Position numbers and translations under genes: made by a program
The notes under the pieces: generated by a model
Databases searched by the model: none
Told to the model about the DNA's origin: nothing
What the model saw: the letters and a program-made list of their open reading frames with translations, nothing else
Shown here: positions 1-64,000 of the stretch, in pieces
Position numbering within the stretch: the first letter of the stretch is position 1
Layout: each line of letters opens with the position of its first letter
Assembly (NCBI GenBank): GCA_002898555.1
Contig: BEHR01000018.1
Location: 1-64,000 of the forward strand
Length of the DNA stretch: 64,000 bases
Source of the DNA: a bacterium HR15
GTDB taxonomy: Bacteria > Armatimonadota > Fimbriimonadia > Fimbriimonadales > GBS-DC
Direction: 5' to 3'

Positions 1-444
1 GCAGTTCCCAAAAGCCATTAGAAAAATGACCGAGTTAACCTCTTCACACCGTCCTTCACACCCGCCATATCCCAGCGGTGGGCACGCCATCGGGGCTTGT
101 GGCTGCACCACGGGGCACACACACGGCGCAGGCAACTCGCTTTGCACCGCCAAACCGTTGCTGTCCATCGGATAGTATCCGCTCGGCTCGCCCGTAGCAC
201 CCATCATCAGCAACTCACCGCCTGTGTGCCGATACTGCCAGTTCTGATTGTACCCCAGCGCGCTGCCTGCAGGCAGGTAGTCCTCCACGCTTGACCAGCT
301 CGTTCCACCCATCGCCCGACTGTACACCCGCATCGGCACACCTCCACACCCTATCCGACACACATACCGATACTCCTGCTGACTGAGATAATCCCCCTTC
401 CACACACGAACCCCATCACTATTGTACCCATGTGCATAGGCAAA
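1..444 (-). CDS. Orphan Rhs module A (partial, cut by window start)
   Basis: An open frame runs leftward from 444 to the window edge and repeats the Rhs pre-tip segment found at the end of the full Rhs gene (GDYLSQQEYRYVCRIGC, SSVEDYLPAG, YPMDSNGLAVQSEL). After the conserved GYGGCEG segment it changes into its own tip, of which only about ten residues are visible. The frame starts directly after the TAA (445-447) of the upstream 149-residue gene, in the same frame and with no spacer. The first internal ATG is at 333, inside the repeat, without a ribosome site. This fits a silent tip cassette rather than an independently expressed protein. Its matching downstream gene lies outside the window. 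Confidence 0.6.
46..441 (-). repeat. Rhs pre-tip repeat, copy A
   Basis: Longest repeat copy together with copy D. Near-identical at the DNA level to 5580-5987, beginning at the paired CTTCACACC motif on the tip side and reaching the YGYNGDG-coding stretch on the core side. It is long enough to serve as a homologous recombination tract between the active Rhs gene and this orphan module. Confidence 0.85.
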
Positions 445-894
445 TTAAATCAAGATAATTTCTACATACTCTTTATTTGTAATGCCACGCCATAACCGCT
501 TGCTGTACCCCTTCCATATGCGGCGTGTGTCTAACCATAACTCGGCCCGGTACACACCACTTCGCTGCGGGAAGATAAAATACTTGGAAAGATTAAGCAC
601 ACGCCCACCCAACTCCTCAGGCGCCAAAGCAGTTAGCTCAGCATCCGTAATAGCCCCGGGACGAATACAGAGGCCGATCCCAGGAACAATATTACCCGTT
701 TGAATTTCAACAATACGCACCTTCATCGGCTGCTCACCTACATCAATACTGTTCCAAAACAGTCTCATCCGCCTTATCGGCACATAGATGATACGCGAAG
801 TCTGGTTTTCTATCATAACCCAAACGCGTATCTCTTGACCCTGCCTAACTTCTATCTTCTTAGGAAATACCCGCAGCAAGACATTTGATACCAT
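445..894 (-). CDS. 149-residue candidate immunity protein, Ig-like fold (cassette B)
   Basis: Short protein with no signal peptide or membrane segment. Its layout (KKIEVRQGQEIRVWVMIEN near the start, alternating hydrophobic strands, PQRSGVYRAELWL later) looks like an Ig/beta-sandwich domain of the kind seen in intracellular proteinase inhibitors and macroglobulin modules; this is a fold guess, not a recognised family. It begins 24 bases after the stop of the orphan module with a metzincin-like tip, behind a G-rich stretch that may be the ribosome site. The position just after a tip is that of an immunity gene in polymorphic toxin loci, and an inhibitor-like fold next to a protease-like tip is suggestive. 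Its TAA abuts orphan module A in the same frame. Confidence 0.65.
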   Translation of the reverse strand: MVSNVLLRVFPKKIEVRQGQEIRVWVMIENQTSRIIYVPIRRMRLFWNSIDVGEQPMKVRIVEIQTGNIVPGIGLCIRPGAITDAELTALAPEELGGRVLNLSKYFIFPQRSGVYRAELWLDTRRIWKGYSKRLWRGITNKEYVEIILI

Positions 895-917
895 CGTTTA
901 TACCCCCAATATCTATC

Positions 918-1684
918 TTATTCTGGGCATGGTGGGGTGCCAGGACCATACATATACCACTCGCATTGAAAGGCACGCGGGTGTCCCTCACCACAGACAT
1001 GAGCCATTTCATGAACTATAGTTCTGCCAAGGCAACCGCATCTTTGACGGTCAAAAGCACCAGGACATAACACTATCTCGTTGCCGGGGGGCGGAGCATA
1101 GCCACAATTTCTGTATCCTGGACCGCTACAGAGAGGATCCCAAGCAGGTGCGCAACGGATAACGAAGCCGTTGCGACACATCTCCTGTAAGCATTGTCTT
1201 AGTGATGTATTTCCTCCCACACGGGAACCGCAGAGATCCTGTAGATGGCGGCGGAGCTGCCTCTCTTGAGCAGGGGTGCATCCGACAAATTGCCAATTTC
1301 CCAGTTGCAGGGTTCGATAGCTCTCGTCCGGGGGGTGAGCAGGCAAGGGTAAGGGGACTTCTTTAACAGGGGGCAGTACCGGAGGTATCTCTTCACACCT
1401 TCCTCCTTCACACCCGCCATATCCCAGCGGTGGGCACGCCATCGGGGCTTGAGGACCCACCACGGGGCACACACACGGCGCAGGCAACTCGCTTTGCACC
1501 GCCAAACCGTTGCTGTCCATCGGATAGTATCCGCTCGGCTCGCCCGTAGCACCCATCATCAGCAACTCCCCGCCTGTGTGCCGATACTGCCAGTTCTGAT
1601 TGTACCCCAGCGCGTTCCCTGCAGGCAGGTAGTCCTCCACGCTTGCCCAGCTACTGCCATCTATCGCCCAGTTATATACCCGAC
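918..1684 (-). CDS. Orphan Rhs module B with metzincin-like tip
   Basis: The open frame carries the conserved pre-tip segment (SWASVEDYLPAGNALG, YPMDSNGLAVQSEL, CPPLGYGGCEGGRCEE), then a proline linker and a tip of roughly 160 residues. The tip holds HEMAHVCGEGH (982-1014), an exact HExxHxxGxxH zinc-protease motif of metzincin type, followed by a Trp/Tyr-rich end. Many cysteines suggest an extracytoplasmic protein. The open frame continues upstream to 1871, but there it overlaps the membrane gene at 1661-1969 and has no credible start codon (no in-frame ATG or GTG between about 1700 and the repeat). It is therefore probably a silent cassette activated by recombination into the full Rhs gene. 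The motif is visible; toxin function is inferred. Confidence 0.65.
1388..1684 (-). repeat. Rhs pre-tip repeat, copy B
   Basis: Near-identical to the matching parts of copies A, C and D from the CTTCACACC tip-side border to the codons for RVYNWAIDGSSWASVEDYL, which differ from RVYSRAMGGTSWSSVEDYL of copy D. The core-side end is shorter than in copies A and D and runs into the last codons of the 102-residue membrane gene. Confidence 0.85.
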
Positions 1685-1969
1685 TCCCCGCATTATACCT
1701 TGAATGAACGCCAACAAAAAAAGCAAGATGATCCAATATATCACAGCCCAAGTAAGCAACGGATAAGGGGCTTCGCGCCCAGGCTGCTGCCTTCGCAGCC
1801 TTCGCAAGTAGAGGGCGCCTCCCAGAAGCGGTACAACCCCAAAAAGCAAAAAAACTGAGAATGGTTTCCACGGTAAGAAGTCCAGGGGCGTATTCCAGAA
1901 AGAAGTCATGGCGAATAAAGTTCCCACCACTAAAACGGCAAATATTTCTTTTTTCGTGTCCCTGCTCAT
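1661..1969 (-). CDS. 102-residue three-segment membrane protein in Rhs array
   Basis: Starts at ATG 1969 (MSRDTKKE), eight bases after an AGGAG ribosome site; a longer frame to 2014 lacks this. Three hydrophobic stretches are visible (about residues 9-26, 33-52 and 72-92) with basic loops (LRRLRRQQ). The gene ends inside orphan module B, so the repeat has replaced whatever followed. It lies after the larger candidate immunity gene of cassette C and has no tip of its own upstream. It may be a second immunity gene of cassette C or a relic of a lost cassette. No family recognised. Confidence 0.6.
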   Translation of the reverse strand: MSRDTKKEIFAVLVVGTLFAMTSFWNTPLDFLPWKPFSVFLLFGVVPLLGGALYLRRLRRQQPGREAPYPLLTWAVIYWIILLFLLAFIQGIMRGVGYITGR

Positions 1970-2078
1970 TCTATCACTCCTGTTGGTATCTTCAGACTGC
2001 TGGCAGGAGACCAAGGCGAGGGAATGGCCAACTTCCCCCTGTCGCTCGGCTCACCCGTTTCGCCCAACTCCACCAATA

Positions 2079-3365
2079 TTACCCCAAAAGAAGCGCCAAT
2101 TCAGTCAAGAAGCCTAACCCCTTCTCATCATCTCGCGATGGAATACCACGAATAAACCATCGCCGAACACCTGATAGAGGGTCGATCAGAATCTGATAAA
2201 TCTCTAAATAGTGAGTTAGTTTCATACTCCCCATTACATAATCTCCTAAAATAATGGGCACCAATTGCTTGACCGGCTCCCTTCGCGCTATTGCTTGCTC
2301 CACTGCGGACACCTGCTGATCCAACCATTGATCGAAGCGTCTCGTGTCTGATAAATTAGCAAACCACACGCCCATCGGCATCAATATCTGACGCATCCAG
2401 CGAAGCGCAGGACGACATGCTCGCAACCAGGTGAGCCACTCTTGTTGAGCGGGGTGATCGCCTAAACATGCCTTCAACATGATTCGTGCCTCCTCAAAAG
2501 GCTCCCCGCGCAACGGCGAAAATAGCTTATCCACGACCGAGGGATTGCCTTGAAAGAGGCAGAAGTATATCAGCCAAGAAAGATGCTTGGCAAGCTGGAT
2601 CGCCTTCGCTTCGTCTCGTTGGGCAAGCGTTGCCAAAGTATGGCGCGCCTCGTATGCCACGCGGGTCAAAAGGCGTTGAAACGCAGAATGCCGGCGCAAC
2701 GGTTCACCAAACTTCAGCACAACCCCCAATAAGATCCGACTTCTCGGTTCCAGGGTGCGCTGTGTACGCATCTGCGCCAGAAGATAATCCTGTACCTGAT
2801 ATACAACCACTTCATCCAACACACTTTTCAAATCGCCTAATAGCCAGAGCATCTCATCCTGCTGATCCGCCCGATCGAAAAGCAGACGCAGATATTCCCG
2901 TTTACGCTCCGGACGCCATCGAAACAACGCTCGCAACGCGGTGTGATACATCGCGGCACCCTCCCGGAGACTCTTCCAAGTAGCCTCCAGCGCTTCGGCG
3001 TCTCCGAAGGCAGCCAAGCAATCGTGAAGAATTCCACTCTCAGGCTGAAGCTCGCCATCTTGAAGCACATGACCCAGATGCTTCAACTCAGCCCTGTAGC
3101 GTGCTAATTCGTCAGAAGGCAAGTGGATGGCACGCTCCAGAAACGCCTGAGCGATACCAAAGTAAATGCTTAGCCTGCTTGTCACCGTGGCGAGATTGGC
3201 TATATTAGGCGTTTGCTCTGCAAGTACACGGCGCAGGCAAGCGATTACCTCCGGTTCAGGGTGGATACTTCCCAGCTCCCGCCAGAGCCAGTGTGTGCAA
3301 GGAGCTTGACGTGCTTGCAATGCCTCAACGATGGTCCGAACCACTATCCGCTTTCGGCGCCACAT
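2079..3365 (-). CDS. 428-residue helical protein, candidate immunity (cassette C)
   Basis: Starts at ATG 3365 (MWRRKR), preceded by a strong AAGGAGGAAGG ribosome site and 13 bases after the stop of orphan module C; the frame is open upstream to 3527 but that part overlaps the module. The protein is rich in Leu, Arg, Glu and Ala with regularly spaced hydrophobics, suggesting an all-helical repeat (HEAT/TPR-like) architecture, and has no signal peptide. No family recognised. Its tight placement behind a tip with a different sequence fits an immunity role, though 428 residues is long for such a protein, so an unrelated cargo gene is possible. Confidence 0.7.
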   Translation of the reverse strand: MWRRKRIVVRTIVEALQARQAPCTHWLWRELGSIHPEPEVIACLRRVLAEQTPNIANLATVTSRLSIYFGIAQAFLERAIHLPSDELARYRAELKHLGHVLQDGELQPESGILHDCLAAFGDAEALEATWKSLREGAAMYHTALRALFRWRPERKREYLRLLFDRADQQDEMLWLLGDLKSVLDEVVVYQVQDYLLAQMRTQRTLEPRSRILLGVVLKFGEPLRRHSAFQRLLTRVAYEARHTLATLAQRDEAKAIQLAKHLSWLIYFCLFQGNPSVVDKLFSPLRGEPFEEARIMLKACLGDHPAQQEWLTWLRACRPALRWMRQILMPMGVWFANLSDTRRFDQWLDQQVSAVEQAIARREPVKQLVPIILGDYVMGSMKLTHYLEIYQILIDPLSGVRRWFIRGIPSRDDEKGLGFLTELALLLG

Positions 3366-3378
3366 AAGCCTTCCTCCT

Positions 3379-4164
3379 TCATGGAAACCTCCGCTTGCAG
3401 TTCTCAATACAACGATCCTCCCAAGGAGGTAAAGCAGGGAGCCACTTGATCTTTTGACAGCACTGTATGCAGACCCCTCGTTGAAGAGAGCGGTCATATG
3501 GAAGCGCCACGATAACACAGTCATCAATAGTGGTCACACAACCATGTGGCCGACCGTTGAACCCTGGAGGACCGTGCCCTATACACCCCGGAGCATGGGG
3601 AGGAGCTGGAACAAACCGCGGATAATCAGGTGGCAGTGAGGGCGGCGGCTGCGGTTGCCAGGAGCCTATACACCATTGCATACATAGGTAGTACGAGAGA
3701 TCACCCAAAATACCCTTCCTGAATGGTGCGCATAGGTTGTGGCAGTTCTCAATCCACCCTGGTGGAACGGTTGGATACAGACAACCCCACCAAAAGCATT
3801 CCTCATCCCCTGCACACCCGCCATATCCCAGCGGCGGGCACGCCATCGGGGCTTGAGGACCCACCACGGGGCACACACACGGCGCAGGCAACTCGCTCTG
3901 AACCGCCAAACCGTTGCTGTCCATCGGATAGTACCCACTCGGCTCACCCGTTGCACCCATCATCAGCAACTCACCGCCTGTGTGCCGATACTGCCAGTTC
4001 TGATTGTACCCCAGCGCGTTGCCTGCAGGCAGGTAGTCCTCCACGCTTGACCAGCTCGTTCCACCCATCGCCCGACTGTACACCCGCATCGGTTGCCCCA
4101 GAGCTACTTGCAGTTTTTCTACAAGAACGATCAGGGCGACCGCATCAGTTGTCCGATGCTCCAC
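3379..4164 (-). CDS. Orphan Rhs module C with cysteine-rich tip
   Basis: Carries the conserved segment MRVYSRAMGGTSWSSVEDYL through CPPLGYGGC and then a tip of about 150 residues with some twenty cysteines, in clusters such as ECFWWGC, CMQWC, GVCIQCCQK and CIENCKRRF, separated by proline-rich linkers. This pattern fits a disulfide-rich secreted domain; no catalytic motif is recognised. A GTG start at 4164 lies in the end of the preceding gene (overlap of 20 bases), and an internal ATG at 4089 is the alternative. Neither has a clear ribosome site, so translation is either coupled or absent. Confidence 0.6.
   Translation of the reverse strand: MEHRTTDAVALIVLVEKLQVALGQPMRVYSRAMGGTSWSSVEDYLPAGNALGYNQNWQYRHTGGELLMMGATGEPSGYYPMDSNGLAVQSELPAPCVCPVVGPQAPMACPPLGYGGCAGDEECFWWGCLYPTVPPGWIENCHNLCAPFRKGILGDLSYYLCMQWCIGSWQPQPPPSLPPDYPRFVPAPPHAPGCIGHGPPGFNGRPHGCVTTIDDCVIVALPYDRSLQRGVCIQCCQKIKWLPALPPWEDRCIENCKRRFP
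3803..4092 (-). repeat. Rhs pre-tip repeat, copy C
   Basis: Near-identical to copy D from the CACACCCGCCATATCC border to the codons for PMRVYSRAMGG. Upstream of 4092 the sequence departs abruptly from copies A and D, marking the core-side junction of this cassette. The tip-side junction at 3803 is equally sharp. Confidence 0.85.
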
Positions 4165-5107
4165 GATTTTTCGAACAGCCTCCCAACCAACAGATTCCTT
4201 TTACTCCCCAACCTGTATCGAACTCCGCGACAACTACTCCTTGCCTAACCATGCTCCTAATACGAAAGGTTTTTATTTCAGGCAGGAAACGCCTGAAATC
4301 GAACGAAACATACTCTGTTAGAATATAGTCACCACATGGTGAAACAATTACTGGGGTTTCGTCCTTGGGTAACCATCCCGAAAGATTTATCACTGAAATA
4401 CGGTCGTGACGCAAATCATACCGCAGGATCTCATGCTGAGCCTTATCATAGACGAAAACACTTGCACCACTGGGTGTCCAACCCAACGCACGCGCTTGGA
4501 ACACTTTGCGCGCCTCTTGTCCTATAGCGGGAAGCAAATAGGTCCATCCACCACTTTCCATTAGAAGCGCTCTACCCGTAGGAGAAAAATGAATTACCTG
4601 TGGAATTGGCATATTCGGAAGCACGCGCTCTTGCGTCCAAACGATGCTATTGTTGGTGATTCTATAGCTCGCAACGAATACTTTGTCTTTGGTGCACCAA
4701 ATAGCAAACTTTTCCCGCAACGAAAGTGCGATGAGCCGTTTCCCCAAAGGAATTTCCATCCTCCAGCTTCGTGCGTGCTGAATATCGTAAAGCCTCCCCG
4801 ACTTGCCACAACCCAAGACTATGTGCGTTTTGGAGTCGGTGTTAGCACACCAAGGCTCTTGTGTGCAAGGCTGAATAAGTTTGGTCTGTTGGGAAGACCT
4901 TTTAAACGATACTTTCCATAGACCGCGTCCTGTGCTCTTCCGAATACTACTCCTTATTCCTGCTAAGGGCTGATCTGGTGGTCGCGTCTCTACGGCGAAT
5001 ATAAAGACGCCCTCAGGGGGCTGGTTCTCACGCAAACAACGCGTCTTCACCAGAACCAATGTGATCAGCAAAAACATCGCCAGAATACTCAGGAACAGCC
5101 GCCGCAT
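4145..5107 (-). CDS. Membrane-anchored 320-residue protein, candidate immunity (cassette D)
   Basis: Begins 20 bases after the Rhs stop codon. The first 20 or so residues (MRRLFLSILAMFLLITLVLV) form a signal anchor; the rest should be extracytoplasmic. Repeating blocks such as VIHFSPTGRALLMESGGWTY and PVIVSPCGDYILTEY look like blades of a WD40/TolB-type beta-propeller, which is a pattern judgement only. Position directly after the active Rhs tip and likely cotranscription make it the candidate immunity protein of that tip. No family recognised. Confidence 0.65.
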   Translation of the reverse strand: MRRLFLSILAMFLLITLVLVKTRCLRENQPPEGVFIFAVETRPPDQPLAGIRSSIRKSTGRGLWKVSFKRSSQQTKLIQPCTQEPWCANTDSKTHIVLGCGKSGRLYDIQHARSWRMEIPLGKRLIALSLREKFAIWCTKDKVFVASYRITNNSIVWTQERVLPNMPIPQVIHFSPTGRALLMESGGWTYLLPAIGQEARKVFQARALGWTPSGASVFVYDKAQHEILRYDLRHDRISVINLSGWLPKDETPVIVSPCGDYILTEYVSFDFRRFLPEIKTFRIRSMVRQGVVVAEFDTGWGVKGICWLGGCSKNRGASDN

Positions 5108-5127
5108 CTTAGAAGCCTCGCAACTAA

Positions 5128-8100
5128 TTACTGTAAAGGATAGATTATTTTTCTCAAGTCGCTATCTGTAAACCCACTAAGTAAGCAGCTATCGAGCACA
5201 TCCACAACAAAATCATGACAATTGGCAAAGAGCATATCGTAGACATCCACCCACTCATATTGTAGATAATCTCCATAACTGCATATGCATCTCTTTTCAT
5301 GTTCTGTTACACTATATACTGCGCATTTGAGGTATGGATCATCCCTTAGATTGGATGTGGAACCAGGAGGTACCTCGAAAATCTTCCCGCACGCTGCAAT
5401 CAAGGAATGCGATACTATCCCACCCGTATCTTTTACAGGACGCGTACATATAAGTATAGAAGTTCGGGTATTCAGCCGACCACTACTTAGCATGTGATAG
5501 ACAGGCTGTGGTAAAAAGGGATCAAGAGGTGGAAAAGGCATCTGTGGCGGCGGATTCGGTAAAGCAGGAGGCATTGGCGTTTCCTCACATCTTCCTCCTT
5601 CACACCCCCCATATCCCAGCGGTGGGCACGCCATCGGGGCTTGGGGCTGCACCACGGGACAGACACACGGCGCAGGCAACTCGCTCTGCACCGCCAAACC
5701 GTTGCTGTCCATCGGATAGTACCCACTCGGCTCACCTGCAGCACCCATCATCAGCAACTCACCGCCTGTGTGCCGATACTGCCAGTTCTGATTGTACCCC
5801 AGCGCGTTCCCTGCAGGCAGGTAGTCCTCCACGCTTGACCAGCTCGTTCCCCCCATCGCCCGACTGTACACCCGCATCGGCACACCTCCACACCCTATCC
5901 GACACACATACCGATATTCCTGCTGACTGAGATAATCCCCCTTCCACACACGAATGCCATCGCCATTATACCCGTACACATACGCCACTTGCAAACTACC
6001 ATTCCCATAATCCCGCTCTATCCGCACCAAACGACCCTCCTCATCATACGAAAACACCCGATCATACGCCACCGACGGGGCATCCCAACGCGCCAAAGTG
6101 CCTTCAGGGTTCCATACAAAACTGTTCACCTCGCCCGTCCACACATCCTGCACCGACGACAACCGACCTGACACCTCGTCATAGGCATAAAAGTCCCAGT
6201 GCGTACCGTTCACCACATCGTCCCGCATCACAAACGCACGGCTCCCGTCGGGATTGTAAGCGTAGCTCCGCGAATACGCCACCTGACCTGTGCGCTGTTC
6301 GCTCTCCAGCCTCCCTGCGGGCGTGTAAGTGTAGACCGTCGTGTCCCCACTCGGACGCTCCACGCTCTGCACCACACGACCCAACAGGTCATAGGTATAC
6401 TCATACCCTATCAGCAAAGTGCCATCCGCTTTCCTGTGTTCCACTTTCCACACAAAGCCCACCTGCGACGGGTTGTCCGCACCATAGTAGGTATACTCTA
6501 CATAACTCCCGTTCGGATAGTCCTCGCGCTTCAGCCGTCCCGTCGCGTTGTCATAAGTATACACCACCGTGCCCCGATTGTCGCCCACACTCTGCAACCG
6601 TCCTAACTTGTCATAACCGTTCTCTATCGTGCGCACCACGCTGTTATCCGCTCGCAACTCTTTCTCAAAGCGTTTCCTGCCTGCCGGGTCATACTCAGCG
6701 GAGACGGCGACCACCTCGATGCCTTCCCCACTGCCACAGCAGCCGCGTTGCTCCCGCACGCGCCCCCAAGCGTCGTAGGTGTAGTCGCGCCTGCCTGCGC
6801 CATCCTCCACCCACACCCGACGGTTCTCACCATCCCAGCCCATACGCACATCCGCGCTGCGAGGATAATCAATCCCCCGCAAACGACCCCAAGTGTCATA
6901 ACTGTACAGCGTCGTCTCGCTGCTCGTCTCACCCGTCTGTACCACACGCCGAACCAGCCACCCGACGCCCCCATAGTCCATCTCGCGCCAATAACCACCA
7001 GGCACTATCACCTTCTTCAACTGACCACGACGCGCCAAGTTCGCCTCATCCGACCCGTAATACGCATACTCCGTCACCCGACCCAACGCATCCACCACCC
7101 GACGCACCTGACCATACGCCGGCTCGCCCAACTCATAATCATACACATACTGCGTCTGCGCACCCTCAGGGTCGGTGACACGCTTCACATCCCCATACGC
7201 CGTATAACTATACTCCCAAGTGTGGTTGAGCGCGTCCGTCACCTTCCACACCCGATCACTGTTCGGGTAATAGGTATAACTCGTCTGCGCCCCGTTCGGC
7301 TCCTTGCTCCAGAGCAGGTTGCCCTGTGTATCATAGTTCCATTCCCACACCAGCCCCGCAGCATCTTGACGCTTCACCACCTGATACTGCCCGTTGTACC
7401 ACAACCGCGTGGTCAAACGCACCAGCGTCGCGTCCCCACCCTGCGTCAGACGCACCACCGTCACGCCCGAAAAGCCATACTCTGTCCACACCCCTGTCGG
7501 GTCGGTCCAGCGACTGCTCCCAGTTTCGGGCGTGCCACTGCTCGTAATCCCCACAGGCTCCGCACGCCAATAACTCGCCGTCCACTGGTTGCCAGCCGCA
7601 TCACGAAACCACTTCAGCGCGTCGCTCGTCGCGCTCACATAGCCATACTGCCATTCCTGCCTTAGCCGATCCGTCCAGCGCACCACATTCCCCCGACCGT
7701 TGTAGCCAAACACCACCTCATAACCGCGCACCTGACCGTTCTCATCAGCCACCTCAGGAAAGCGCACCTTCCACAAACGCCCCTGACCATCGTACACCAG
7801 CTCCCATACACGCCCCGTGAAGTCCACTACCTGCCACAGCCGATTGTTCGTGTAAGTCAGGCTCAGCGCGCGTCCATACCGATCCGTAATCTGGCTCAAC
7901 TGCCCGTTCACATAGCTCAACACCACTGCCCGTGCGTACTTGTCCTCCACACGCTCCAGCACGCGCACCCCCTGCGCGTTGTTCTGGGAGGCGAACACCC
8001 AACGCTCTTCACTCCCACGCCGCGTCAACACATACCGCCCATCCGCCTGACGCACCAGACGGTCAAACACGCCTGTCGGCGGCGTGAAGACCCCATCCCC

Positions 8101-8640
8101 ATCGGGGTCATTATACACCCAACGCGAGCCATCCCCTTCTTGCACGGTCGCCTGCGTCTGCGGGCTATTGAGCGTGAGGCACACATGCCAACTGTGCGTC
8201 CACTTAGGGGCAATCGGAGACGGCTGGCTCGGATTGGCTTGCGAGTTGAACACGAGGCTCAACGAGACCCCGTTTGCCCACCCGACCAGCGGCAGCTGCA
8301 GGCAGAGATTGCCGTTGCCCAAATTCACCACGCCGCCATAGACGCCTGCGCTCGCGCCCCACGCAGGCGGCAGCCCAGGCGCAGGGGCAACGGGTGGGGT
8401 CTCCTGCGCACGCTGCAGGGGCAAGAGAGTTGCCAGCCAAGTTTTGAGGCGGGTCTTGAAGGGGATAGCAGGGGTGGAAGTGGCAATTAGAGTGTTGACA
8501 CTATTTACCCCCCCCGCAGAGAGCGAGTACGGGCAAGTTCCGCTGCCACCCCAAACTGCGGTGGCACCACCAACGACACGCACAGCACCGCGGCAAACGC
8601 CTTTGCCGTTCCCTTCTGCGCCAACACCTGGCGCACCCAA
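5128..8640 (-). CDS. Rhs/YD-repeat polymorphic toxin-like protein (full-length copy)
   Basis: A 1170-codon frame. From about residue 90 it has the VNLGNGNL and WTHSWHVCLTL segments typical of the N-terminal region before Rhs repeats, then more than fifteen YD-type repeats (YDAWGRV, YDLLGRVVQS, YTPAGRLESE, YNPDGSR), which in this superfamily build a hollow beta-cocoon. Residues about 884-1020 are the segment repeated in the orphan modules. The tip (about 1020-1170) has VSHSLI (His near 1078) and NCHDFVVDVLD (Cys near 1141); a His-before-Cys order with NC-x-x-F fits circularly permuted papain/NlpC-like cysteine peptidases, which is an inference. The first ~43 codons before the G run are an out-of-frame shadow; the true N-terminus is the signal peptide frame at 8505-8660. 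Confidence 0.85.
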   Translation of the reverse strand: MGAPGVGAEGNGKGVCRGAVRVVGGATAVWGGSGTCPYSLSAGGVNSVNTLIATSTPAIPFKTRLKTWLATLLPLQRAQETPPVAPAPGLPPAWGASAGVYGGVVNLGNGNLCLQLPLVGWANGVSLSLVFNSQANPSQPSPIAPKWTHSWHVCLTLNSPQTQATVQEGDGSRWVYNDPDGDGVFTPPTGVFDRLVRQADGRYVLTRRGSEERWVFASQNNAQGVRVLERVEDKYARAVVLSYVNGQLSQITDRYGRALSLTYTNNRLWQVVDFTGRVWELVYDGQGRLWKVRFPEVADENGQVRGYEVVFGYNGRGNVVRWTDRLRQEWQYGYVSATSDALKWFRDAAGNQWTASYWRAEPVGITSSGTPETGSSRWTDPTGVWTEYGFSGVTVVRLTQGGDATLVRLTTRLWYNGQYQVVKRQDAAGLVWEWNYDTQGNLLWSKEPNGAQTSYTYYPNSDRVWKVTDALNHTWEYSYTAYGDVKRVTDPEGAQTQYVYDYELGEPAYGQVRRVVDALGRVTEYAYYGSDEANLARRGQLKKVIVPGGYWREMDYGGVGWLVRRVVQTGETSSETTLYSYDTWGRLRGIDYPRSADVRMGWDGENRRVWVEDGAGRRDYTYDAWGRVREQRGCCGSGEGIEVVAVSAEYDPAGRKRFEKELRADNSVVRTIENGYDKLGRLQSVGDNRGTVVYTYDNATGRLKREDYPNGSYVEYTYYGADNPSQVGFVWKVEHRKADGTLLIGYEYTYDLLGRVVQSVERPSGDTTVYTYTPAGRLESEQRTGQVAYSRSYAYNPDGSRAFVMRDDVVNGTHWDFYAYDEVSGRLSSVQDVWTGEVNSFVWNPEGTLARWDAPSVAYDRVFSYDEEGRLVRIERDYGNGSLQVAYVYGYNGDGIRVWKGDYLSQQEYRYVCRIGCGGVPMRVYSRAMGGTSWSSVEDYLPAGNALGYNQNWQYRHTGGELLMMGAAGEPSGYYPMDSNGLAVQSELPAPCVCPVVQPQAPMACPPLGYGGCEGGRCEETPMPPALPNPPPQMPFPPLDPFLPQPVYHMLSSGRLNTRTSILICTRPVKDTGGIVSHSLIAACGKIFEVPPGSTSNLRDDPYLKCAVYSVTEHEKRCICSYGDYLQYEWVDVYDMLFANCHDFVVDVLDSCLLSGFTDSDLRKIIYPLQ
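5580..5987 (-). repeat. Rhs pre-tip repeat, copy D (in the full-length gene)
   Basis: Reference copy of the repeat, embedded in frame near the 3' end of the Rhs gene. It encodes YGYNGDG, GDYLSQQEYRYVC, SSVEDYLPAG, YPMDSNGLAVQSEL, CVCPVVQPQAPMACPPLG and the cysteine-rich border GGCEGGRCEE, after which each module has a different tip. Confidence 0.9.
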
Positions 8641-8660
8641 CGCAAACTGCCTCGTCGCAT
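8505..8660 (-). CDS. Signal peptide segment of the Rhs gene (frame-separated)
   Basis: ATG 8660 follows AAGGAGG at eight bases. The peptide has a basic start (MRRGSLRWVRQ, KGTAK), a hydrophobic core (AFAAVLCVSLVV) and a plausible signal peptidase site after GVAA: a Sec signal peptide. It ends at TAA 8505-8507, immediately after a run of eight G on the coding strand. One extra G would join it in frame to GGVNSVNTL of the Rhs body. It is thus almost certainly the true N-terminus of the Rhs protein, with the gene currently drawn out of frame. Confidence 0.75.
   Translation of the reverse strand: MRRGSLRWVRQVLAQKGTAKAFAAVLCVSLVVPPQFGVAAELARTRSLRGG
8508..8515 (-). other. Homopolymer G(8) tract at the Rhs frame switch
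   Basis: Coding-strand CTGCGGGGGGGGTAAAT. With eight G the signal peptide frame reads CGG GGG GGG TAA; with nine G (or six) it reads on into the Rhs body. Possible explanations are phase variation, transcriptional slippage or an assembly error. Confidence 0.7.
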
Positions 8661-8699
8661 CACCATCGCCTCCTTCGCCATTTCCAAAGGTACGCTGCT

Positions 8700-9114
8700 A
8701 TTGATGGCACATCCTGCAGGGGTTTGTCAAGGGGGGAACGAAAAAAGGCTTTTGAGTTCAAAAAGTGCCGTCAAGACCCTGAAGACGCTAAAAACCGTCC
8801 GCTGCCCGCGCATTTTTTTCAACTTTCCGAACAGCCCCACAGGGCAAGGACACCCTTGCCCACAGCCGCACCTGCTGCCGCCCCATCGCCCTTGAAAAGG
8901 CGCACAGACTTCAGCTCGGCACTGCGTGTGTCAGCGCCGTTGGCGCCACTCGCGCCTCAAAATGGGTGGGCAAGGCAGCGCGGTACCGCACACGCTGGTT
9001 CTTGCACCGTCTGCTTCTCACCTCCTTGCTGGTTGGGGTATTCGTCAAGCGGGTTGGGATTCCTGCTGTGGCGGGTGGCGAGTGGTGAGAGGTGAATCGG
9101 GTTTTTGGGCAGAC
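8700..9114. other. Gene-free stretch upstream of the Rhs and M16 genes
   Basis: No coding region is supported here. It holds a short hairpin GGGCAAGG/CCTTGCCC at about 8842-8861, and a degenerate GGCGGGTGGCGAGTGGTGAG stretch near 9070-9090 that resembles the one at 48600-48670. The Rhs promoter should lie near its left end, but no convincing -10/-35 pair was seen. Confidence 0.4.
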
Positions 9115-9262
9115 AAAATTTTCTTTTCCGGGGTACCCCAAAATTTTTTCTCTGGGGTACCCAAAATTTTCTTTTCCGGGGTACCCTGCTGGGTCGGAAA
9201 AGAAAATTTTGCCGTCTGGGTCAGAGAAAAAATTTTGCTGCTGGGTCGGAAAAGAAAATTTT
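9115..9262. repeat. Composite nested palindrome (A-B-A / A'-B'-A')
   Basis: Three direct units, AAAATTTTCTTTTCC+GGGGTACCC (9115-9138), AAAATTTTTTCTCT+GGGGTACCC (9140-9162) and a second A unit (9163-9186), are followed by three inverted units, GGGTCGGAAAAGAAAATTTT (9191-9210), GGGTCAGAGAAAAAATTTT (9218-9236) and again GGGTCGGAAAAGAAAATTTT (9243-9262). The whole folds as one stem of about 70 base pairs. Unit B matches the palindromes at 23470 and 24685. Confidence 0.85.
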
Positions 9263-9364
9263 GCACGCAGGTTTGCCCCTACACGCTGGGAGGTTTGCCC
9301 TTTAGGGGCATGCGCTTTTGTCTACGCATCCAGATCGCTCGACAACCTTTCGGAACGGAGTAAG

Positions 9365-9370
9365 GTATAC
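9365..9370 (+). promoter_or_regulatory. -10 box TATACT, leaderless type (M16 peptidase)
   Basis: AAGGTATACT ends nine bases before ATG 9380, so the transcript should begin at or next to the start codon. No ribosome site precedes the ATG. Confidence 0.6.
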
Positions 9371-9379
9371 TTTTCCGCT

Positions 9380-10648
9380 ATGACACTGGTTCACGCGACG
9401 CTTTCGAACGGCATTCGCATCGTGATGGAGCCTGTGCCGACAGTCCAGTCGGTTGCGATATGTGTCTGGGTCAAGAGCGGCTCCCGTTATGAGCAGCCTC
9501 ACCAATATGGAATGGCGCACTTCCTGGAGCATATGCTGTTCAAGGGCACCACGAATCGCACCGCTTTCCAGATTGCTCAGGAGATTGAAGGGCGTGGCGG
9601 TATTCTGAACGCCTCCACCGGCAAGGAGCTGACCTGCTACTATGCCCGCGTGCTGAGCGAACATCTGCCAATCGCGGTCGAAGTGCTGAGCGACCTGTTG
9701 CTGAACGCCAAGCTGGACCCCGATGAGCTGGAACGCGAGAAGGGCGTCATCATGGAAGAGATGCGCATGATTGAGGATACTCCCGACGAGGTGGTCCATG
9801 ACCTGTTTGCGGAGGTTCACTGGGCAGGTCATCCGTTGGGGCGGCGCATCATTGGCATGCCCGAAACGGTCCGCATGTTCACCCGCGAGGGGTTGCAAGA
9901 GTTTATTCATGCCCACTACTTGCCTGAACGCATCGTCATCTCGGCGGCGGGCAATCTGGAACCCGATACGCTGGTGCAGGAGGTGGAGCGATGGCTGGGC
10001 GCATGGCGTCCGAATCCGGAGGTCGCACCTGCGGATTCCACTCCCCCGCCCCGCAAGGCACATGACCGTCTCCAGATCCAGCTCTTTGCGCGTGAGGTGG
10101 AGCAGGTGCATTTCTGCATCGGCGTCGATGGTGTCTCGTTTATGGACGAGCGGCGATACGCGCTGGCAGTGCTGAACAGCCTGCTGGGCGGCAGCATGTT
10201 CAGCCGACTCTGGCAGGAGATTCGCGAGCAGCGCGGACTGGTGTATGACATCGGCAGCTACTCATCACCCATGTCGGATGGGGGGCTGTTTGTGATCTAT
10301 GGTGGAACTTCTGCGGAACATTTTGACCAAGTGGTGGAGCTGGTGCATGCGGAGCTGGATCGCCTCCGCTGCGAGCCGCCCAGCAAAGAGGAGACGCTCA
10401 GCGCACGCAATCAGCTCAAGGGAACGCGCGTGCTGGCATTAGAGGCGATGCAGACCCGTGCCGAACTTATCGGCAGCGAGACGCTCATGCGGGGTGAGGT
10501 GATTCCGATGGAGGAAGTCATCGCCCGAATCGACGCCGTCACACCCGAACAGATTCATGCACTTGCCGCCGAGCTGTTCGAACCCGATCGGCGTACAATC
10601 GTCGCTATCACCCCAGCCAACACCGCTTTGTCCGAACAAATCGGGTAA
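9380..10648 (+). CDS. M16-family zinc peptidase (processing peptidase-like)
   Basis: 422 residues. HFLEH at residues 47-51 is the inverted HxxEH zinc site of M16 peptidases, with the downstream acidic region EREKGVIMEEMRM supplying the third ligand; the C-terminal half has SRLWQEIREQRGLVYDI, the conserved R...Y segment of the second domain. The length fits the PqqL/mitochondrial processing peptidase-like subfamily. The frame is open upstream to 9092 but that part runs through the A/T-rich palindrome, and the protein family starts at MTLVHATLSNG; ATG 9380 lies nine bases after TATACT. Probably a cytoplasmic or periplasmic oligopeptidase. Followed by tatA, whose -10 box overlaps its stop codon. 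Confidence 0.93.
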   Translation: MTLVHATLSNGIRIVMEPVPTVQSVAICVWVKSGSRYEQPHQYGMAHFLEHMLFKGTTNRTAFQIAQEIEGRGGILNASTGKELTCYYARVLSEHLPIAVEVLSDLLLNAKLDPDELEREKGVIMEEMRMIEDTPDEVVHDLFAEVHWAGHPLGRRIIGMPETVRMFTREGLQEFIHAHYLPERIVISAAGNLEPDTLVQEVERWLGAWRPNPEVAPADSTPPPRKAHDRLQIQLFAREVEQVHFCIGVDGVSFMDERRYALAVLNSLLGGSMFSRLWQEIREQRGLVYDIGSYSSPMSDGGLFVIYGGTSAEHFDQVVELVHAELDRLRCEPPSKEETLSARNQLKGTRVLALEAMQTRAELIGSETLMRGEVIPMEEVIARIDAVTPEQIHALAAELFEPDRRTIVAITPANTALSEQIG

Positions 10649-10651
10649 AAT
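10646..10651 (+). promoter_or_regulatory. -10-like TAAAAT overlapping the M16 stop codon
   Basis: CGGGTAAAATAG: the TAA of the peptidase gene is the first half of the box. tatA begins 18 bases later behind its own GGAGG site. Confidence 0.4.
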
Positions 10652-10669
10652 AGAGAACGGAGGCGGACT

Positions 10670-10870
10670 ATGTTCGGAAGCATCGGCTTTAGCGAAATCA
10701 TGGTACTGCTCGTCATCGCGCTGCTTATCTTCGGTCCGCGCAAGCTGCCGGAGATTGCGCGATCGGTCGGGCAAGCGATGCGCGAATTCAAAAAGGCAGG
10801 CGAGGAGGTCACACGCTCTTTCGAAGAGCCGATGGAAGAGCTGCGCGATGACTTCACCCGCTATCCTTAG
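10670..10870 (+). CDS. tatA: Twin-arginine translocase subunit TatA/TatB-like
   Basis: 66 residues: N-terminal membrane helix (SEIMVLLVIALLIFG), the conserved FGPRKLPEIARSVGQ hinge and amphipathic helix, and a short acidic tail. This is the TatA/E fold of the Sec-independent folded-protein export machine. A ribosome site CGGAGG precedes the ATG at eight bases. A second, shorter TatA is at 40451-40624; tatC is not in the window. SecG follows downstream on the same strand. Confidence 0.93.
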   Translation: MFGSIGFSEIMVLLVIALLIFGPRKLPEIARSVGQAMREFKKAGEEVTRSFEEPMEELRDDFTRYP

Positions 10871-10919
10871 TGGGATGACCGCCTGCCAGCAGTAGCCGAC
10901 TATCAGAGGGAGCTAAACG

Positions 10920-11150
10920 ATGGAAATCGTCAAGCAGGTACTAACTTGGGTCGACATTTTCGTGATGGCGGTGTTTATCGGGCTGGTTGCCATTCAGACC
11001 TCGCGGGCGGAGGGCATTTTTAGTCCTGGCTCGGCCGAAGGGACTTACATCAAGGCAAAGCCCGGCTTCGAGGACAACCTCTCCAGACTGACGCTGATTC
11101 TGGCAATTGCCTTCTTCGTGTTGACGGCGATAGTGACCTATATGCCGTAG
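10920..11150 (+). CDS. secG: Preprotein translocase subunit SecG
   Basis: 76 residues with two hydrophobic segments (about 9-26 and 54-73) flanking the conserved cytoplasmic loop: IQTSRAEGIFSPGSAEG corresponds to the VQ-S-K-GGL-GAFGG region of SecG. It is the small accessory subunit of SecYEG. The ribosome site GAGGGAG lies just before the ATG. Followed by two copies of a GC-rich intergenic repeat. Confidence 0.85.
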   Translation: MEIVKQVLTWVDIFVMAVFIGLVAIQTSRAEGIFSPGSAEGTYIKAKPGFEDNLSRLTLILAIAFFVLTAIVTYMP

Positions 11151-11154
11151 GCAG

Positions 11155-11183
11155 TTCGGCTCGGCGGGAGCCTCGCCCTCCAT
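11155..11183. repeat. TTCGGCTCGGC-type dispersed repeat, copy 1
   Basis: TTCGGCTCGGCGGGAGCCTCGCCCTCCAT; differs from copy 2 (11195-11223) at one base and from copy 3 inside glnD (14855-14883) at three. Confidence 0.75.
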
Positions 11184-11194
11184 TTGAAAGTTTT

Positions 11195-11223
11195 TTCGGC
11201 TCGGCAGGAGCCTCGCCCTCCAT
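11195..11223. repeat. TTCGGCTCGGC-type dispersed repeat, copy 2
   Basis: Second copy 12 bases after copy 1, in the same orientation, in the secG-hydrolase intergenic gap. Confidence 0.75.
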
Positions 11224-11273
11224 GCGTGGGTTGTGGGTAGGATTTCCTTCGTGCCGAGTGAATCAGGGTTCCT

Positions 11274-12344
11274 ATGATGAGAGCGACGCGGCTGTTTCCG
11301 ATTTGGGGCTTATGGCTGCTGGTGGGGCTGACGGGCTGCACACAGGCACAGAACAACCCGACACCCGACCCCGACTGGATCTTCGGCTACGATAAAAACC
11401 TGCCTCTCGGTCCCGAAGAGAGCGTAGCGGAGGAGACCAACGCCTACACCTGCTACAAGGTGGTCTATCGCAGCGCGCGCGATCAGCGCGTACCTGCCTT
11501 TCTTGTGCTACCCAAAAACCGTCCAGAAGGGCAGAAACTTCCCTGTGTGATACTCATGCATGGGCTGGGCGGCGATAAGTCGATGCTCAAGATGCTCTGG
11601 CCGATGCTCACCAACGCGGGCTACGCGCTGTTTGCGATTGATGCGCAGTATCACGGCGAGCGCAAGCCCAAAGACCCGCTCCCCTTCTTCGGAGTCTATC
11701 CCTACTACTCGCGCGACGCGCTGATTCAGACCGTGATCGACCTGCGCCGCGCGGTGGACTATCTCGAAACGCGCCCCGAAATTGACTCCAAGCGTATCGG
11801 CTACATCGGCGCAAGCATGGGCGGGATACTCGGCGCGATATTCGCAGGTGTCGATGAGCGCGTGCAAGCGCCCATTCTGCTGGTCGCGGGTGGTAACTGG
11901 AAAATCATGATGGACAAGAGCGTCCTGTCTGTCTTTCGCCAGAATCGCGAGAACCGCCCCTCCAAAGAGATCGAGCAGGCGTTAAAGGCGATGGAAATTG
12001 TCGACCCTATCCATTGGGTGGGGCGCATCAGCCCGCGCCCTGTGTTGATGATTAATGGCGATGCGGACGATGTGGTGCCCGTCGAATCGAACAAGGCACT
12101 GCACGAGGCAGCACGCGAGCCGAAAAAGGTTATCTGGTATAAGGGTGGACATGTGCCGCCACCGACCGAAATGCCGAAAGTGCTGGATACCATCATGCGC
12201 TGGCTCGATGAGCACCTCAAAGGTCAGGCGCAGAGCACCTCCTTCTGGCAGGAGTGGCGCAATCGCTTGCGAGCAGCGGCGGCACTCGCAGCGCTTGCCC
12301 TGTGGCAAACATTGCGGCAGTGGATGATGAGCCTCCTTCCATGA
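11274..12344 (+). CDS. Alpha/beta hydrolase lipoprotein (dienelactone hydrolase-like)
   Basis: 356 residues beginning MMRATRLFPIWGLWLLVGLTGC: a lipoprotein signal with lipobox LTGC, so the enzyme is probably membrane-tethered outside the cytoplasm. Nucleophile elbow GASMGG (Ser near residue 181), acid in MINGDADDVVP (near 263) and His in GGHVPPP (near 294) complete an alpha/beta hydrolase triad. The substrate is unknown; similar proteins are called acetyl xylan esterases or dienelactone hydrolases. Its last codons hold the start of the next gene (ATGA overlap at 12341-12344), so the two are translationally coupled. Confidence 0.85.
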   Translation: MMRATRLFPIWGLWLLVGLTGCTQAQNNPTPDPDWIFGYDKNLPLGPEESVAEETNAYTCYKVVYRSARDQRVPAFLVLPKNRPEGQKLPCVILMHGLGGDKSMLKMLWPMLTNAGYALFAIDAQYHGERKPKDPLPFFGVYPYYSRDALIQTVIDLRRAVDYLETRPEIDSKRIGYIGASMGGILGAIFAGVDERVQAPILLVAGGNWKIMMDKSVLSVFRQNRENRPSKEIEQALKAMEIVDPIHWVGRISPRPVLMINGDADDVVPVESNKALHEAAREPKKVIWYKGGHVPPPTEMPKVLDTIMRWLDEHLKGQAQSTSFWQEWRNRLRAAAALAALALWQTLRQWMMSLLP

Positions 12345-13402
12345 AGGCGCTCATTCTGGCGGGGGGAAAGGGCACACGCTTGCGCCCTATCACCTACAGC
12401 ATGGCGAAACAGCTCGTGCCCGTCGCCAACAAGCCTGTGCTGTTTTATGGGCTGGAGGCGGTGGCACAAGCCGGCATTCGAGAGGTGGGCATGATTGTGG
12501 GTGAGACCGCTGCCGAGATTCAAGCGGCGGTGGGGGATGGCTCACGCTGGGGGCTGCAGGTGACCTACATTCCACAGCCTGAACCGCTGGGGTTGGCGCA
12601 CGCGGTGCTGGTCGCGGAGCCTTTCCTGGGCGAGACGCCCTTCCTAATGTATCTGGGCGACAACATAATCAAGTCCAGCATCACGCCCCTGGTGCGCGAG
12701 TTCGAACGCGACCGCCCAAACGCGCTGATTCTGCTGGCGGAAGTGCCCAATCCACAGGAGTTCGGCGTGGCGGTCGTGCGTGGACGGCGGGTGGTCAAAC
12801 TCATCGAAAAGCCTAAGGAGCCACCCTCCCCCTTCGCCCTCGTAGGTGTCTATCTCTTTGACCATCATATCTTTGAGGCAGCGCGCGCCATCAAACCCTC
12901 ATGGCGCAACGAGCTGGAAATCACCGACGCCATCCAGTACCTCATCGACCACCGCTATACCGTGCGCTGGCACACCATCACAGGCTGGTGGAAGGACACG
13001 GGTAGCCTCGACGCGCTGCTGGAAGCGAACCGCCTCGTGTTGGAAGACCTCGAAAGCTGTATAGAGGGCGAAGTGGTGGAATGTCAACTGCATGGGCGCG
13101 TGGCAATTGGAAAGGGGAGTCGGCTGACCCGCTGCACCATTCGCGGTCCCGCCATCATCGGGCAGAACTGCACACTAAAAGAGTGCTATATCGGCCCCTT
13201 CACTTCGATTGGCGATGGGGTGCAGCTACACGCCTGCGAAGTGGAGTACAGCATTGTGCTGGACGGCAGCCGCATCGAGGGCATCGAGCCGCGTATCGAG
13301 CATAGCCTGCTGGGTAAGAATGTGCTGGTGTCGGGCAAGGCGCGTCGTCCGCGTGCCCTGCGCCTAATGCTCGGCGACAGCAGCAGCGTGGAGCTACCGT
13401 AG
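12341..13402 (+). CDS. rmlA: Glucose-1-phosphate thymidylyltransferase, long form
   Basis: 353 residues. The nucleotidyltransferase signature GGKGTRLRP is at residues 8-16, followed by VPVANKPVLFYGLEA and the sugar-binding LGLAHAV region; after about residue 245 there is a left-handed beta-helix tail (IGKGSRLTRCTIRGPAIIG), which marks the long RmlA family. It makes dTDP-glucose (or another NDP-sugar) for cell-surface polysaccharide. Start ATG 12341 overlaps the hydrolase stop; the longer frame to 12254 is shadow. No other dTDP-rhamnose genes are nearby, so substrate assignment is by family. Confidence 0.88.
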   Translation: MKALILAGGKGTRLRPITYSMAKQLVPVANKPVLFYGLEAVAQAGIREVGMIVGETAAEIQAAVGDGSRWGLQVTYIPQPEPLGLAHAVLVAEPFLGETPFLMYLGDNIIKSSITPLVREFERDRPNALILLAEVPNPQEFGVAVVRGRRVVKLIEKPKEPPSPFALVGVYLFDHHIFEAARAIKPSWRNELEITDAIQYLIDHRYTVRWHTITGWWKDTGSLDALLEANRLVLEDLESCIEGEVVECQLHGRVAIGKGSRLTRCTIRGPAIIGQNCTLKECYIGPFTSIGDGVQLHACEVEYSIVLDGSRIEGIEPRIEHSLLGKNVLVSGKARRPRALRLMLGDSSSVELP

Positions 13403-13450
13403 GAAGCGAAAATTTCAGGTGCTGAGCCACACGATAAGTGTTTCATGGAA

Positions 13451-14602
13451 TCAGCGTCGGGCGAGCAGTATGGACGCCAGCAACGCGAGCGACGCGCCCA
13501 TCAGGAAAGCCGCTTGAAACCCGAATGCTTGCCATATCAGCCCGAACAGCAGGCTGGCGGGCAGCATGCCGATGCCCACCACGAAATGGAACGCGCCAAA
13601 TGCCTGACCCCGCTGGTCGGGCGGAACCAGCTCGGCAACCAGTGCGCGCTCCGTGCCCTCCGTCAGCGCGAAATAGAGCGCGTACAACCCGAACAGCGCC
13701 CAGATGTGCCACGCCGCGCTGGCAAAACCGAACCCCGCGTAAACCAGCGCATAGACCAACCAGCCGAGAATCAACACTTGCGGGCGTCCCCAGCGGTCGG
13801 AAAGCAAACCACCCGGCGTGGAGAGCAGACTCTTGAGCAGGTGTTGCCCTGCCCACAGCAATGGCACAAAAGCCGTGCCAACTCCCACCTGCTGCGCACG
13901 CAACAGGAGAAACGCATCACTGGAGTTGCCTAAGGTGAAAACGAAGATACATAGCAAGAACCAGCGGAACTTGCCCCTGGGCAGGCTCAAACGCCTCGGT
14001 TCAGCTGTGTCCGTAGGCGATGGCTCCGACACCCTGCGCATGCCGTACACCAGCACGACCAGCGAGAGCAATGCAGGGACCGCCGCCAACCAAAACACAA
14101 GGCGATAATCCTTCGGGGCAAGTAGCAGGATGCCAGACGCTAATAGTGGACCTATCGCCGCCCCCAGATGGTCCATTCCCCGATGAAAGCCGAACGCCAG
14201 CCCACGCGCGTCAGGAAGGGTGGCATGCGCGATCAGCGCGTCGCGCGGTGCCGTGCGCAACCCCTTGCCCAGCCGATCGGCAAAGCGCAGACACAGCACC
14301 TGCCACGGCGCCGTCACCAGAGCCAGCAACGGGCGCGTCAACACCGCCAACCCGTACCCGAACATCGTCAGGAGCTTATGTCTGCCGAAACGGTCTGCCA
14401 ACCAGCCTGAAACAAGTTTCAGCAAGCTTGCGGTCATCTCGGCGATGCCCTCAATCAACCCGATGAACGCCACGGACGCGCCCAGTTGGGCCAGAAAGAG
14501 AGGCAGCAGCGGGTAAATCATCTCACTACTGGTATCGTTCAGCAGACTGACTGCCCCCAGCGCTATGACCGCTTTCGGCAAACGCGCTTGCTGTTGTGCC
14601 AT
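13451..14602 (-). CDS. Major facilitator superfamily transporter
   Basis: 383 residues starting MAQQQARLPKAVIALGAVSL at ATG 14602. About eleven or twelve hydrophobic segments; the loop 2-3 motif GWLADRFGRHK and its second-half counterpart GGLLSDRWGRPQ are MFS signatures, and SLLNDTSSEMIYPLLPLFL at the start is typical of a subgroup often labelled multidrug or hexuronate-type exporters. The open frame extends far upstream to 15148, but that lies inside glnD on the other strand. A TATTCT box nine bases before the ATG suggests a leaderless transcript, divergent from glnD. Substrate unknown. Confidence 0.88.
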   Translation of the reverse strand: MAQQQARLPKAVIALGAVSLLNDTSSEMIYPLLPLFLAQLGASVAFIGLIEGIAEMTASLLKLVSGWLADRFGRHKLLTMFGYGLAVLTRPLLALVTAPWQVLCLRFADRLGKGLRTAPRDALIAHATLPDARGLAFGFHRGMDHLGAAIGPLLASGILLLAPKDYRLVFWLAAVPALLSLVVLVYGMRRVSEPSPTDTAEPRRLSLPRGKFRWFLLCIFVFTLGNSSDAFLLLRAQQVGVGTAFVPLLWAGQHLLKSLLSTPGGLLSDRWGRPQVLILGWLVYALVYAGFGFASAAWHIWALFGLYALYFALTEGTERALVAELVPPDQRGQAFGAFHFVVGIGMLPASLLFGLIWQAFGFQAAFLMGASLALLASILLARR

Positions 14603-14611
14603 TTCTGCAGA

Positions 14612-14617
14612 AGAATA
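14612..14617 (-). promoter_or_regulatory. -10 box TATTCT, leaderless type (MFS gene)
   Basis: On the minus strand AGGTATTCT ends nine bases before ATG 14602. It is back to back with the glnD box at 14644-14649. Confidence 0.5.
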
Positions 14618-14643
14618 CCTAACCCAACAGGCAAAAGGACGGG

Positions 14644-14649
14644 TACAAT
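14644..14649 (+). promoter_or_regulatory. -10 box TACAAT, leaderless type (glnD)
   Basis: GGGTACAAT ends seven bases before GTG 14657, matching the spacing at tsaD and pth. Confidence 0.6.
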
Positions 14650-14656
14650 CTTCTTT

Positions 14657-17332
14657 GTGAGCCTCAGAGCGGCACAAGCAATTGGGCAGACGCCTGAACA
14701 GGTGGGTGCGTGGCTCGTTGCGGAGCGCGCGCGCCTGATAGAACACCTCTGGCGAGACAGCCTCGCCCTCTCCCACAGTGTGGGACGAAGTTTTTCCTCC
14801 GACCCAGATGGGCGCCCCGGAGGAAAAATTTCGGAGGGGCTGGGGGTGGGGACATTCGGCTCGGCAGACGCCTCGCCCTCCATAGACAAAGAGTTCGCTC
14901 GCCAGTATACCGCGCTGATCGACACGGCGTTGCAATGGCTGTACCAGTGGGCATATGAGCAAGCGGCGCAGGAGGTCGCGCTTATCCCGCAAGAGACCCT
15001 CGCGATTCTGGCGACGGGCGGCTATGGACGCGCTGACCTTGCCCCCTGCTCCGATATCGACCTCACCTTCGTGCCCCTGCACGAGAACGAGCCATTCACC
15101 GAACGGCTGGTCAAGCACCTGTTCCAAGCGTTGATGAATGGGCTGCATACACAGGCGCGGCTAAAGGTCGGCTACGCCTATCGCTTGATGGATGACTGCC
15201 CCACGCTCGATGCCAAAACGCGCACGGGACTGATCGATATGCGCCTGGTAGCAGGCAGTCGCGCCGTTGCCGAGCGGTTCGAAATGCGCTTTTGGCAGAC
15301 CTTAGACCCGACAGGTTTCATGTTAGAGCGGTATCAGGAGTATCGGGCACGCTGGGCAAAGCAGGGGGAGGGCATTTTGCGCATAGAGCCGAATCTGAAG
15401 GAGGGGCGCGGTGGGTTGCGCGACCGCCATACACTCAACTGGCTGAGCCAGGTGCGCTATGGCATTCCCGCACATGCCGTGCTGCCCACTCTCATTGCGG
15501 AGGGCATCCTAAGCCAGACGGAAGCGGACGCCCTGAATGAGGCAACCCAGACCCTGAGCCGAGTGCGCGCATGGCTGCACGCCCTCACAGGTGAAGCCCG
15601 CGATCGGCTCACGCTGACACGCCAAGCGGAAATTGCCGAGCGACTGGGTATCGAGCAAAGCGCGTTCACCCGCTGGGTGATGGACGCCCTCAGCACGCAC
15701 GCCCGCATCGCCCAGCGCGCCATCGAGCGGCTCATCCGCTCCAAACTCATTCTGGGGCTGGGACTGGATAGCGTTAATCTCCAGATTGAGCCTGCTCCCA
15801 CCTTAGAGCGTGAAAGCCCCGAATGGTGTCTGTGGGTGTTCCGACTGGCGCAAAAGTATCGGCTTGCGCTCAGCCCGCAGATCGAGGCGCGTATCGAGGC
15901 GACCATAGCAACCATCTCGCGCCCACCCGAACCGCGCGAGGCAGGGCATGCCTTGAAAGAGATCCTTAGCCAGCCGGGCGAGGTCTATCGGGTGCTGGAA
16001 CCAATGGCGCGGCTCGGCGTGCTGAGCTGGGCGATCCCTGCCTTCGGAGCCGTGATCCATCTGCCCGCGGGCGACCCGACCCACGAGTTCACCGTGGGTG
16101 AACATACGCTGCAAGCCATCCGCATTCTGGACAGTTTCGTGCAGTCCACATCGGACCCACCTGCCCTAACAACGATGCTCCTAAGCCAGTTGCCACGCCC
16201 TGAACTGCTTTACATGGCGCTTCTGCTGCACGATGTGGGCAAGCAAGACGGTTCGCGTCCGCATGCGGAGGTGGGCGCGGAGATAGCCCGCGAAACGGCC
16301 TATCAGCTCGGCTGGGACGAGTATGCCGACGACCTGGCATTTCTGGTGCGGCACCACCTGCTGATGGCGCAGACGGCTCGCCAGCGCGACCTGCACCTGC
16401 CCGAGACGATTCGCGAATTTGTGCGCACTGTGGAGGACCCCGAACGGCTGCAGATGCTCTACCTGCTCACCTGCGCCGATACGCAGGCGGTGGGCGAGCG
16501 GATCTGGACCCCGGCGCAGGCGGCATTCCTGCAGGAACTCTATCGGCGGGCGATGCGAGCGATGGAGGAGGGCGAGCCAGTGAGTGCGCCCAACCTGGGT
16601 GCACTCCGCAAACGCCTCATGCGCGAACTCTCGCGTCACCCGCTGCCCCACGAACTGATCGAGCAGCACATCCAACAGATGCCCTCCGCCTACCTGCTCA
16701 ACACCCCTGCCGAACAAATGATGCTCCACATCCACTACATTCAGCGCGTGCGCGAAGGCAAGGGGCCTGTGATCGAGTTCCATCAAGCCCCCGAATCGCC
16801 CTACACCGAATTGACTATCTGCACCTTTGATGACCCCCAACCGGGGCTGTTGAGCAAGATTGCGGGCGTGCTCTACGCGCTGGACGCGGAGGTCAGCGCA
16901 GCACGGGTGCTCACGCGCGAGGATGAGCCGCGCGTCGCGCTGGATACGCTCTGGATTACCATGCGCCATCGCCCGCTCTCACCTAATCAATGTACGGTGC
17001 TGGAGAAGGCACTGCGCCGCGTGCTGACGGGCGAGCAGTCGGTTAGCGAACTATTGCGCGAGCATCAGAAAGACCCCGACAGCCCACTAACGCTGCGCCA
17101 GCTCCAGATCCACGACGATGCCTCCGAGAGCTATACCGTGGTCGATATGCAGACAGCGCCGGATGCGGGCGCACTCTATCGCGCTGCGTATCGCCTCTCA
17201 CGACTGGGCTGGAACATCCATAGCGCGCGATTGGGGCAATGGGCAGGGCGCACCCTGTTGAGCTTCTACTGCACGGACACTCAAGGCAACAAAATACCCC
17301 CCGAACAGTACGCCTTGCTTCAAACCTTGTAG
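14657..17332 (+). CDS. glnD: Bifunctional [protein-PII] uridylyltransferase/removing enzyme
   Basis: 891 residues; controls nitrogen metabolism by adding UMP to, and removing it from, PII. Domains in order: nucleotidyltransferase with GGYGRADLAPCSDIDL (about 121-136), linker helices, HD domain LLLHDVGKQDG (about 523) and two C-terminal ACT domains (from about 714 and 825) that sense glutamine. GTG 14657 is chosen because TACAAT ends seven bases upstream; the open frame to 14486 lies in the divergent transporter. Residues about 32-76, between the N-terminal helix and the catalytic domain, are encoded by an A/T-armed palindrome (14787-14832) and a dispersed repeat (14855-14883), apparently inserted in frame. 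Confidence 0.92.
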   Translation: MSLRAAQAIGQTPEQVGAWLVAERARLIEHLWRDSLALSHSVGRSFSSDPDGRPGGKISEGLGVGTFGSADASPSIDKEFARQYTALIDTALQWLYQWAYEQAAQEVALIPQETLAILATGGYGRADLAPCSDIDLTFVPLHENEPFTERLVKHLFQALMNGLHTQARLKVGYAYRLMDDCPTLDAKTRTGLIDMRLVAGSRAVAERFEMRFWQTLDPTGFMLERYQEYRARWAKQGEGILRIEPNLKEGRGGLRDRHTLNWLSQVRYGIPAHAVLPTLIAEGILSQTEADALNEATQTLSRVRAWLHALTGEARDRLTLTRQAEIAERLGIEQSAFTRWVMDALSTHARIAQRAIERLIRSKLILGLGLDSVNLQIEPAPTLERESPEWCLWVFRLAQKYRLALSPQIEARIEATIATISRPPEPREAGHALKEILSQPGEVYRVLEPMARLGVLSWAIPAFGAVIHLPAGDPTHEFTVGEHTLQAIRILDSFVQSTSDPPALTTMLLSQLPRPELLYMALLLHDVGKQDGSRPHAEVGAEIARETAYQLGWDEYADDLAFLVRHHLLMAQTARQRDLHLPETIREFVRTVEDPERLQMLYLLTCADTQAVGERIWTPAQAAFLQELYRRAMRAMEEGEPVSAPNLGALRKRLMRELSRHPLPHELIEQHIQQMPSAYLLNTPAEQMMLHIHYIQRVREGKGPVIEFHQAPESPYTELTICTFDDPQPGLLSKIAGVLYALDAEVSAARVLTREDEPRVALDTLWITMRHRPLSPNQCTVLEKALRRVLTGEQSVSELLREHQKDPDSPLTLRQLQIHDDASESYTVVDMQTAPDAGALYRAAYRLSRLGWNIHSARLGQWAGRTLLSFYCTDTQGNKIPPEQYALLQTL
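14787..14832. repeat. Palindromic element inside glnD
   Basis: Arms GAAGTTTTTCCTCCG (14787-14801) and CGGAGGAAAAATTTC (14818-14832) around ACCCAGATGGGCGCCC. Same layout as the elements at 23470 and 24685 but with CCTCC in place of TCTCT. It is read in frame as RSFSSDPDGRPGGKIS. Confidence 0.8.
14855..14883. repeat. TTCGGCTCGGC-type dispersed repeat, copy 3 (in glnD)
   Basis: TTCGGCTCGGCAGACGCCTCGCCCTCCAT, coding for FGSADASPS in GlnD; matches the two intergenic copies at 11155 and 11195. Confidence 0.75.
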
Positions 17333-17404
17333 AGAGCGAATAGTGAGCAAAAAATTTTGGTGGCGAGCAGATTCCACTCGCTTCTTGTGCGTGCCACCTC
17401 TTCC

Positions 17405-17935
17405 CTAAAACCACCTTCTCATCTTGCGGGCGGTGATGATTTCGGTGTTCATGCCAACCCAGTGCAGGCTATTATTGTAGCGTCCGTGTTCCATCTTGAT
17501 GCAGCGATCCATCACCACGGTCAGCCCGGCGCGTTCCGCCAACTCGGCTGCTTCCAGATTCACGATTCGCAACTGCATCCAGACACACCATGCACCCTTT
17601 TCGATTGCCTGCTGCACGATGGGCACGCATTCATGCGCAGGGCGAAAGATGTCCACCACATCGATGGGTTCCGGGATGCTACGCACATCAGGATAGCATT
17701 GCTCGCCCAAAATCTCGGTGGCATTCGGGTTCACGGGAATGACTCGATAGCCCTCGTACTGCAGATACGCGCCCACCATGTGGCTCGCCTTATACTTGTC
17801 GGTGGAGATGCCCACGATGGCGATGGTGCGCGCCTCGCGCAACACGCGCCGGATTGCATCGGGATCCTGGTACCGCGCCTGCAGCTCAGGCGGCAGAATG
17901 GTATTCAGTTGTATCGAGCATGCCAGCGTTTCCAT
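17405..17935 (-). CDS. CoA-binding domain protein (YccU-like)
   Basis: 176 residues, a single Rossmann-type CoA-binding domain like the N-terminal part of succinyl-CoA synthetase alpha: TIAIVGISTDKYKASHMVGAY, GYRVIPVNP, VDIFRPAHECVPIV, and the conserved end GLTVVMDRCIKMEH. No catalytic domain follows, as in the small stand-alone family. The ATG at 17935 has only a weak GCGAG upstream. It lies downstream of metY on the same strand with a 51-base gap, possibly cotranscribed. The exact ligand role is unknown for this family. Confidence 0.88.
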   Translation of the reverse strand: METLACSIQLNTILPPELQARYQDPDAIRRVLREARTIAIVGISTDKYKASHMVGAYLQYEGYRVIPVNPNATEILGEQCYPDVRSIPEPIDVVDIFRPAHECVPIVQQAIEKGAWCVWMQLRIVNLEAAELAERAGLTVVMDRCIKMEHGRYNNSLHWVGMNTEIITARKMRRWF

Positions 17936-17986
17936 CTCGCTTTAGATGGTACCTCATTTGAGCGGTGAACCTATCCGTATGTCGCC

Positions 17987-19300
17987 TCAGCCATGGTCAA
18001 TCCCCCACAACGCTTGGTCCAGATCCCACAGCAGGTCGTCCAGCGTCTCCAGCCCGATGGAGAGGCGCACCATGTCGGGCGTAATGCCCGCCTGAACCAG
18101 CTCTTCATCTGAGAGCTGCTGGTGCGTGGTCGAGGCGGGATGGATGACCAAGCTACGCACATCGCCCACATTCGCCAAATGCGAGAACAGGTGCAGATTC
18201 CGAATAAAGCGTTTCCCTGCCTCACGCGCGTCCATTCCAGAAGGCGGTTGGATACCAAACGAGAGCACCGCGCCTGGTCCCAAAGGCATATATTTTTTCG
18301 CCAAGTTGTGATCAGGGTGGTCTGGCAGCCCCGCATAGGCAACCCATGCCACGCGCGGATGTTCCCGCAAAAACTTCGCCACACCCAGCGCGTTCTGCAC
18401 ATGGCGCTCCATTCGCACCGAGAGCGTCTCGATGCCCTGCAAAATGAGAAAAGCATTAAAAGGCGACATACACGCGCCCACATCGCGCAGCGCCTCCGCC
18501 CGCAACTTCATCAAGAAACCGTAGTGCCCGAAAGTCTCATAAAATTTCAGAGCGTGATAGGCGGGCGATGGGTCCGCAATGGTAGGGAAGTGGCTATAAT
18601 CGAAGGTGCCCGATTCGACCACAATACCGCCGATGGAGTTGCCGTGCCCGCCCAGAAACTTGGTGGCAGAATGGACCACGATGGTCGCGCCCCATTCGAT
18701 GGGTCGGCACAGATAGGGAGTGGCAAAAGTGTTGTCCACAATCAGCGGGATGTGATGCGCGTTCGCCAGCTGCGCCAGCCGCTCAATATCCAGAATGCTG
18801 CCACGCGGGTTGCCGATGGTCTCGCCGTACAAGGCGCGCGTGCGCGGCGTGATAGCACGCTCCCAGCCATCCCAATCGTGCGGTTCCACGAAATGCACGG
18901 TGATGCCCAGCTTCCTGAAGGTATGCACGAACTGGGTCATCGTGCCACCATACAGGTGCGACGAGGAAACAATCTCATCACCTGGCTCCAGCAGCGTCAT
19001 AAAAGTGAGGAACTGCGCCGCCATGCCGCTGGCGGTCGCAACTGCCCCTGTGCCGCCCTCCAAGGAGGCGACCCGCTCCTCCAGCACCGCAGTCGTCGGA
19101 TTATTGATGCGGGTGTAGATGTTGCCGTACTGCTTCAGTTCGAACAGCTGCGCGGCGTAGTCGGGGTCGTCGAACACATAGGAGGTGGTTTGATAGATGG
19201 GCACTGCCCGTGCCCCCGTGTAAGGGTCGGGAATATGCCCTGCATGCACCATGCGCGTCTCAAAACCGAATTTGCGTCGCTCCTGCCTTGCCTTGCTCAT
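17987..19300 (-). CDS. metY: O-acetylhomoserine aminocarboxypropyltransferase (sulfhydrylase)
   Basis: 437 residues, PLP-dependent trans-sulfuration enzyme that makes homocysteine from O-acetylhomoserine and sulfide. FGFETRMVHAG start, SYVFDD, YTRINNPTTAVLEERVASLEGG, GETIGNP and PLIVDNTFATPYL are hallmark segments; the PLP lysine is in SATKFLGGHGNS (about residue 214). The length of about 430 and the long C-terminal SLVIHPASTTHQQL region separate MetY from the shorter MetB/MetC. ATG 19300 (MSKARQERRKFGFE) is preferred; TATACT at 19321-19326 gives a leader of about 13 bases. A shorter paralogue is at 60592-61764. Confidence 0.93.
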   Translation of the reverse strand: MSKARQERRKFGFETRMVHAGHIPDPYTGARAVPIYQTTSYVFDDPDYAAQLFELKQYGNIYTRINNPTTAVLEERVASLEGGTGAVATASGMAAQFLTFMTLLEPGDEIVSSSHLYGGTMTQFVHTFRKLGITVHFVEPHDWDGWERAITPRTRALYGETIGNPRGSILDIERLAQLANAHHIPLIVDNTFATPYLCRPIEWGATIVVHSATKFLGGHGNSIGGIVVESGTFDYSHFPTIADPSPAYHALKFYETFGHYGFLMKLRAEALRDVGACMSPFNAFLILQGIETLSVRMERHVQNALGVAKFLREHPRVAWVAYAGLPDHPDHNLAKKYMPLGPGAVLSFGIQPPSGMDAREAGKRFIRNLHLFSHLANVGDVRSLVIHPASTTHQQLSDEELVQAGITPDMVRLSIGLETLDDLLWDLDQALWGIDHG

Positions 19301-19320
19301 TTTGCTGCACTCAGCAGGAA

Positions 19321-19326
19321 AGTATA
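19321..19326 (-). promoter_or_regulatory. -10 box TATACT (metY)
   Basis: GGGGTATACTTTCC on the minus strand, 20 bases before ATG 19300; divergent from the TATAAT at 19411. Confidence 0.5.
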
Positions 19327-19410
19327 CCCCCTTTACCCGTTGCAGACTGCCATTCAACGCCCTTCCATGCAGGTATTCTTGGCTGCCCAAGCTGAATCAC
19401 TCTTATAAGG

Positions 19411-19416
19411 TATAAT
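19411..19416 (+). promoter_or_regulatory. -10 box TATAAT (Gfo/Idh/MocA gene)
   Basis: AAGGTATAAT, followed at 19432 by GGAGGT and ATG 19444; an ATG at 19429 also exists, so the gene may have both a near-leaderless and a ribosome-site-led start. Confidence 0.55.
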
Positions 19417-19443
19417 TTCTCCGCTTTGATGGAGGTGCGGTCG

Positions 19444-20451
19444 ATGGGGTTTGCGTGGGGGATTCTGGGGACGGGCAAGATTGCGCGTCGCTTTATGCAA
19501 GCAGTGGCGTTAGTGCCCGACGCGCGGGTGGTGGCGATAGGCTCGCGTAGCCCGCAGACCGCCGAGGCATTTGGCGAACAGTTCGGTATTCCGCGCCGCT
19601 ATGGCTCCTATGATGCCCTGCTGGCGGACCCAGAAGTGGAGATTGTTTATGTCGCGACGCCCCACACGCTGCATGCCGAGAATACCCGCGCTGCTCTGCA
19701 GCATGGGAAGCATGTGCTGTGCGAGAAGCCTCTTACTCTGAACGCACATCAAGCAGAAACGCTCGTTGTGTTGGCTCGCCAGCGGGGTCTGTTTCTGATG
19801 GAGGGCATGTGGACACGCTGCTTCCCCTTGATGCGCGAGGTGGTTGCTCGCGTGCAAGAGGGTGCAATTGGCACCATTCGGTTGATTCAGGCCGATTTCG
19901 GCTTTCGTGCGCCCTACAATCCCGAAGGACGGCTGTTGAACCCTGCGCTGGGGGGTGGTGCCTTGCTCGATGTGGGCGTGTACCCAGTCGCACTGGCATT
20001 TCTCTTTCTGGGCGAGCCGGTGCGAGTCCTTTCCACAGCGCATATCGGGCAAACGGGCGTGGATGAGCAGTGCGCATTGCTTTTTGAGTATGCGGATGGG
20101 GCACTGGCAGTGCTTAGCGCGGCTATACAGACGGATACACCCAAAGAGGCAACCTTATGCGGCACACGGGGGCGCATCCGCATCCACACCCCTTGGTGGA
20201 AGCCGTCCGAAGCGACGCTTACCCACACCGACGGAAGCGAGGAGCGATGGCAACACCCCTACACGGGGGATGGGTTGCAGTTCGAGATTCGCCATGTGCA
20301 TGAGTGCCTGCGTCAGGGGCGGACCGAAAGCCCATGGATGCCTCTGGAGGAAAGCCTGCGTATTCTGCGCGTGTTAGATCAGATTCGTGCCCAGTGGGGA
20401 CTGGTCTATCCCGTGGAACAAGGGGCGAATGGAGGGCAGTCGGTAGGATGA
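19444..20451 (+). CDS. Gfo/Idh/MocA-family oxidoreductase
   Basis: 335 residues. N-terminal Rossmann fold (GILGTGKIARRF), then the family hallmark HVLCEKPLT near residue 95, and the C-terminal beta-sheet domain (GGGALLDVGVYPVALA). NAD(P)-dependent dehydrogenases of this family act on sugars, inositols or similar polyols; the closest named types are dihydrodiol/D-xylose dehydrogenase-like, but the substrate is not evident. ATG 19444 is seven bases after GGAGGT; ATG 19429 (15 bases upstream) is the alternative. The stop overlaps the next ATG (ATGA at 20448-20451), so a functional link with the downstream glycosyltransferase is possible. Confidence 0.88.
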   Translation: MGFAWGILGTGKIARRFMQAVALVPDARVVAIGSRSPQTAEAFGEQFGIPRRYGSYDALLADPEVEIVYVATPHTLHAENTRAALQHGKHVLCEKPLTLNAHQAETLVVLARQRGLFLMEGMWTRCFPLMREVVARVQEGAIGTIRLIQADFGFRAPYNPEGRLLNPALGGGALLDVGVYPVALAFLFLGEPVRVLSTAHIGQTGVDEQCALLFEYADGALAVLSAAIQTDTPKEATLCGTRGRIRIHTPWWKPSEATLTHTDGSEERWQHPYTGDGLQFEIRHVHECLRQGRTESPWMPLEESLRILRVLDQIRAQWGLVYPVEQGANGGQSVG

Positions 20452-22346
20452 GGATGAACAGAAATCGCTGGCTGATTGTGATGCCGCTCTTGGTTATGGC
20501 AGTGGCGTTGCGCCTGTACAGCCTGGACGCCGATCCGGACTGGCGACTGGACTGGAATCCGGGTCTGCTCACCGACGAGGCGTTCTATATGCATAACGCC
20601 CGCAATCAGGTGCTGTTCGGGCAGTCGAATCTGGACGAGTTCAATAACGCGGTGCTCAGCCCGTTGGTGCATTGGCTGCATGTGTGGGTCTTTTCGCACT
20701 TTGGAGTGGGCTATGTGCAAGGGCGTCTGGTCTCGGTTGTGCTGGGGCTGTTGAGCATCGTCTTATTTGGGCGCGTTTTGCGGGTGGCATTTCAAGGCGC
20801 AGGTCGCCCAGAGCGCGCTGTGTCCCACGCGGCGATGCTGGCGGTGCTGGGCGCGGTTTGGTTAGCATACGAGCATCTCTATCTGCTGTACAATCGCACC
20901 GCATTATTGGAGACGCCCGCTGCCTTTTTCTGCTTGCTGAGCCTGTGGTGCTTTGCCGAGGCAGCTGCTTGTCGAACAAGGTGGTGCGCGGGTTGCTGGG
21001 GAATCCTGGCAGGGTTGGCGGCCGTGGCGGCGTTGGCAACGAAGTTGACCACACTACCCTTTGCGGTGGCGCTGGTGGTCGGCGCGGTAAGTCCCCTATT
21101 CAGGGAGCAGTGGGGCAGCTCCGATAGAATGGCTAAGACAAAAAATGTGCTCGGCACGCTCCTGCTCGGTTTGGCGGGAGGGGTGGCACTCTGGTACAGT
21201 CTGTGGCTTCTGCCTCATTGGGAGACATGGAGTCGAATGCAGGGATTCTATCTGCGGGTACAGGGCTTGCCCCACAGTTGGGCGGAGGGCTGGCAGGCAA
21301 TTCAGACTGCTTTGATCGGTGAGCGGTATGGCTTGATGCAGTTTCTCTTTCTGCATGCTTCGTTGGCGTGGCTGGGCAGCCTCATGCTGATGGCAGGCGT
21401 GTGGCGATCCGAGCGATTGCGCACCGTGCTGACCCCGATTGAGTGGGTGTTGTTGCTTTGGGTTGCGCTCAGCTGGCTCCAGATGATGGGCATGCGTATC
21501 GCTCCAACACGCTACACCGCATCTTTTGTTCCGGCGATGGTCGCGCTGCTCTGGATTGCCGTGGCGCGATGGGAGTTGCTGCGTCCGCTGCTGACGGGTC
21601 GTGACGGGCGCAGTTGGGGCGTGCGGATGCTCATCTTGGCATGGCTGTTTTACTTCCTGCTGCTGCTTGTCTTGCCTGGTGTGGAGTGGCGCACGCTGGA
21701 GTTTCCCGTGTTGGATAGTGGCATGCGCTGGCGCTTGCTGTTGGCGGCGTTGGTCATGGGGGGCTTGGGGGCATGGTATGTGCCGCGCGGATGGCAAGTG
21801 GTGGGCGAGAAAGAGCGATGGCTGAACGGATTCCGCTCGCTATTCGCCACGCACCGCGCCTCATTCGCTGCTTCTTGTCTCGTCGCGCTGGGTGTCTTGC
21901 TGAACACGCCGTGGTACCTGAGCTACTTCGGCAGCCGTACCTATCAATTGAAGGCGTTTAACGAGGCGCTGACACGCATGCTGCCAGAGGGTTCGGTGCT
22001 GGTGGGCGTTGCGTTCGAGACCCCATTCCGTTATTTCTTCGTGTTTCGCGGTTTATGCAACGATCGGCAGCCGCCCCAGTCGCTGGGCGCAACGCATGTG
22101 TTGGTCGTCGGTTCGGAGGAGACCCTGATGCGCTTCTGGACATCAGGAGCCGATTTGAGCCGATGGTACACCGCCTCGAATCGGGTGGAACCCGCCGCGC
22201 ACCCGATGCTGCGTGGGCATGTGGGTCCTTATCGACTGCTGGTTTATGAATTGCCCCGGGCGAACGAAACGGGTTGGCGCGAGTCGTCGCTGCGCCCGCG
22301 ACCCTACCTCGCCCCCAACACTCTTCTTAAGCCGTCTGTCCCGTAA
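20448..22346 (+). CDS. GT39/ArnT-like integral membrane glycosyltransferase
   Basis: 632 residues with about eleven to twelve hydrophobic segments. The first periplasmic loop has LLTDEAFYMHNARNQ, where the acidic pair resembles the DE motif of polyprenyl-phosphate-sugar-dependent glycosyltransferases (PMT/ArnT/GT83 class), and IAPTRYTASFVPAMVALLWI resembles the later RY-x-x-P segment. The C-terminal soluble part lacks a known domain. ATG 20448 overlaps the upstream stop. It probably glycosylates a surface polymer or protein outside the membrane. The stop codon lies in the loop of a hairpin shared with the convergent gene. Confidence 0.75.
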   Translation: MRMNRNRWLIVMPLLVMAVALRLYSLDADPDWRLDWNPGLLTDEAFYMHNARNQVLFGQSNLDEFNNAVLSPLVHWLHVWVFSHFGVGYVQGRLVSVVLGLLSIVLFGRVLRVAFQGAGRPERAVSHAAMLAVLGAVWLAYEHLYLLYNRTALLETPAAFFCLLSLWCFAEAAACRTRWCAGCWGILAGLAAVAALATKLTTLPFAVALVVGAVSPLFREQWGSSDRMAKTKNVLGTLLLGLAGGVALWYSLWLLPHWETWSRMQGFYLRVQGLPHSWAEGWQAIQTALIGERYGLMQFLFLHASLAWLGSLMLMAGVWRSERLRTVLTPIEWVLLLWVALSWLQMMGMRIAPTRYTASFVPAMVALLWIAVARWELLRPLLTGRDGRSWGVRMLILAWLFYFLLLLVLPGVEWRTLEFPVLDSGMRWRLLLAALVMGGLGAWYVPRGWQVVGEKERWLNGFRSLFATHRASFAASCLVALGVLLNTPWYLSYFGSRTYQLKAFNEALTRMLPEGSVLVGVAFETPFRYFFVFRGLCNDRQPPQSLGATHVLVVGSEETLMRFWTSGADLSRWYTASNRVEPAAHPMLRGHVGPYRLLVYELPRANETGWRESSLRPRPYLAPNTLLKPSVP

Positions 22347-22355
22347 TCAGACGGC
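22331..22355. terminator. Shared hairpin containing both convergent stop codons
   Basis: GCCGTCTG (22331-22338) pairs perfectly with CAGACGGC (22348-22355). The nine-base loop and adjoining base hold TAA of the plus gene (22344-22346) and TGA of the minus gene (22347-22349). No U tract follows. Confidence 0.6.
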
Positions 22356-23426
22356 GGCAGGCACGCGCTCGCCTTGTGCCACCCGAATCAGCTCCTCCAA
22401 GCTGCTCTCCGCGACGGCAACGGCTCGATCCGCCACCCCGTAATAGACCATTATTCGCCCGTCGTGCATGGGCACAACGCCTGTCGGGAACACCACTCGC
22501 TCAAAGAAACCACTCACCTCATAATCCTCAGTGGGTGTAATGAATGGTTCGTGGGAGCGGTGCAACACGCGGTGTGGTTCCTCCAAATCCAGCAGGGCGA
22601 CCCCGGCGCAGTAGCCATCTTTTGCGTTGACACCGTGATAGACCAGGAGCCAGCCTTCGGGCGTCTCGATGGGGGGTGCTCCTGCCCCGATGCGTCGAGC
22701 GTCCCACATGTGCGCCCGCGGCGCCATCAGAAAGCGATGCTCGCCCCAGTGCAGCAGGTCTGGCGAGTACGCCAGCCACATGTTGGGTCCATTGAAGGGC
22801 GACATGCCCGTGCGATGCACCGCCACATATCGCCCCTTCACCTGGCGCGGGAAGAGCACCACATTCTTGTTCTCATGGTGCAGGATCAGCCCGTGCCGCT
22901 TGAAGGTGCGAAAGTCACGCGTACTTGCCAGCCCGGTGCAGATGCCGAACCGTGAGACCGAAGTGTAGGTGATGTAATAGGTGTCTTCAATCTGAGTGAT
23001 GCGGCTGTCTTCCAGCCCGTATTCCTCATAGATATTCTCCGGGAAAAGGGTCGGCTCCGGATCGATGGTGAAATGGACCCCGTCACGGCTGCGTGCCAAT
23101 CGCAGGTGCGAGATAGAGCTAAGGTAGGGTCGCCCCTCCACATAGACGGCACGCGGATCGCTCAGATCCACATGGGGCGAATGACGCGGGAAGGTAAGCA
23201 CCTCCACCCGCTTGGAATCGCGCCGATGGTTCAAGTTCAACACAGGCACGCCCACTTGATTGGGATCATCCAGAAACGGTCGCTCCGCCACCCGCAGCAG
23301 CAGAAGCACCTCATCCCCATAGCGGACAGCGCCCGGGTTGAACGCACCGACCACTTCCAGACCCGGCTCGGACGGCGGCACTGCCTCCGGCGTGATAATC
23401 GGATTTTCCGCCACGCGCTTTGCCAA
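22347..23426 (-). CDS. GH130-family beta-1,4-mannoside phosphorylase/glycosidase
   Basis: 359 residues, a five-bladed propeller glycosidase. Family segments seen: GAFNPGAVRYGDEVLLLLRVAE near the start, GLEDSRITQI (the conserved acidic residue region near 140), HRTGMSPF, GAGAPPIETPEGWLLVYHGV and YYGVADRAVAVAESSL at the end. GH130 enzymes phosphorolyse beta-mannosides such as mannosyl-glucose or mannobiose. The start is probably TTG 23426 (MAKRVAENPIITPE) behind GGGAGG; GTG 23414 is an alternative. It abuts the glycosyltransferase gene with no spacer, on the other strand. Confidence 0.85.
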   Translation of the reverse strand: MAKRVAENPIITPEAVPPSEPGLEVVGAFNPGAVRYGDEVLLLLRVAERPFLDDPNQVGVPVLNLNHRRDSKRVEVLTFPRHSPHVDLSDPRAVYVEGRPYLSSISHLRLARSRDGVHFTIDPEPTLFPENIYEEYGLEDSRITQIEDTYYITYTSVSRFGICTGLASTRDFRTFKRHGLILHHENKNVVLFPRQVKGRYVAVHRTGMSPFNGPNMWLAYSPDLLHWGEHRFLMAPRAHMWDARRIGAGAPPIETPEGWLLVYHGVNAKDGYCAGVALLDLEEPHRVLHRSHEPFITPTEDYEVSGFFERVVFPTGVVPMHDGRIMVYYGVADRAVAVAESSLEELIRVAQGERVPAAV

Positions 23427-23469
23427 TCTCTGTTGCCTCCCTATCCTTAGATTACGAATTCTGGAGCCC

Positions 23470-23522
23470 TGAAATTTTTTCTCTGACCCCGCTGCGCGGA
23501 GTACCCCAGAGAAAAAATTTCA
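23470..23522. repeat. A/T-armed palindromic element, intergenic copy
   Basis: TGAAATTTTTTCTCTG (23470-23485) pairs base for base with CAGAGAAAAAATTTCA (23507-23522) around ACCCCGCTGCGCGGAGTACCC. Nearly identical to the copy at 24685-24736. It lies between the divergently arranged ends of holA and the GH130 promoter. Confidence 0.9.
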
Positions 23523-23555
23523 CAGGTTGCATCCGTGGCTATCCCCGTCGATAGC

Positions 23556-24662
23556 CTACACTTGGGTCGTTAGTTGCACGATGAGTCTTTCCATAACTTC
23601 GACTGGATTTACAGCGGATTGCACACCCTTTAGAGCGAGGTCGGCGTCGCAAAGGGCAGCAAATGCCCGCTGAAGTCGAGACAAAGGGAACCGCTCGGCT
23701 TGACGACGCAACCTTTCCCGCAAAAATGGCTGACGCTGCAGCAGCTGTATCACATTCGGCTCATGCAGCAATTTCTGTGCCACAGCCTCGCTTACCTGCT
23801 CCGGTCTATCGATGGGCTGATGGTGTTCGATCAAGATGCGCATGTCCCAAAGCAACCGAAACTGGCGACTGATCAGTCCCAGTGTTTGCAGTGCAGCGGT
23901 TTCGGGACGGTTGCCTCCCTGAAATAGTAACTGGAGCCAGCGCAACGCTTCCGCTGAATTGCCTGCAACAATCGCGTCGACCAGCTTGAATACCTGCGCC
24001 TGCTGCGACGCACTGACGACCCGTTCGATGTCCTCGCGTGTAATCTCGGTGCGTGGCTCTACATAGAGCAGCACTTTCTGCAGCTCCATCAGCGCCAGTT
24101 CTGCCACGCCGTCTACCAGCTCCATCAGGTACTGGGCTTCGGGCGGGCGTAGTCGCTTGCCTTGCACCTGAGCCGCTTCAATGAGACGTGCTTCCAGTGT
24201 CTTGCCACGCAGCGATTCCAGCGTGACGACCACGCCATGCTCGCGCACCGCATTGACCACCGCCTGCCAACCCGCTTTGGAGGGATGCGTCGTTGGGTTC
24301 TCCCCGTCTGACATGTCGGTCGCGTCGGGCAGGAGCACCAGACAACTAAAAGGCGGTATCTGAGGGATTAGCTGGGCAAGGGTGTTCAGTTCGGATGCAT
24401 GATAGCGAGAGGCTGCATGCAAAATCACCAGGCGTCGCTCACGCTCCATCGGCAAGGTTTGCAGAATATGTGCCACCGTAGCCACCGCTGTCTGGCGTGC
24501 ATCGAGCGTCGCCTCGTCGAGGCAGCCCGGCTCCAGCTGCAACGCGTGTCGTAGCCGATCGAGGAACTCACGCTGCAGCACCGGCTCGTTACCCACGAGC
24601 AAATAGGCGCGTGCCGGTGATTTCAACTGCTCTTCCGTAAGCTTGGAGTACTTAACTTCCAT
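23556..24662 (-). CDS. holA: DNA polymerase III subunit delta
   Basis: 368 residues. Clamp-loader wrench: N-terminal YLLVGNEPVLQREFLDRLR, ERRLVILHAAS, the middle GVAELALMELQKVLLYV and EDIERVVSASQQAQVFKLVDAIVAGNSAEALRWL segments, and the C-terminal helical domain with LISRQFRLLWDMR are typical HolA features. The start is ATG 24662 (MEVKYSKLTEEQ); the open frame continues to 24737 only because it passes through the palindromic element. It overlaps the end of the transglutaminase gene by 11 bases, so its translation may be coupled. Confidence 0.88.
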   Translation of the reverse strand: MEVKYSKLTEEQLKSPARAYLLVGNEPVLQREFLDRLRHALQLEPGCLDEATLDARQTAVATVAHILQTLPMERERRLVILHAASRYHASELNTLAQLIPQIPPFSCLVLLPDATDMSDGENPTTHPSKAGWQAVVNAVREHGVVVTLESLRGKTLEARLIEAAQVQGKRLRPPEAQYLMELVDGVAELALMELQKVLLYVEPRTEITREDIERVVSASQQAQVFKLVDAIVAGNSAEALRWLQLLFQGGNRPETAALQTLGLISRQFRLLWDMRILIEHHQPIDRPEQVSEAVAQKLLHEPNVIQLLQRQPFLRERLRRQAERFPLSRLQRAFAALCDADLALKGVQSAVNPVEVMERLIVQLTTQV

Positions 24663-26892
24663 GTCTTTGCGAGACAGACAGTCCTGAAATTTTTCTCTGA
24701 CCCCGCTGCGCGGAGTACCCCAGAGAAAAAATTTCATCGGATGCGTCTGACCAAGCGGACCAGTCGCGCCATTTGAGTATCATGGCTCGCCCTATCAGGC
24801 GCGGGTATCCGACTTCCCGACCCATCCATTGGCGTAGTGCATTTATTTTACCCTGCACGGACTCCTTCGCCGCATTTGCCTCTGGCGCGGGCGCGTAAAG
24901 CAAGCGCAAGATAGGCTCCTGCAAGGCTTCGACCAGCGATGCGGCGGAGGGAGTGCGCTCGCGTGCCCTGAGAATCGCGGCACAGCGCTTTAGATAATCC
25001 GCAGGAGATTGATAAGGAGCGGGCGCAGGACATCCCAGCAAGCGCAACATGAACACCAACCGCGCATAGAGTCGTCCCCCACGGGAGAGCATACCTTGGG
25101 GCGTCGTGAATCGCTTCGCCAGCACGAGCGACCAGAGCAGATACAACACACCTGCGATAATGAGTCCGTCCAACAGGCGTCGCCAATGCAGCAGCGGGTG
25201 CAGGTGGGACGGGTCGGAACCACTGTTGCCGCCAATAAGCGTGCCCGCGTTAATCACGGGGGCGTTCTGCGTGGCGTCGAAAGGAACCCAGCCCAGACCG
25301 CTGAAGTAGACTTCTGTCCATGTGTGCCGATGCTTCTCGCGCACGATATACTCGCCCGTTTGCGGATCGCGCTCGGTTAGCAAGAAGCCCGAGGCCACCC
25401 GGGCGGACAACCCAGCATACTGGCACATCACGGCAAGCGCGGTCGCGAATTCGGTACAGTAGCCCTCTCGCGCCACGAAGAGGAAATACTCCACTGCGTC
25501 CTCGTCAGGAGGGTACGCCTCGGTCTCGATGTTGTATGCCGTATGGGTCTCGATATAGTGTTTGAGCGCAAGCACTTTATCATAATCGGTCGGCTGGTCA
25601 CTGGTGAGGCGTCGCACGAGTTCGAACACGCGCGCGTTGCGTGCCGACTCGCTCCATGCACTCCAAAAGGGGGTGATGGCGTCGCGTCCACGCAGGATGG
25701 CGGGATCTTCCGGGGGCACCAGGGCGCGGATTTCGTATCGGCTGCCCGGCGAGAGCGGTCGGCGCACCCAGAGGGTGCCCGTATGCAGGGCGAACCCGAC
25801 CGCACGCCGTGGCTCGGAAGGCTTCAGCCAGACAGGCAGGCCCGGCGTGTAAAACTGCTGATGTACACCCCCCATCGTTGTGATTTCGGCATACACCTCG
25901 CGCTGGTGCATATATTCGGGTGGTTGCGGCATCACAAACTCACCCCTGGCATTTGGCTCGACCAGCATGAACCCCATGCGAGTGCGGTTCCAGCCGCGTC
26001 CGGTGTAAAGGTCATAGGCGTCCATGCGCAGATAGCGTGCATCGCCCCGCAAGAACCGAACGCGCAGCACCTCCATATCGCTCGGAACGACAGGACCCGC
26101 GCCCACCTGCAGCGCAGGTAAGGCAGGCACATTGGAACGCGCCGCACTGGGCCGAAACGGCAGCCCAATCACCAGCCCGGATATCAACTCGCCCAAGATA
26201 AGCCAGAATAAAAATGCCACCACACTGGCTGCCATAGACGCAGCAATCCCCACAACGAGCACATAGCGCCCAATTATCGCCAAAGGCAGCCGCACCTCCC
26301 ACTCGACCTGGCGTGCCGCGATCAGCATCACAATGAGCACCATCACAAACGCCAGAAACAGGTAGGGCACCGCGGGCGCAAACAGATAGGAGCCAATCAG
26401 CCCAAACATCGCCATCACCGGCACCCCTTGAAACAGCACAGAGGCGGGGGAAACCATCAACGGTGTGCGCAAGGTGAAGTACCATAGAAGCGAGGTGCTC
26501 AAATAAATCTCTATGGAGGGATCGGTCGGCATATTGACCAGCGCATTAAAGGTGGGCTGTGCCGTAATGGCAAACAGGGCGAGCGTCGCATCCAGAAAGC
26601 CGAAGATCAGTCGCGTGTTCTCGCTCAGCGGGCGTTGACTCAGCCACGCGCTGGTCAGCGTGCCTAAGGTGATGAGTACAATAAAGACCACAGGCATGCC
26701 CAGCTCCAACCGGGCTGCACGAAACGCCAGCAAGCCAATCAGGCTCACCAACCATGCTGCCCCGTACAGCACAAGACCACCCTGAAGGGCAAGCCCCCCA
26801 CCGAACCGAGATCCCGACCAGGGCATGATGCCCTCGGATTGACCGCAGCTTGCCTCCACTGCACGGGCTACCCACCGCTCTCTATTCGCCAT
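24652..26892 (-). CDS. Transglutaminase-like membrane protein (TgpA-like)
   Basis: 746 residues. Six to seven membrane segments in the first 240 residues, an extracytoplasmic transglutaminase-like domain with Cys (GYCTEFATAL, about 479), His (RHTWTEVYF, about 523) and Asp (VPFDATQN, about 541), another membrane helix near 590 and a cytoplasmic tail resembling DUF4129. This is the layout of bacterial TgpA-type proteins, often with cell-envelope roles. The last 25 or so residues (DEIFSLGYSAQRGQRKISG...) come from the palindromic element at 24685-24736, so the original C-terminus was probably replaced. TACAAT lies 18 bases before ATG 26892. Confidence 0.85.
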   Translation of the reverse strand: MANRERWVARAVEASCGQSEGIMPWSGSRFGGGLALQGGLVLYGAAWLVSLIGLLAFRAARLELGMPVVFIVLITLGTLTSAWLSQRPLSENTRLIFGFLDATLALFAITAQPTFNALVNMPTDPSIEIYLSTSLLWYFTLRTPLMVSPASVLFQGVPVMAMFGLIGSYLFAPAVPYLFLAFVMVLIVMLIAARQVEWEVRLPLAIIGRYVLVVGIAASMAASVVAFLFWLILGELISGLVIGLPFRPSAARSNVPALPALQVGAGPVVPSDMEVLRVRFLRGDARYLRMDAYDLYTGRGWNRTRMGFMLVEPNARGEFVMPQPPEYMHQREVYAEITTMGGVHQQFYTPGLPVWLKPSEPRRAVGFALHTGTLWVRRPLSPGSRYEIRALVPPEDPAILRGRDAITPFWSAWSESARNARVFELVRRLTSDQPTDYDKVLALKHYIETHTAYNIETEAYPPDEDAVEYFLFVAREGYCTEFATALAVMCQYAGLSARVASGFLLTERDPQTGEYIVREKHRHTWTEVYFSGLGWVPFDATQNAPVINAGTLIGGNSGSDPSHLHPLLHWRRLLDGLIIAGVLYLLWSLVLAKRFTTPQGMLSRGGRLYARLVFMLRLLGCPAPAPYQSPADYLKRCAAILRARERTPSAASLVEALQEPILRLLYAPAPEANAAKESVQGKINALRQWMGREVGYPRLIGRAMILKWRDWSAWSDASDEIFSLGYSAQRGQRKISGLSVSQRHGS
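24685..24736. repeat. A/T-armed palindromic element at the end of the transglutaminase gene
   Basis: TGAAATTTTTCTCTG (24685-24699) and CAGAGAAAAAATTTCA (24721-24736), with the same centre as the copy at 23470. The holA and transglutaminase frames are both open through it, and it supplies the C-terminal codons of the latter. Confidence 0.9.
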
Positions 26893-26910
26893 GTGCTAAT
26901 CACTAATACG

Positions 26911-26916
26911 ATTGTA
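26911..26916 (-). promoter_or_regulatory. -10 box TACAAT (transglutaminase gene)
   Basis: GGGTACAAT on the minus strand. Seven bases downstream a GTG opens an 11-codon frame that overlaps the ATG at 26892. Confidence 0.4.
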
Positions 26917-26933
26917 CCCCACTGCAGGTTCAC

Positions 26934-29432
26934 TCAGCGTACGATAAGCACATGCCCATTCTGGCTCAGATTCCACCGTACAAGCAGTGTTCCACCGGCG
27001 CGTTCCACATTCACAGGAGCAGGGTTGCCCCAGGCATCCAGCAGTTGAACCTGCCCGCTCAGTCCACGCACGCTGAGACGCGCAACGCCCGGCACCCCAT
27101 CGGGACCGCGCAGCAAATAAGCGAGCATGGCAGAGGTGGTATGCTGCAGCACTATCTGTGCATTCGTGTGCAGCATGCCGATGCGCTTCAAACGCTCATC
27201 GATCTGAAGCAGGAGACGCGGTGCGCGCGGTTCCAGAGTAGGATCGGTCAAAACAGGCAGGCGCGGGTCCAGCGCGTCTAAAAAGGTGCCGCGCAAGATG
27301 GTCAGTCGATAGGTGCCGTAAGCCGCCATCCAATCGCCGCGTCGCGCCGTGAATCGGGCACGTTCCCGATAGCGCATTCCGGCGCGCCCTGCCACGAAAC
27401 GCACAAATTGTCGCCACTGCGCTTCTCCATTCGGACTATTACCAAACGCCCTGCCAGAAACACCCATGAGCACGATACCCCCCCGACCCACCGATTGAAG
27501 CACCCCGATCGGCTTGGTGGCAGCCTCGCCTCCCTGGTGCCTTTCCACTCCAGCAGGGGGCTGATAAAGATACAGAATCTCCGCCCCTGGGGCTTCGCAT
27601 GCCATCAGTCGCTCATCGTGGCGTAGCGTGAGCACGGGGAGGTCGGTGCGCTGACGAATCAGCATGCGCTCTGGGTAGGGAGGTTGCGTGCTGACCTCGA
27701 TGCGCCACTCCTGCGCTATTTCCACGCGCAGTGCAATCCGAGTCGCTGAGGGCAACGGAAAACGGTAGACAAACCACGCCGTGCCATCCGCCACCCGTTC
27801 CCCTGCTCGGGTGAGTTGGCTTTTCGAGTGGGCATAGAGAAACAGCCGCTCGATGGTGGTGCCGGTGTAAAAGGCGGTCAGGATACGCCCGTCGGTTTCG
27901 AGGCGTACCTGTCGTAAAAGCGCGCCCCAGCCTGTATCGGGCAAGCGGTCGCTGAAGCGCACATAGAGCGTTTGCCCTGCATAGGCACTCAGATCGACCT
28001 CCACCCATCGACGATTGAGCGTGCCTCGTTCAGGTTGATCCCCGTGCCGAGCCACTTCCTGCCAATCGGGGGCATGTCCAGGGGGGGTCTCTACCTCGCT
28101 CGATAGGTTCAGTCCCAACTTGGCAGCGAGCCAGTGGAAAGGCGTGGCATAGCCTGCCACCTTCCAGGCAGAACGGAGGGTCGCATCTTGCTCGCTTGGC
28201 ACGCCCACGACAAGCAGCCAACCGCCCTTGCGCACCCAGTTGATTAGAGCATCGAGCTCAGTTTCACTGTGAGGCGACACCACTTCGGGCGTCCATAGGA
28301 GCAAGCGCACATCGCGCAGGCGATTGGGTTCCGACAAGTTCGACAGCGCAACCATGCGCAACGGGATACCCGCCCGTATGAGCGGCAGCGCGAGCGCCTC
28401 TATGTCCAATCGGCTGTTGTCCAACTTGGCTGACCTGTCCGAGCCATCCGACCCGTCGTCCCACAGGATCGAATCGGGGACCAACATGCCAATCCCCTCC
28501 ACACCCGCATCGAGCGTAGCCCCTGCGCCTTCCGATGCTGCCTCCGCCGCGCGCACGGCGCTCAGCATCACCGCGATGTATTCGGGCGGAAACACAGAAG
28601 TCTGCCCCAGCAACGGCTCCACCATCGCCACGGGCTGAATCTGCGGGAACATCAGTGCAGCGACCAGCGTGGTGAAATAGGTGCGTTGATGCTCACGCAG
28701 ATCTTTTGCATCCACATCCAACATCGGATCTATAGCTAACAAGAGCGGTTGCCCACCCTCGCGCGATTGCCCTACCAGCGCGCTGCTATACAGGAACGCC
28801 ATGCTGAACGGATCCTGTTGATACTCACCTCCGAACAGCACAGGTGTCTGCACCAAGCCGCTCTGAACTGTCTTCACCGGCTCGCCCACAACCGTTCGAT
28901 ACTGGAGGGGCTTGAGGGTGTTCGCAGGCGCGTGGAGTAGTCGCTCGGTGCCGTCGCCAATGCCGTCGCCATCCTCATCGCGCTGGGTCGCTCGCACGGT
29001 CAAGCCATAGAACACGACCTGCCCGCGCCGATCCGCTTCCACAATCACCTGCAGCGTCTGGACAGGGGGCTGATAAGGCGTGCGTGTGATAAGGGTCTGC
29101 GTTTGCACCCGGCTGGGAATGCGTTGCAGCAACAGCCCTTGCTCCCCGGCGCGGACGCGCACACGCCCCCTCCCACCTACGGTCAACTGGATCTGCACAT
29201 CCATTCCACTCAACACGCGAAAACTATAGATAACGGTGCCGTGCTTACCGAGAAGACGCCGATCGCCCTCCACGCGACTGCGCGTGCTGCCGGTCAGAAC
29301 ACCTGCTTCTGAACCGGGGCGCACGGTCCAGCGGAGTTCCTGCGAGGTGGGGGTAGCCTGTCCGTACAGCAAACCGAAGTGGCACATCAGCGAGCATATC
29401 AGTAGCGGCAACTTCCATGTGGCGATCCTCAT
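26934..29432 (-). CDS. Large secreted protein of unknown function
   Basis: 832 residues with an N-terminal signal peptide (LPLLICSLMCHFGLLYGQA). A calcium-binding-like DEDGDGIGDGTE near residue 185 is followed by a central part with VRKGGWLLVVGVPSE, which resembles a GATase-like or ThuA-like Rossmann segment, and a beta-rich C-terminus (VARLSVRGLSGQVQLLDAWGN). No enzyme family is recognised. It is 42 bases upstream of the transglutaminase gene and probably cotranscribed with it, which suggests a cell-envelope role. TATAAT ends eight bases before ATG 29432, a leaderless arrangement. Confidence 0.7.
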   Translation of the reverse strand: MRIATWKLPLLICSLMCHFGLLYGQATPTSQELRWTVRPGSEAGVLTGSTRSRVEGDRRLLGKHGTVIYSFRVLSGMDVQIQLTVGGRGRVRVRAGEQGLLLQRIPSRVQTQTLITRTPYQPPVQTLQVIVEADRRGQVVFYGLTVRATQRDEDGDGIGDGTERLLHAPANTLKPLQYRTVVGEPVKTVQSGLVQTPVLFGGEYQQDPFSMAFLYSSALVGQSREGGQPLLLAIDPMLDVDAKDLREHQRTYFTTLVAALMFPQIQPVAMVEPLLGQTSVFPPEYIAVMLSAVRAAEAASEGAGATLDAGVEGIGMLVPDSILWDDGSDGSDRSAKLDNSRLDIEALALPLIRAGIPLRMVALSNLSEPNRLRDVRLLLWTPEVVSPHSETELDALINWVRKGGWLLVVGVPSEQDATLRSAWKVAGYATPFHWLAAKLGLNLSSEVETPPGHAPDWQEVARHGDQPERGTLNRRWVEVDLSAYAGQTLYVRFSDRLPDTGWGALLRQVRLETDGRILTAFYTGTTIERLFLYAHSKSQLTRAGERVADGTAWFVYRFPLPSATRIALRVEIAQEWRIEVSTQPPYPERMLIRQRTDLPVLTLRHDERLMACEAPGAEILYLYQPPAGVERHQGGEAATKPIGVLQSVGRGGIVLMGVSGRAFGNSPNGEAQWRQFVRFVAGRAGMRYRERARFTARRGDWMAAYGTYRLTILRGTFLDALDPRLPVLTDPTLEPRAPRLLLQIDERLKRIGMLHTNAQIVLQHTTSAMLAYLLRGPDGVPGVARLSVRGLSGQVQLLDAWGNPAPVNVERAGGTLLVRWNLSQNGHVLIVR

Positions 29433-29440
29433 CGGGCGGG

Positions 29441-29446
29441 ATTATA
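29441..29446 (-). promoter_or_regulatory. -10 box TATAAT, leaderless type (large secreted protein)
   Basis: CAGGTATAAT on the minus strand, eight bases before ATG 29432; divergent from the mlaE box. Confidence 0.6.
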
Positions 29447-29482
29447 CCTGATAACATGGGCACCGATGCACCGAGGGGCGGG

Positions 29483-29488
29483 TATAGT
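29483..29488 (+). promoter_or_regulatory. -10 box TATAGT, leaderless type (mlaE)
   Basis: GGGTATAGT ends eight bases before ATG 29497. Confidence 0.55.
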
Positions 29489-29496
29489 CTTATTGA

Positions 29497-30294
29497 ATGC
29501 GCGAGGAGTTGGTCTGGACGGATGAGGGTGCGTCGGAGCAGCCATCCCTGTTGCGGGCGACGCTGGAGTTTGTCGGTGCGCTCTGGCTGTTGCTGATAGC
29601 GACGCTGCGCGGGCTGTTTCGGGGGCGGTTCGAGGGGCGCGAGTGCCTGCACCAGATGGCGTTCATCGGCGCGACCTCCGTGCCTATCGTTGCGCTGACC
29701 AGCAGTCTGGCAGGCGCGGTGATCACGCTTTACAGCACCTCCCTGCTGCTGCGCGTGGGTGGCAGCGGCTTCGTGGGCGGTGCGCTTAGTGTCGCGATGA
29801 CCCGCGAAATCGCTCCCATCCTCACTGGCATCATGGTCACTGCCCGCTGTGGTTCCGCGATTGCAGCGCAGTTGGGCACGATGAAAATCACGGAGCAGAT
29901 CGACGCGCTGCGTGCCCTGGGGGTCAGCCCAATCCAGTATCTGGTCGTGCCGCGCCTGCTGGCAAGCCTGGTCATGTTCCCACTGTTGGGTGTGGTGGCG
30001 AACTTCGCGGGTATTCTGGGCGGACTGCTAATTGCCAGCGCGCTGGGCGTGTCTGCCCATGTCTATTTTCGCTCCGTGCAGCTATTCACCGAGCCGTTTG
30101 ACCTGATCGGGGGGCTGGTTAAGACCCTCGTGTTCGCTGTGATTGTGATCATGGTCTGCTGCCAGCAGGGTTTGGGCGCACGGGGCGGCGCAGTGGGCGT
30201 TGGACACGCCACCACCCGTGCTGTGGTGCTTTCGATGGTGCTGGTTTTCGTCGCGAACTACTTTCTTGCCGACGCCCTATTTGCCAAGCGATGA
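29497..30294 (+). CDS. mlaE: MlaE-family lipid ABC transporter permease
   Basis: 265 residues, five to six hydrophobic segments, with the MlaE signatures TREIAPILTGIMVTARCGSAIAAQLGTMKITEQIDAL split by short loops and VVPRLLASLVMFPLL. Permease of the Mla-type system that moves phospholipids between the inner and outer membranes. It overlaps its ATPase gene by four bases (ATGA at 30291). No mlaD substrate-binding gene is adjacent. Its leaderless-type promoter is divergent from that of the large secreted protein. Confidence 0.92.
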   Translation: MREELVWTDEGASEQPSLLRATLEFVGALWLLLIATLRGLFRGRFEGRECLHQMAFIGATSVPIVALTSSLAGAVITLYSTSLLLRVGGSGFVGGALSVAMTREIAPILTGIMVTARCGSAIAAQLGTMKITEQIDALRALGVSPIQYLVVPRLLASLVMFPLLGVVANFAGILGGLLIASALGVSAHVYFRSVQLFTEPFDLIGGLVKTLVFAVIVIMVCCQQGLGARGGAVGVGHATTRAVVLSMVLVFVANYFLADALFAKR

Positions 30295-31061
30295 GGAGCC
30301 GCAAGCCAGCAGCGATGCCACCCGCGATTGAGTTGCGTGGGCTGGTCTACACAGTGAATGGGCGCACCATCCTGCAGGGCATCGATCTACAGGTCGCGCC
30401 AAGCGAGATTGTGGCCATCATGGGTCCCTCCGGCTGTGGGAAGACGACGCTACTGAAATGTATCGCGGGCTTGCTGCGCCCAACGGCAGGTGAAGTGCGT
30501 ATCGAGGGCATGGAGATCGGGCAACTGAGCGAACGGGAGCGCATGCCCCTGCGACTGAAACTCGGCATCGTGTTTCAGCACGCCGCGCTGTTTGACTACC
30601 TCACCGTGTTCGAGAATGTGGCGTTCGGATTGATGCGCCATCGTAAACTGTCGCGTGGCGAGCTGGAGCGCGTCGTGCGCGAGCGACTGGCATGGGTCGG
30701 GCTGGAAGGCGTGGAGCATCTCTACCCGGCACAGTTATCGGGCGGTATGCGCAAGCGGGTCGGACTGGCGCGCGCGCTCGCCTTAGACCCCCATATCGTG
30801 CTGTTCGATGAGCCGACCAGCGGGCTTGACCCCATCAATGCCTATCAAATCGATCGCCTTATCCGCCGTCTCAACAGCGAACTGGGACTAACGGCCGTGG
30901 TGGTGTCGCACGATGTGGTGAGTGTGTTCCGCACCGCCGATCGGGTGCTGATGATGGAAGCAGGACAGATTCTGGTGGAAGGCTCGCCCGATGCAATCCG
31001 CCGTTGCGACCATCCCCATGTGCAGGCATTCCTGCAGATGGCATCCACAGAGCGGCTTTAG
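30291..31061 (+). CDS. mlaF: MlaF-family ABC transporter ATP-binding protein
   Basis: 256 residues. Walker A GPSGCGKTT (about 44-52), Q-loop VFQHAALFDYLTVFENVAFG, signature LSGGMRKRVGLARAL (about 146), Walker B IVLFDEPTSGLDP and H-loop VVVSHDV. The LSGGM rather than LSGGQ signature and the SALFDSLTV-like Q-loop are typical of the MlaF/Ttg2A group. It energises the MlaE permease encoded just upstream. Confidence 0.93.
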   Translation: MRSRKPAAMPPAIELRGLVYTVNGRTILQGIDLQVAPSEIVAIMGPSGCGKTTLLKCIAGLLRPTAGEVRIEGMEIGQLSERERMPLRLKLGIVFQHAALFDYLTVFENVAFGLMRHRKLSRGELERVVRERLAWVGLEGVEHLYPAQLSGGMRKRVGLARALALDPHIVLFDEPTSGLDPINAYQIDRLIRRLNSELGLTAVVVSHDVVSVFRTADRVLMMEAGQILVEGSPDAIRRCDHPHVQAFLQMASTERL

Positions 31062-31064
31062 AAC

Positions 31065-31508
31065 CTACCGAAACTCATAGTCCACCACTTTCCAGCCGCC
31101 GTTCGTGGGAGCAACATAAACAAATGCCGTGCCGTAGGTCAATTCGCCTTCCACATGGTACTCGATGCGCCAGCTTTCCGCCATGCGGGGATGCTTCAGC
31201 TCTGCGGGTGCTTGCACCGCGTTCACCAGTTCAACCGAGGTGATGGCGCCCCATCCCATCTGCTGCTTTTGCTGCCATGCTTGCTTGATGTTCTGCTTCT
31301 CTTTCGGCAAGGCAGATTTGTCCATGACATGCTCCGCGCCTTGAAAGTCGTTTCGTGCAAGAGCGCGAATAAACTCATCCGCGGGGCGTTGATAGGGCGG
31401 ACGACGCATCTCTCCCACCACAGGCGCCAGCGCCACCGCCGCAAAAATGACCACAATCCCAATAAAGAGCCACACCATCCAGTGAACTCTACCCGCATGC
31501 CGTTGCAT
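31065..31508 (-). CDS. Small membrane-anchored protein with NTF2-like domain (DUF4878-like)
   Basis: 147 residues from ATG 31508 (MQRHAGRVHWMVW). One N-terminal membrane helix, then PADEFIRALARNDFQGAEHVM, an entry typical of NTF2-like/DUF4878 lipoprotein domains, and a YGTAFVYVAPTNGGWKVVDYEF end that fits the last strands of that fold. TAAAAT ends seven bases before this ATG; the longer frame to 31649 is not supported. Convergent with mlaF (three-base gap). Function unknown. Confidence 0.7.
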   Translation of the reverse strand: MQRHAGRVHWMVWLFIGIVVIFAAVALAPVVGEMRRPPYQRPADEFIRALARNDFQGAEHVMDKSALPKEKQNIKQAWQQKQQMGWGAITSVELVNAVQAPAELKHPRMAESWRIEYHVEGELTYGTAFVYVAPTNGGWKVVDYEFR

Positions 31509-31515
31509 ACCACAG

Positions 31516-31521
31516 ATTTTA
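31516..31521 (-). promoter_or_regulatory. -10 box TAAAAT, leaderless type
   Basis: AGGGTAAAAT on the minus strand, seven bases before ATG 31508. Confidence 0.5.
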
Positions 31522-31663
31522 CCCTGTTTTGAGGAGCCTATTCCTGACCGCAGGGCAGGGGGGAAGGCTCGCAGGGGAAGATTTTCAGAAGGCTTGGGCA
31601 GGCATAGCAATTTGGGTCTATCCTGTGGAAAAAAGCCCTTTGGTACCACATTTGAGTCGAGAG

Positions 31664-32614
31664 ATGTCAGGTGGGGAACGGCGTTTCTGGATGGAGAGAG
31701 CGGGCTTCTGGCTGATAGGGCTGGGTTTGCTTTTCGGACTGTGGCGTGTCTGGCAAATCGGGCAAGCTTATGCGCAGACCCTGGCTCAGGAAATACGCCT
31801 GCACAGCCAGCTCACACATCTCCAGATGGAGATTGCCCACTGCGAGCGGTTGGTAGCCGTGCTGGGCGCCAGTCAGGCGGAGTCGATGCGGGCGGGCGGT
31901 GCTAACCCTGCCATGCTACGCCAGCAACTGCAAGCACATCTCGCCCAAGCAGAGCGCGACTTTCACACCCTGCGCTCTGCACTGGAAGTCCCACTGAAAC
32001 AAGCGGACACCCCCGAAACGATGCACTGGGCGGTCATGCGCATGGAAGCCGAATGGCTCCAGCTCTATGCTCGCCTCCAAGAGTATCTCGGTCGCAAGGA
32101 GCCGAGCGAGGTTAATCTGGAGACCCTGCACGCCTTTAACCTGACGCGACAAGATAGCCTCTACGCTGCGCTGGATTCGCTTCATCAGGCACTCTCAAGC
32201 AGGTCTCGCACCCAAATACATCTCTGGAATCGTCACTATCGTTTAGCAATCGGCTTGTGCTTGATAGCGGGGTTCCTGCTTATCGGCTGGATATGGTATT
32301 TCAGCATGCGCCCTGCGCAGCTTATCCATCGGTGGTTGTGCACCCCCGACTCGTTTCCTGGTGGGGAGGGTATGAGCGAGGCGGTTTTACGCAGGATTCG
32401 GGGCACACGCTGGGAGCCGCTTGGGCGCATGCTTGTGCAGCAGCGTCAACGCTTGCGTGCGGTAGAACGCTTCATGCGCGACCTGGCGATGGGGCGCACC
32501 CCAGAGCCGCTGCAGCCACTGGAGCCAAATGACCCGCTTGCCCGCAGCAGTTTCTGGTTGGTTCGCCGCGTGGAGGAGTATCGTCGCTCCCAACGCGACC
32601 GCGACGCAGTATAA
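31664..32614 (+). CDS. Two-helix membrane protein with extracytoplasmic coiled coil
   Basis: 316 residues. Membrane helices at about 10-27 and 196-214 enclose a helical, Gln/Leu/Glu-rich domain of about 170 residues like the four-helix sensor domains of receptor proteins; a cytoplasmic tail follows but no kinase, GGDEF or methyl-accepting domain is present. ATG 31664 is chosen because it precedes the first helix; the frame is open to 31529. Its TAA (32612-32614) lies inside the TATAAT box of tsaD. No family recognised. Confidence 0.6.
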   Translation: MSGGERRFWMERAGFWLIGLGLLFGLWRVWQIGQAYAQTLAQEIRLHSQLTHLQMEIAHCERLVAVLGASQAESMRAGGANPAMLRQQLQAHLAQAERDFHTLRSALEVPLKQADTPETMHWAVMRMEAEWLQLYARLQEYLGRKEPSEVNLETLHAFNLTRQDSLYAALDSLHQALSSRSRTQIHLWNRHYRLAIGLCLIAGFLLIGWIWYFSMRPAQLIHRWLCTPDSFPGGEGMSEAVLRRIRGTRWEPLGRMLVQQRQRLRAVERFMRDLAMGRTPEPLQPLEPNDPLARSSFWLVRRVEEYRRSQRDRDAV

Positions 32615-32615
32615 T
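32610..32615 (+). promoter_or_regulatory. -10 box TATAAT over the upstream stop codon (tsaD)
   Basis: GCAGTATAAT contains the preceding gene's TAA (32612-32614) and ends seven bases before GTG 32623. Confidence 0.65.
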
Positions 32616-32622
32616 CTCCCAT

Positions 32623-33639
32623 GTGCGCTTGATCCTGGGTATCGAGACCAGCTGTGATGAGACCTCCGCCGCGGTGGTGGAGGGGCGGCGTGTGCGCAGC
32701 AGTATCGTTGCGTCGCAAGCGGACTTGCATGCGCGCTGGGGTGGGGTCGTGCCCGAAGCAGCGGCTCGCCAACATGTGGAACGGCTCAATCCCGTCTTGC
32801 AGCAGGCGTTGGACGAAGCGGGCGTTTCGCTGCGCGAAATCGAAGGGATTGCCGTTACGAACCGACCGGGGCTGGTGGGCGCGCTGGTCGTCGGGATTGC
32901 GGCTGCGAAAGCCTTGGCGTTCGCGTTGAACCTGCCGTTTGTGGGCGTCCATCACCTGGAAGGTCATCTCTACTCGGCTTTTCTTACTGACCCCGACGCG
33001 CCCATCCCTTTCCCGCACCTGTGCCTCATCGTGTCTGGCGGACATACCGAGCTGGTGCTGGCAAAAGGACACGGCGATTATCAGTTGCTGGGTCAAACGC
33101 TGGACGATGCAGCAGGCGAAGCGTTCGACAAGGTGGCACGCTTGCTGGGGCTGGGCTACCCCGGTGGACCCGCGATTGACCGTCTGGCACGCACGGGCGA
33201 CCCGAGCGCCTTTCGATTCCCACGCGCATGGCTGGAGGGTAGCCACCACTTCAGCTTCAGTGGACTGAAAACGGCGGTACTGCGCGAGGTGGAACGCCTG
33301 CGCAACGAGGGAACCCTGAGCGAAGCCACCATTGCCGACCTGTGTGCGTCGTTCCAGCAAGCTATTATCGATGTGTTGGTCGCCAAAGCGGTTCGGGCCG
33401 CGCAGGAATGGCAAGTGTCGGTGCTGACGGTGGTGGGGGGTGTCGCGGCGAACGCCGCCCTGCAGAGCCAAATGCGCGAGGCAGCCGACAAAGCGTGTCT
33501 GCAGCTGTTGATTCCCCCACCGCACTACTGCACCGACAACGCCGCGATGATTGCCTGCGCAGGCTACTATCGATTGCTTGCAGGCGAACGCGCCGATTTC
33601 GATCTGGACGCCCACGCCAACGCACCTTTGGCGAAGTAG
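32623..33639 (+). CDS. tsaD: tRNA N6-threonylcarbamoyladenosine transferase TsaD
   Basis: 338 residues, the universal Kae1/TsaD enzyme that transfers threonylcarbamoyl to A37 of ANN-decoding tRNAs. LGIETSCDETSAAVV start, metal-binding HHLEGH (His near 110 and 114), SGGHTELV and HYCTDNAAMIACAG are diagnostic. GTG 32623 gives the conserved MRLILGIET start; an ATG two bases upstream is out of frame. The TATAAT seven bases upstream implies a leaderless GTG message. A hairpin at 33692-33713 follows, then tRNA-Gln. Confidence 0.95.
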   Translation: MRLILGIETSCDETSAAVVEGRRVRSSIVASQADLHARWGGVVPEAAARQHVERLNPVLQQALDEAGVSLREIEGIAVTNRPGLVGALVVGIAAAKALAFALNLPFVGVHHLEGHLYSAFLTDPDAPIPFPHLCLIVSGGHTELVLAKGHGDYQLLGQTLDDAAGEAFDKVARLLGLGYPGGPAIDRLARTGDPSAFRFPRAWLEGSHHFSFSGLKTAVLREVERLRNEGTLSEATIADLCASFQQAIIDVLVAKAVRAAQEWQVSVLTVVGGVAANAALQSQMREAADKACLQLLIPPPHYCTDNAAMIACAGYYRLLAGERADFDLDAHANAPLAK

Positions 33640-33691
33640 AAGCAGACCGAGGCTGTTCGAAAAATTCGCCAAGCGAATGGATGGCGTGTCG

Positions 33692-33713
33692 GGGCAGACC
33701 CCTGTGTCTGCCC
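33692..33713. terminator. Hairpin after tsaD
   Basis: GGGCAGAC (33692-33699) pairs with GTCTGCCC (33706-33713), loop of six, followed by AAAACCCTTTT. It could be the tsaD terminator or a small dispersed hairpin. Confidence 0.45.
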
Positions 33714-33740
33714 AAAACCCTTTTCCGAACACGGAACCTC

Positions 33741-33771
33741 TTGACAAGGGGTAGCGTCTATCAGGTACAAT
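33741..33771 (+). promoter_or_regulatory. Promoter of tRNA-Gln (TTGACA / TACAAT)
   Basis: TTGACA at 33741-33746 and GGTACAAT with box 33766-33771, spacer 19, ten bases before the tRNA. It is one of only two clear TTGACA boxes noted in the window; both serve tRNA genes. Confidence 0.6.
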
Positions 33772-33781
33772 ACCTATACTC

Positions 33782-33855
33782 TGCGGGGTCGTCTAACGGC
33801 AGGACGCCAGACTCTGGATCTGGTAGTGGTGGTTCGAATCCACCCCCCGCAGCCA
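33782..33855 (+). tRNA. tRNA-Gln (CTG)
   Basis: Acceptor TGCGGGG (33782-33788) pairs with CCCCGCA (33845-33851); anticodon stem CCAGA/TCTGG with loop CTCTGGA, anticodon CTG; T arm GGTGG-TTCGAAT-CCACC; discriminator G and an encoded CCA. The fsa-like gene starts 21 bases after it, so the two are likely cotranscribed. Confidence 0.95.
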
Positions 33856-33876
33856 TCACCTTATCAGGGGGCTATC

Positions 33877-34548
33877 ATGAAGCTTTTTGTGGACACAGGG
33901 CAGGTCGAAGAGGTTCAGCAAGCCGCTGAATGGGGCATTATCGATGGCGTCACTACCAATCCCTCACTCATTGCGAAAGCGGGACGCGATTTCAAAGAGA
34001 CCGTGCTGGCTATTTGTCGCCTCGTGCCGTCAGGCGCGGTCAGCGCGGAAGTGGTCGGCACCACCACCGACCAGATGCTGCGCGAGGCACGCGAAATCGC
34101 TTCCTGGGCACCCAATATCGTGGTCAAAATCCCCATGACCCCAGCAGGCATTCAGGCGACGCGCGTGCTTACCCAGGAAGGCATCCGCGTCAATATGACC
34201 CTCGTCTTTTCACCTGCCCAAGCGCTCTTAGCGGCTAAGGCGGGCGCAAGCTTTATCAGCGTGTTCGTCGGGCGCGTGGATGATGTTGCTGGCGAAGGCA
34301 TGCGCACCATCGAAGAGGTGGTGCACATGGTCGAAAACTACGGCTTCCCCAGTGAGGTACTGGTCGCCAGCATTCGCCATCCGATGCATGTGGTGGAGGC
34401 GATGCGACTGGGCGCCCATATCGCGACGATGCCCTTCAAAGTGCTGGAGCAGCTGTTCCACCATCCGCTGACCGACATCGGACTGCAGCGCTTCCTTGAG
34501 GATTGGAACCGCGCCGGGCTGCAGATTTTCGAGCCGGTGCGTGTATAA
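33877..34548 (+). CDS. fsa: Transaldolase-like protein (TalC/Fsa family)
   Basis: 223 residues, the short single-domain transaldolase/fructose-6-phosphate aldolase family. MKLFVDTGQVEEVQQAAEWG, DGVTTNPSLIAKAG and the Schiff-base lysine in VVKIPMTPAG (about residue 84), then FVGRVDDV and the C-terminal ATMPFKVLEQLFHHPLTDIG are diagnostic. Whether it is a transaldolase (pentose phosphate pathway) or an aldolase cannot be told from sequence alone. AGGGGG before the ATG is a plausible ribosome site. Its stop codon TAA lies inside the TATAAT box of pth. Confidence 0.9.
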   Translation: MKLFVDTGQVEEVQQAAEWGIIDGVTTNPSLIAKAGRDFKETVLAICRLVPSGAVSAEVVGTTTDQMLREAREIASWAPNIVVKIPMTPAGIQATRVLTQEGIRVNMTLVFSPAQALLAAKAGASFISVFVGRVDDVAGEGMRTIEEVVHMVENYGFPSEVLVASIRHPMHVVEAMRLGAHIATMPFKVLEQLFHHPLTDIGLQRFLEDWNRAGLQIFEPVRV

Positions 34549-34549
34549 T
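34544..34549 (+). promoter_or_regulatory. -10 box TATAAT over the upstream stop codon (pth)
   Basis: GTGTATAATGGCG: includes TAA of the preceding gene and ends seven bases before GTG 34557. Confidence 0.55.
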
Positions 34550-34556
34550 GGCGTGC

Positions 34557-35132
34557 GTGCGAGCGATTATTGGGCTGGGCAATCCGGGCGAGGCATACGC
34601 GGGCACGCGCCATAATGTGGGTTTCTGGGTGGTCAGCCTCCTGGCAAAACGACACAGCATCCCCCTGAATCGTCATCGGTACAATGCGCGCTACGGGCAG
34701 GGCGAGATTAAGGGCGTGCCTGTGCTGCTGGTTCAGCCGATGACCTTTATGAATCGGAGCGGCGAGGCGGTGCGTCCGCTGCTTCAAGCCTACCAGTTGA
34801 CCCCGCAGCAGATGCTGGTGGTGTATGATGACATGGCTCTGCCGTTGGGCACGCTGCGATTGCGTCCACGCGGCTCGTCAGGCGGGCATAATGGCATGCG
34901 CTCCATCATTGCCGCGCTCGGCACAGAAGACTTCCCGCGCCTGCGTCTCGGCATCGGTGCGCCGCCCCAAGGCGTGGACCCCGCCGACTATGTGCTGTCG
35001 CCCTTCGAAGAGGCGGAGAAGCCCCTTATGCGCCGGTTATTAGAACATGCTGCGGACGCCTGCGAAGCGTGGCTGACCGAACCTATCGAACAGGTCATGA
35101 GCCGCTATAACCGTCGCTATCGGGAGGGATAG
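34557..35132 (+). CDS. pth: Peptidyl-tRNA hydrolase
   Basis: 191 residues; releases peptides from stalled peptidyl-tRNA. RAIIGLGNPGEAYAGTRHNVGF holds the catalytic His in RHNVGF, with QPMTFMNRSG, VYDDMALPLG and GSSGGHNGMRSI further on. Two starts are possible: ATG 34548, overlapping the preceding stop (TAATG), or GTG 34557, seven bases after the TATAAT box and giving the usual VRAIIGLGNPG start; the latter fits the leaderless pattern. The last 64 bases before the final codons are duplicated at 36627-36690. Confidence 0.93.
   Translation: MRAIIGLGNPGEAYAGTRHNVGFWVVSLLAKRHSIPLNRHRYNARYGQGEIKGVPVLLVQPMTFMNRSGEAVRPLLQAYQLTPQQMLVVYDDMALPLGTLRLRPRGSSGGHNGMRSIIAALGTEDFPRLRLGIGAPPQGVDPADYVLSPFEEAEKPLMRRLLEHAADACEAWLTEPIEQVMSRYNRRYREG
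35041..35104 (+). repeat. 64-base duplication of the pth 3' end, copy 1
   Basis: TAGAACATGCTGCGGACGCC...ATGAGCCG, identical to 36627-36690. This copy is within the functional pth gene and is followed by codons for YNRRYREG and a stop. Confidence 0.95.
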
Positions 35133-35163
35133 CCCCCTCGCCCCCAACAGGCAGCGAGGGGGC
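35132..35163. terminator. Terminator hairpin between pth and the HAF-dockerin gene
   Basis: GCCCCCTCGC (35132-35141) pairs with GCGAGGGGGC (35154-35163), loop 12, starting at the pth stop. It is positioned to serve both convergent genes. Confidence 0.7.
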
Positions 35164-35172
35164 ATGCGCCAC

Positions 35173-36537
35173 TTAACAGCCAAGTCCGAAGTTGAACAGG
35201 ACAATCAACAGGTCAGCATCGTCCACGATACCATCCCGATTGATATCCTCTGGGCAACCGGAGCAGTGTTCCCCAAAGCGGAACAGCACCGCAAGCAGAT
35301 CGGCGTCATCGATGCAGCTGTCGCAGTTCACATCGCCTTTCTCGTGGCGGCAAGTATCCAGCCAGAAGCCCATCCTCTGTTCTGTCGGACGGTGTGTTCC
35401 ATAGCCCACGATGTAGCGCCCGTCCGCCGAGATGGCGGTTGCAACTTCCAGCACAGAGCCATCCGAGAGCAGGTCCGCGAAGAGGAGGTTCAGATCCTCG
35501 CCTATGCGGTTCAACCCACGCCACCAGTAGGCACGATCACCGCTGCCTAGATCAGCCGCCCCCACGATGCGTGGGAAGAACCCAACCCCTGAGGGATCAG
35601 GGTCTGAAGCATCGTGGGCGATGCAGTTGTGAACCACATCAGGCATCAGCAGCTCCACCATTCCGGTGGACCGGGTCCAGTAGAAGCCGTGCCGATCTGG
35701 ACCACCGGATAAGCCTACAACGAGGCTGCCGTCTGGGGAAACTCCATAAGCGGCGCTATTTGTATGCCCCGGCAGCGTGCCCAGCAAGCGACAGACCCCA
35801 TCCTGCCAGATGAACGCTAACGGCCAGCCACCCACAATGACCCGCCCATCGCGGGATACTGCATAAGCAAACTCTGGTGGTGGGTCTATGTCGCAGCAAA
35901 GAGGGAGGCATGGTTCGGGCAAGAATCGCACGGCATTAAAGACCTCGTGGTTAGATGAGCCAACCACGGTGAAGCGGATCGAATCGGGAAGACCGGTGAC
36001 ATCGTAGGCGCGTCCGCTCCATGGTTCGCCAAAACACATGCATCCTGCCCCGATATCCGTCATCGTCCCGTACCAGTAAAAGGCGTGAACAACCCCTGTA
36101 TCTGCCTCGCCTACCACCACAACCTGGGAGTCCTCGCTGTAAACTCCCCAGCCGCGGCTCCAGAAGCCACCCGGCAGCGTGCCGAGATCCCAAAGCCAAG
36201 GCGGCATCGGTGGGTAATGGAACAGAAAGGCATGGAACCAGCCATCGGAGGTTTCAGAGGTACCAGTTGCCCACATGCCATCCGAAGAGATATCCCATGC
36301 TTCGCTCGAGCTACCACCCAGGGTGCCCATCCAGAAGAGCTGTTGCCCAAGCCCCAGCCCCAGCAGGAGCAGCGCCAGCCAGGCTGCAAGACACATCTTG
36401 AACCAGGAGAAAAGTCCCTTCGCACGAGTCGGGGATGGGCGCTCCATGCCCATCGCCTTCGCAAGAGAACGAACACGCATCAAGCGCTCGCGCGCGCAAA
36501 GGCGCGCACCGTCCCACTTCAGTAGATGGCGTCGCAT
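35173..36537 (-). CDS. Secreted HAF-repeat protein with C-terminal dockerin-like domain
   Basis: 454 residues from ATG 36537, seven bases after GGAGGT (an upstream ATG at 36552 overlaps that site). A long basic N-terminus leads into a hydrophobic segment (MCLAAWLALLLLGLGLGQQ). Then come repeats of the type WDLGTLPGGFWSRGWGVYSEDSQVVVG and LLGTLPGHTNSAAYGVSPDGSLVVG, the extracellular HAF family. The last 60 residues hold two calcium-loop repeats (GDVNCDSCIDDADLLAVLF and EDINRDGIVDDADLLIVLF), a type I dockerin-like pair. The gene sits between the two copies of the pth 3' end, so the whole segment appears to be an insertion. Confidence 0.8.
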   Translation of the reverse strand: MRRHLLKWDGARLCARERLMRVRSLAKAMGMERPSPTRAKGLFSWFKMCLAAWLALLLLGLGLGQQLFWMGTLGGSSSEAWDISSDGMWATGTSETSDGWFHAFLFHYPPMPPWLWDLGTLPGGFWSRGWGVYSEDSQVVVVGEADTGVVHAFYWYGTMTDIGAGCMCFGEPWSGRAYDVTGLPDSIRFTVVGSSNHEVFNAVRFLPEPCLPLCCDIDPPPEFAYAVSRDGRVIVGGWPLAFIWQDGVCRLLGTLPGHTNSAAYGVSPDGSLVVGLSGGPDRHGFYWTRSTGMVELLMPDVVHNCIAHDASDPDPSGVGFFPRIVGAADLGSGDRAYWWRGLNRIGEDLNLLFADLLSDGSVLEVATAISADGRYIVGYGTHRPTEQRMGFWLDTCRHEKGDVNCDSCIDDADLLAVLFRFGEHCSGCPEDINRDGIVDDADLLIVLFNFGLGC

Positions 36538-36626
36538 CTCCGACACCTCCATAATATATCATGCATCGAAACGCGCCAATGTACCCGGCGTTGGGTAAAA
36601 TGGCAGCGGCTTGCGCCACAAAGAAA

Positions 36627-36690
36627 TAGAACATGCTGCGGACGCCTGCGAAGCGTGGCTGACCGAACCTATCGAACAGGTCATGAGCCG
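36627..36690 (+). repeat. 64-base duplication of the pth 3' end, copy 2
   Basis: Identical to 35041-35104, followed by a diverged but still in-frame Pth ending (FNRSYVPP, stop at 36716-36718). It looks like the 3' end of a second pth allele left behind by an insertion. Confidence 0.95.
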
Positions 36691-36787
36691 ATTCAATCGT
36701 TCCTATGTGCCGCCATAGCCCCATGCCGCAACCCAGCCAAGGAACTGTATGGTGTTCCCCAATCGTCTAACACATGAGGTGAGAATA

Positions 36788-38680
36788 ATGCGGACATGGC
36801 TGTGCACGCTGATTGTGCTGAACCTTTTCTCGCTTCACGCACAGGAAAAACCCCAACAGAAGTCGATAGAGCAAGTGCCCATCCGTCGTATAATCATCTA
36901 CAAAGATGGGCACTGCCTGACCGAGCGTGAAGTGAAGGTCAACCCCACCGAGAATCCCTTGCGAATCGTAAACGCCACAAACGCGCTTCTGGGAGGCGTC
37001 TGGGCGGTTTCGCGCCACAAGACCATCTCGCTGAGCGGGCTGTACGCGCGCATGGTGGACGAAAAGCGTTCTCTCGCACCAGCCAATCTCGCCGAGCTGC
37101 TCATGCTTAATGAAGGGAAACGAGTTCGCCTGACACTCATGTTCCCCAACCCATCAGAGCAGGAGAAGACAGTGCAGACCGAGCAGTACGAGGGAACGCT
37201 CCGCGTGTTTAAGCCCAGCCTGCGCTATGAGGACGCCTATCCCACTGCCGACGCGCCTCCTGAATACACACCACCACCTACCACTCCGATACGACGCCCG
37301 GACAACTACTACCCATACAGCTTCTATTATCCCCAACACACCCCTCAGCAAACCCCTGACTATGTGCAGGACCTGTTTAGTCGCACTGCTGCACAGGCGA
37401 ACTTTGCTATCGAAACCGACAGGCGAATGGTCTTTTTCAATCCTGCACAGGTCAAGCAGATCGAGTTTCTGGAAACACCTGCACTTGAGCGTGAGGTGAT
37501 TGTCAAGCGTCCCGTGCTGGAACTTACGCTTTCAGGCGGGCGAAGTAGGGAACAGGTTCCCGTTACGCTTTATAGCCTTGAAAAAGGCGTTCGCTGGATC
37601 CCAGAATATCTACTGTTTCTGCCTACCGAACATGCCAGCGAGGGCGAGCTTGTGCTGGCAGGCACCATCATCAACGAGCTCGAAGACCTCCACCAGGTGG
37701 ATGCCGCGGTCGTGGTCGGCTTCACGCAGTTCATGATGGAGCAGCTACCTTCTCCCCTCAGCTTGCGTGAAACCTTCCGTCGGTTCTCACGCTGGTTCGA
37801 AGACGACCTGTTTGAAACGCCCCGATACATGTATGCTGCGCCACGAGTCGCTGATTTTTTAGGCTTCGGTGGTTTTAGTGCATCCGAAGGAGCAGTTGCG
37901 CCCAGCATACCCTCTGGCATGGGGCTCGAAATCCAAAGCGCTGGCAATAATACGGGCGAGCCGATCGCCTTGTTGCGCTTGCCAAAACTCACACTACCGA
38001 AAAACAGTTCCGTGCGTGTGGAACTATCGCGCCAGAAACTGCCAGTGGAACGAACCTTCCTCTGGACTCACGACATGAGCAAGAGCGAGTATCAAGATTC
38101 TTACTACTACTCGCGTCGCCAACAGAACCCCACGACGCTGGAGGACCTGGCATTTCAGATTGCGCGCGAGCGGCGTTTCTCCAACGAAGTCTACGAGGCG
38201 CTTGCCCTGAAAAACACCACCGATACACCCTGGACAATATCGCCCATCGTGGTGCTACGCGATGACGCCCCACTCACCCAAGACATGATGCTCTTTACCC
38301 CACCCGGTGAGGAAGCATACATTCCTATCACCCTGGCAACGCGGCTGAGTATCTCCTGCATGGTGCAACAGGAGAGCGACCAACCGCAATCCGGGTTTGA
38401 TGGGCGCTCGAGTATGCAGCGCGCCCTGATCCGTGTTCACAACTTCTACGAAACCCCAGCTCGCTTGACAGTACGCATTCGATTCGTGGGGCATTTCAAG
38501 GAGGCGAGCCAGACACCATCGCGTGTCTCCTCTAAAACCATCCGCGACATGCTCTCCTTGGGGTGGTACGAACGCCAACTGCTGCGCCTGAATCCATACA
38601 CGGAACTTGTCTGGAAGGTGGAAGTTCCACCAGGCACAAGCGAATGGTGGTTTCGCTACGAACGCCGAACGACCCCTTAA
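36788..38680 (+). CDS. Secreted protein with DUF4139-like domain
   Basis: 630 residues. Signal peptide MRTWLCTLIVLNLFSLHAQ after GAGGTG. The early segment VPIRRIIIYKDGHCLTEREVKV and later VPVTLYSLEKGVRWIPEYLLFL resemble the N-terminal and DUF4139 parts of mucoidy-inhibitor-like proteins, which are beta-rich and secreted. Residues about 160-200 are proline- and tyrosine-rich. No enzyme motif. It lies directly downstream of the inserted segment and convergent with nothing; rpmB follows after 72 bases. Confidence 0.65.
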   Translation: MRTWLCTLIVLNLFSLHAQEKPQQKSIEQVPIRRIIIYKDGHCLTEREVKVNPTENPLRIVNATNALLGGVWAVSRHKTISLSGLYARMVDEKRSLAPANLAELLMLNEGKRVRLTLMFPNPSEQEKTVQTEQYEGTLRVFKPSLRYEDAYPTADAPPEYTPPPTTPIRRPDNYYPYSFYYPQHTPQQTPDYVQDLFSRTAAQANFAIETDRRMVFFNPAQVKQIEFLETPALEREVIVKRPVLELTLSGGRSREQVPVTLYSLEKGVRWIPEYLLFLPTEHASEGELVLAGTIINELEDLHQVDAAVVVGFTQFMMEQLPSPLSLRETFRRFSRWFEDDLFETPRYMYAAPRVADFLGFGGFSASEGAVAPSIPSGMGLEIQSAGNNTGEPIALLRLPKLTLPKNSSVRVELSRQKLPVERTFLWTHDMSKSEYQDSYYYSRRQQNPTTLEDLAFQIARERRFSNEVYEALALKNTTDTPWTISPIVVLRDDAPLTQDMMLFTPPGEEAYIPITLATRLSISCMVQQESDQPQSGFDGRSSMQRALIRVHNFYETPARLTVRIRFVGHFKEASQTPSRVSSKTIRDMLSLGWYERQLLRLNPYTELVWKVEVPPGTSEWWFRYERRTTP

Positions 38681-38717
38681 CCGCTGGGAGTTGCCCCCGC
38701 AAAACGCGACCGCAGGG

Positions 38718-38730
38718 TAAAATATACAAT
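38718..38730 (+). promoter_or_regulatory. -10 region TAAAAT/TACAAT (rpmB)
   Basis: GGGTAAAATATACAAT offers two overlapping -10 boxes (38718-38723, 38725-38730); AGGAGG precedes the rpmB ATG by about eight bases. Confidence 0.5.
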
Positions 38731-38752
38731 CACGCATCAGGAGGCAAGCAAA

Positions 38753-38974
38753 ATGGCACGAGTGTGTGAAATCTGTGGCAAGGGACCGCAGTTTGGGCAG
38801 AACATTCGGCATCGCCACTCAGGGCTATGGCGCTATCGTGCGCCGCGCACCAAGCGTCAGTGGTCGCCCAATCTGCAGACAGTGCGCGCCTATGTGAACG
38901 GGGGCAAGACCGTGCGCCGCATCCGGGTCTGCACCCGCTGCTTGAAAGCCGGCAAGGTGGTGCGTGCTGTTTGA
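38753..38974 (+). CDS. rpmB: 50S ribosomal protein L28
   Basis: 73 residues. ARVCEICGKGP and RVCTRCLKAGKV give four cysteines of the zinc-binding L28 form, with the conserved WSPNLQTVRAYVNGG centre. A strong ribosome site (AGGAGG) and its own -10 region precede it. Its TGA overlaps a TTG that starts murB. Confidence 0.96.
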   Translation: MARVCEICGKGPQFGQNIRHRHSGLWRYRAPRTKRQWSPNLQTVRAYVNGGKTVRRIRVCTRCLKAGKVVRAV

Positions 38975-39954
38975 TCGACTGGGACGCGCTCGCCCAGCAA
39001 CTCAGCCCGCTCTGCTCGCGACCGCTGTTGCGCAACGAGCCGATGCGACGGCATACTACCTTGCGCGTGGGCGGACCCGCCACACTGTTTTACCGGGTCA
39101 GCGAGCTGGACGAGTTCGCGCGAATCAGCGAGTGGGCACAAAGCCACCAAGTGCCCACTTTTATTATGGGGCACGGCAGCAACATTCTCGTGAGCGACAC
39201 GGGCATCCATGCACTGGTGATTTATAACGCCTGCGAGCGCGCTGTGATTGGCAAGGAGACCTACGCCGAAACGGGCATCCCCATTCGGGAGCTGTTTCTG
39301 AAAGCCGCGCAGCAGGGGCTAAGCGGACTGGAATTTGCTGTCGGCATTCCGGGCACGCTGGGCGGCGCGCTGGTGTCTAATGCAGGCGCGTATCGGCAAA
39401 ATATTGCCGACCTGCTGATAGAAATCGACTTGGTCTCGGAGGGCAAGCGTCAGCGCGTGTCGCCCGACTGGATGCAGTTCTCCTATCGGGATAGCCGTTT
39501 GCGCCGTCCGTGCGCGCCCCCAACCGCTTTGCTCGCCGTCCGAATGTGCCTGAAGCCCGATGCGAAACGCGCGATTTTTGCCCGCGCACGCCACCTGCAA
39601 CGCCAGCGCATCGAGAAGCAGCCGCCCGAATCGTCCGCAGGCAGCTTCTTCAAAAATGTGTACGATCATGCCTTAGCACAGCGATTGCCGGGACTGCCTA
39701 CACCCCTAAGGGAAGCGGGTGTTGTGCCTGCTGGGTTCCTGATCGAGGCATGCGGACTGAAGGGCTATCAGATTGGGGGCGCATGTGTCTCGCGCAAACA
39801 TGCCAATTTCCTCATCAATCGCGGCGACGCCACCGCCAGCGACTTCTACCAACTGGCGCAGAAGGTGAAACAAGCCGTGCATGAACAGTTTGGCGTCTGG
39901 TTGGAGGAGGAGGTACTCTATGTGGGCTGGACAACCGATATGCCACAATATTAG
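38971..39954 (+). CDS. murB: UDP-N-acetylenolpyruvoylglucosamine reductase
   Basis: 327 residues; FAD- and NADPH-dependent second step of UDP-MurNAc synthesis for peptidoglycan. HTTLRVGGPATLFYRV, FIMGHGSNILVSD, GLEFAVGIPGTLGGALVSNAGAY, FSYRDSRLR, SSAGSFFKNV and the C-terminal KHANFLINRGDATASD carry the FAD site, catalytic Ser and Glu regions of MurB. The start is probably TTG 38971 (TTGA overlap with the rpmB stop), which gives LIDWDALAQQL; all further upstream frame lies inside rpmB. Translation is likely coupled to L28. Confidence 0.9.
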   Translation: MIDWDALAQQLSPLCSRPLLRNEPMRRHTTLRVGGPATLFYRVSELDEFARISEWAQSHQVPTFIMGHGSNILVSDTGIHALVIYNACERAVIGKETYAETGIPIRELFLKAAQQGLSGLEFAVGIPGTLGGALVSNAGAYRQNIADLLIEIDLVSEGKRQRVSPDWMQFSYRDSRLRRPCAPPTALLAVRMCLKPDAKRAIFARARHLQRQRIEKQPPESSAGSFFKNVYDHALAQRLPGLPTPLREAGVVPAGFLIEACGLKGYQIGGACVSRKHANFLINRGDATASDFYQLAQKVKQAVHEQFGVWLEEEVLYVGWTTDMPQY

Positions 39955-39967
39955 CGGGAGGCAAAGG

Positions 39968-40420
39968 ATGCGAGCGATGTTCAGGTTTGCCCGACAGGTC
40001 GGACTGATGGGTGGGCTTCTTGCACTGGTGCTGCTGGGAGGATGCCGTCGCCAGCCCCTGAGCGAAAAAAGCGTGCAGGAATCGCTTGCCGAGAGGCGCG
40101 AGCAGTATCAAACCGAGATTGAGCGAGGAGTACAATCGGCACCGCCACCTATTGAAGTGCCCACGACCCAGCCCTCCTCTTCACCCCGTTCGCAGGAACA
40201 GACGCCTCAAGGAGGGGGCGTGCCACCCTATGAGGCGCCCCCTCCAACCGTTGGCAACAACCCTACGCCCAGTACGACCCCCGCAAACCCAGCCGATACG
40301 CATGTGGGCGATGTGCGGTTAGACCCCTCCACCGGACAATACGGCATCGCGCCGCCGGGAGCGCCTGAAGGCTATACCATCCCGCTTGATAACTCTGCCA
40401 GCAAGCCATCGTCCCAATAG
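39968..40420 (+). CDS. Small proline-rich lipoprotein
   Basis: 150 residues from ATG 39968, behind GGGAGGCAAAGG. Lipoprotein signal MRAMFRFARQVGLMGGLLAL with lipobox LLGGC, a short charged helix, then a Pro/Thr/Ser/Gln-rich low-complexity stretch (EVPTTQPSSSPRSQEQTPQ) and a short end VRLDPSTGQYGIAPPGAPE. No known domain. It is placed between murB and tatA2, so an envelope spacer role is plausible but unproved. Confidence 0.65.
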   Translation: MRAMFRFARQVGLMGGLLALVLLGGCRRQPLSEKSVQESLAERREQYQTEIERGVQSAPPPIEVPTTQPSSSPRSQEQTPQGGGVPPYEAPPPTVGNNPTPSTTPANPADTHVGDVRLDPSTGQYGIAPPGAPEGYTIPLDNSASKPSSQ

Positions 40421-40422
40421 GG

Positions 40423-40428
40423 TATACT
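40423..40428 (+). promoter_or_regulatory. -10 box TATACT (second tatA)
   Basis: AGGGTATACT begins just after the lipoprotein stop; GGAGGA and ATG 40451 follow. Confidence 0.5.
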
Positions 40429-40450
40429 ACCTTTGGAGGAGCAAACGACA

Positions 40451-40624
40451 ATGCCGATACTGGGATATATGGGCACACAGGAATGGCTGATTGTGCTGGT
40501 GATTGTGTTGGTGCTGTTTGGCGCATCGCGCCTACCAGCGCTGGCACGCTCGTTCGGGGAAGCGCTTTCGGAGTTCCGTCGCGCCACCCGCGTCGAAGAC
40601 GAGACGGAACAAACTCCTAAGTGA
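40451..40624 (+). CDS. tatA: Second TatA-like protein
   Basis: 57 residues: membrane helix WLIVLVIVLVLFGASRLP, then the amphipathic helix ALARSFGEALSEFRRA and a short acidic end. Shorter than the TatA at 10670 and more TatA/E-like (FGASRLP in place of FGPRKLP). GGAGGA lies 13 bases before the ATG. Its TGA overlaps a GTG that starts the next gene. Confidence 0.85.
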   Translation: MPILGYMGTQEWLIVLVIVLVLFGASRLPALARSFGEALSEFRRATRVEDETEQTPK

Positions 40625-41559
40625 ATATGACGAAACGGGCTGGGGGTTCAACCACGGTTCGGATGCCCCTGCCCGTGTTCATCGCATGGCAGGGCATCCA
40701 ACTCCGGTTGCCCAACGACTGGTTCCTAAACGGCTTCAGCGGTGATTGGCGCGAGGGCGTGCTGACCATCAGCTCAGCAGGCAAAACCCATCTCGATATC
40801 AAGTGGGTGCGTTCCAAAGCGCGTTCCGACCTGCAGTTCCACCTGCAACGGTTCCTGAAGCAGCTGGAGCGCGATGCTCGCAAACGAGGCGCCCGATTCA
40901 CGGGCACGATCGAACCGCAAGGCGAGCAAAGCCTCCGATTCCGATGGAGTGGGCACGAGCAGGCAGTGGGGCGTATCCGCCGTTGCCCCGATTGCCAATG
41001 CATTACCCTGATGCAGTTGCGCTCAACTGCACGCCACGAGCCGTTGCACACCCTCGCCGCGGCGATTTTTGAGACCCTGGTCGACCATCCCGACGCGGAA
41101 GGCTGGGTCGAATGGAGCCTGTACGGACTGCACACCGCCGTGCCTGAACGCTTTCGGCTGGAAAGCCACGCGATTCTGACAGGGCAAACACGCCTGCATT
41201 TCCGTTTGGGGCGCGAGCGGCTTACGATCGAACGCATTGCGCGCGCGGAACAGTTGATGCGTGGCTGGTCGATGCCCGACTGGGCACAAGCATGGCTCCA
41301 CTGGCATCGCTGGCATGGTGCGCCGGAGCCGTTCGAGTTCGAGGCTGACCCTGCACTGCTTTGGCAGGGGCGATTGCGCTTCGGGGGGCTGATAAGCGAA
41401 TCGCTGCAAAGCCTGCTCACTCTGCGTCTGCCCGCGTGGCGCATCCGCGCCATCGCATGGTTCTGCCCCGAACGCAACGCCCTGTTCCATATCGTGCATC
41501 AAAGCAGCCGGCGAACCCCTCTGCTGGACGAGGTGATGGCGAGGACAGTATGCCACTGA
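40621..41559 (+). CDS. Unknown protein upstream of PqqD-like/CcmAB genes
   Basis: 312 residues from GTG 40621 (GTGA overlap with tatA2). No membrane segment. N-terminal beta-rich part with RLPNDWFLNGFSGDWREGVLTI, a cysteine cluster CPDCQC (residues 122-127), and a long C-terminal part rich in Trp and Arg (WAQAWLHWHRWHGAPEPFEF). The cysteine cluster could bind a metal. No family recognised. It overlaps the next gene by ten bases and is likely cotranscribed with the PqqD-like and ABC genes. Confidence 0.65.
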   Translation: MNMTKRAGGSTTVRMPLPVFIAWQGIQLRLPNDWFLNGFSGDWREGVLTISSAGKTHLDIKWVRSKARSDLQFHLQRFLKQLERDARKRGARFTGTIEPQGEQSLRFRWSGHEQAVGRIRRCPDCQCITLMQLRSTARHEPLHTLAAAIFETLVDHPDAEGWVEWSLYGLHTAVPERFRLESHAILTGQTRLHFRLGRERLTIERIARAEQLMRGWSMPDWAQAWLHWHRWHGAPEPFEFEADPALLWQGRLRFGGLISESLQSLLTLRLPAWRIRAIAWFCPERNALFHIVHQSSRRTPLLDEVMARTVCH

Positions 41560-41945
41560 ACTGGAGAATTGGCAAGGCTGTAAGGAAGCCCGTCATCGCG
41601 CGGGAGCAGGCGTTGCGCCTGTACCCGCTGCGCAATCCCGCCGTGCGCTACGAAACGAGAGAGAACGGTTGCATCGTGCTGATTGTGCCCGTGCGCCCAC
41701 GCGGGCTATGGCGACTGTTAGGCAAGATTTTTAAACTGCCGCGTGAACACCGAATCGAGCTGGACGAGACGGGCAGCACGGTGTGGGCACTCTGCGACGG
41801 GCAGCATCGGGTGGATGCCATCGTGCAGAAGCTGATGCGCCAGTATAAGCTGGAGCGGCGCGAAGCAGAGTATGCCCTTTTCGCCTTTCTGGATACGCTT
41901 ATGCGCCGCGGCTTCATCGCTTATTCGAAAAAGCGGGTATACTGA
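41550..41945 (+). CDS. PqqD-like small protein
   Basis: 131 residues. RIELDETGSTVWALCDGQHRVDAIVQKLMRQYKLERREAEYALFAFLDTLMRRGFI, quoted here in parts, has the VWxLCDGxxxVxxI...L...GFI pattern of PqqD/RiPP recognition element domains, which bind precursor peptides in RiPP pathways; Armatimonadota and others also have stand-alone PqqD proteins of unknown role. A basic N-terminal extension of about 70 residues is unusual. No precursor peptide or radical SAM gene is visible nearby. The end contains the -10 box of the following ABC gene. Confidence 0.7.
   Translation: MPLNWRIGKAVRKPVIAREQALRLYPLRNPAVRYETRENGCIVLIVPVRPRGLWRLLGKIFKLPREHRIELDETGSTVWALCDGQHRVDAIVQKLMRQYKLERREAEYALFAFLDTLMRRGFIAYSKKRVY
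41938..41943 (+). promoter_or_regulatory. -10 box TATACT overlapping a stop codon (ccmA-like)
   Basis: GGGTATACTGA: the last T of the box starts the TGA stop of the PqqD-like gene; GTG 41953 follows at nine bases. Confidence 0.5.
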
Positions 41946-41952
41946 GCCACGC

Positions 41953-42585
41953 GTGTGGGAACTGCACTGTCAATCGCTGGGCAAGCGATTTGGCGAGCGG
42001 TGGGTGTTTCGTGGGTTGAGCTTGCAGGTAGCGCAAGGGCAGGTGCTGGTCGTGCGTGGTGCGAACGGGTCGGGCAAAACCACCTTCATTCGCATGCTGG
42101 CGGGACTGCTTGCACCCACCGAAGGGCGCATCGCCCTAAGCTATCAGGGACACCCGCTGACAGATCGTGTCCGTTGGCTCGGCTGGTGCGCGACGGATGG
42201 CGCCCTCTATCGCGAACTCACTGCCTATGAACACCTGCACTGGTGGGCAACCGTACGCGGGCTTCGCTTCGAGGCGGAGTCGGAGCGGCACCTCCCTCCG
42301 ATGCTGATGGCACATCTGGCGCGGTTCGAACTGGCAGACAGGGCACATGAGCGTGTGCGTGCCTACTCGACAGGGATGCGTCAACGCCTGCGCCTCGCCA
42401 TCGCTACACTCGGTAAACCACCCCTCCTGCTACTGGATGAACCTGATGCCGGGCTGGACGCCGCCGGTTTACGCTTGATTGAACAGGTGATCGATGAACA
42501 GCGAGCGCGTGGAATCACCATCTTCGCCACCAATCGCACAGAAGCAGAGTGCTGGGGCGATCTCTGCCTGGCGATGGGTGTATGA
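41953..42585 (+). CDS. CcmA-like ABC transporter ATP-binding protein
   Basis: 210 residues. Walker A GANGSGKTT (about 36-44), Q-loop-like LGWCATDGALYRELTAYEHL, signature AYSTGMRQRLRLAIA, Walker B LLLLDEPDAGLD; very short, as in CcmA, the ATPase of the CcmAB heme/cytochrome c maturation exporter. GTG 41953 (VWELHCQSLGKRFG) follows the -10 box by nine bases. It overlaps the permease gene by 92 bases. The rest of a Ccm system is not in the window, so the substrate is open. Confidence 0.8.
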   Translation: MWELHCQSLGKRFGERWVFRGLSLQVAQGQVLVVRGANGSGKTTFIRMLAGLLAPTEGRIALSYQGHPLTDRVRWLGWCATDGALYRELTAYEHLHWWATVRGLRFEAESERHLPPMLMAHLARFELADRAHERVRAYSTGMRQRLRLAIATLGKPPLLLLDEPDAGLDAAGLRLIEQVIDEQRARGITIFATNRTEAECWGDLCLAMGV

Positions 42586-43231
42586 GGTCTTTGCCATCTG
42601 GCGCAAGGATATGCTGCAGGAGTGGCGGTTGCGCCAGGGCATTATCTCGTCGCTGCTAATGGGTGTTGTGACCGTCGTGGGCGTTGGATTCGCGGTGCTG
42701 GGCGAGCCGTTGGAAGCAGGGTTGCAGGCGGGGCTGTTCTGGATCGCGCTGCTGTTTGGACTGTTCCCTGCGCTGGCACGGGGCTTCATCACCGAGGAAG
42801 AGACGGGCACCGCTGACCTGCTGCGTGTAGGCGCACGCGCCAGCGCGGTCTTTTGGGGCAAGTGGCTCTTTCACGCGACCCTCTACCTGCTGCTGAGTGT
42901 GGTGCTCATTCCGCTCTACGCGCTCATGATTACCCCTCTGCGCGGCAACCTGCTCGACTGGCTGATGCTTTGGATATTGGGCGGATTCTGTTTGGTAAGC
43001 GTGCTGACGCTGTGTGGTGCACTGGTGGCATGTACTGCCGTGCGCGGTGCGCTGCTTGCCGTGCTGACTTTTCCGCTGCTATTGCCCTTATTGCTGCTGC
43101 TGATTGCAGGGACAAAAGCGATCCTGCTGGGGCAAAATGTCTATGGCGCGCTGCAAGGGGTGCTGGGCTACGCGCTGATGATGTCCACAGGGGCGGCATG
43201 GGTGTTCGAACGCATCTGGCGTGAAACATAG
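42494..43231 (+). CDS. CcmB-like ABC transporter permease
   Basis: 245 residues with six hydrophobic segments. The N-terminal VFAIWRKDMLQEWRLRQG and the region ARGFITEEETGTADLLRVG, with LLPLLLLLIAGTKAILLG later, match the layout of CcmB heme exporter permeases (WxKDLxxExR start; FxxExxxGxLExL). ATG 42494 lies within the ATPase gene behind AGGTG. Forms an ABC pair with it. A hairpin at 43285-43314 ends the operon. Confidence 0.8.
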   Translation: MNSERVESPSSPPIAQKQSAGAISAWRWVYEVFAIWRKDMLQEWRLRQGIISSLLMGVVTVVGVGFAVLGEPLEAGLQAGLFWIALLFGLFPALARGFITEEETGTADLLRVGARASAVFWGKWLFHATLYLLLSVVLIPLYALMITPLRGNLLDWLMLWILGGFCLVSVLTLCGALVACTAVRGALLAVLTFPLLLPLLLLLIAGTKAILLGQNVYGALQGVLGYALMMSTGAAWVFERIWRET

Positions 43232-43284
43232 CCCTATGTCCCCTTCTTGTGGGCCCCGCTGTCTCGAGGGAATGGCATAGTTTA

Positions 43285-43314
43285 GGCGTCCTGCCCCGCT
43301 TTGGACAGGACGCC
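43285..43314. terminator. Bidirectional terminator hairpin
   Basis: GGCGTCCTG (43285-43293) pairs with CAGGACGCC (43306-43314), loop 12; between the plus ccmB-like gene and the minus 132-residue gene. Confidence 0.7.
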
Positions 43315-43330
43315 CAGGCACAAGGATGGA

Positions 43331-43729
43331 TCAGGCAGCCACCACATTAAAGCGCGTGAGAGTGGTCTGCACCTGATTGACGAACTCGGTGGGATTGGTC
43401 TCGTTCCAGATGACATAGCCCGTGGCGTTGGCGGTCTCCTGCCAATTGGCTGCCTGCGAGGCATACTGGGACGGAACAATCAGGAACACGGGGATGTTCG
43501 GATTGGTCGACTGGGTGCGAATGAAATTGATGAACGACTGGGCGTTGAACTGGTTGGTCTGACCGGTCGGATTGCTCCAATAGACGAACACGGCGCCCCA
43601 ACTGCCCTGCTGATACTCGGTCAGCGTGCTTTCCGTGTTGGTCGCGGTGCAAATGTACCAGCTGCTCGGCGTGCCGCTGGCATAGCGGCTGAACTCTGAA
43701 CCACCGGTTGCAAAGAACACCTTCTGCAT
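43331..43729 (-). CDS. 132-residue protein of unknown function
   Basis: Starts MQKVFFATGG behind a near-perfect AAGGAGG ribosome site, so probably well translated. Rich in Thr, Asn, Gln and aromatic residues (SSWYICTATNTESTLTEYQ), with strand-like stretches WGAVFVYWS and IPVFLIVPSQYA alternating with helices: this looks like a small alpha/beta (flavodoxin or receiver-like) fold, but no motif is recognised. No signal peptide. It is monocistronic, between a terminator hairpin and about 190 bases of leader that could hold regulation. Confidence 0.7.
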   Translation of the reverse strand: MQKVFFATGGSEFSRYASGTPSSWYICTATNTESTLTEYQQGSWGAVFVYWSNPTGQTNQFNAQSFINFIRTQSTNPNIPVFLIVPSQYASQAANWQETANATGYVIWNETNPTEFVNQVQTTLTRFNVVAA

Positions 43730-43881
43730 CGTTAACCTCCTTCAGAGTGATGGATTTGGGTTCGCGCGCGTCCCACTACTATTATCGGCAGAGTCACAGC
43801 AAATCTTTAGAGGGCGGTTAAAACGGCCATATAAGGGGAATTAACACGGTTGCCACCAGCCAGAGGAGCAGGTTGAGTAAT

Positions 43882-43902
43882 GGGGCGCGGGCGACGCGCC
43901 CC
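43882..43902. terminator. Terminator hairpin after recA
   Basis: GGGGCGCG (43882-43889) pairs with CGCGCCCC (43895-43902), loop five; 25 bases past the recA stop on the minus strand. Confidence 0.65.
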
Positions 43903-43926
43903 TGTCTTTAAGCCCTTCAGGATCTC

Positions 43927-44961
43927 TTACTCGACCAGTTCGACCTCGTCTGCTGTCACGAGGGCGACGCCGGGCGCAGGCTGCCCCATCGCGGCGCGAA
44001 TCTGCTGCTCGATGGCAGCGAGCATCTCAGGGTTCTCCTCCAGAAAGGCACGCACATTTTCGCGCCCCTGCCCCAATCGTGTCTCGCCGAAGTTGAACCA
44101 TGTGCCCGACTTCTGGATGATGCCCATGCTTAGAGCAAGATCGAGCAGGTCGCCCACGCGCGAGATGCCCTTGCCGAAGATAATATCAAACTCTGCCTGA
44201 CGGAAGGGCGGCGCGACCTTGTTTTTGACCACCTTGACGCGCGTGCGCACGCCAATCACTTCATTACCCTGCTTGATATTGTCCACGCGGCGCACCTCCA
44301 GTCGCACCGATGCCCAGAACTTGAGCGCGCGCCCGCCGGGCGTGGTCTCCGGGTTGCCGTACATCACGCCGACCTTCTCACGGATCTGGTTCACGAACAC
44401 GACGGCAGTGTTCGTCTTTGCAGCGGAGCTACCCAGCTTGCGCAACGCCTGCGACATCAGTCGTGCCTGTGCCCCGACCGTCACATCGCCAATATCGCCT
44501 TCCAACTCCTGACGGGGCATCAATGCGGCGACCGAGTCCAGCACCGCGACATCGAACGCACCGCTGCGGATGAGCGTGTCCATGATTTCCAGCGCCTCGT
44601 CGCCTGTGGAAGGCTGTGAAATATAGAGCCGCTCCACATCGACGCCAATCGCACGGGCATAGTCGGGGTCGAGCGCGTGTTCCGCGTCCACAAAGAGCGC
44701 GTTGCCGCCGCGCTTCTGCGCCTCTGCAATAATATGCAAGCCCAGCGTGGTCTTGCCCGACGATTCGGAGCCGTAGATTTCGGTGATGCGTCCGCGCGGG
44801 ATGCCTCCGACACCCAACGCCATGTCCAGCGCGACGCTGCCCGTGGGAATGGCTTCCACCTGCAGGCGCGTTGCCTCGCCCAGACGCATTACACTGCCCT
44901 TGCCAAACTGCCGTTCCACCTGAGCAATCACTGCCTCTAATGCCTTCTGCTTATCGGTCAT
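43927..44961 (-). CDS. recA: Recombinase RecA
   Basis: 344 residues, normal length, no intein. Walker A GSESSGKT (64-71), [12 protein letters not shown], the [14 protein letters not shown] loop L1 region, [20 protein letters not shown] loop L2 and the C-terminal acidic end. Homologous recombination and DNA repair; in this window it could also mediate exchange between the Rhs repeats. GAGGAGG precedes the ATG. TATAAT at 45021-45026 gives a leader of about 50 bases containing a hairpin right before the ribosome site. Confidence 0.98.
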
Positions 44962-44974
44962 CGTTGCCTCCTCA

Positions 44975-44998
44975 GGGCATCGCCCAAATCGGATGCCC
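44975..44998 (-). promoter_or_regulatory. Leader hairpin before the recA ribosome site
   Basis: GGGCATC (44975-44981) pairs with GATGCCC (44992-44998), loop ten; on the transcript it ends two bases before GAGGAGG. Confidence 0.4.
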
Positions 44999-45020
44999 CC
45001 GTAGTAGAGAATTGTCTACC

Positions 45021-45026
45021 ATTATA
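45021..45026 (-). promoter_or_regulatory. -10 box TATAAT (recA)
   Basis: CGGGTATAAT on the minus strand, about 60 bases before the recA ATG; unlike its neighbours this gene has a real leader. Confidence 0.55.
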
Positions 45027-45133
45027 CCCGAGACCTGAGCCTTCGCTTCACAAAGGCTCCTGCCCCAAGGTCCAATTCCATGCGCCTGTGGGAAGTTTCG
45101 ATGCTAAGCCTCCTTCTGTGTTTGAGATGGTGG

Positions 45134-46564
45134 CTACTCACCCAATCGCTTCAGATTGGCGTGTGCTTCTTCGAAGCGGGGGTCGGCTGCGAGCGCTTGA
45201 CGATAGAAAGTTTTCGCCTTCGCGATTTCGCCTCTGCGCTCATATGCGGCGCCCAGATTGTTGAGCGCGGCGGGCGATTTCGGGTTTAGGCTCACTGCCT
45301 TTTCTAAGGCTTTCACTGCTTCGTTGACCCGATTCGTGCGCAATAGGACAAGCCCCAGATTGTTCCACGCGATATCGGAACGATCGTTAATTTTGATGGC
45401 GGCGCGATACTGTGCTTCTGCACCTTTCAGGTCGCCCGTTTCCATCAGCAGGTCACCCAGCGCGAGCCGCGCCTCGAACTGCTGGGGGTTGGCAGCCAGC
45501 ACCTGTCGGTAGAGGCGCATCGCCTCCTCTTTGTCGCCCTTAAGCCGCTTGGCAGTCGCCAGATTGAGCCGTGCCTCATTTAACTTTGGATTGCGCTCCA
45601 GAGCGGTTTCCAGCGCGGCGATGGCATCGTCCAGTCGCTTCTGGCGCAGGTAGACATAGCCCAGTTGTGCCAGTGCGTCGGTATCATCAGGGCGCAGATT
45701 CAGAGCATTTTGGAGCGCGCTCGCCGCTGCCTGTAGGTTGCCCTGCTGCAAGTGCAGCACGCCCAGATTATAGTGCAGGTCGGGCTGGTTCGGGTGGAGC
45801 GAGAGGGCGCGTTCCAGTGTTTGAAGGGCGCGTGGGATGTTCTTGAGGCGTGTATAGCATTCCGCCAGTTTGAGCCAGCCTGCCGAATCACCAGGCATTT
45901 TGGGCATCACGCGCTCCAACTCCGCTGCTGCCTCTTTATGCTGTCCCAAATCCGCCAACGCCAGCGCATAGTTGTAGCGGAAAGTCGCATTATTCGGCTC
46001 TAACTCCACCGCTTTGCGATACATCTCCAACGCGCGCCGCGGTAAACGCTGCATCTGATACACATAGCCCAAGTTGTTATAGGCGTTCGCATCGCGCGGC
46101 TGAAGTTTAATTGCCTGTTGATAATGTTGAATCGCTAATTGATATTGCTTTGTTTTCGTGTACAAGTTCGCGATATTATAGTGTGCGTCGGCGGAATTGG
46201 GCTTGAGTGCGAGCGTCTTTTTGTAGGCGTCGATCGCTTTTTCGAGCTGCCCTGTGTGGAGGTAGGCGTTGCCCAAATTATTCCATGCCTCCGCGCTGTT
46301 CGGCGTGAGTTGGACGGCTTTTTCCAGGACGGGCACGGCTTCTGCCGGTTTGCCCACTTTCAGATAGAGGTAGCCCAGCCAATTCAACACGGTTTTGTTA
46401 TCGGGCGCACGCTGATAGAGCGCTTCGAACGCCTCGATCGCTTCCTGAAGTTTGCCCTGATTCGCCAAGCGCACCGCCTCGCTCACACTGACAGAGGGTG
46501 TTTCCTGCGCTCCCGCAGTCAGTCCAAGCGCGAGTGCAACTATCCAGCCCGTTAGCCTTCTCAT
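45134..46564 (-). CDS. Secreted or periplasmic TPR-repeat protein
   Basis: 476 residues. Signal peptide MRRLTGWIVALALGLTAGAQ at ATG 46564, behind GGAGGG; the frame to 46687 is not needed. About twelve tetratricopeptide repeats cover the rest, each with the W-LG-Y/A-F-A-P pattern (for example NSAEAWNNLGNAYLHTGQLE). It is a protein-interaction scaffold exported from the cytoplasm; partners unknown. Downstream of the nitrilase gene on the same strand. Confidence 0.88.
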   Translation of the reverse strand: MRRLTGWIVALALGLTAGAQETPSVSVSEAVRLANQGKLQEAIEAFEALYQRAPDNKTVLNWLGYLYLKVGKPAEAVPVLEKAVQLTPNSAEAWNNLGNAYLHTGQLEKAIDAYKKTLALKPNSADAHYNIANLYTKTKQYQLAIQHYQQAIKLQPRDANAYNNLGYVYQMQRLPRRALEMYRKAVELEPNNATFRYNYALALADLGQHKEAAAELERVMPKMPGDSAGWLKLAECYTRLKNIPRALQTLERALSLHPNQPDLHYNLGVLHLQQGNLQAAASALQNALNLRPDDTDALAQLGYVYLRQKRLDDAIAALETALERNPKLNEARLNLATAKRLKGDKEEAMRLYRQVLAANPQQFEARLALGDLLMETGDLKGAEAQYRAAIKINDRSDIAWNNLGLVLLRTNRVNEAVKALEKAVSLNPKSPAALNNLGAAYERRGEIAKAKTFYRQALAADPRFEEAHANLKRLGE

Positions 46565-46683
46565 CGTTGGATACCCTCCAATTAGACCAAAGGAATCATA
46601 CCCATGTTTCGGCATGGGGGTTCGGCTCCTCGGGAGGACGGACACACGGTCTGTTCTTACATTGGTCCTCCATCTCCACCTGC

Positions 46684-47607
46684 TCATCCGGGGTAGATGA
46701 TAATCTCTTCGCTGTTGTGGCTTTTGGCGCGTGCGAGGTAGCCTGTGCCATCGGGCGTGCGCTCCTTATGCGCCACAATCGACGAGACACCCTCAGCGAC
46801 CACATCGAACAGTTGTCCCACGCCCATCGGGTTGACGCCAATCAGGTGGGGATGTCGCTGCGCGGCGGCGAGTAGCCCACCTTCCCACGATTCACGCTGT
46901 TCCTTCGTCCATGGCAGCGGGTTGAAGGAGGGCTGTACCAGCACCTGCGCGCCTTTTTTGACCAGTGTGTCGACCAATGCACTGAAGAAGGCGTCGTAAC
47001 AAATCAGCACGCCCGTTTTGCCTGCGGGCGTATCGAACAGAGTGAGGTGATCGGTTTCGGCGGGGCAGAGGTTCAATCCCTCTTCTTGCTCTAACGGCAC
47101 AAGGTTCACCTTGCGCTGGATTAGGATGCGCTCGCCCGAGGGATTATACACATAGCAGGTATTGAACACGCAGTCGCCGACGGCAATCGGTGCGCTGCCT
47201 GCAACGAGCCAGCAGCGATGGACACGCGCCGCTTCAGCGAAGGTCGCGTGATAGACCCGCTCCACAAAAGGGCTGAGTTGAACCAGCAGTTTGCGCACCG
47301 CCTGTGGAAAAGCATCGGATAGCTTGCCCCGCTCACGGTCGCTAAACGGATTGATGCGATACTTCTCCATCAGGCGTGTCCCCGCCTCCACCATCGTTTT
47401 GCTGGTGCGCACACGCTCAAAGTCTTGGGTAAAAAGCAGCCCCAGCCCGACATCCTCCGGAAAGGCGACCAGCAGCGGTTTTTGCGGCACACGCTGCCGC
47501 GCCTCACCGGTGAGCGACATGATACGCTTACGGAACGCCTCTCGACTGCTGTAATCATCCAGTTTATATGCCATCTGAATGGCGGCAAACGCCATGTTGT
47601 TGTCCAT
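46684..47607 (-). CDS. Carbon-nitrogen hydrolase (nitrilase superfamily)
   Basis: 307 residues. Catalytic triad of the superfamily: Glu in VAFPEDVGLG, Lys in LIQRKVNLVPLEQ and Cys in VLICYDAFFSALV, each in its usual surroundings. The substrate cannot be assigned. ATG 47607 (MDNNMAFAAIQMAY) has GAGGGG just upstream; ATG 47625 lies nine bases after TATACT (47635-47640) and would be a leaderless start, adding six residues. Confidence 0.85.
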   Translation of the reverse strand: MDNNMAFAAIQMAYKLDDYSSREAFRKRIMSLTGEARQRVPQKPLLVAFPEDVGLGLLFTQDFERVRTSKTMVEAGTRLMEKYRINPFSDRERGKLSDAFPQAVRKLLVQLSPFVERVYHATFAEAARVHRCWLVAGSAPIAVGDCVFNTCYVYNPSGERILIQRKVNLVPLEQEEGLNLCPAETDHLTLFDTPAGKTGVLICYDAFFSALVDTLVKKGAQVLVQPSFNPLPWTKEQRESWEGGLLAAAQRHPHLIGVNPMGVGQLFDVVAEGVSSIVAHKERTPDGTGYLARAKSHNSEEIIIYPG

Positions 47608-47634
47608 CAGACCCCTCGCTCGCATGTCAATAGA

Positions 47635-47640
47635 AGTATA
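47635..47640 (-). promoter_or_regulatory. -10 box TATACT (nitrilase gene)
   Basis: GTGTATACTTC on the minus strand; nine bases before ATG 47625 and 27 before ATG 47607. Confidence 0.45.
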
Positions 47641-47696
47641 CACCGGTTCCGCGCTTTCTCCTGCCCCTTTGAGGAACTGTGAACCCTCTGCTATCG

Positions 47697-48605
47697 TCAC
47701 TCCAACCGTACGACACCCAAATCGAGGGGGGGGGTAAGGCTGGTGACGGTGATGGTGCGTTCGGCATGGCGATTACCGCTTGCGCTGGTGAACTTCAGCT
47801 TATAGTTGCCGAGCAGCAGCCACAGATGAAACTCGCCGCTCTGGCGTGTAATCACGACCGACTCGCTGGGGAACTGCGCATCCGGTGGTGAGAAGATATC
47901 GATGCGGGTTCCGATGGGCGACTCGGTGGGCACTTGCACGATGCCCTGCACATTGCCGGGTATGTTGGGCGGGTTGTCGTCTGTTTCGGGCAGGAGCGGG
48001 ATGTCGCCCAGCTCGATTTCGCCCTGAATGGGGGGCTGATCCACCACGAAGGGTTGGGGCAGATACCCTGTGCGTTGTACCATGCCATCCGGGTCGTGGA
48101 CACCGTTCGGGTCATAGGCGACATCGTTCAGGGTGAAGCGCCCGTTGCTGTCGCTCTGCGCTCGTTGCCCTTGTAGGCTGACGATGGCGTTCTCCACCGG
48201 GCTCTGGGTGATCGCGTCCACAATGCGCCCGCGCACGACCACCTTCTCCGGACCGATATAGAGATTACCCAAATCATAGGTCTGTCCCGCTTGCAGGGGG
48301 GGTAGCTGGAAAGTGAACGGTTCGGGTATTCCCTGTGCGCGCACAATCAGTTGAGTGGTGGTGGGCGGTACTGCGATTCGAAAAGAGCCCTCCTGGGTAT
48401 CGGTGGTGGCACGAATGCCTCCTGCTTCGACCGTCGCGGCGGGATTTGGGGGCAAACCCGTACCCGCCATCACCACACGCCCCTGCAGGACGGCAACAGG
48501 TCCTAATCCGCCCCCGCCTCCGCAGGCGTTAATCAGCAGTATCCCCATGCCCAGCAGAAGGAGGAGTGCGTAGCGAGCAGCGCGTGGTAAGTAGCATCTA
48601 CTCAT
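47697..48605 (-). CDS. Lipoprotein with carboxypeptidase-regulatory-like domains
   Basis: 302 residues from ATG 48605 (MSRCYLPRAARYALLLLLG), lipobox LINAC followed by a glycine run. Two or three Ig-like blocks such as VLQGRVVMAGTGLPPNPAATVEAGG and VVRGRIVDAITQSPVENAIVSLQG match carboxypeptidase-D-regulatory-like surface modules. The frame extends to 48671, but that stretch is a degenerate GGCGAGTGG-type repeat. Adjacent to a very large secreted protein, so both may act on the cell surface. Confidence 0.75.
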   Translation of the reverse strand: MSRCYLPRAARYALLLLLGMGILLINACGGGGGLGPVAVLQGRVVMAGTGLPPNPAATVEAGGIRATTDTQEGSFRIAVPPTTTQLIVRAQGIPEPFTFQLPPLQAGQTYDLGNLYIGPEKVVVRGRIVDAITQSPVENAIVSLQGQRAQSDSNGRFTLNDVAYDPNGVHDPDGMVQRTGYLPQPFVVDQPPIQGEIELGDIPLLPETDDNPPNIPGNVQGIVQVPTESPIGTRIDIFSPPDAQFPSESVVITRQSGEFHLWLLLGNYKLKFTSASGNRHAERTITVTSLTPPLDLGVVRLE

Positions 48606-48672
48606 TACTCGCCATTCGCCACTCGCCCGATTCCGTCCGCCGCCCGCCACTTGCCACTTACGCTTTGCCATT
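48601..48672. repeat. Degenerate GTGGCGAGT-type short repeat
   Basis: On the minus strand units like AGTGGC, GAGTGGCGA, ATGGCGAGTA follow each other in varied order between the two secreted-protein genes; similar units occur at 9070-9090. Confidence 0.5.
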
Positions 48673-48677
48673 CGTTT

Positions 48678-51600
48678 TTACCTCGTCAGCAGGATAGGTG
48701 TCACAGCGCGTGCGATATGCCCTTCACTGTCCATCGCCTCGATATGGAGCATGTAGGTGCCGGGGGGCAAAGTGCGTTCCTGTGAATCGCGCCCGTTCCA
48801 TGTAAGGCTTTGTGTGCCTGCGCTCACGGCGCGTGAAGGCTGCAGCAGGCGCAGGGTGTCGCCTCGCGCCGAGCGGATTTCCGCTCGCACGGTCGCCTCG
48901 CCTGTCAGCTGATACCGGATGGTGAGGGTGTTGCCGCGCGTCGCCGCTACTTGCACCCCAACAATACGCACAGGCAGTCGGTTCGCTGGCTCCAGCACCA
49001 CTCGGAGGGTCTGCACGCCGCCGGGCGTGAAGCGATACGCCGCTTGACGACGCATATCGATGCGTTCACCCGTGACAGGGTTTTCGAGCGTGATGCGCCA
49101 TGCGCGTCGCGTGTTGGGAATGCGCCAGGTAAGTGTATGCTCCCGATCTGGCTCGCCTGGTACGACCTGCAGGGTCCAGACCTGTCGACCGCCGAGCGGG
49201 CGTGTGTCCTGAAGGAGCAGCTGGTCGCCTTCCAAAATACCGAGGAGGGTCATGCCGGGCAGAGCGGGTGGTGCGTCGGCTTTTGCCCAAGCACGGCGTG
49301 CGCGCGTCGGCGTATCCAGCCCCAGCGTGACGACCGCGCCACCCGCAGGCGACTGAAGTGTCAAATCCATCGCCCACGCAGGCTCCTCCGCTGCACGGGA
49401 CGAGGCGACATGCGACCGCCCTCGACTGGGCGGCGGAATCAGCAGCGTCACCCCCTCCGGACGCAGCACGCGCACCCAATACGCTTTGCCCGGCTCAAGG
49501 AGCGTCGTGCTGATATAATTGCCTGCACCGCCCAAGGTCCAGACCCGACTGCCCACCAACGGTGGCTCATTCCCTATCGATTCGGTGGCGCTCTCCCAGC
49601 TCACAGGCGCATCGAACTGATGCACCACGCGCACGGTGCGCAGATCAATCGCCTCCTTGAAGGGATGCCCGATCAGGTTCCAGCCCGGCTGAAGGGCAAT
49701 GGCAAAGTCGCGATCGAGGGGTGCAGGTTCGCCTTGAATCGTGACGCTGAGCGAGTTGACTGTGCGGATGAAGTAGCCCACGCCCGGCGCGGGCGCGGGC
49801 GTCTCGGGATAATAGACATAGTTGAACCGTTCCTGACGCCAGTGTGCCAGGCGCAGTTGGTCCGCCGGGATATTCAAAAGCTTTGCCCAATCGGTCTCGA
49901 AGGGGCGCAGCGGCACGCTGAACATGCTCAGCCCTGCGGGCAAATCGAGGCGGAAACTATCCGAGGCAGGCTGAAGGCGCACGATGACGAACTGGAAACC
50001 GATCCCTGTGTTCACCTGCGCCCGTCCAACCTCCCGGCTCTGGGCATCGAAGAAAGTCAGCCGTGCGATGCGCTCCCGGCTCATCGTCTGCTCACTGAAT
50101 GCCGTCCCGAACGCCCCGTTGTCGACGCTGACCGTTTTTTGTTCCCCTCCAATGTCTATCAGCACGCTGCCGTTATCCAGCCCGTAAACCACGCCAAAAA
50201 AGTTGTTGCGGAAGTTTGTCCCCTGCACCTTGCTACTGGGGTAGACCACACGGGCGATCTCTGTGCCGACGCTGAAATCAACGGTGAGTCGCTGATTCGC
50301 CAAGGCGTCCCCCGTAAAGCTGGGCACGACGGTGCCTGTGCCTACACGAATATCCACACGCTCATACTGTGGCGAGAGTGTTAGCCGATTATAGTGGAAG
50401 TCCCAGTAGATAGGGTAGCTTGTGCCGTTCAGCAGTGCCTCGTCCCAACCGCCACTGGCGGTGCGTATGGTCTGGAAATAGTTCAGAAACACCGTGAACA
50501 CCGCCTGCTCATCGGGCTGCGGATTGGAGATATAGGGGAACATCTGGGCATGGAGCTTGCGTCCGTAGGTTACGCTGGTGTCCAAAATATACTGCTGGCG
50601 ATACCACTGATCGAACGGAAAGCCTTCCACCGTCGGGGTCGCCGAGCCAGAAAGCGCACTCAGCGTCTCACGGGCAATACTGCGCAGAGTGGGGATATTG
50701 CCCTCCAAACCGGGCGTGTAGCGAGCATAGTAGCGGGTATTGAATTCTCGGAAAAAGCTGGGATACTCGGTCGCCAGTTTGAGCCATGCTGAGGTCGCCA
50801 TCAGATAACGCACCAGCCAAATACCCCCTGTGGTGCCGGGCTGAATGGGCGATTGACGCAGGGAGGGCGCAATAAAGCTGGGGCTGCCCAGCACAGGCTG
50901 GTTCCACGCATCGTAATAGGGGCGAGCATCATAGTTGTTATCAAGGGTCAAATCGATAGAAGGCGCCACCGCCTCGGGGCGCACGCCCAGAATCTGCGCC
51001 ACAAGCTGACGAAAGGCATTTCCGCGCGCGATACGCGCCGTCACCGCCCGTGCGAAGCCCTCCTCCCAAGCGTCATAGGCGAAGCCCACATCCGCATGGA
51101 ACGCCCGCACGATCAAATACAGTAAGTTCACCGCAGCCGCTTCCCGCGAGCCGTAAACGGCAAACAGGAAGCGGCTGTTACTTACATCGTAAACTCCGCC
51201 CACTACCGCATCGCGATCTGCCATCTGGTCGTCATAGTTGACGACCGTAATCGTCAGTGTGCGTGCTGCTTTCCCGTATTCCGCTTCCACCAGCGCGAGC
51301 ACATTGCTGGCTACTGCCTGCAAAAAATCTTTATAATCTCTTGGGAAGGGATTGTCGCCATCCTGCACCTGGATCGTGAGCGTGCCGTTGCCCAAGCCAC
51401 CGTCGCGGGTGCGAGTGGGCAAAATCAGCCGACCGTTCTGGCGCAATATCACTGTGTGGAAAATAGGTAGTTGATAATCGGCTGGCAGTAGCCCCATCTG
51501 CTTGTAGAGGCGGATCAGGGGACGCGCGCCCGCGATCTGGGCGCGAGTCGCCCGCTCCACACGCTCACGGATTAGACGATCGATAGCGTCTGGCGACCGC

Positions 51601-51746
51601 CCCACACGGTCGATATCCACCACAATGACATGCTGGGGACCGTTGCTGACCGTTTCGAAGGGGCGATTGACGATGTTGTGATAGAATTGCGCTTTGGCAG
51701 CTGCCATCATCAGCAGCCCCATTAGCCATATCGTTTTGCGCCACAT
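48678..51746 (-). CDS. Very large secreted protein with FlgD/Ig-like C-terminus
   Basis: About 1022 residues from ATG 51746 (MWRKTIWLMGLLMMAAAKAQ), behind GGGAG; further upstream ATGs exist to 51818. After the signal peptide comes a long unrecognised region with a possible peptidase-like part (no HExxH seen), then LDLPAGLSMFSVPLRPF and IALQPGWNLIGHPF, which are surface Ig-like 'stable' modules, and at the end YQLTGEATVRAEIRSARG / LTWNGRDSQERTLPPGTYMLHIEA, the FlgD-type Ig domain often found in secreted or sorted proteins. Function unknown. Confidence 0.75.
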   Translation of the reverse strand: MWRKTIWLMGLLMMAAAKAQFYHNIVNRPFETVSNGPQHVIVVDIDRVGRSPDAIDRLIRERVERATRAQIAGARPLIRLYKQMGLLPADYQLPIFHTVILRQNGRLILPTRTRDGGLGNGTLTIQVQDGDNPFPRDYKDFLQAVASNVLALVEAEYGKAARTLTITVVNYDDQMADRDAVVGGVYDVSNSRFLFAVYGSREAAAVNLLYLIVRAFHADVGFAYDAWEEGFARAVTARIARGNAFRQLVAQILGVRPEAVAPSIDLTLDNNYDARPYYDAWNQPVLGSPSFIAPSLRQSPIQPGTTGGIWLVRYLMATSAWLKLATEYPSFFREFNTRYYARYTPGLEGNIPTLRSIARETLSALSGSATPTVEGFPFDQWYRQQYILDTSVTYGRKLHAQMFPYISNPQPDEQAVFTVFLNYFQTIRTASGGWDEALLNGTSYPIYWDFHYNRLTLSPQYERVDIRVGTGTVVPSFTGDALANQRLTVDFSVGTEIARVVYPSSKVQGTNFRNNFFGVVYGLDNGSVLIDIGGEQKTVSVDNGAFGTAFSEQTMSRERIARLTFFDAQSREVGRAQVNTGIGFQFVIVRLQPASDSFRLDLPAGLSMFSVPLRPFETDWAKLLNIPADQLRLAHWRQERFNYVYYPETPAPAPGVGYFIRTVNSLSVTIQGEPAPLDRDFAIALQPGWNLIGHPFKEAIDLRTVRVVHQFDAPVSWESATESIGNEPPLVGSRVWTLGGAGNYISTTLLEPGKAYWVRVLRPEGVTLLIPPPSRGRSHVASSRAAEEPAWAMDLTLQSPAGGAVVTLGLDTPTRARRAWAKADAPPALPGMTLLGILEGDQLLLQDTRPLGGRQVWTLQVVPGEPDREHTLTWRIPNTRRAWRITLENPVTGERIDMRRQAAYRFTPGGVQTLRVVLEPANRLPVRIVGVQVAATRGNTLTIRYQLTGEATVRAEIRSARGDTLRLLQPSRAVSAGTQSLTWNGRDSQERTLPPGTYMLHIEAMDSEGHIARAVTPILLTR

Positions 51747-51844
51747 CCTTGCTCCCATCATTCCAATCCTTTGACGAATAGTGGGCGAGGTGGTTTCTGG
51801 ATTCGGGCAAGTGGTCATTTACCTCCGCGCCCTCGTCGGGCCCC

Positions 51845-52879
51845 TCACTTCGTGGCGAAGGGCGTCAGGGCGGTGCGCACTGCCTGAATCTGAGCCATCA
51901 AATGGGCGAACTCTTCAGGTCGCAGCGATTGTGCCCCGTCTGAAAGCGCACGCTCTGGATGCGGATGCACCTCGATCAGCAAGCCATCTGCGCCCGCAGC
52001 GACCGCCGCCAGCGCGACCGCCGGCACATAGCGCGAATGTCCCACCCCATGACTGGGATCGACGATAATTGGCAGATGGGAATGGTAGCGGACGATGGGC
52101 ACGGCGTTGATATCGAGCGTGTTGCGTGCGTAGGTGCGGTCGATGGGCACAATGCCGCGCTCACACAGCATGACCTGCTCGTTGCCCTGGGTTAGGAGAT
52201 ACTCGGCAGCGGCAAGCCACTCATCGATGGTGGCATGAGGCGAGCGTTTCAACAACACAGGCTTGCCCGACCGACCCGCTGCCACCAGCAGCGGAAAGTT
52301 CTGCATGCTGCGCGCCCCAATCTGCAGAATATCGACATATTCTGCCACCAGCTCCACATCGTGTGGATCCAGCACCTCGCTGACGGTGGGAATACCGACC
52401 TCTTGGCTTACGGTTTTGAGGATTTCCAGCCCTTCGCGCTGCAGCCCTTGAAACGCATAGGGCGAGGTGCGGGGTTTATAGGCACCGCCACGCAGGATGC
52501 TTGCCCCTGCCGCTTTGACTGCCCGTGCCGCGCTGAGCGTCTGTTCGTAACTTTCCACGGCGCAGGGACCCGCCATCACCACGAAGTGTCCCGCACCGAT
52601 ACGCACCTCACCAACACGCACCTCCGTGTCATGGGGATGGAAATCGCGTGAGGCGAGTTTGTATGGACGCGACACATGCACCACTTGGTCCACGCCCGGC
52701 ATCGCGGAGAGAATCTCGTCCAGCAGCGGGCGCAGGTTGGGCGGAATCGCGCTCGGAATCCCTACCGCCACCCGCTCGCCCCCAGGCAGGGGCAATGCTT
52801 TCAATCCATGCGCTTCGATGGTCTGCACCACCGCTTCAATCTGCTCCTGCGTCGCTTCCTTCCGCATCAACACAATCAT
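51845..52879 (-). CDS. aroF: 3-deoxy-7-phosphoheptulonate synthase (AroF type)
   Basis: 344 residues; DAHP synthase, first step of the shikimate pathway, of the KDPS-like type Ib with an N-terminal ferredoxin-like regulatory domain (residues 1-70, MRKEATQEQIEAVV). Catalytic barrel motifs AGPCAVES, RGGAYKPRTSPYAFQG, QIGARSMQNFPLL, LLKRSP, ERG and DPSHGVGH are all present, including the metal ligands. The domain may confer feedback control by Phe/Tyr as in Thermotoga. TATAAT at 52903-52908 drives it, divergent from the next gene. Confidence 0.95.
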   Translation of the reverse strand: MIVLMRKEATQEQIEAVVQTIEAHGLKALPLPGGERVAVGIPSAIPPNLRPLLDEILSAMPGVDQVVHVSRPYKLASRDFHPHDTEVRVGEVRIGAGHFVVMAGPCAVESYEQTLSAARAVKAAGASILRGGAYKPRTSPYAFQGLQREGLEILKTVSQEVGIPTVSEVLDPHDVELVAEYVDILQIGARSMQNFPLLVAAGRSGKPVLLKRSPHATIDEWLAAAEYLLTQGNEQVMLCERGIVPIDRTYARNTLDINAVPIVRYHSHLPIIVDPSHGVGHSRYVPAVALAAVAAGADGLLIEVHPHPERALSDGAQSLRPEEFAHLMAQIQAVRTALTPFATK

Positions 52880-52902
52880 CGATGACCCACCTTGCCACAG
52901 GG

Positions 52903-52908
52903 ATTATA
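52903..52908 (-). promoter_or_regulatory. -10 box TATAAT (aroF)
   Basis: GGGGTATAAT on the minus strand, 23 bases before ATG 52879; back to back with the box at 52933. Confidence 0.55.
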
Positions 52909-52932
52909 CCCCCTTGCTTGGCAGGTCGGAGG

Positions 52933-52938
52933 TATAAT
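52933..52938 (+). promoter_or_regulatory. -10 box TATAAT, leaderless type
   Basis: GGAGGTATAAT ends six bases before GTG 52945. Confidence 0.6.
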
Positions 52939-52944
52939 CGTTAT

Positions 52945-54045
52945 GTGCGACGGATATCCGAACCGTTTTATGACGGAAAAGCCCGGTTCTTTTTTGATGA
53001 CCTGATTCAGCGGGATCGGTACATGGAGCAATCACCAGCCCATGCGATCTCCCTGCCAGAGGGGCTGCCTGCGCTAATCCGCATGGTGGATGAGGTAAGA
53101 AATCAATGGGGAAAGCAGTTATTCAAAGCGGAAGCGGAAAATGACCTACAAGAAGAAACCGAACCCGCTCTCTGTTGGCTTGATGTCCTTTCGCTGATTA
53201 TCGCTCGCATTCTGCGCCGGTATGGTCATTCCCCGGAGGGGCGACGCGCACTGCGCCAGATCATCCTGAAAGATGAGCTGATGGCGGATATTGTCTTTGA
53301 TCAGATCGCGACCATGGAGATGTACGAGCTTGCCGACCTGTGTGTGGACCTCGCCTTCGTCAGCACTCACTCCCCCCTCATTATCAGTGGCGCCCTCGAA
53401 GCGCTGGTTGACTTAGAGGTCGATCTGCGCCCTTTCCGAGCGGTGTTATACCGCTACCTGCGCGAAGATGCCCCCCACAGCTACGCCGCTGCTTGCGCCC
53501 TATGCCAGATGAAGGATATGCGCGGTTGGAACTATCTGATCCGAGGGCTGTTCTCAACAGATAACGGACGCTTCGCAGCGACAACAAAGTGCTTCGAGGA
53601 AATGTCCCACCGCATCGTGCCTCCCCGATGGGTAGTGAACCGAATCATTCACTGGATGTATCGCCAGCCACAATCGTTACCCCCCTATTTTCGCTCAGCG
53701 AGCTTCGAAGCGTTTATGTTCAGGCGAATGATGCGATTTCTGTTGCGGCATCGCCTCACTTTGACCCAGAAGGTCGCGCTGTTTCTCACCTTGCAGCAGA
53801 AGATGGAGCGACAGCCCGACGAGTACCACAAGGCGTTCCGCTACCTGGCGTACGATGTGCTGATATGGGCGCGTGCCCAGCGCTGCCCCTCTAAATACTG
53901 GTTTCAGATAGAATTGCCGCCCGCCCAGCGCCCCTATATTCACCCGTCCCACGCCCCGCTCGCTGGGATCCTACGAACACTGGTCCAGCGATATAAGGGA
54001 GTCGATATTTACGAGGAGCTGGGTATAGGAAAGCCAAGGACATGA
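52945..54045 (+). CDS. 366-residue helical protein of unknown function
   Basis: GTG 52945 gives VRRISEPFYDGKARFFFDD, six bases after TATAAT. The open frame upstream lies in aroF. Almost all helical, with a repeat-like rhythm (ALEALVDLEVDLRPFRAVLYRYL, SYAAACALCQMKDMRGWNYL) that suggests HEAT/armadillo-like repeats; no membrane segment. No family recognised. It overlaps the thioredoxin/NHL gene by four bases (ATGA at 54042), so the products may act together. Confidence 0.7.
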   Translation: MRRISEPFYDGKARFFFDDLIQRDRYMEQSPAHAISLPEGLPALIRMVDEVRNQWGKQLFKAEAENDLQEETEPALCWLDVLSLIIARILRRYGHSPEGRRALRQIILKDELMADIVFDQIATMEMYELADLCVDLAFVSTHSPLIISGALEALVDLEVDLRPFRAVLYRYLREDAPHSYAAACALCQMKDMRGWNYLIRGLFSTDNGRFAATTKCFEEMSHRIVPPRWVVNRIIHWMYRQPQSLPPYFRSASFEAFMFRRMMRFLLRHRLTLTQKVALFLTLQQKMERQPDEYHKAFRYLAYDVLIWARAQRCPSKYWFQIELPPAQRPYIHPSHAPLAGILRTLVQRYKGVDIYEELGIGKPRT

Positions 54046-56024
54046 AGCGAGCTATCGGCCTCGGTTTAATCGGAAGCCTGCTTCTGGGCTTAGGACTGAT
54101 GTGGCAACGGGGGCTATCCCCCAAAAGTACCCTGTTTCAGGAGGCACGAACGATGCAAGAACGGCTCACTGCGCCCGACTTTCCCGAAGGGCTGGAATGG
54201 CTCAATACGGAGCGACCGCTCAGCCTGCGCGACCTGCGCGGTAAAATCGTGCTGCTCGATTTCTGGACCTATTGCTGCATCAACTGCATGCATATCTTGC
54301 CTGATCTCAAACGGCTGGAGAGGAAGTACGAGCGCGAGCTGGTCGTGATCGGTGTGCATTCAGCCAAATTTTTTACAGAGCAAGAATCGCAAAATATTCG
54401 CCAAGCGATTTTGCGCTACGACATCGAGCATCCCGTCGTGAATGATAATCGAATGGTCATCTGGGATATGTATGGCGTGCGTGCCTGGCCAACACTGGTG
54501 CTGATTGACCCGCAGGGCAAAATCGTGTATTATCGCTCAGGCGAGGGCATCTACGAGCCTTTTGACCGTTTGATTGCCCAACTTGTTGCCGAGTTCGATA
54601 AACGCGGGCTGCTGGATCGCACACCCCTGAAATTCAGGTTGGAACGCGAGCGTAAGCCCGCCACCCCGCTGAACTTCCCGGGTAAAGTGCTTGCCGATGA
54701 GTCCACAAATCGCCTCTTTATCGCCGATTCGAACCACCATCGCATCGTGGTGCTATCGCTGAAAGATAACAGCGTAGAAATCGTGATCGGCAGCGGGCAG
54801 CCTGGTATGCGTGATGGCGACTTTCTCAATGCCACCTTCCGCAACCCCCAAGGCATGGCATTCGATCCTGCGAAAGAGGTGCTCTATATTGCAGACACGG
54901 ATAATCACGCGATTCGCAAAGCCGATTTGCGCACGCGCAAGGTGGAAACCATCGCAGGCACAGGGGAGCAGAACCACCTCTATCCGCCGCCGTCGGGACC
55001 GGGCAAGCAGACCGCACTCAACTCGCCTTGGGATGTCGTGCTGATAGGCGAGACGCTCTTCATCGCGATGGCAGGCTCGCATCAGCTTTGGCGATTGGAC
55101 CTGCGCACAGGACAAGTGGAGCCGCATGCAGGCACAGGGCGCGAGGCGCTTCTCGATGCGCCAAACTCCGCTGCCGCGCTGGCACAACCCTCAGGCATCA
55201 CCACCGATGGGAAAAAGCTCTATTTTGCTGACAGCGAGGTGAGCAGTATTCGCGCCGCCGATGTTGACCCGAACGGGCGCGTGGAAACACTGGTCGGGGG
55301 AGACCTCTTTCTGTTTGGTGATCGCGACGGGGTCGGACGCGAAGCGCGGTTGCAGCACCCTCTCGGCGTGGTCTACCATGACGGCATGCTCTATGTCGCG
55401 GACACCTATAACAATAAAATTAAACGCCTCGACCCGCGCACGCGCCGCATCGAAACTTTTCTCGGTACCGGCGAGGAGGGCGCACGCGACGGGGAGAACC
55501 CCACCTTCGACGAGCCAGGTGGGCTGACCGTTGCCTACGGCAAACTCTATATCGCGGACACAAATAATCACCTCATCCGCGTCGCTGACCTGAAGACAAA
55601 GCGCGTGGAGACGCTGCTTATTAAAGGGCTGGACAAGTTGAACCCACCTCCCCACGCCATGCGCACGGAACAGCTGGAGTTGCCCACAGCCGCCGCGCCC
55701 GAACAAGGGCAGCTGCGTCTTATCATCCACCTACCTGAAGGCTACAAACTGAACCCGAACGCCTCATCACGGGCAATCATAAAAGCTCAGGGAGCCACCG
55801 TTGACGGACAAATGGCGCTGACACGCCCACTGAACACACCAAGCCTCGAACTGCCCATCAAGCTAACCCGCGCCACGGCAACGCTTCAGGTACATCTGCT
55901 GCTTTATTACTGCCAGAGCGGGCGCGACGCGCTCTGCTTCGTCAAGGAGGCACACCTCACGCAGCCCCTGCGCCGTGACGGAACCGCCTCCATCGTGCAG
56001 ATAGAATATCAGGGGTCGCTATAA
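54042..56024 (+). CDS. Thioredoxin-like/NHL-repeat protein (NHLRC2-like)
   Basis: 660 residues. N-terminal anchor (IGLGLIGSLLLGLGLMW), a TlpA/AhpC-type thioredoxin domain with WTYCCINCMHILPDL (redox Cys79 and Cys82), then a six-bladed NHL propeller (LADESTNRLFIADSNHHRIVVL, YIADTDNHAIRKADL, YVADTYNNKIKRLD) and a small C-terminal beta domain. The order thioredoxin-NHL-C-terminal domain is that of the NHLRC2 family. It faces the cell exterior by its anchor. Substrate unknown. The stop overlaps the convergent csaB-like stop by six bases. Confidence 0.88.
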   Translation: MKRAIGLGLIGSLLLGLGLMWQRGLSPKSTLFQEARTMQERLTAPDFPEGLEWLNTERPLSLRDLRGKIVLLDFWTYCCINCMHILPDLKRLERKYERELVVIGVHSAKFFTEQESQNIRQAILRYDIEHPVVNDNRMVIWDMYGVRAWPTLVLIDPQGKIVYYRSGEGIYEPFDRLIAQLVAEFDKRGLLDRTPLKFRLERERKPATPLNFPGKVLADESTNRLFIADSNHHRIVVLSLKDNSVEIVIGSGQPGMRDGDFLNATFRNPQGMAFDPAKEVLYIADTDNHAIRKADLRTRKVETIAGTGEQNHLYPPPSGPGKQTALNSPWDVVLIGETLFIAMAGSHQLWRLDLRTGQVEPHAGTGREALLDAPNSAAALAQPSGITTDGKKLYFADSEVSSIRAADVDPNGRVETLVGGDLFLFGDRDGVGREARLQHPLGVVYHDGMLYVADTYNNKIKRLDPRTRRIETFLGTGEEGARDGENPTFDEPGGLTVAYGKLYIADTNNHLIRVADLKTKRVETLLIKGLDKLNPPPHAMRTEQLELPTAAAPEQGQLRLIIHLPEGYKLNPNASSRAIIKAQGATVDGQMALTRPLNTPSLELPIKLTRATATLQVHLLLYYCQSGRDALCFVKEAHLTQPLRRDGTASIVQIEYQGSL

Positions 56025-57062
56025 AGCCACCCATTGCCGCACTGCCTCAAGCAGCGCAGCGGACTTCTGACGCAGCGCGTCGACCCGTTTTGCATCGGGC
56101 GTACGAAGTTGTGCTCGCAGGATCTCCCATGGCTGGCATACAGCAGCTTGCCAATCGCCCGCAAGGGCAATCATGGGCACACCGATTTGCTCCGTGAGAG
56201 CGTTCACCTTCGGGTCATAAGCAAGGCAGAGCAACGGCACGCCCTGTGCCGCGGCGAAAATCGCCCCATGCAACCGCATGCTGACCATCGCCTGCAAACG
56301 GCTCATCAGCCCGAGCAGCTGCGCAGGATGTTCAGGCGGTGGGATGACGAGGGGGCGCATCCCTTCTTGTGTCTGTGCCATCGCGGCAATCGCTTCGCAG
56401 AGCGGGCGGTCCTGCGTTTCTTGCATGGGAATAAGCACCGGTTGCCAGCCCGCCTCCATCTGGTGGCGGCACAAGGTGGCAAATGCCTCATGGATGGGCA
56501 AATGGCGCCACGGGCGCGGCGCCAGCCCCACGCAAGGTCTCTCAACAGGTAGTTCAGCATGGGCAGGGCGTGTTGGCAAAGCCCATGTCAGGTCCGCATC
56601 GACGCGAATGGGCGCACGCACTCCGATAGTGCGCAATTGCCTTGCCGATGCCTCATCGCGCACGCTCAGGAACGGCACATGGTTTAGCGTCCAGCGCACC
56701 AGCAGGCGACTGAGGAAGCGATGGAACGGGCCCATCCCCTGCCCGACAAGCAACACGCGCCCGTGCGCTTGCAATCCCCAGCGAATCAGCAGCAAGTAGT
56801 AGAGCAACGAACGCAGGCTGGTCGCATCTTGCAATAGGCTCCCACCGCCCAGTATCAGCGCGTCTGAGTGCCGAATCGCCCTGCGTACCGCCTGCCAATC
56901 CCCACGCGCCACCGCTTGGATGCCATAGGTTTTGCGCGTGAACCCAGGATCACCCGAAAGAGCCACCAGAGAGGCAGCTGCACGCAACCTTTCCACCAGC
57001 ACCGCCAGCGAACCCTCATCCCCCCAATTGCGATACCCGTAGTAGCCGATAATCATTATCAT
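56019..57062 (-). CDS. csaB: CsaB-like polysaccharide pyruvyl transferase
   Basis: 347 residues. GYYGYRNWGDEGSLAVLVERL start, LILGGGSLLQDATSLRSLLYYLL, LVGQGMGPFH, SVRDEASARQLRTIG and the late MVSMRLHGAIFAAAQGVPLLCLAYDPKV are diagnostic of the CsaB family, which adds pyruvyl ketals to cell-wall polysaccharide and so forms the anchor for SLH-domain S-layer proteins. ATG 57062 (MIMIIGYYG) is used; further ATGs at 57056. It overlaps nothing upstream but is four bases from the restriction gene stop. Confidence 0.88.
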   Translation of the reverse strand: MIMIIGYYGYRNWGDEGSLAVLVERLRAAASLVALSGDPGFTRKTYGIQAVARGDWQAVRRAIRHSDALILGGGSLLQDATSLRSLLYYLLLIRWGLQAHGRVLLVGQGMGPFHRFLSRLLVRWTLNHVPFLSVRDEASARQLRTIGVRAPIRVDADLTWALPTRPAHAELPVERPCVGLAPRPWRHLPIHEAFATLCRHQMEAGWQPVLIPMQETQDRPLCEAIAAMAQTQEGMRPLVIPPPEHPAQLLGLMSRLQAMVSMRLHGAIFAAAQGVPLLCLAYDPKVNALTEQIGVPMIALAGDWQAAVCQPWEILRAQLRTPDAKRVDALRQKSAALLEAVRQWVAL

Positions 57063-57066
57063 GCGC

Positions 57067-58188
57067 CTATGCTGAACCTGAGCCCCGAGAAGCTGCCAAA
57101 GCATTGCGTAGTTCAAGAAACTTCCGCTTCAGTTCGTAGCTAACAGCACTTTCCGGTTCACTAAGAATTAATTGTTGGTATCTGTCTAAAAATTTTGCTC
57201 TTAGCTCATAGAATAAGTGCAAAAAATGTTTTATAAATTCCAAACAATCTAACACCATAAACTCTACACCTATTTGTTTAGTAAGCATAGAGGCATGCAT
57301 GAGAACCCCCGCATCAATTGGAGCAGTAGTTACGAATACATATTGATCAATTTGAGAGGATGTATTGGTTATCTTTTTTCGTGCGTTTTCGATATCGCGA
57401 TATGTTACAGAGCGTGTTTTCATTTCGTAAACTATAGTAATCTGTTGGCTATCTTGTGAGATAATTTCCAAATCGCCAAGGGTTCCTGTTCGGGTATCAG
57501 CGGCTGTATGTGGTTGCAGGGGGCGAAGTCGCTTTCCCAAGTGGTTTTGAGCCACCTCATAGGCAGCGGTAATGATTAGCACTGGCAGCCGACTGGAGCG
57601 TGGAGCTTTTAGATGTTCCTTGATAAGGTCCAGGATAGCCTCTACGGTAAGCAGGTGTGGTTGGATACCGACCTGTAGCAAGGCATTAATTTGCTGCTGG
57701 CGCTCGTCTCGCAGAAGAATAAGCTGACGAACTATCTCGATGAGTACGGTGCGGGCGTCCATGGTGCCGTTTTGCACCAATTGAAGCAACTGCAGAACCG
57801 CATCGTAAGGTTTTCGTGGTTTACCTGATAATCGGGTGCCAGGAAGCAGGGCTTGGTTAAAGGTACGAAAGGCTGGGGTGAGAAAGGCGGTAGTTATGTT
57901 GCATGGGAGTTGATAGCGGATAACAAAGTCAGTGATATACTTCTCGTCATAAGTGCGTCCTGAATAGGTATCTGGATCGCCTATCTCGGTAAACGGTTTG
58001 CGGATGTCCCGATCAGGACGGTGAACCTTCGCCAGCAAGCAAGCTAACAGGAAGCGTGTAGGAGCTCGGTTCGGGCTCTGGCATACATCCTTTATCAGAG
58101 TAATAATATCGAGGTTGCCAACTACGGCTTGATCAAGTCGAGCTGAAGCTTCTTTGTAGCACTCTTCAAGGATCTGCTCTGGTTCCAT
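57067..58188 (-). CDS. SacI-like type II restriction endonuclease
   Basis: 373 residues from ATG 58188, seven bases after AGGAGG (an upstream ATG at 58221 is possible). DIRKPFTEI, TYSGRTYDEKYI, LPCNITTAFLTPAFR and GTLGDLEI...YEMKTRSVTYRDI resemble what I recall of the SacI restriction enzyme family; the Asp/Glu of GDLEI (about 240) and E-x-K ending at Lys 257 make a PD-(D/E)xK nuclease core. If correct the target would be GAGCTC. Overlaps the methylase gene by 67 bases. A/T-rich compared with its neighbours, suggesting horizontal acquisition. Confidence 0.7.
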   Translation of the reverse strand: MEPEQILEECYKEASARLDQAVVGNLDIITLIKDVCQSPNRAPTRFLLACLLAKVHRPDRDIRKPFTEIGDPDTYSGRTYDEKYITDFVIRYQLPCNITTAFLTPAFRTFNQALLPGTRLSGKPRKPYDAVLQLLQLVQNGTMDARTVLIEIVRQLILLRDERQQQINALLQVGIQPHLLTVEAILDLIKEHLKAPRSSRLPVLIITAAYEVAQNHLGKRLRPLQPHTAADTRTGTLGDLEIISQDSQQITIVYEMKTRSVTYRDIENARKKITNTSSQIDQYVFVTTAPIDAGVLMHASMLTKQIGVEFMVLDCLEFIKHFLHLFYELRAKFLDRYQQLILSEPESAVSYELKRKFLELRNALAASRGSGSA

Positions 58189-59048
58189 CGAATCGCCTCC
58201 TGCGGATTGTAATTCGTCCACAAAACCTCTTGTCGCACTCTCTTAACAGAGTGGCAAGTTCGCGGTGGTGCTTCGGTACAAAACCAGTCGCGATAGAGGC
58301 GGTCCATCAGTTCGCAGCGATAGCCTGAAAGGGCAACCTTCCCTTTAACACTGTGCAGCACTTCTGCCAGCTGGATGTGTTCCCAATCGCTCATCTCATA
58401 GGCATACGCATTCCTATCACCCCTGACCTGATGGACATAGGGTGGATCGCAGTAGAACAGGGTGTTCTCACTATCATATTTCTGGATGACCTCGATGGCC
58501 GGGAGGTTTTCGATTTGCACGCGAAGAAGGCGATCGGCAATATAAAAGAGTTCCTCAATCCCACCAAACCAGCGTGAAATAGCCCCTGCCATTCCTGCCC
58601 GGCTGGTGGCGACGCAGTATGCCCATCGCCCGGGGGTCGCCCTTTGTGCCAGACCCGTGCGGGTCTGCCGAGCGCGCACATAAAAGCAACGCGCACGCTC
58701 AATATCGGATAGACGATCGGTAGACTCGGCGCAAGCGATTTCCAATTCTTTACGAGAGAAAGGCGTCAAAGCAATTCTCCGGATTAATTCGTCGGGATAA
58801 TCGCGCAAAACGCGGAAGAAGTTGACCACTTCCCCGTCGATATCGTTATAGGTTTCCACCGGCGACGGTTCGCGATTCAGCAGCACAGCTGCCGAGCCGC
58901 CAAAGGGTTCGCAATAATGATGGGCAGGTGGTAATAAGGGCAGAAGCCAGTCCAGGTGGCTGTATTTGCCACCATACCAGCCAAAAGCAAGGAGTTTTCC
59001 ATTGCGCCGATTCTTCGCTACCGCTGGCGCTTCCTCACCATTACACAT
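58122..59048 (-). CDS. DNA adenine methylase, D12 class
   Basis: 308 residues. AdoMet motif CEPFGGSAAVLLNRE (about 47-60) and catalytic FYCDPPYVH (about 200) are the D12/Dam-type N6-adenine methyltransferase motifs; FGWYGGKYSHLDWLLPLLP is the usual start. It would protect the target of the adjacent restriction enzyme. GGAGGTGGCGAT precedes the ATG. Placed between threonine aldolase and the restriction gene in a tight minus operon. Confidence 0.9.
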   Translation of the reverse strand: MCNGEEAPAVAKNRRNGKLLAFGWYGGKYSHLDWLLPLLPPAHHYCEPFGGSAAVLLNREPSPVETYNDIDGEVVNFFRVLRDYPDELIRRIALTPFSRKELEIACAESTDRLSDIERARCFYVRARQTRTGLAQRATPGRWAYCVATSRAGMAGAISRWFGGIEELFYIADRLLRVQIENLPAIEVIQKYDSENTLFYCDPPYVHQVRGDRNAYAYEMSDWEHIQLAEVLHSVKGKVALSGYRCELMDRLYRDWFCTEAPPRTCHSVKRVRQEVLWTNYNPQEAIRWNQSRSLKSATKKLQLDLIKP

Positions 59049-59070
59049 ATCGCCACCTCCATCGTTTATA

Positions 59071-60087
59071 TTACCCTATCTGCTGGAACATGCGAATGGC
59101 GTATTCAATCGCAGCGTCGTCCACATCGTGGTGGGTCACGAGGCGCAGGCGGTGCGGGTCCAGGGCAATCGTCAGCACGCCCTGTGCCGCAAGTTGCTGC
59201 TCAATCTCTCTGGCGGGACGCGCTGTGTGAACATAGACGATGTTTGTCTGCACCGTCTCCAGATCAACCTCGAAGCCCGGCAACGAGGCAATCGCTTCTG
59301 CGAGGCGTCGCGCCCGACGATGATCCTCCACGAGCCGATCCACCATGGTCTGCAGCGCGACGATGCCTGCTGCTGCCAGCACACCCACCTGCCGCATGCC
59401 ACCCCCGAACAACTTGCGCACCCGATGCGCCTCGCGAATAAACTCTTGAGAGCCGACCAGCACCGATCCCACAGGGCAGCATAGCCCTTTGGAGAGCGCG
59501 AAAAACGCCGAATCGACATGGCGCGTCCATGCCTGGGGCGAGACACCCAGCGCGACCGCAGCATTAAACAGACGCGCCCCGTCCAGATGCACGCGCAGCC
59601 CGTATCGATGCGCGCACTCGCACAAAGCGCGACACTGATCAAGGGGTAGAATCGTGCCGCCACAGCGGTTATGGGTGTTCTCCAGACAGAGCAAGGTGGT
59701 GCCTGGGGTATGGTCATCCGCCACCCGCATGCGCCGCTCGATTTCGCCCGGATCGATCTGCCCGCGCTCTATCGGGTAGGGTTCCACCAGCACGCCCGAC
59801 AGCACCGCGGGACCTGCCAGCTCATAGTGCAGGATATGGCTCTCGGCGTCCACCAGAATAGCGTCGCCGGGCTGTGTCCAGACCTTGATCGCGATTTCGT
59901 TCGCCATCGTGCCGCTGGGCACGAACAGGGCAGCGTCATGCCCCAGCATTTCGGCAGCCATCTCTTGGAGGCGATTGACCGTTGGATCCTCGCCAAACAC
60001 ATCGTCGCCTACTTCCGCTTCTGCCATCGCCCGCCGCATCTCAGGCGTAGGCTTCGTCACTGTATCCGAACGCAAATCGACCCGCAT
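59071..60087 (-). CDS. ltaE: Low-specificity L-threonine aldolase
   Basis: 338 residues; PLP enzyme splitting threonine/allothreonine into glycine and acetaldehyde. [34 protein letters not shown] start, [34 protein letters not shown] and the PLP lysine in [13 protein letters not shown] (about residue 200) are diagnostic. ATG 60087 follows AGGAGGT; the open frame to 60294 is not part of the family. Cotranscribed with the SelB-like gene upstream (25-base gap) and the methylase downstream (22-base gap). Confidence 0.93.
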
Positions 60088-60112
60088 AGATAGACCTCCT
60101 ATGAAACTTGGC

Positions 60113-60550
60113 TCAGAGTGGTATCCAGCCGTTGCGCTTGAGCCAACGCAAAGCTGCCGCTGCATAGCGGCGCGAACTGCATGTAAAATCACGCACTTTC
60201 GCGACCGTGATAGGCGCGGGCAGGTGGCGTAGCTGCTCCGCCAGGTGTTGTAGCGTTTCGATGGGGAAGTAAATTCCCTCGCCCGCGTCCGCAAACTCGC
60301 CTCGCTCGATACCGACCCGAATCATCGCACGGATGGCATCGGGTGGCGCACCCAGTTGGCGCGAGGCATCCCGAAGAGAGGGCACAGTAATGCCTGCCTC
60401 GCGATAGAGCGCACGCACCCGCTGATAGAACGCCTCCTGCCTCGGCTTCAACACAATTTTTCCCTCCGGAGGACCCGTCGGGGTCGGAGGAAGGGAATGT
60501 TGCAGGACAGATTGCTCGGCTTTCCGCTTCATCCCCGAATCGCTGTTCAC
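60113..60550 (-). CDS. Stand-alone SelB C-terminal-like winged-helix protein
   Basis: 145 residues. [21 protein letters not shown] and [33 protein letters not shown] resemble the last winged helices of the selenocysteine elongation factor SelB, which bind the SECIS hairpin, but no GTPase domain, selA or selD is present. GTG 60550 lies six bases after TATAAT (60557-60562) and is the leaderless candidate; ATG 60532 (MKRKAEQ) is the alternative. Residues about 17-34 ([14 protein letters not shown]) are encoded by a palindromic element. Possibly a nucleic-acid-binding regulator; the role is unknown. Confidence 0.6.
60449..60502. repeat. Palindromic element inside the SelB-like gene
   Basis: CAACACAATTTTTCCCTCCG (from 60449) and CGGAGGAAGGGAATGTTG (60485-60502) form imperfect arms around GAGGACCCGTCGGGGT. 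Same class of A/T-armed element as in glnD but more diverged. Confidence 0.55.
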
Positions 60551-60556
60551 GCCATG

Positions 60557-60562
60557 ATTATA
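60557..60562 (-). promoter_or_regulatory. -10 box TATAAT, leaderless type (SelB-like gene)
   Basis: GGTTATAAT on the minus strand, six bases before GTG 60550; it should drive the whole minus operon. Back to back with the box at 60579. Confidence 0.55.
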
Positions 60563-60578
60563 ACCGAAGTCTATCAGG

Positions 60579-60584
60579 TACACT
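60579..60584 (+). promoter_or_regulatory. -10 box TACACT, leaderless type
   Basis: CAGGTACACT ends seven bases before ATG 60592. Confidence 0.55.
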
Positions 60585-60591
60585 CGCAGCT

Positions 60592-61764
60592 ATGCACGGA
60601 ACGGACGATATAGCAACAGAGCTCCAACACTTGGGCGAAGAGGAGCCGTTTCCCTATGGCGCAGTGACGCCCCCGATTGTACAGACTTCGCTGTTCACCG
60701 CGCGCACGCTGCGGGAGCGGCATGCCAGCGCAGGCATGGAAGGCATCTATCATTATTCGCGCGTATCGAACCCGACGGTGGAGTTGGCGGAGCGGAAAAT
60801 CGCTGCCCTGGAAGGCACGGAACGCGCCCTGCTGTTCGCCTCCGGAATGGCTGCGATTGCGTCCACACTGCTGACTTTTCTGAAGACGGGCGACCATGTG
60901 ATCTGCGTGGAAAACGCCTATCCGCCTACGCGCGTGCTGCTCGGTGAATGGCTGCCGCGCTTCGGGGTGGAAGCCAGCTTCATACCGGGCACGGAGGTCG
61001 CCCAGTTTGCCGATGTGCAGCGACCAAACACGCGCCTGCTCTATCTGGAAAGCCCCACCAGCCTCACTTTTCAGCTCCAGGATTTGCAGGCGGTCGCTTC
61101 ATGGGCGCGTGCGCACGGCATGCTGACCCTCTGCGACAACAGTTGGGCAACACCCCTCTTTCAAAACCCCCACGCGCTGGGTGTCGATCTGGTGCTGCAC
61201 AGCGCGAGCAAATATCTGGGTGGGCACAGCGATCTGGTTGCGGGCGCGGTGGCAGGCAGAACCGAGCTAATCCAACAGATTGCTCGTACACGCGAGCTAC
61301 TGGGTAGTATTCTGGAGCCGTTCGGAGCTTGGCTGCTGATCAGGGGGCTACGCACGCTACCAGTGCGGATGCAACGGCTCCAGCAAAACGGTTTGCAGGT
61401 CGCCCAATGGCTGGCGAAGCAGCCGTTCGTGGCGCAGCTCAACCATCCGGGGCTGCCAAGCCATCCCCAGCATGCGTTGGCGCAGCGTCAGATGCGCGGC
61501 TACGGAAGCCTGTTCAGCCTGCGCACCCAGCCCCTCACGGATGAGCAGGCGTACACCTTTACTGACCACCTGCGCCTGTTCCGATTCGGACCGAGTTGGG
61601 GCGGATACGAAAGCCTACTGATTGGCTGGGGCGAGGGTGAGCCCGATTCGGAAGGCCGACGCAGATGGTTTTTCCGCCTCTATATCGGGTTGGAACACCC
61701 CGACGACCTGATCCGCGACCTGCAGCAGGCAGCGCATCAAGCAGGCTTCGACACACTTGAGTGA
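60592..61764 (+). CDS. Trans-sulfuration PLP enzyme (cystathionine synthase/lyase family)
   Basis: 390 residues of the MetB/MetC/methionine gamma-lyase family. PIVQTSLFTA, YHYSRVSNPTVELAERKIAALEG, LLFASGMAAIAS, LESPTSLTFQLQDL, LTLCDNSWATPLFQNP and the PLP lysine in SASKYLGGHSD (about residue 207) are clear. The final third (GPSWGGYESLLIGWGEG) differs from textbook members, so whether it acts as cystathionine beta-lyase, gamma-synthase or a gamma-lyase cannot be fixed. Shorter than MetY at 17987. TACACT seven bases upstream suggests a leaderless message. Confidence 0.88.
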   Translation: MHGTDDIATELQHLGEEEPFPYGAVTPPIVQTSLFTARTLRERHASAGMEGIYHYSRVSNPTVELAERKIAALEGTERALLFASGMAAIASTLLTFLKTGDHVICVENAYPPTRVLLGEWLPRFGVEASFIPGTEVAQFADVQRPNTRLLYLESPTSLTFQLQDLQAVASWARAHGMLTLCDNSWATPLFQNPHALGVDLVLHSASKYLGGHSDLVAGAVAGRTELIQQIARTRELLGSILEPFGAWLLIRGLRTLPVRMQRLQQNGLQVAQWLAKQPFVAQLNHPGLPSHPQHALAQRQMRGYGSLFSLRTQPLTDEQAYTFTDHLRLFRFGPSWGGYESLLIGWGEGEPDSEGRRRWFFRLYIGLEHPDDLIRDLQQAAHQAGFDTLE

Positions 61765-61785
61765 TGCATGCGTCGCACGAGGGGG

Positions 61786-61791
61786 TACACT
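61786..61791 (+). promoter_or_regulatory. -10 box TACACT, leaderless type
   Basis: GGGGTACACT ends seven bases before ATG 61799. Confidence 0.55.
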
Positions 61792-61798
61792 TTCACCG

Positions 61799-62836
61799 AT
61801 GTTGCAGGCGCAACTGATTGCTCCACGCGAGTTGATTCTGCGGGATGTGCCCGTGCCTAAGCCACGCGCAGGCGAGGTCCTGGTCAAGGTGCGTGTCGCG
61901 CTCACCTGCGGCACCGATTTGAAAACCTATCGGCGCGGGCATGCGAAGCTGCCGTTAGGTCCTTTTGGGCATGAAGGCGCAGGCGAGATTGTGGCAGTCG
62001 GAGATGGCGTGGAGCATCTCCAGGTCGGGCAGCCTGTCACCTGGATGCCGACCGCGCCATGCAACGAGTGCCTGATGTGCCTGCGCGGGCGTCCGAACCT
62101 ATGCCGCCGATTGTTCGAAGCCGTTGTATTGGGCAGCTATGCCGAATACCTGCTGATTAACGCGCGCGTTGCCCGCGTGCATGTGTTCCCGCTGGACGGG
62201 CTGGACTACCTGCATGGGGCGTTTGTCGAACCGTTGGCGTGCGTGCTGCATGCGTGGCGCATGCTCGAACCGCTACCAGGCAGCCAGGTCTGCATTATTG
62301 GCACAGGGGCGATGGGCTACTTGCACTTAATGGAGGCGCGTGCACGCGGCTGTAGCCCAATAATGGTGGGGAGGCGGGCAGAGCGATTGGCACTTGCCCG
62401 CGAACTGGGCGCCGTCGAAACGCTGCAGATGGACGCCGACTTGTCCGACCTGTCCGCAATGCATGAATTCCTCCGGGCAGTTCATACCATAACGAACGGT
62501 GGCGCGGATGTGGTCATCGAGGCGACAGGGGCACGCACCATCTGGGAGCTGGCACCGCACCTGTGTGCGCCAGGCGGCAAAGTGCTGTTCTATAGCGGAT
62601 TGGCGAAGGGCGAACAGGTCCGCTTCGAAGCGGAACGACTCCATTATGACGAAATCACCCTGCTGGGCAGCTTCCACTTCACCACACAGGACGCCCACGC
62701 CGCGCTTCAACGACTGCGCGACGGGGATTTCCCTGTCGAGTGGCTCATCAGTGATACGCGCCCGCTGCACGAGATTGTCCAAGTGTTCGAAGCACTGGAT
62801 CGCGGCGTCGGGCTAAAGGTGGCGATTGTGCCGTAA
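61799..62836 (+). CDS. Zinc-dependent alcohol/polyol dehydrogenase
   Basis: 345 residues, medium-chain dehydrogenase. Catalytic zinc Cys in LTCGTDLKTY and GHEGAGE; structural zinc loop CNECLMCLRGRPNLC (pattern C-x2-C-x2-C-x7-C); Rossmann fold VCIIGTGAMGYLHL. The layout is that of sorbitol/threonine-type dehydrogenases; the substrate is unknown. ATG 61799 is fixed by TACACT seven bases upstream. A second, related dehydrogenase lies beyond the tRNA-Pro gene. Confidence 0.9.
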   Translation: MLQAQLIAPRELILRDVPVPKPRAGEVLVKVRVALTCGTDLKTYRRGHAKLPLGPFGHEGAGEIVAVGDGVEHLQVGQPVTWMPTAPCNECLMCLRGRPNLCRRLFEAVVLGSYAEYLLINARVARVHVFPLDGLDYLHGAFVEPLACVLHAWRMLEPLPGSQVCIIGTGAMGYLHLMEARARGCSPIMVGRRAERLALARELGAVETLQMDADLSDLSAMHEFLRAVHTITNGGADVVIEATGARTIWELAPHLCAPGGKVLFYSGLAKGEQVRFEAERLHYDEITLLGSFHFTTQDAHAALQRLRDGDFPVEWLISDTRPLHEIVQVFEALDRGVGLKVAIVP

Positions 62837-62839
62837 AAA

Positions 62840-62916
62840 TGGTCGGGGCGGGCAGATTCGAACTGCCGACCTCTCCCACCCGAAAGGAGCGCTCTACCAT
62901 GCTGAGCTACGCCCCG
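62840..62916 (-). tRNA. tRNA-Pro (CGG)
   Basis: On the minus strand: acceptor CGGGGCG pairs with CGCCCCG, D stem GCTC/GAGC, anticodon stem CTCCT/GGGAG with loop TTCGGGT (anticodon CGG), T arm GGCAG-TTCGAAT-CTGCC, discriminator A and an encoded CCA (forward TGG at 62840-62842). C1-G72 with A73 is characteristic of tRNA-Pro. Confidence 0.94.
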
Positions 62917-62925
62917 ACATCCCTA

Positions 62926-62957
62926 ATTATACCCTCTGTCACACGCGGGCGTGTCAA
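62926..62957 (-). promoter_or_regulatory. Promoter of tRNA-Pro (TTGACA / TATAAT)
   Basis: On the minus strand TTGACA (forward 62952-62957) and GGGTATAAT (forward 62926-62931), spacer 20, ten bases before the tRNA. Confidence 0.6.
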
Positions 62958-62972
62958 GGGGAAAACGGGGGG

Positions 62973-62978
62973 TATACT
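62973..62978 (+). promoter_or_regulatory. -10 box TATACT, leaderless type
   Basis: GGGGTATACT ends seven bases before GTG 62986. Confidence 0.6.
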
Positions 62979-62985
62979 CCCCGTT

Positions 62986-64000
62986 GTGCAGACGCGGGCA
63001 TGGCAATTGCAGGCGAATTGGGCGTGGGAATGGCGCACTCTTGAGCTTCCCGATCTGCAGCCGGGCGAGGTGCGAGTGCGCCTGCGGGCGTGCGGGCTGT
63101 GCAGCGGCGAGGTGATGGAATGGTACATGCGTCGCAAAGCACCCATCGTGCCCGGACATGAGCTGGTGGGCGAAGTCGAGGCGGTCGGCGCAGGTGTGCA
63201 ACACCTAAAAGCAGGCGACCGTGTGGTGGTGCATCACCACGCGCCTTGCGGGCAGTGCATCTTCTGCCAGCACGGTGCATTTGTGCATTGCCCCACCTGG
63301 CGCAGCACGAAGCTCCTTCCCGGCGGACTGAGCGAGCGATTCATCGTACCTGCTGAGATTGTAACGCATGACCTGCTCCGTCTGCCTGACGGGCCAGGTG
63401 GTGTTTACCTTCCAGACGAAGTAGCGGTTTTCACTGAGCCATTGGCGTGTGTGGTGAAATCGTTGCGACGAGCAGGGCTACGCCACGGGATGCGCGTGGC
63501 AGTCATCGGCATGGGCGTGATGGGCATGCTGCACTTCCTGCTGGCACAACAGTGGGGGGCGAAGCAGGTGTTCGCCGTGGATCGCCTGACACATCGGCTG
63601 GAGTTCGCTCGTTCACTTGGCGCAGAACCCGTGTCTGCCCAAGACCCTGCGGAAGCCCTCCAGCAAGTGCACGCTCTAACTCAGGGCGCGGGTGCGGAGA
63701 TTGTGATCGTCGGTCCGGGCACGCCGGATGCGCTCGAACTGGGCATGCAAATGGTCGCGCCCGATGGCACGGTCGTGCTGTTTACGCCTGCCCCTCCGGA
63801 AGTGCGCTATCCGCTCGACTGGCACACGCTGTACTTTAACGAGATACGGCTCATTCCAAGCTATTCAGCAGGTCCCACCGAGATGCGCCACGCGCTTCGC
63901 CTGCTGGAAGGTGGGTTGCCTGTGGAGAGTCTCATCACTCATCGCCTGCCTCTATCCCGCGCTCCAGAAGGCTACGAGCTGCTGCGCCGTGCCGAAGCAC
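62986..64000 (+). CDS. Zinc-dependent alcohol dehydrogenase (partial, cut by window end)
   Basis: The frame is open from GTG 62986 to the window end (338 codons). Catalytic zinc region GLCSGEVMEW and GHELVGE, structural loop CGQCIFCQHGAFVHC (same C-x2-C-x2-C-x7-C spacing as the upstream paralogue), FTEPLACVV and Rossmann AVIGMGVMGMLHFL. It lacks only about ten to twenty C-terminal residues. It is clearly related to the dehydrogenase at 61799 but not a recent copy. GTG is chosen by the TATACT box seven bases upstream. Substrate unknown. Confidence 0.88.
   Translation, partial: MQTRAWQLQANWAWEWRTLELPDLQPGEVRVRLRACGLCSGEVMEWYMRRKAPIVPGHELVGEVEAVGAGVQHLKAGDRVVVHHHAPCGQCIFCQHGAFVHCPTWRSTKLLPGGLSERFIVPAEIVTHDLLRLPDGPGGVYLPDEVAVFTEPLACVVKSLRRAGLRHGMRVAVIGMGVMGMLHFLLAQQWGAKQVFAVDRLTHRLEFARSLGAEPVSAQDPAEALQQVHALTQGAGAEIVIVGPGTPDALELGMQMVAPDGTVVLFTPAPPEVRYPLDWHTLYFNEIRLIPSYSAGPTEMRHALRLLEGGLPVESLITHRLPLSRAPEGYELLRRAEA

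Follow-up and report, generated by a model that had tools for sequence, protein, structure and literature searches.

Does an Rhs toxin tip with a metzincin-type zinc site lie next to its own proteinase inhibitor? The question was raised by a locus in a 64 kb stretch of DNA (the window) from genome G000 (3.04 Mb, 72 contigs), for which a sequence-only reading had proposed a metzincin tip and an inhibitor-type immunity protein. The exact HExxHxxGxxH zinc site noted there was confirmed as HEMAHVCGEGH, encoded at 981-1013 on the minus strand. It was the sole match to this pattern on both strands of the window, at a chance expectation of 0.02; one match was reached in 2 of 100 shuffles. The features of the locus are:

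445..894, minus strand: Ig-like partner of 149 aa, a predicted immunity protein that lacks a signal peptide.
921..1310, minus strand (stop codon 918-920): Cys-rich, predicted zincin-like toxin tip, 130 aa with 13 Cys.
1311..1403, minus strand: Pro-rich linker joining the Rhs-derived segment to the tip, recognized from the sequence.
1404..1703, minus strand: 3' end of an Rhs core/linker, ~300 nt, a copy of repeat D1 found by repeat search.
1661..2014, minus strand: predicted membrane protein of 117 aa, probably encoded by the immunity gene of the cassette before it, and marking where that earlier cassette ends.
5128..8640, minus strand: full-length RHS/YD-repeat gene, with the same ~300-nt segment in its 3' end, at 5596-5895.

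The locus has the parts of an Rhs polymorphic-toxin cassette: a remnant of the core 3' end, a variable tip and an adjoining immunity gene. Repeat D1 occurred in four copies in the window, with 89-96% identity to the reference copy; the full RHS gene contains one of the four. Upstream of the tip there was just ~300 nt of Rhs core/linker. A 317-aa frame opening at GTG 1871 shares sequence with the immunity gene before it (1661-2014), which is read in a different frame, so this start is not credible. The tip having no core of its own, and this overlap, point to a spare cassette and not a stand-alone gene. As it stands the cassette is probably not expressed, and the full RHS gene is the likely recipient of cassette tips. 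The gene directly after the tip encodes a 149-residue protein, as had been noted, with its ATG 23 nt downstream of the tip (frame 894-445, minus strand). A GGGGG at 903-907, 8 nt ahead of this ATG, could plausibly serve as its ribosome site.

A frame with a Sec-type signal peptide (MVMRRGSLRWVRQVLAQKGTAKAFAAVLCVSLVVPPQFGVAA...) was found at 8500-8670 on the minus strand, immediately ahead of the full Rhs ORF (start 8640). Eight consecutive G (CTGCGGGGGGGGTAAATAG) close this frame, which is not in phase with the Rhs ORF; this stretch is a phase-variable G tract or else an indel from sequencing or assembly. This upstream region with its signal peptide recurs at seven places in G000 (L098-L104, on contigs 4, 6, 7, 17, 18, 27 and 30). 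The six other copies were 72-94% identical, and in at least three places (L099, L100, L103) the region was fused to differing, often Cys-rich proteins. It has the look of an export leader used in common. At 9107-9186, upstream of the Rhs locus, there were three tandem copies of a 24-nt GGGTACCCC/AAAATTTT unit.

Many Rhs tips related to the window tip were found by profile searches of 291 Armatimonadota genomes. We aligned 24 of them, carrying 9–21 Cys per tip. A profile without either G000 tip recovered the window tip at 2e-20. The GTDB-wide tip scan gave two named loci only, JAIXQR010000007.1 (a pond MAG) and JACMJO010000525.1 (Fimbriimonadaceae bacterium ES-bin-173). Neither tip nor partner had a match in plasmid searches, IMG/VR scans gave none, and Pfam and NCBIfam scans of both gave nothing above cut-off. 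Judged by sequence, the tip is a member of a previously unnamed Cys-rich Rhs-tip family spread over the Armatimonadota. HExxH was kept in 23 of the 24 aligned tips and a Gly or Asn at +3 in 19. His or Asp stood at +6 in 16, the +6 zinc ligand not being kept in the remaining eight.

At L015 (7334-8557), an Rhs tip with an L,D-transpeptidase-like sequence (HGGRGDPTYPTLGCIR) is a possible peptidoglycan-targeting toxin. A tip at L010 (1706-3154) had a phospholipase A2-like CCFAHDDCY motif and was followed by a putative beta-propeller-like partner. Large (~320-380 aa) WD/beta-propeller-like proteins were found directly after Rhs tips in the window (4145-5107, minus strand), at L010 (3165-4154) and at L011 (1448-2578), and are possibly a recurrent immunity class in G000.

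A zincin fold of the tip, as had been suggested, was borne out by structure prediction. The AlphaFold2 model, built from three sequences, reached a pLDDT of 75.5 and a pTM of 0.73. It has a zincin-like order of a strand, two helices, two strands, the HExxH helix (94-105) and a further helix (113-121) containing CEWYM. Searched against PDB with Foldseek, the model matched deuterolysin best (1eb6, probability 1.00, E 3.8e-3), then Wss1 (5ln5, probability 0.95), PPEP-3 and selecase. The sequence profile of the tips also had 1eb6 as the first PDB match, with an E of 0.0084 from 12 rows and 3.7e-4 from 24 rows (next match 0.047). Aspzincin_M35 was the most frequent sub-threshold Pfam match of the family (5 of 24 tips, best E 8.8e-4). 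The window tip alone had a short sub-threshold similarity to the same model (PF14521, 14 bits vs a cut-off of 30). In aspzincins, the Asp ligand is positioned in a downstream GTxxY.. segment. No matching Asp ligand segment was found in the 26 residues past HExxH of the window tip. Scoring below the Pfam cut-off, and with too few residues past HExxH to hold the Asp ligand, the tip fails the M35 definition. A search of the phylum for intact M35 peptidases returned none, and its controls were likewise silent. The HExxHx5H-then-helix layout of Wss1/SprT-like peptidases is compatible with the model, with Pfam SprT-like reaching just 1e-3, in two members. None of the 24 tips matched the Tox-MPTase1-5 Pfam models at E<=1. 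Taken together, the tip is predicted to be a zincin, best described on the model as a deuterolysin/Wss1-like Rhs zincin with a +6 His.

A partner of membrane or enzymatic type would have spoken against the proposed pair; in the window partner we found no membrane segment, by eye no signal peptide, and no similarity to any enzyme. Its single-sequence AlphaFold2 model had a pLDDT of 33.7. The Ig/beta-sandwich look assigned to it earlier is backed by its apparent family membership. A profile of the two G000 partner sequences found homologues in six other Armatimonadota genomes. The non-Rhs homologues examined were not beside Rhs genes, and some had an N-terminal membrane anchor. A profile of these homologues alone found the window partner at 3.2e-17 and the contig 6 partner, described below, at 5.3e-23. 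Searched against PDB, the partner-family profile, assembled largely from non-Rhs homologues, matched residues 38-133 of the M35 endopeptidase AsaP1 (2x3a) with an E of 7.7e-7 (7 rows) and 6.4e-11 (11 rows), the next match having an E of 0.12. The matched stretch is N-terminal to the catalytic domain, and we take it to be the prodomain. Neither a profile of the three Rhs-linked partners only nor single partner sequences reached the M35 prodomain. The prodomain link is thus indirect, and the Ig-like fold is assigned by homology, since the Rhs-linked profile misses AsaP1 and the pLDDT of the partner is low.

The pairing of tip and partner was found more than once. Profile searches across G000 gave exactly two loci for the tip family and two for the partner family, and each tip adjoined a partner. 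The second pair, on contig 6, is diverged, with a tip 61% identical to that of the window and a partner 32-33% identical. Synonymous sites between the two tips were saturated (pS 0.86 vs pN 0.27), indicating that the tip is under constraint and that its association with the partner is old. In two further genomes (L061 and L033) a tip of the family is followed by an Ig-like partner, and by sequence the pairing is conserved. L061 belongs to a different Armatimonadota family; its tip was found at 5e-8 by a profile not containing it, and its 189-aa partner, with a likely Sec signal, matched the non-Rhs partner profile at 7e-6. The 5' (first) cassette of L033 pairs a tip (7e-5) with a downstream partner (9e-5) that bears a signal. 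L056 had a lipoprotein partner with two Ig-like repeats and a weak, borderline match (0.04). By eye, signal-bearing beta-sandwich-like partners were recognized in L069, L071 and L068. Other tips of the family were followed by membrane proteins or lipoproteins, which are usual partners of polymorphic toxins.

From these data we infer proteolysis by the tip, its delivery, its binding and inhibition by the partner, and the prodomain-like mode of this inhibition. Spare cassettes are known to enter the 3' end of a complete toxin gene by recombination, and the immunity gene travels with them (PMC3482391). By recombining through the 300-nt core/linker segment that both carry, the cassette would place its tip at the end of the full Rhs gene, whose product would then deliver it to rival cells. 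There the tip, as a small Cys-rich zinc metallopeptidase, would cut proteins. In the producing cell, the Ig-like partner would bind the tip and block its active site, acting as a zymogen prodomain supplied in trans. The window and contig 6 partners have no signal peptide and would therefore act in the cytoplasm; for the partners in L061, L033 and L056 export was predicted by eye. We consider it somewhat probable that a zincin toxin tip is neutralised by a prodomain-like Ig protein, as a zymogen split into toxin and immunity protein. The wider claim is more tentative: a split protease zymogen, with the catalytic domain turned into an Rhs tip and the inhibitory Ig-like prodomain into an immunity protein, possibly recurs across a phylum. 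Of the pairing first suggested for this locus, the protease tip with an inhibitor-type partner gained support from the predicted zincin tip and from the likeness of the partner family to the M35 prodomain, while the metzincin label was not supported.

The strongest competitor, which we regard as rather unlikely, keeps the zincin tip and a binding partner. It explains the likeness to the M35 prodomain by a broad bacterial Ig-like family only, with inhibition through an unrelated surface, as in an ordinary toxin-immunity pair. The partner homologues are indeed mostly stand-alone chromosomal proteins, not adjoining proteases. Because the prodomain link runs through them, the partner family may, from its sequences, be a general Ig family. 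That the Rhs-linked partners alone do not match the M35 prodomain, and that other tips of the family have unrelated partners, also fits this explanation. Against it, the N-terminal domain of AsaP1 was matched at 6e-11, nine orders of magnitude ahead of the next PDB match, and the tip independently picks an M35 deuterolysin.

A true metzincin tip (snapalysin- or astacin-like), with a TIMP- or AprI-type inhibitor, is improbable. It would account for the HExxHxxG/NxxH/D motif, present exactly in the window tip and with its +3 and +6 residues kept in many relatives, and for weak local profile matches to astacin and adamalysins (E 0.05-1.7). The +6 His spacing is also found in Wss1/WLM and YgjP peptidases, so HExxHxxGxxH alone cannot identify a metzincin. 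The Met-turn had been singled out as a check on the tip. In both G000 tips a Met lies 10-11 residues past the third ligand. That Met, in the CEWYM of the window tip, falls in the predicted C-terminal helix 113-121, and 19 of the 24 aligned tips have no Met within 45 residues past the zinc site. The defining Met-turn being missing from the family, a metzincin identity of the tips is not supported. In addition, no metzincin was among the Foldseek matches listed (50 ranks), the window tip ends 20 residues beyond the third His, and the contig 6 paralogue has an Asp in place of this His. The CxxxM spacing had suggested a snapalysin-like reading, which was dropped, as the spacing is not kept across the tip family. 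Two non-Rhs Armatimonadota proteins (L065 82-1935, plus strand; L070 1198-2988, minus strand) had metzincin-looking sites with a Met-turn-like SVM (HEMAHMFGALHVDDPTSVMRP), and are a useful contrast to the Rhs tips.

A dead or decaying spare cassette, with an unexpressed tip and a pair without present function, would fit the core reduced to a 3' remnant and the tip without credible start codon, and is very improbable given that the tip has an open frame, an intact zinc site and strong constraint relative to its paralogue, and that polymorphic toxin loci normally hold a reservoir of spare cassettes with their immunity genes (PMC3482391).

We return to the zincin tip with a prodomain-like partner in comparing the pair with known systems. 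Rhs-borne zincins are already known, and so are bacterial pairs of a zinc peptidase and an inhibitor. The former are represented by the toxin domains Tox-MPTase1-5, described as distantly related to Wss1 and entered without immunity partner in the 2012 table (Zhang et al. 2012, PMC3482391). Like them, the tips of this family are small, predicted HExxH zincin domains ending RHS proteins, in a toxin-then-immunity cassette order; unlike them, the family is Cys-rich, has a +6 His/Asp and gave no Tox-MPTase Pfam match in the 24 tips. With the M35 aspzincins, the pair shares deuterolysin 1eb6 as the best fold and profile match of the tip, and the match of the partner family to the N-terminal domain of the AsaP1 zymogen (2x3a). 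It differs in that tip and partner are two genes in reversed order, and in that the tip stays below the Pfam cut-off and lacks room for the Asp ligand past HExxH.

Among peptidase-inhibitor pairs, Listeria Mtz/Tim consists of a metzincin and a TIMP-like lipoprotein, with the zinc peptidase gene likewise followed by the inhibitor-like gene. Unlike the window pair, Mtz is a secreted metzincin with a Met-turn, phage-derived and not Rhs, and Tim gets cleaved and does not act as immunity (PMC8235301), the role proposed for the window partner. In Pseudomonas, the zinc peptidase AprA is accompanied by the small inhibitor AprI, which protects the producing cell (discussed in PMC8235301). The window pair would be alike in this combination of zinc peptidase and small inhibitor. 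AprA is a serralysin metzincin secreted by the type I route, and AprI is periplasmic and has another fold. We found no earlier report of the tip-partner pairing in the literature, subscription journals being outside our coverage. What appears new is a family of Cys-rich Rhs zincins whose Ig-like partner recurs and resembles the M35 prodomain. This family offers a partner that recurs and can be recognized from sequence, and a concrete candidate mechanism, inhibition in trans by a prodomain-like Ig protein. If true, it would represent a simple route from a secreted protease to a toxin-immunity pair, and a source of new small protein inhibitors of zinc peptidases.

Follow-up and report, generated by a model that had tools for sequence, protein, structure and literature searches.

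How does a palindrome come to be built of three palindromes, one inside the other? The question arises from a locus in the window, the whole 64,000-nucleotide stretch analysed here (GC content 58.8%), where 150 nt are taken up by arms of two types, A and B, in the order A-B-A-loop-A'-B'-A'. All three arm pairs are 100% complementary. The initial annotation had reported a near-perfect long stem of three direct and three inverted units covering 148 bases (9115-9262), and its description as a nested palindrome holds, with a real span that is one base longer at each end. The parts of the nest and its neighbours are as follows.

9114-9263, no strand: nested palindrome A-B-A / A'-B'-A' with three complete levels (exactly complementary arms, RNA fold)
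9114-9130, +: left arm A of the outer unit (arm parse, as for the other five arms)
9139-9154, +: left arm B of the middle unit
9162-9178, +: second left arm A, belonging to the innermost unit
9195-9211, -: right arm A' of the innermost unit
9162-9211, +: innermost complete A unit, comprising arm, loop and arm (78.4 bits with covariance model R1)
9222-9237, -: right arm B' of the middle unit
9247-9263, -: right arm A' of the outer unit
9107-9278, no strand: outer palindromic shell GGGCAGA ... CACGCAGGTTTGCCCC, with an A unit inserted in its loop (RNA fold, empty copies elsewhere in the genome)
5128-8640, -: Rhs-repeat ORF, whose start is about 470 bp from the nest, the nest lying upstream
likely ATG at 9380, +: M16 peptidase ORF, with the nest about 115 bp upstream of the ATG

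Folding as RNA had been proposed as a check, and positions 9100-9280 reach -79.1 kcal/mol (z = -5.78), a value matched by 0 of 200 dinucleotide shuffles. The fold additionally pairs an outer shell, GGGCAGAC with GGTTTGCCC, and the nest itself sits in the loop of this fourth palindrome. The region is intergenic and divergent, flanked by the Rhs-repeat ORF on one side and the M16 peptidase ORF on the other, and the earlier description of the nest as amplified stepwise upstream of the Rhs gene probably records an incidental neighbour. A frame beginning at GTG 9092 stays open across the nest into the M16 peptidase ORF and, judged by this open frame, the peptidase may carry an N-terminal extension that runs through the nest.

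Units of the same kind recur throughout the genome (3.04 Mb in 72 contigs, 98.3% complete). A genome-wide count, which had been suggested for this locus, gave 99 matches to TTTTTCTCTGACCCC with at most one mismatch, against 0 for the reversed control pattern, and 159 matches to AAAATTTTCTTTTCCG with at most two mismatches, against 1 for its reversed control. From 199 listed places (the 99, plus 100 of the second pattern's 159 matches) we obtained at least 109 clusters, among the matches listed, in 108 fetched stretches, one of which holds two clusters. Most units are hairpins of 48-53 nt with arms of 16-17 bp and a loop like GGGTACCC..CTGGGT, and their arms fall into four types.

Arm type A: CAAAATTTTCTTTTCCG
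Arm type a: CAAAATTTTCTTCTCCG
Arm type B: CAAAATTTTTTCTCTG
Arm type b: TGAAATTTTTTCTCTG

The typical loop of A, a and B units is GGGTACCC followed by (GT or TG)CTGGGT, and the usual b-unit loop has 21 nt in the form GGGTACTC..GGGGT or ..TGGGT. Units end in CAAAATTTT/TGAAATTT and their complements. The outermost two to three arm bases vary among copies (CAA, CAG, CGA or TGA; L069, L095, L114, L120, L164) and are mostly complementary inside any one copy, as if the arms had been copied from each other.

Covariance model R1, built from 26 hairpins, matched the source genome 148 times, with the first 150 candidates scored and many hairpins counted on both strands; it matched none of 17 genomes of the same family (first 150 candidates scored in each). 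Likewise, the 16-mer pattern GTACCCCAGAGAAAAA with one mismatch was found in 0 of 60 other relatives' genomes. Broader contig scans returned one 20-mer match in a Parachlamydiales contig and nine 16-mer matches in viral contigs, all of them single matches that we took for chance. The family has so far been seen only in the source genome. Three further units lie in the window outside genes or close to gene starts.

23470-23522, -: lone b-type unit within the gap that lies upstream of a GH130 ORF (22347-23426, -)
24685-24736, -: lone b-type unit a short way upstream of the ORF for DNA polymerase III delta, whose predicted start is 24662 (-)
60454-60502, +: diverged unit scoring 27.3 bits, either near the 5' end of an ORF or upstream of it

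Unit B of the nest had been equated with the arms at 23470 and 24685. They share their inner part and differ at the outer end, the left arm being TGAAATTTTTTCTCTG at 23470 and TGAAATTTTTCTCTG, one T shorter, at 24685, compared with CAAAATTTTTTCTCTG for B. The unit at 24685 is also in frame, as residues 719-736 of a 746-residue transglutaminase-like ORF (24652-26892, -). The two b units enclose the DNA polymerase III delta ORF, this being the only neighbouring-unit pair whose enclosed genes were checked.

That palindromes have been inserted into palindromes, as had been proposed from the locus alone, is well supported across the family. Automatic parsing of the 108 stretches gave 104 outermost paired hairpins, comprising 73 single, 29 double, one triple and one quadruple, with some one-armed or decayed clusters mis-paired and kept in these counts, and with decayed nests whose outer arms are mismatched (e.g. 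L070) undercounted. Among these 104, the sole triple is the nest at 9114-9263 and the sole quadruple is b-a-A-B (L131). In 34 nested pairs the inner unit follows GGGTAC(C/T)C of the outer loop, a homologous site that varies by no more than about 3 bp. Outer and inner types combine in at least six ways (B-in-A, a-in-b, A-in-b, A-in-B, A-in-a and B-in-a), and inner units are found in both orientations relative to the outer. Nested B units share the orientation of the outer unit in 15 of 16 cases, which makes many nests copies of a small number of events; the orientation of a-in-b is mixed. Exact empty counterparts are present: the uninserted b loop GGGTACTCAGCGCAGCTGGGT (L137) can be set against the filled form GGGTACTC, a unit, AGCGCAGCTGGGT (L108, L145), and plain uninserted A and B loops exist as well. 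By rough arithmetic the loops account for some 0.1% of the genome, and 34 nested pairs lie far above what random insertion would give, an excess that holds even if many nests copy few events.

Inner units are younger than outer ones, as seen from their better-matched arms: the mean edit distance is 0.29 for inner arms (n = 34) and 0.87 for outer arms (n = 31; Mann-Whitney p = 0.012), and pair by pair the inner match is better in 13, worse in 4 and tied in 17 (sign test p = 0.049), both tests being post hoc and on few events. One-armed forms such as A>B>A< and A>B<A< also occur, and suggest later deletions between short direct repeats. A general preference of outermost insertions for hairpins was considered and dropped, as palindromes are not significantly over-represented at those sites (p = 0.14 for 41 b-class sites, p = 0.19 for 49 sites).

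Stepwise amplification, the other process initially suggested, is real as well, and followed nesting: whole composites recur within longer repeats, and b units stand in tandem with a recurrent joint. Tandem b units are mostly joined at AAATTTCAGG/AAAAATTT; the exceptions are one joint that differs by one base (L082) and one that is head to head (L142). The shell around the nest also exists empty, as GGGCAGA directly followed by CACGGAGGTCTGCC, and the uninserted shell GGGCAGACACGGAGGTCTGCC is itself palindromic. A second palindrome family, GGGCAGACACAGGGGTCTGCCCCTAC, repeats in tandem with a period of 33 bp and serves A units as a landing site; copies were noted at two loci.

L018, 136-255 in reverse-complement coordinates, -: copies of the second palindrome family
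L149, 724-975: copies of the second palindrome family

Beyond what had been noted at the locus, the larger finding is that these self-nesting units also sit in frame inside genes. Predicted ORFs contain 16 of 112 parsed element rows, most at ORF ends or in leaders and several internal. Sorting by eye, we kept five of the 16 as internal inserts (in ArgC, an amidase, a DinG-like, a GNAT-like and a 3-keto-disaccharide hydrolase ORF) and set aside 11 as ORF ends, probable leaders, repeat-shell frames or lone arms (L074, L077, L092, L094, L111, L113, L139, L147, L149, L150, L153). Inspection of 14 more model hits, 13 of them fetched and one the window's unit at 60454, added five (L358, L359, L360, L364, L366), and the eleventh, in a GlnD-like ORF of the window, came from scoring the window with R1. 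Coding inserts total 11 genes, with homolog evidence for five.

L159, ArgC: 26 extra residues (columns), gapped in 16 of 16 relatives' homologs
L164, amidase: 15 columns, gapped in 15 of 15 homologs, which are related amidases of about 40-60% identity
L099, DinG-like helicase: 16 columns, gapped in 15 of 15 homologs
L070, 3-keto-disaccharide hydrolase: 51 residues that stem from a decayed nest of several levels, gapped in 15 of 15 homologs
L360, AIF-like oxidoreductase: 14 of 17 insert residues opposite a gap (two solved chains shown)
L358, CHAT/TPR protein: insert within the matched Pfam domain
L359, AAA_21 protein: insert within the matched Pfam domain
L069, GNAT-like protein: insert outside the matched domain (open frame and coding score)
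L364, P-type ATPase: insert outside the matched domain (open frame and coding score)
L366, MctB-like protein: insert outside the matched domain (open frame and coding score)
14785-14834, -: unit in a GlnD-like ORF (14486-17332, +), near residues 101-116 (open frame and coding score)

For the first four genes the insert is absent over its full length in 61 of 61 relatives' homologs. The best solved relative of ArgC aligns as two stretches that flank the insert, a clean split seen only for this match; some other solved-structure alignments run partly into the insert. Solved structures do not span it in the DinG-like helicase, the ATPase or the AAA protein. The unit in the GlnD-like ORF lies upstream of the matched GlnD domain, its first base uncertain by one.

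The coding copies share several properties. Nine of the 11 have a common codon phase (p = 0.004), and seven of the 11 have an identical base on both flanks, both comparisons having been chosen after the data were seen and the codon-phase test drawing on few events; the other four, among them the 3-keto-disaccharide hydrolase insert with its undefined end, show no matching flank bases. Matching flanks are consistent with a 1-bp duplication, by which a 50-nt unit adds 51 nt, or 17 codons. Across the family the length of the duplication varies, being 0 bp at one shell (shell 1) and in a-in-b nests, 1 bp elsewhere and apparently 2 bp in a few cases. The A and a consensus sequences are open in all six frames, compared with 0.9% of shuffled A palindromes, and 36% of 50 real A/B-type elements are fully open, compared with 3% of 97 left and 6% of 97 right flanks (the flanks being those of all 100 elements). 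Openness in six frames is confined to the A/a consensus; B is open in five of six frames, b in three of six and the nest at 9114-9263 in five of six. No b-type element is fully open (0/32), partly because of TGA/TCA at the tips, and none of the 11 coding inserts is a b-type copy.

We consider the best explanation, with a probability of about 0.77, to be that these are short non-autonomous insertion palindromes which nest in their own loops and enter genes. Copies would insert with a target duplication of 0-1 bp into intergenic DNA, the loops of older copies, the loops of the second family and coding sequence. Each new unit would integrate into the loop of an existing one, after GGGTAC(C/T)C, and so give rise to nests, and nested composites would then spread as units within larger repeats. 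Deletions between short direct repeats (CAAAATTTT, GGGTACC, CTGGGT) would produce the one-armed forms. In genes, copies would survive where the insert as a whole has a length divisible by three and contains no stop, and A/a units would be suited to this, with 50 nt plus 1 bp making 17 codons and six frames open. The family, its nesting, the exact empty loops and the in-frame inserts absent from relatives' homologs are observed directly; we infer that deletions gave the one-armed forms and that tolerance in genes has been selected for. The units would be moved by a recombinase or transposase, since lost or not recognised, that favours these loops. We would give somewhat less than even odds to a more ambitious version, in which a coding palindrome outside Rickettsia has become adapted to be neutral to the reading frame (50 nt plus 1 bp, no stop in any of the six frames, a preferred codon phase), holds in its loop the integration site for further copies, can nest without limit and is served by an undescribed enzyme that recognises loops and leaves a 0-1 bp duplication.

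The main competitor dispenses with a transposase and has units spread and nest through break repair or template switching at hairpins, with ectopic copies as templates. Neither of the two transposase families tested (PF01797, PF01548) yielded a partner, the GGGTACC/CTGGGT microhomology is common to the loops, derivatives with one arm are frequent, as are tandem copies that share a recurrent joint, and arms change yet remain complementary; break repair has also been argued for the spread of green algal plastid palindromes, in the portion of that work considered here (PMC7043297). Inserts, however, end at the arm tips and not within the shared loop motifs, and the inserts in genes are cleanly bounded by unique sequence, 7 of 11 having one and the same base on either flank, a pattern that microhomology repair does not predict, and we regard this account as unlikely. 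Less probable again is a role as functional RNA or as regulatory elements (intercistronic hairpins, leaders or terminators), for which selection would have kept the units, with nesting as a by-product. It would fit the placement of b-type rows, 29 of 55 of which separate codirectional genes, often where the gap is short, and the eight of 55 whose terminal TGA serves a neighbouring predicted gene as its stop codon.

L125, 971-1032: b unit whose terminal TGA is the stop of an adjacent predicted gene
L071, L100, L105, L110, L123, L145, L158: the same arrangement

At the first of these loci, one b unit ends both convergent neighbours. The orientation of b units leans towards one sense relative to transcription, a lock that looked strong by eye and that came to only 20 versus 8 oriented rows (uncorrected p = 0.036), a modest bias on which we did not build. 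Against an RNA role, A/B units occupy long intergenic regions, repeats and genes, with 15 of 57 rows in divergent intergenic positions; seven weak Rfam matches in positions 8700-9700 of the window all fall under their gathering scores; and the 17 genomes of the same family scored with R1 hold no match. In the 26 hairpins, 97.4% of cells pair and both partners vary at 8 of 17 pairs, with U-G in 5 of 430 cells. Because the two sides change together almost without the expected G-U intermediates, the arms appear to be kept complementary as DNA and not as a selected RNA stem.

Mobilisation of REP elements by a RAYT (Y1 transposase), the partner first suggested for this locus, would account for high copy number, extragenic preference and palindromic form, and the genome does contain a single PF01797 gene.

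L170, 5193-5948 (contig C10), -: Y1_Tnp-family gene with a Sigma70_r4 domain, the sole PF01797 match

This protein has KPNQVNLL at what we take to be the place of the HUH histidines, and no unit arm with three or fewer substitutions lies in the 12 kb around its gene; from its sequence it looks like a domesticated transposase, perhaps a regulator. The units moreover end in CA/TG, with no GTAG or CGTC foot and no conserved tag in the listed flanks, so that this proposal is largely refuted and retains very little probability. An IS110-type partner was likewise discarded, the PF01548 profile having 0 matches in the genome. If the units were MITEs of an IS with terminal inverted repeats, an autonomous element sharing their ends would be expected; the two profiles searched across the genome, PF01797 and PF01548, yielded none. 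A duplication of 0-1 bp argues against typical DDE transposition. There remains the view, raised in the initial annotation for a nest without further copies, that the locus is a local accident or an assembly artefact. Contigs C14, C32, C34, C39 and C67 do end inside unit arrays or nests, and array lengths are probably underestimated, as the assembly breaks inside arrays at these five contig ends; but the nest is no such accident, because units recur genome-wide (the 99 and 159 matches above), and the clusters, at least 109, have flanks that differ from one another and include conserved genes whose frames are intact. We regard this view as refuted.

Insertion palindromes that nest and enter genes can be compared with several described systems. 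Rickettsia palindromic elements (RPE) are palindromic repeats found in frame in protein-coding genes of unrelated function, where they are translated as an additional peptide in proteins that are said to remain active, according to passages in a review (PMC10969869) and in a paper on nematomorph mitochondria (PMC6649704). The present family resembles them as a many-copy palindrome with in-frame inserts in conserved genes that are absent from homologs, and differs in that its units are about 50 nt and not about 150 nt, nest in each other's loops and, among the copies found, are mostly extragenic; the likeness is one of form and placement, and we do not file the family as RPE. Rickettsia genomes are AT-rich, unlike the window with its 58.8% GC. 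RPE were reportedly described by Ogata in 2000 and 2002, the latter of which is said to present coding palindromes in its title as a unique but recurrent feature of Rickettsia.

Self-nesting has its closest counterpart in the organelles of Volvox carteri, where, in the sections consulted, palindromes of about 50 nt are described as often inserted in one another, with composites at several places, loops usually of 3-5 nt and mtDNA copies that are intergenic or intronic except for one rRNA module (PMC2670323). Copies within copies and the spread of composites are shared with Volvox; a bacterial host, a loop of 16-21 nt with one insertion point and coding insertions are not. REP elements or dimers inside other palindromes are reported, in an excerpt, from A. 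variabilis, T. roseum and H. neapolitanus (PMC3733652). Our units are like REP and other GTAG-/CGTC-tagged palindromes in their high copy number in bacterial chromosomes, and unlike them in having no such tag, arms of 16-17 bp, no RAYT partner found and insertion into the loop of their own family. Palindromes are also targets of insertion sequences: ISPsy8 inserts at the symmetry axis of REP hairpins and ISPa11 enters REPs without the usual direct repeats, as given in part of one report (PMC1525189). Those are full IS with transposase genes, whereas here target and insert are both a small palindrome and no IS110 gene was found.

In the literature covered, a scope that leaves most subscription papers outside, we recognised no bacterial self-nesting or coding palindromes outside Rickettsia, and the combination of in-frame coding palindromes with self-nesting would, on this comparison, be new as a variant and not as a kind. 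To our knowledge, how such small palindromes move is not known. The family links three phenomena that have been described separately, namely RPE, self-nesting organelle palindromes and the targeting of palindromes by IS. One genome holds filled and empty loops, a readable insertion order and filled genes to be set against relatives' empty homologs and, because filled and empty states occur together, one can test directly which targets are chosen, how long the duplication is, in what order insertions arose and how well proteins tolerate such inserts.

The genome also contains four CRISPR-like arrays with a repeat of about 30 bp and a period of about 66 bp, on contigs C7, C12, C15 and C16 (around L107), and the nest at L107 lies close to copies of this CRISPR-like repeat.
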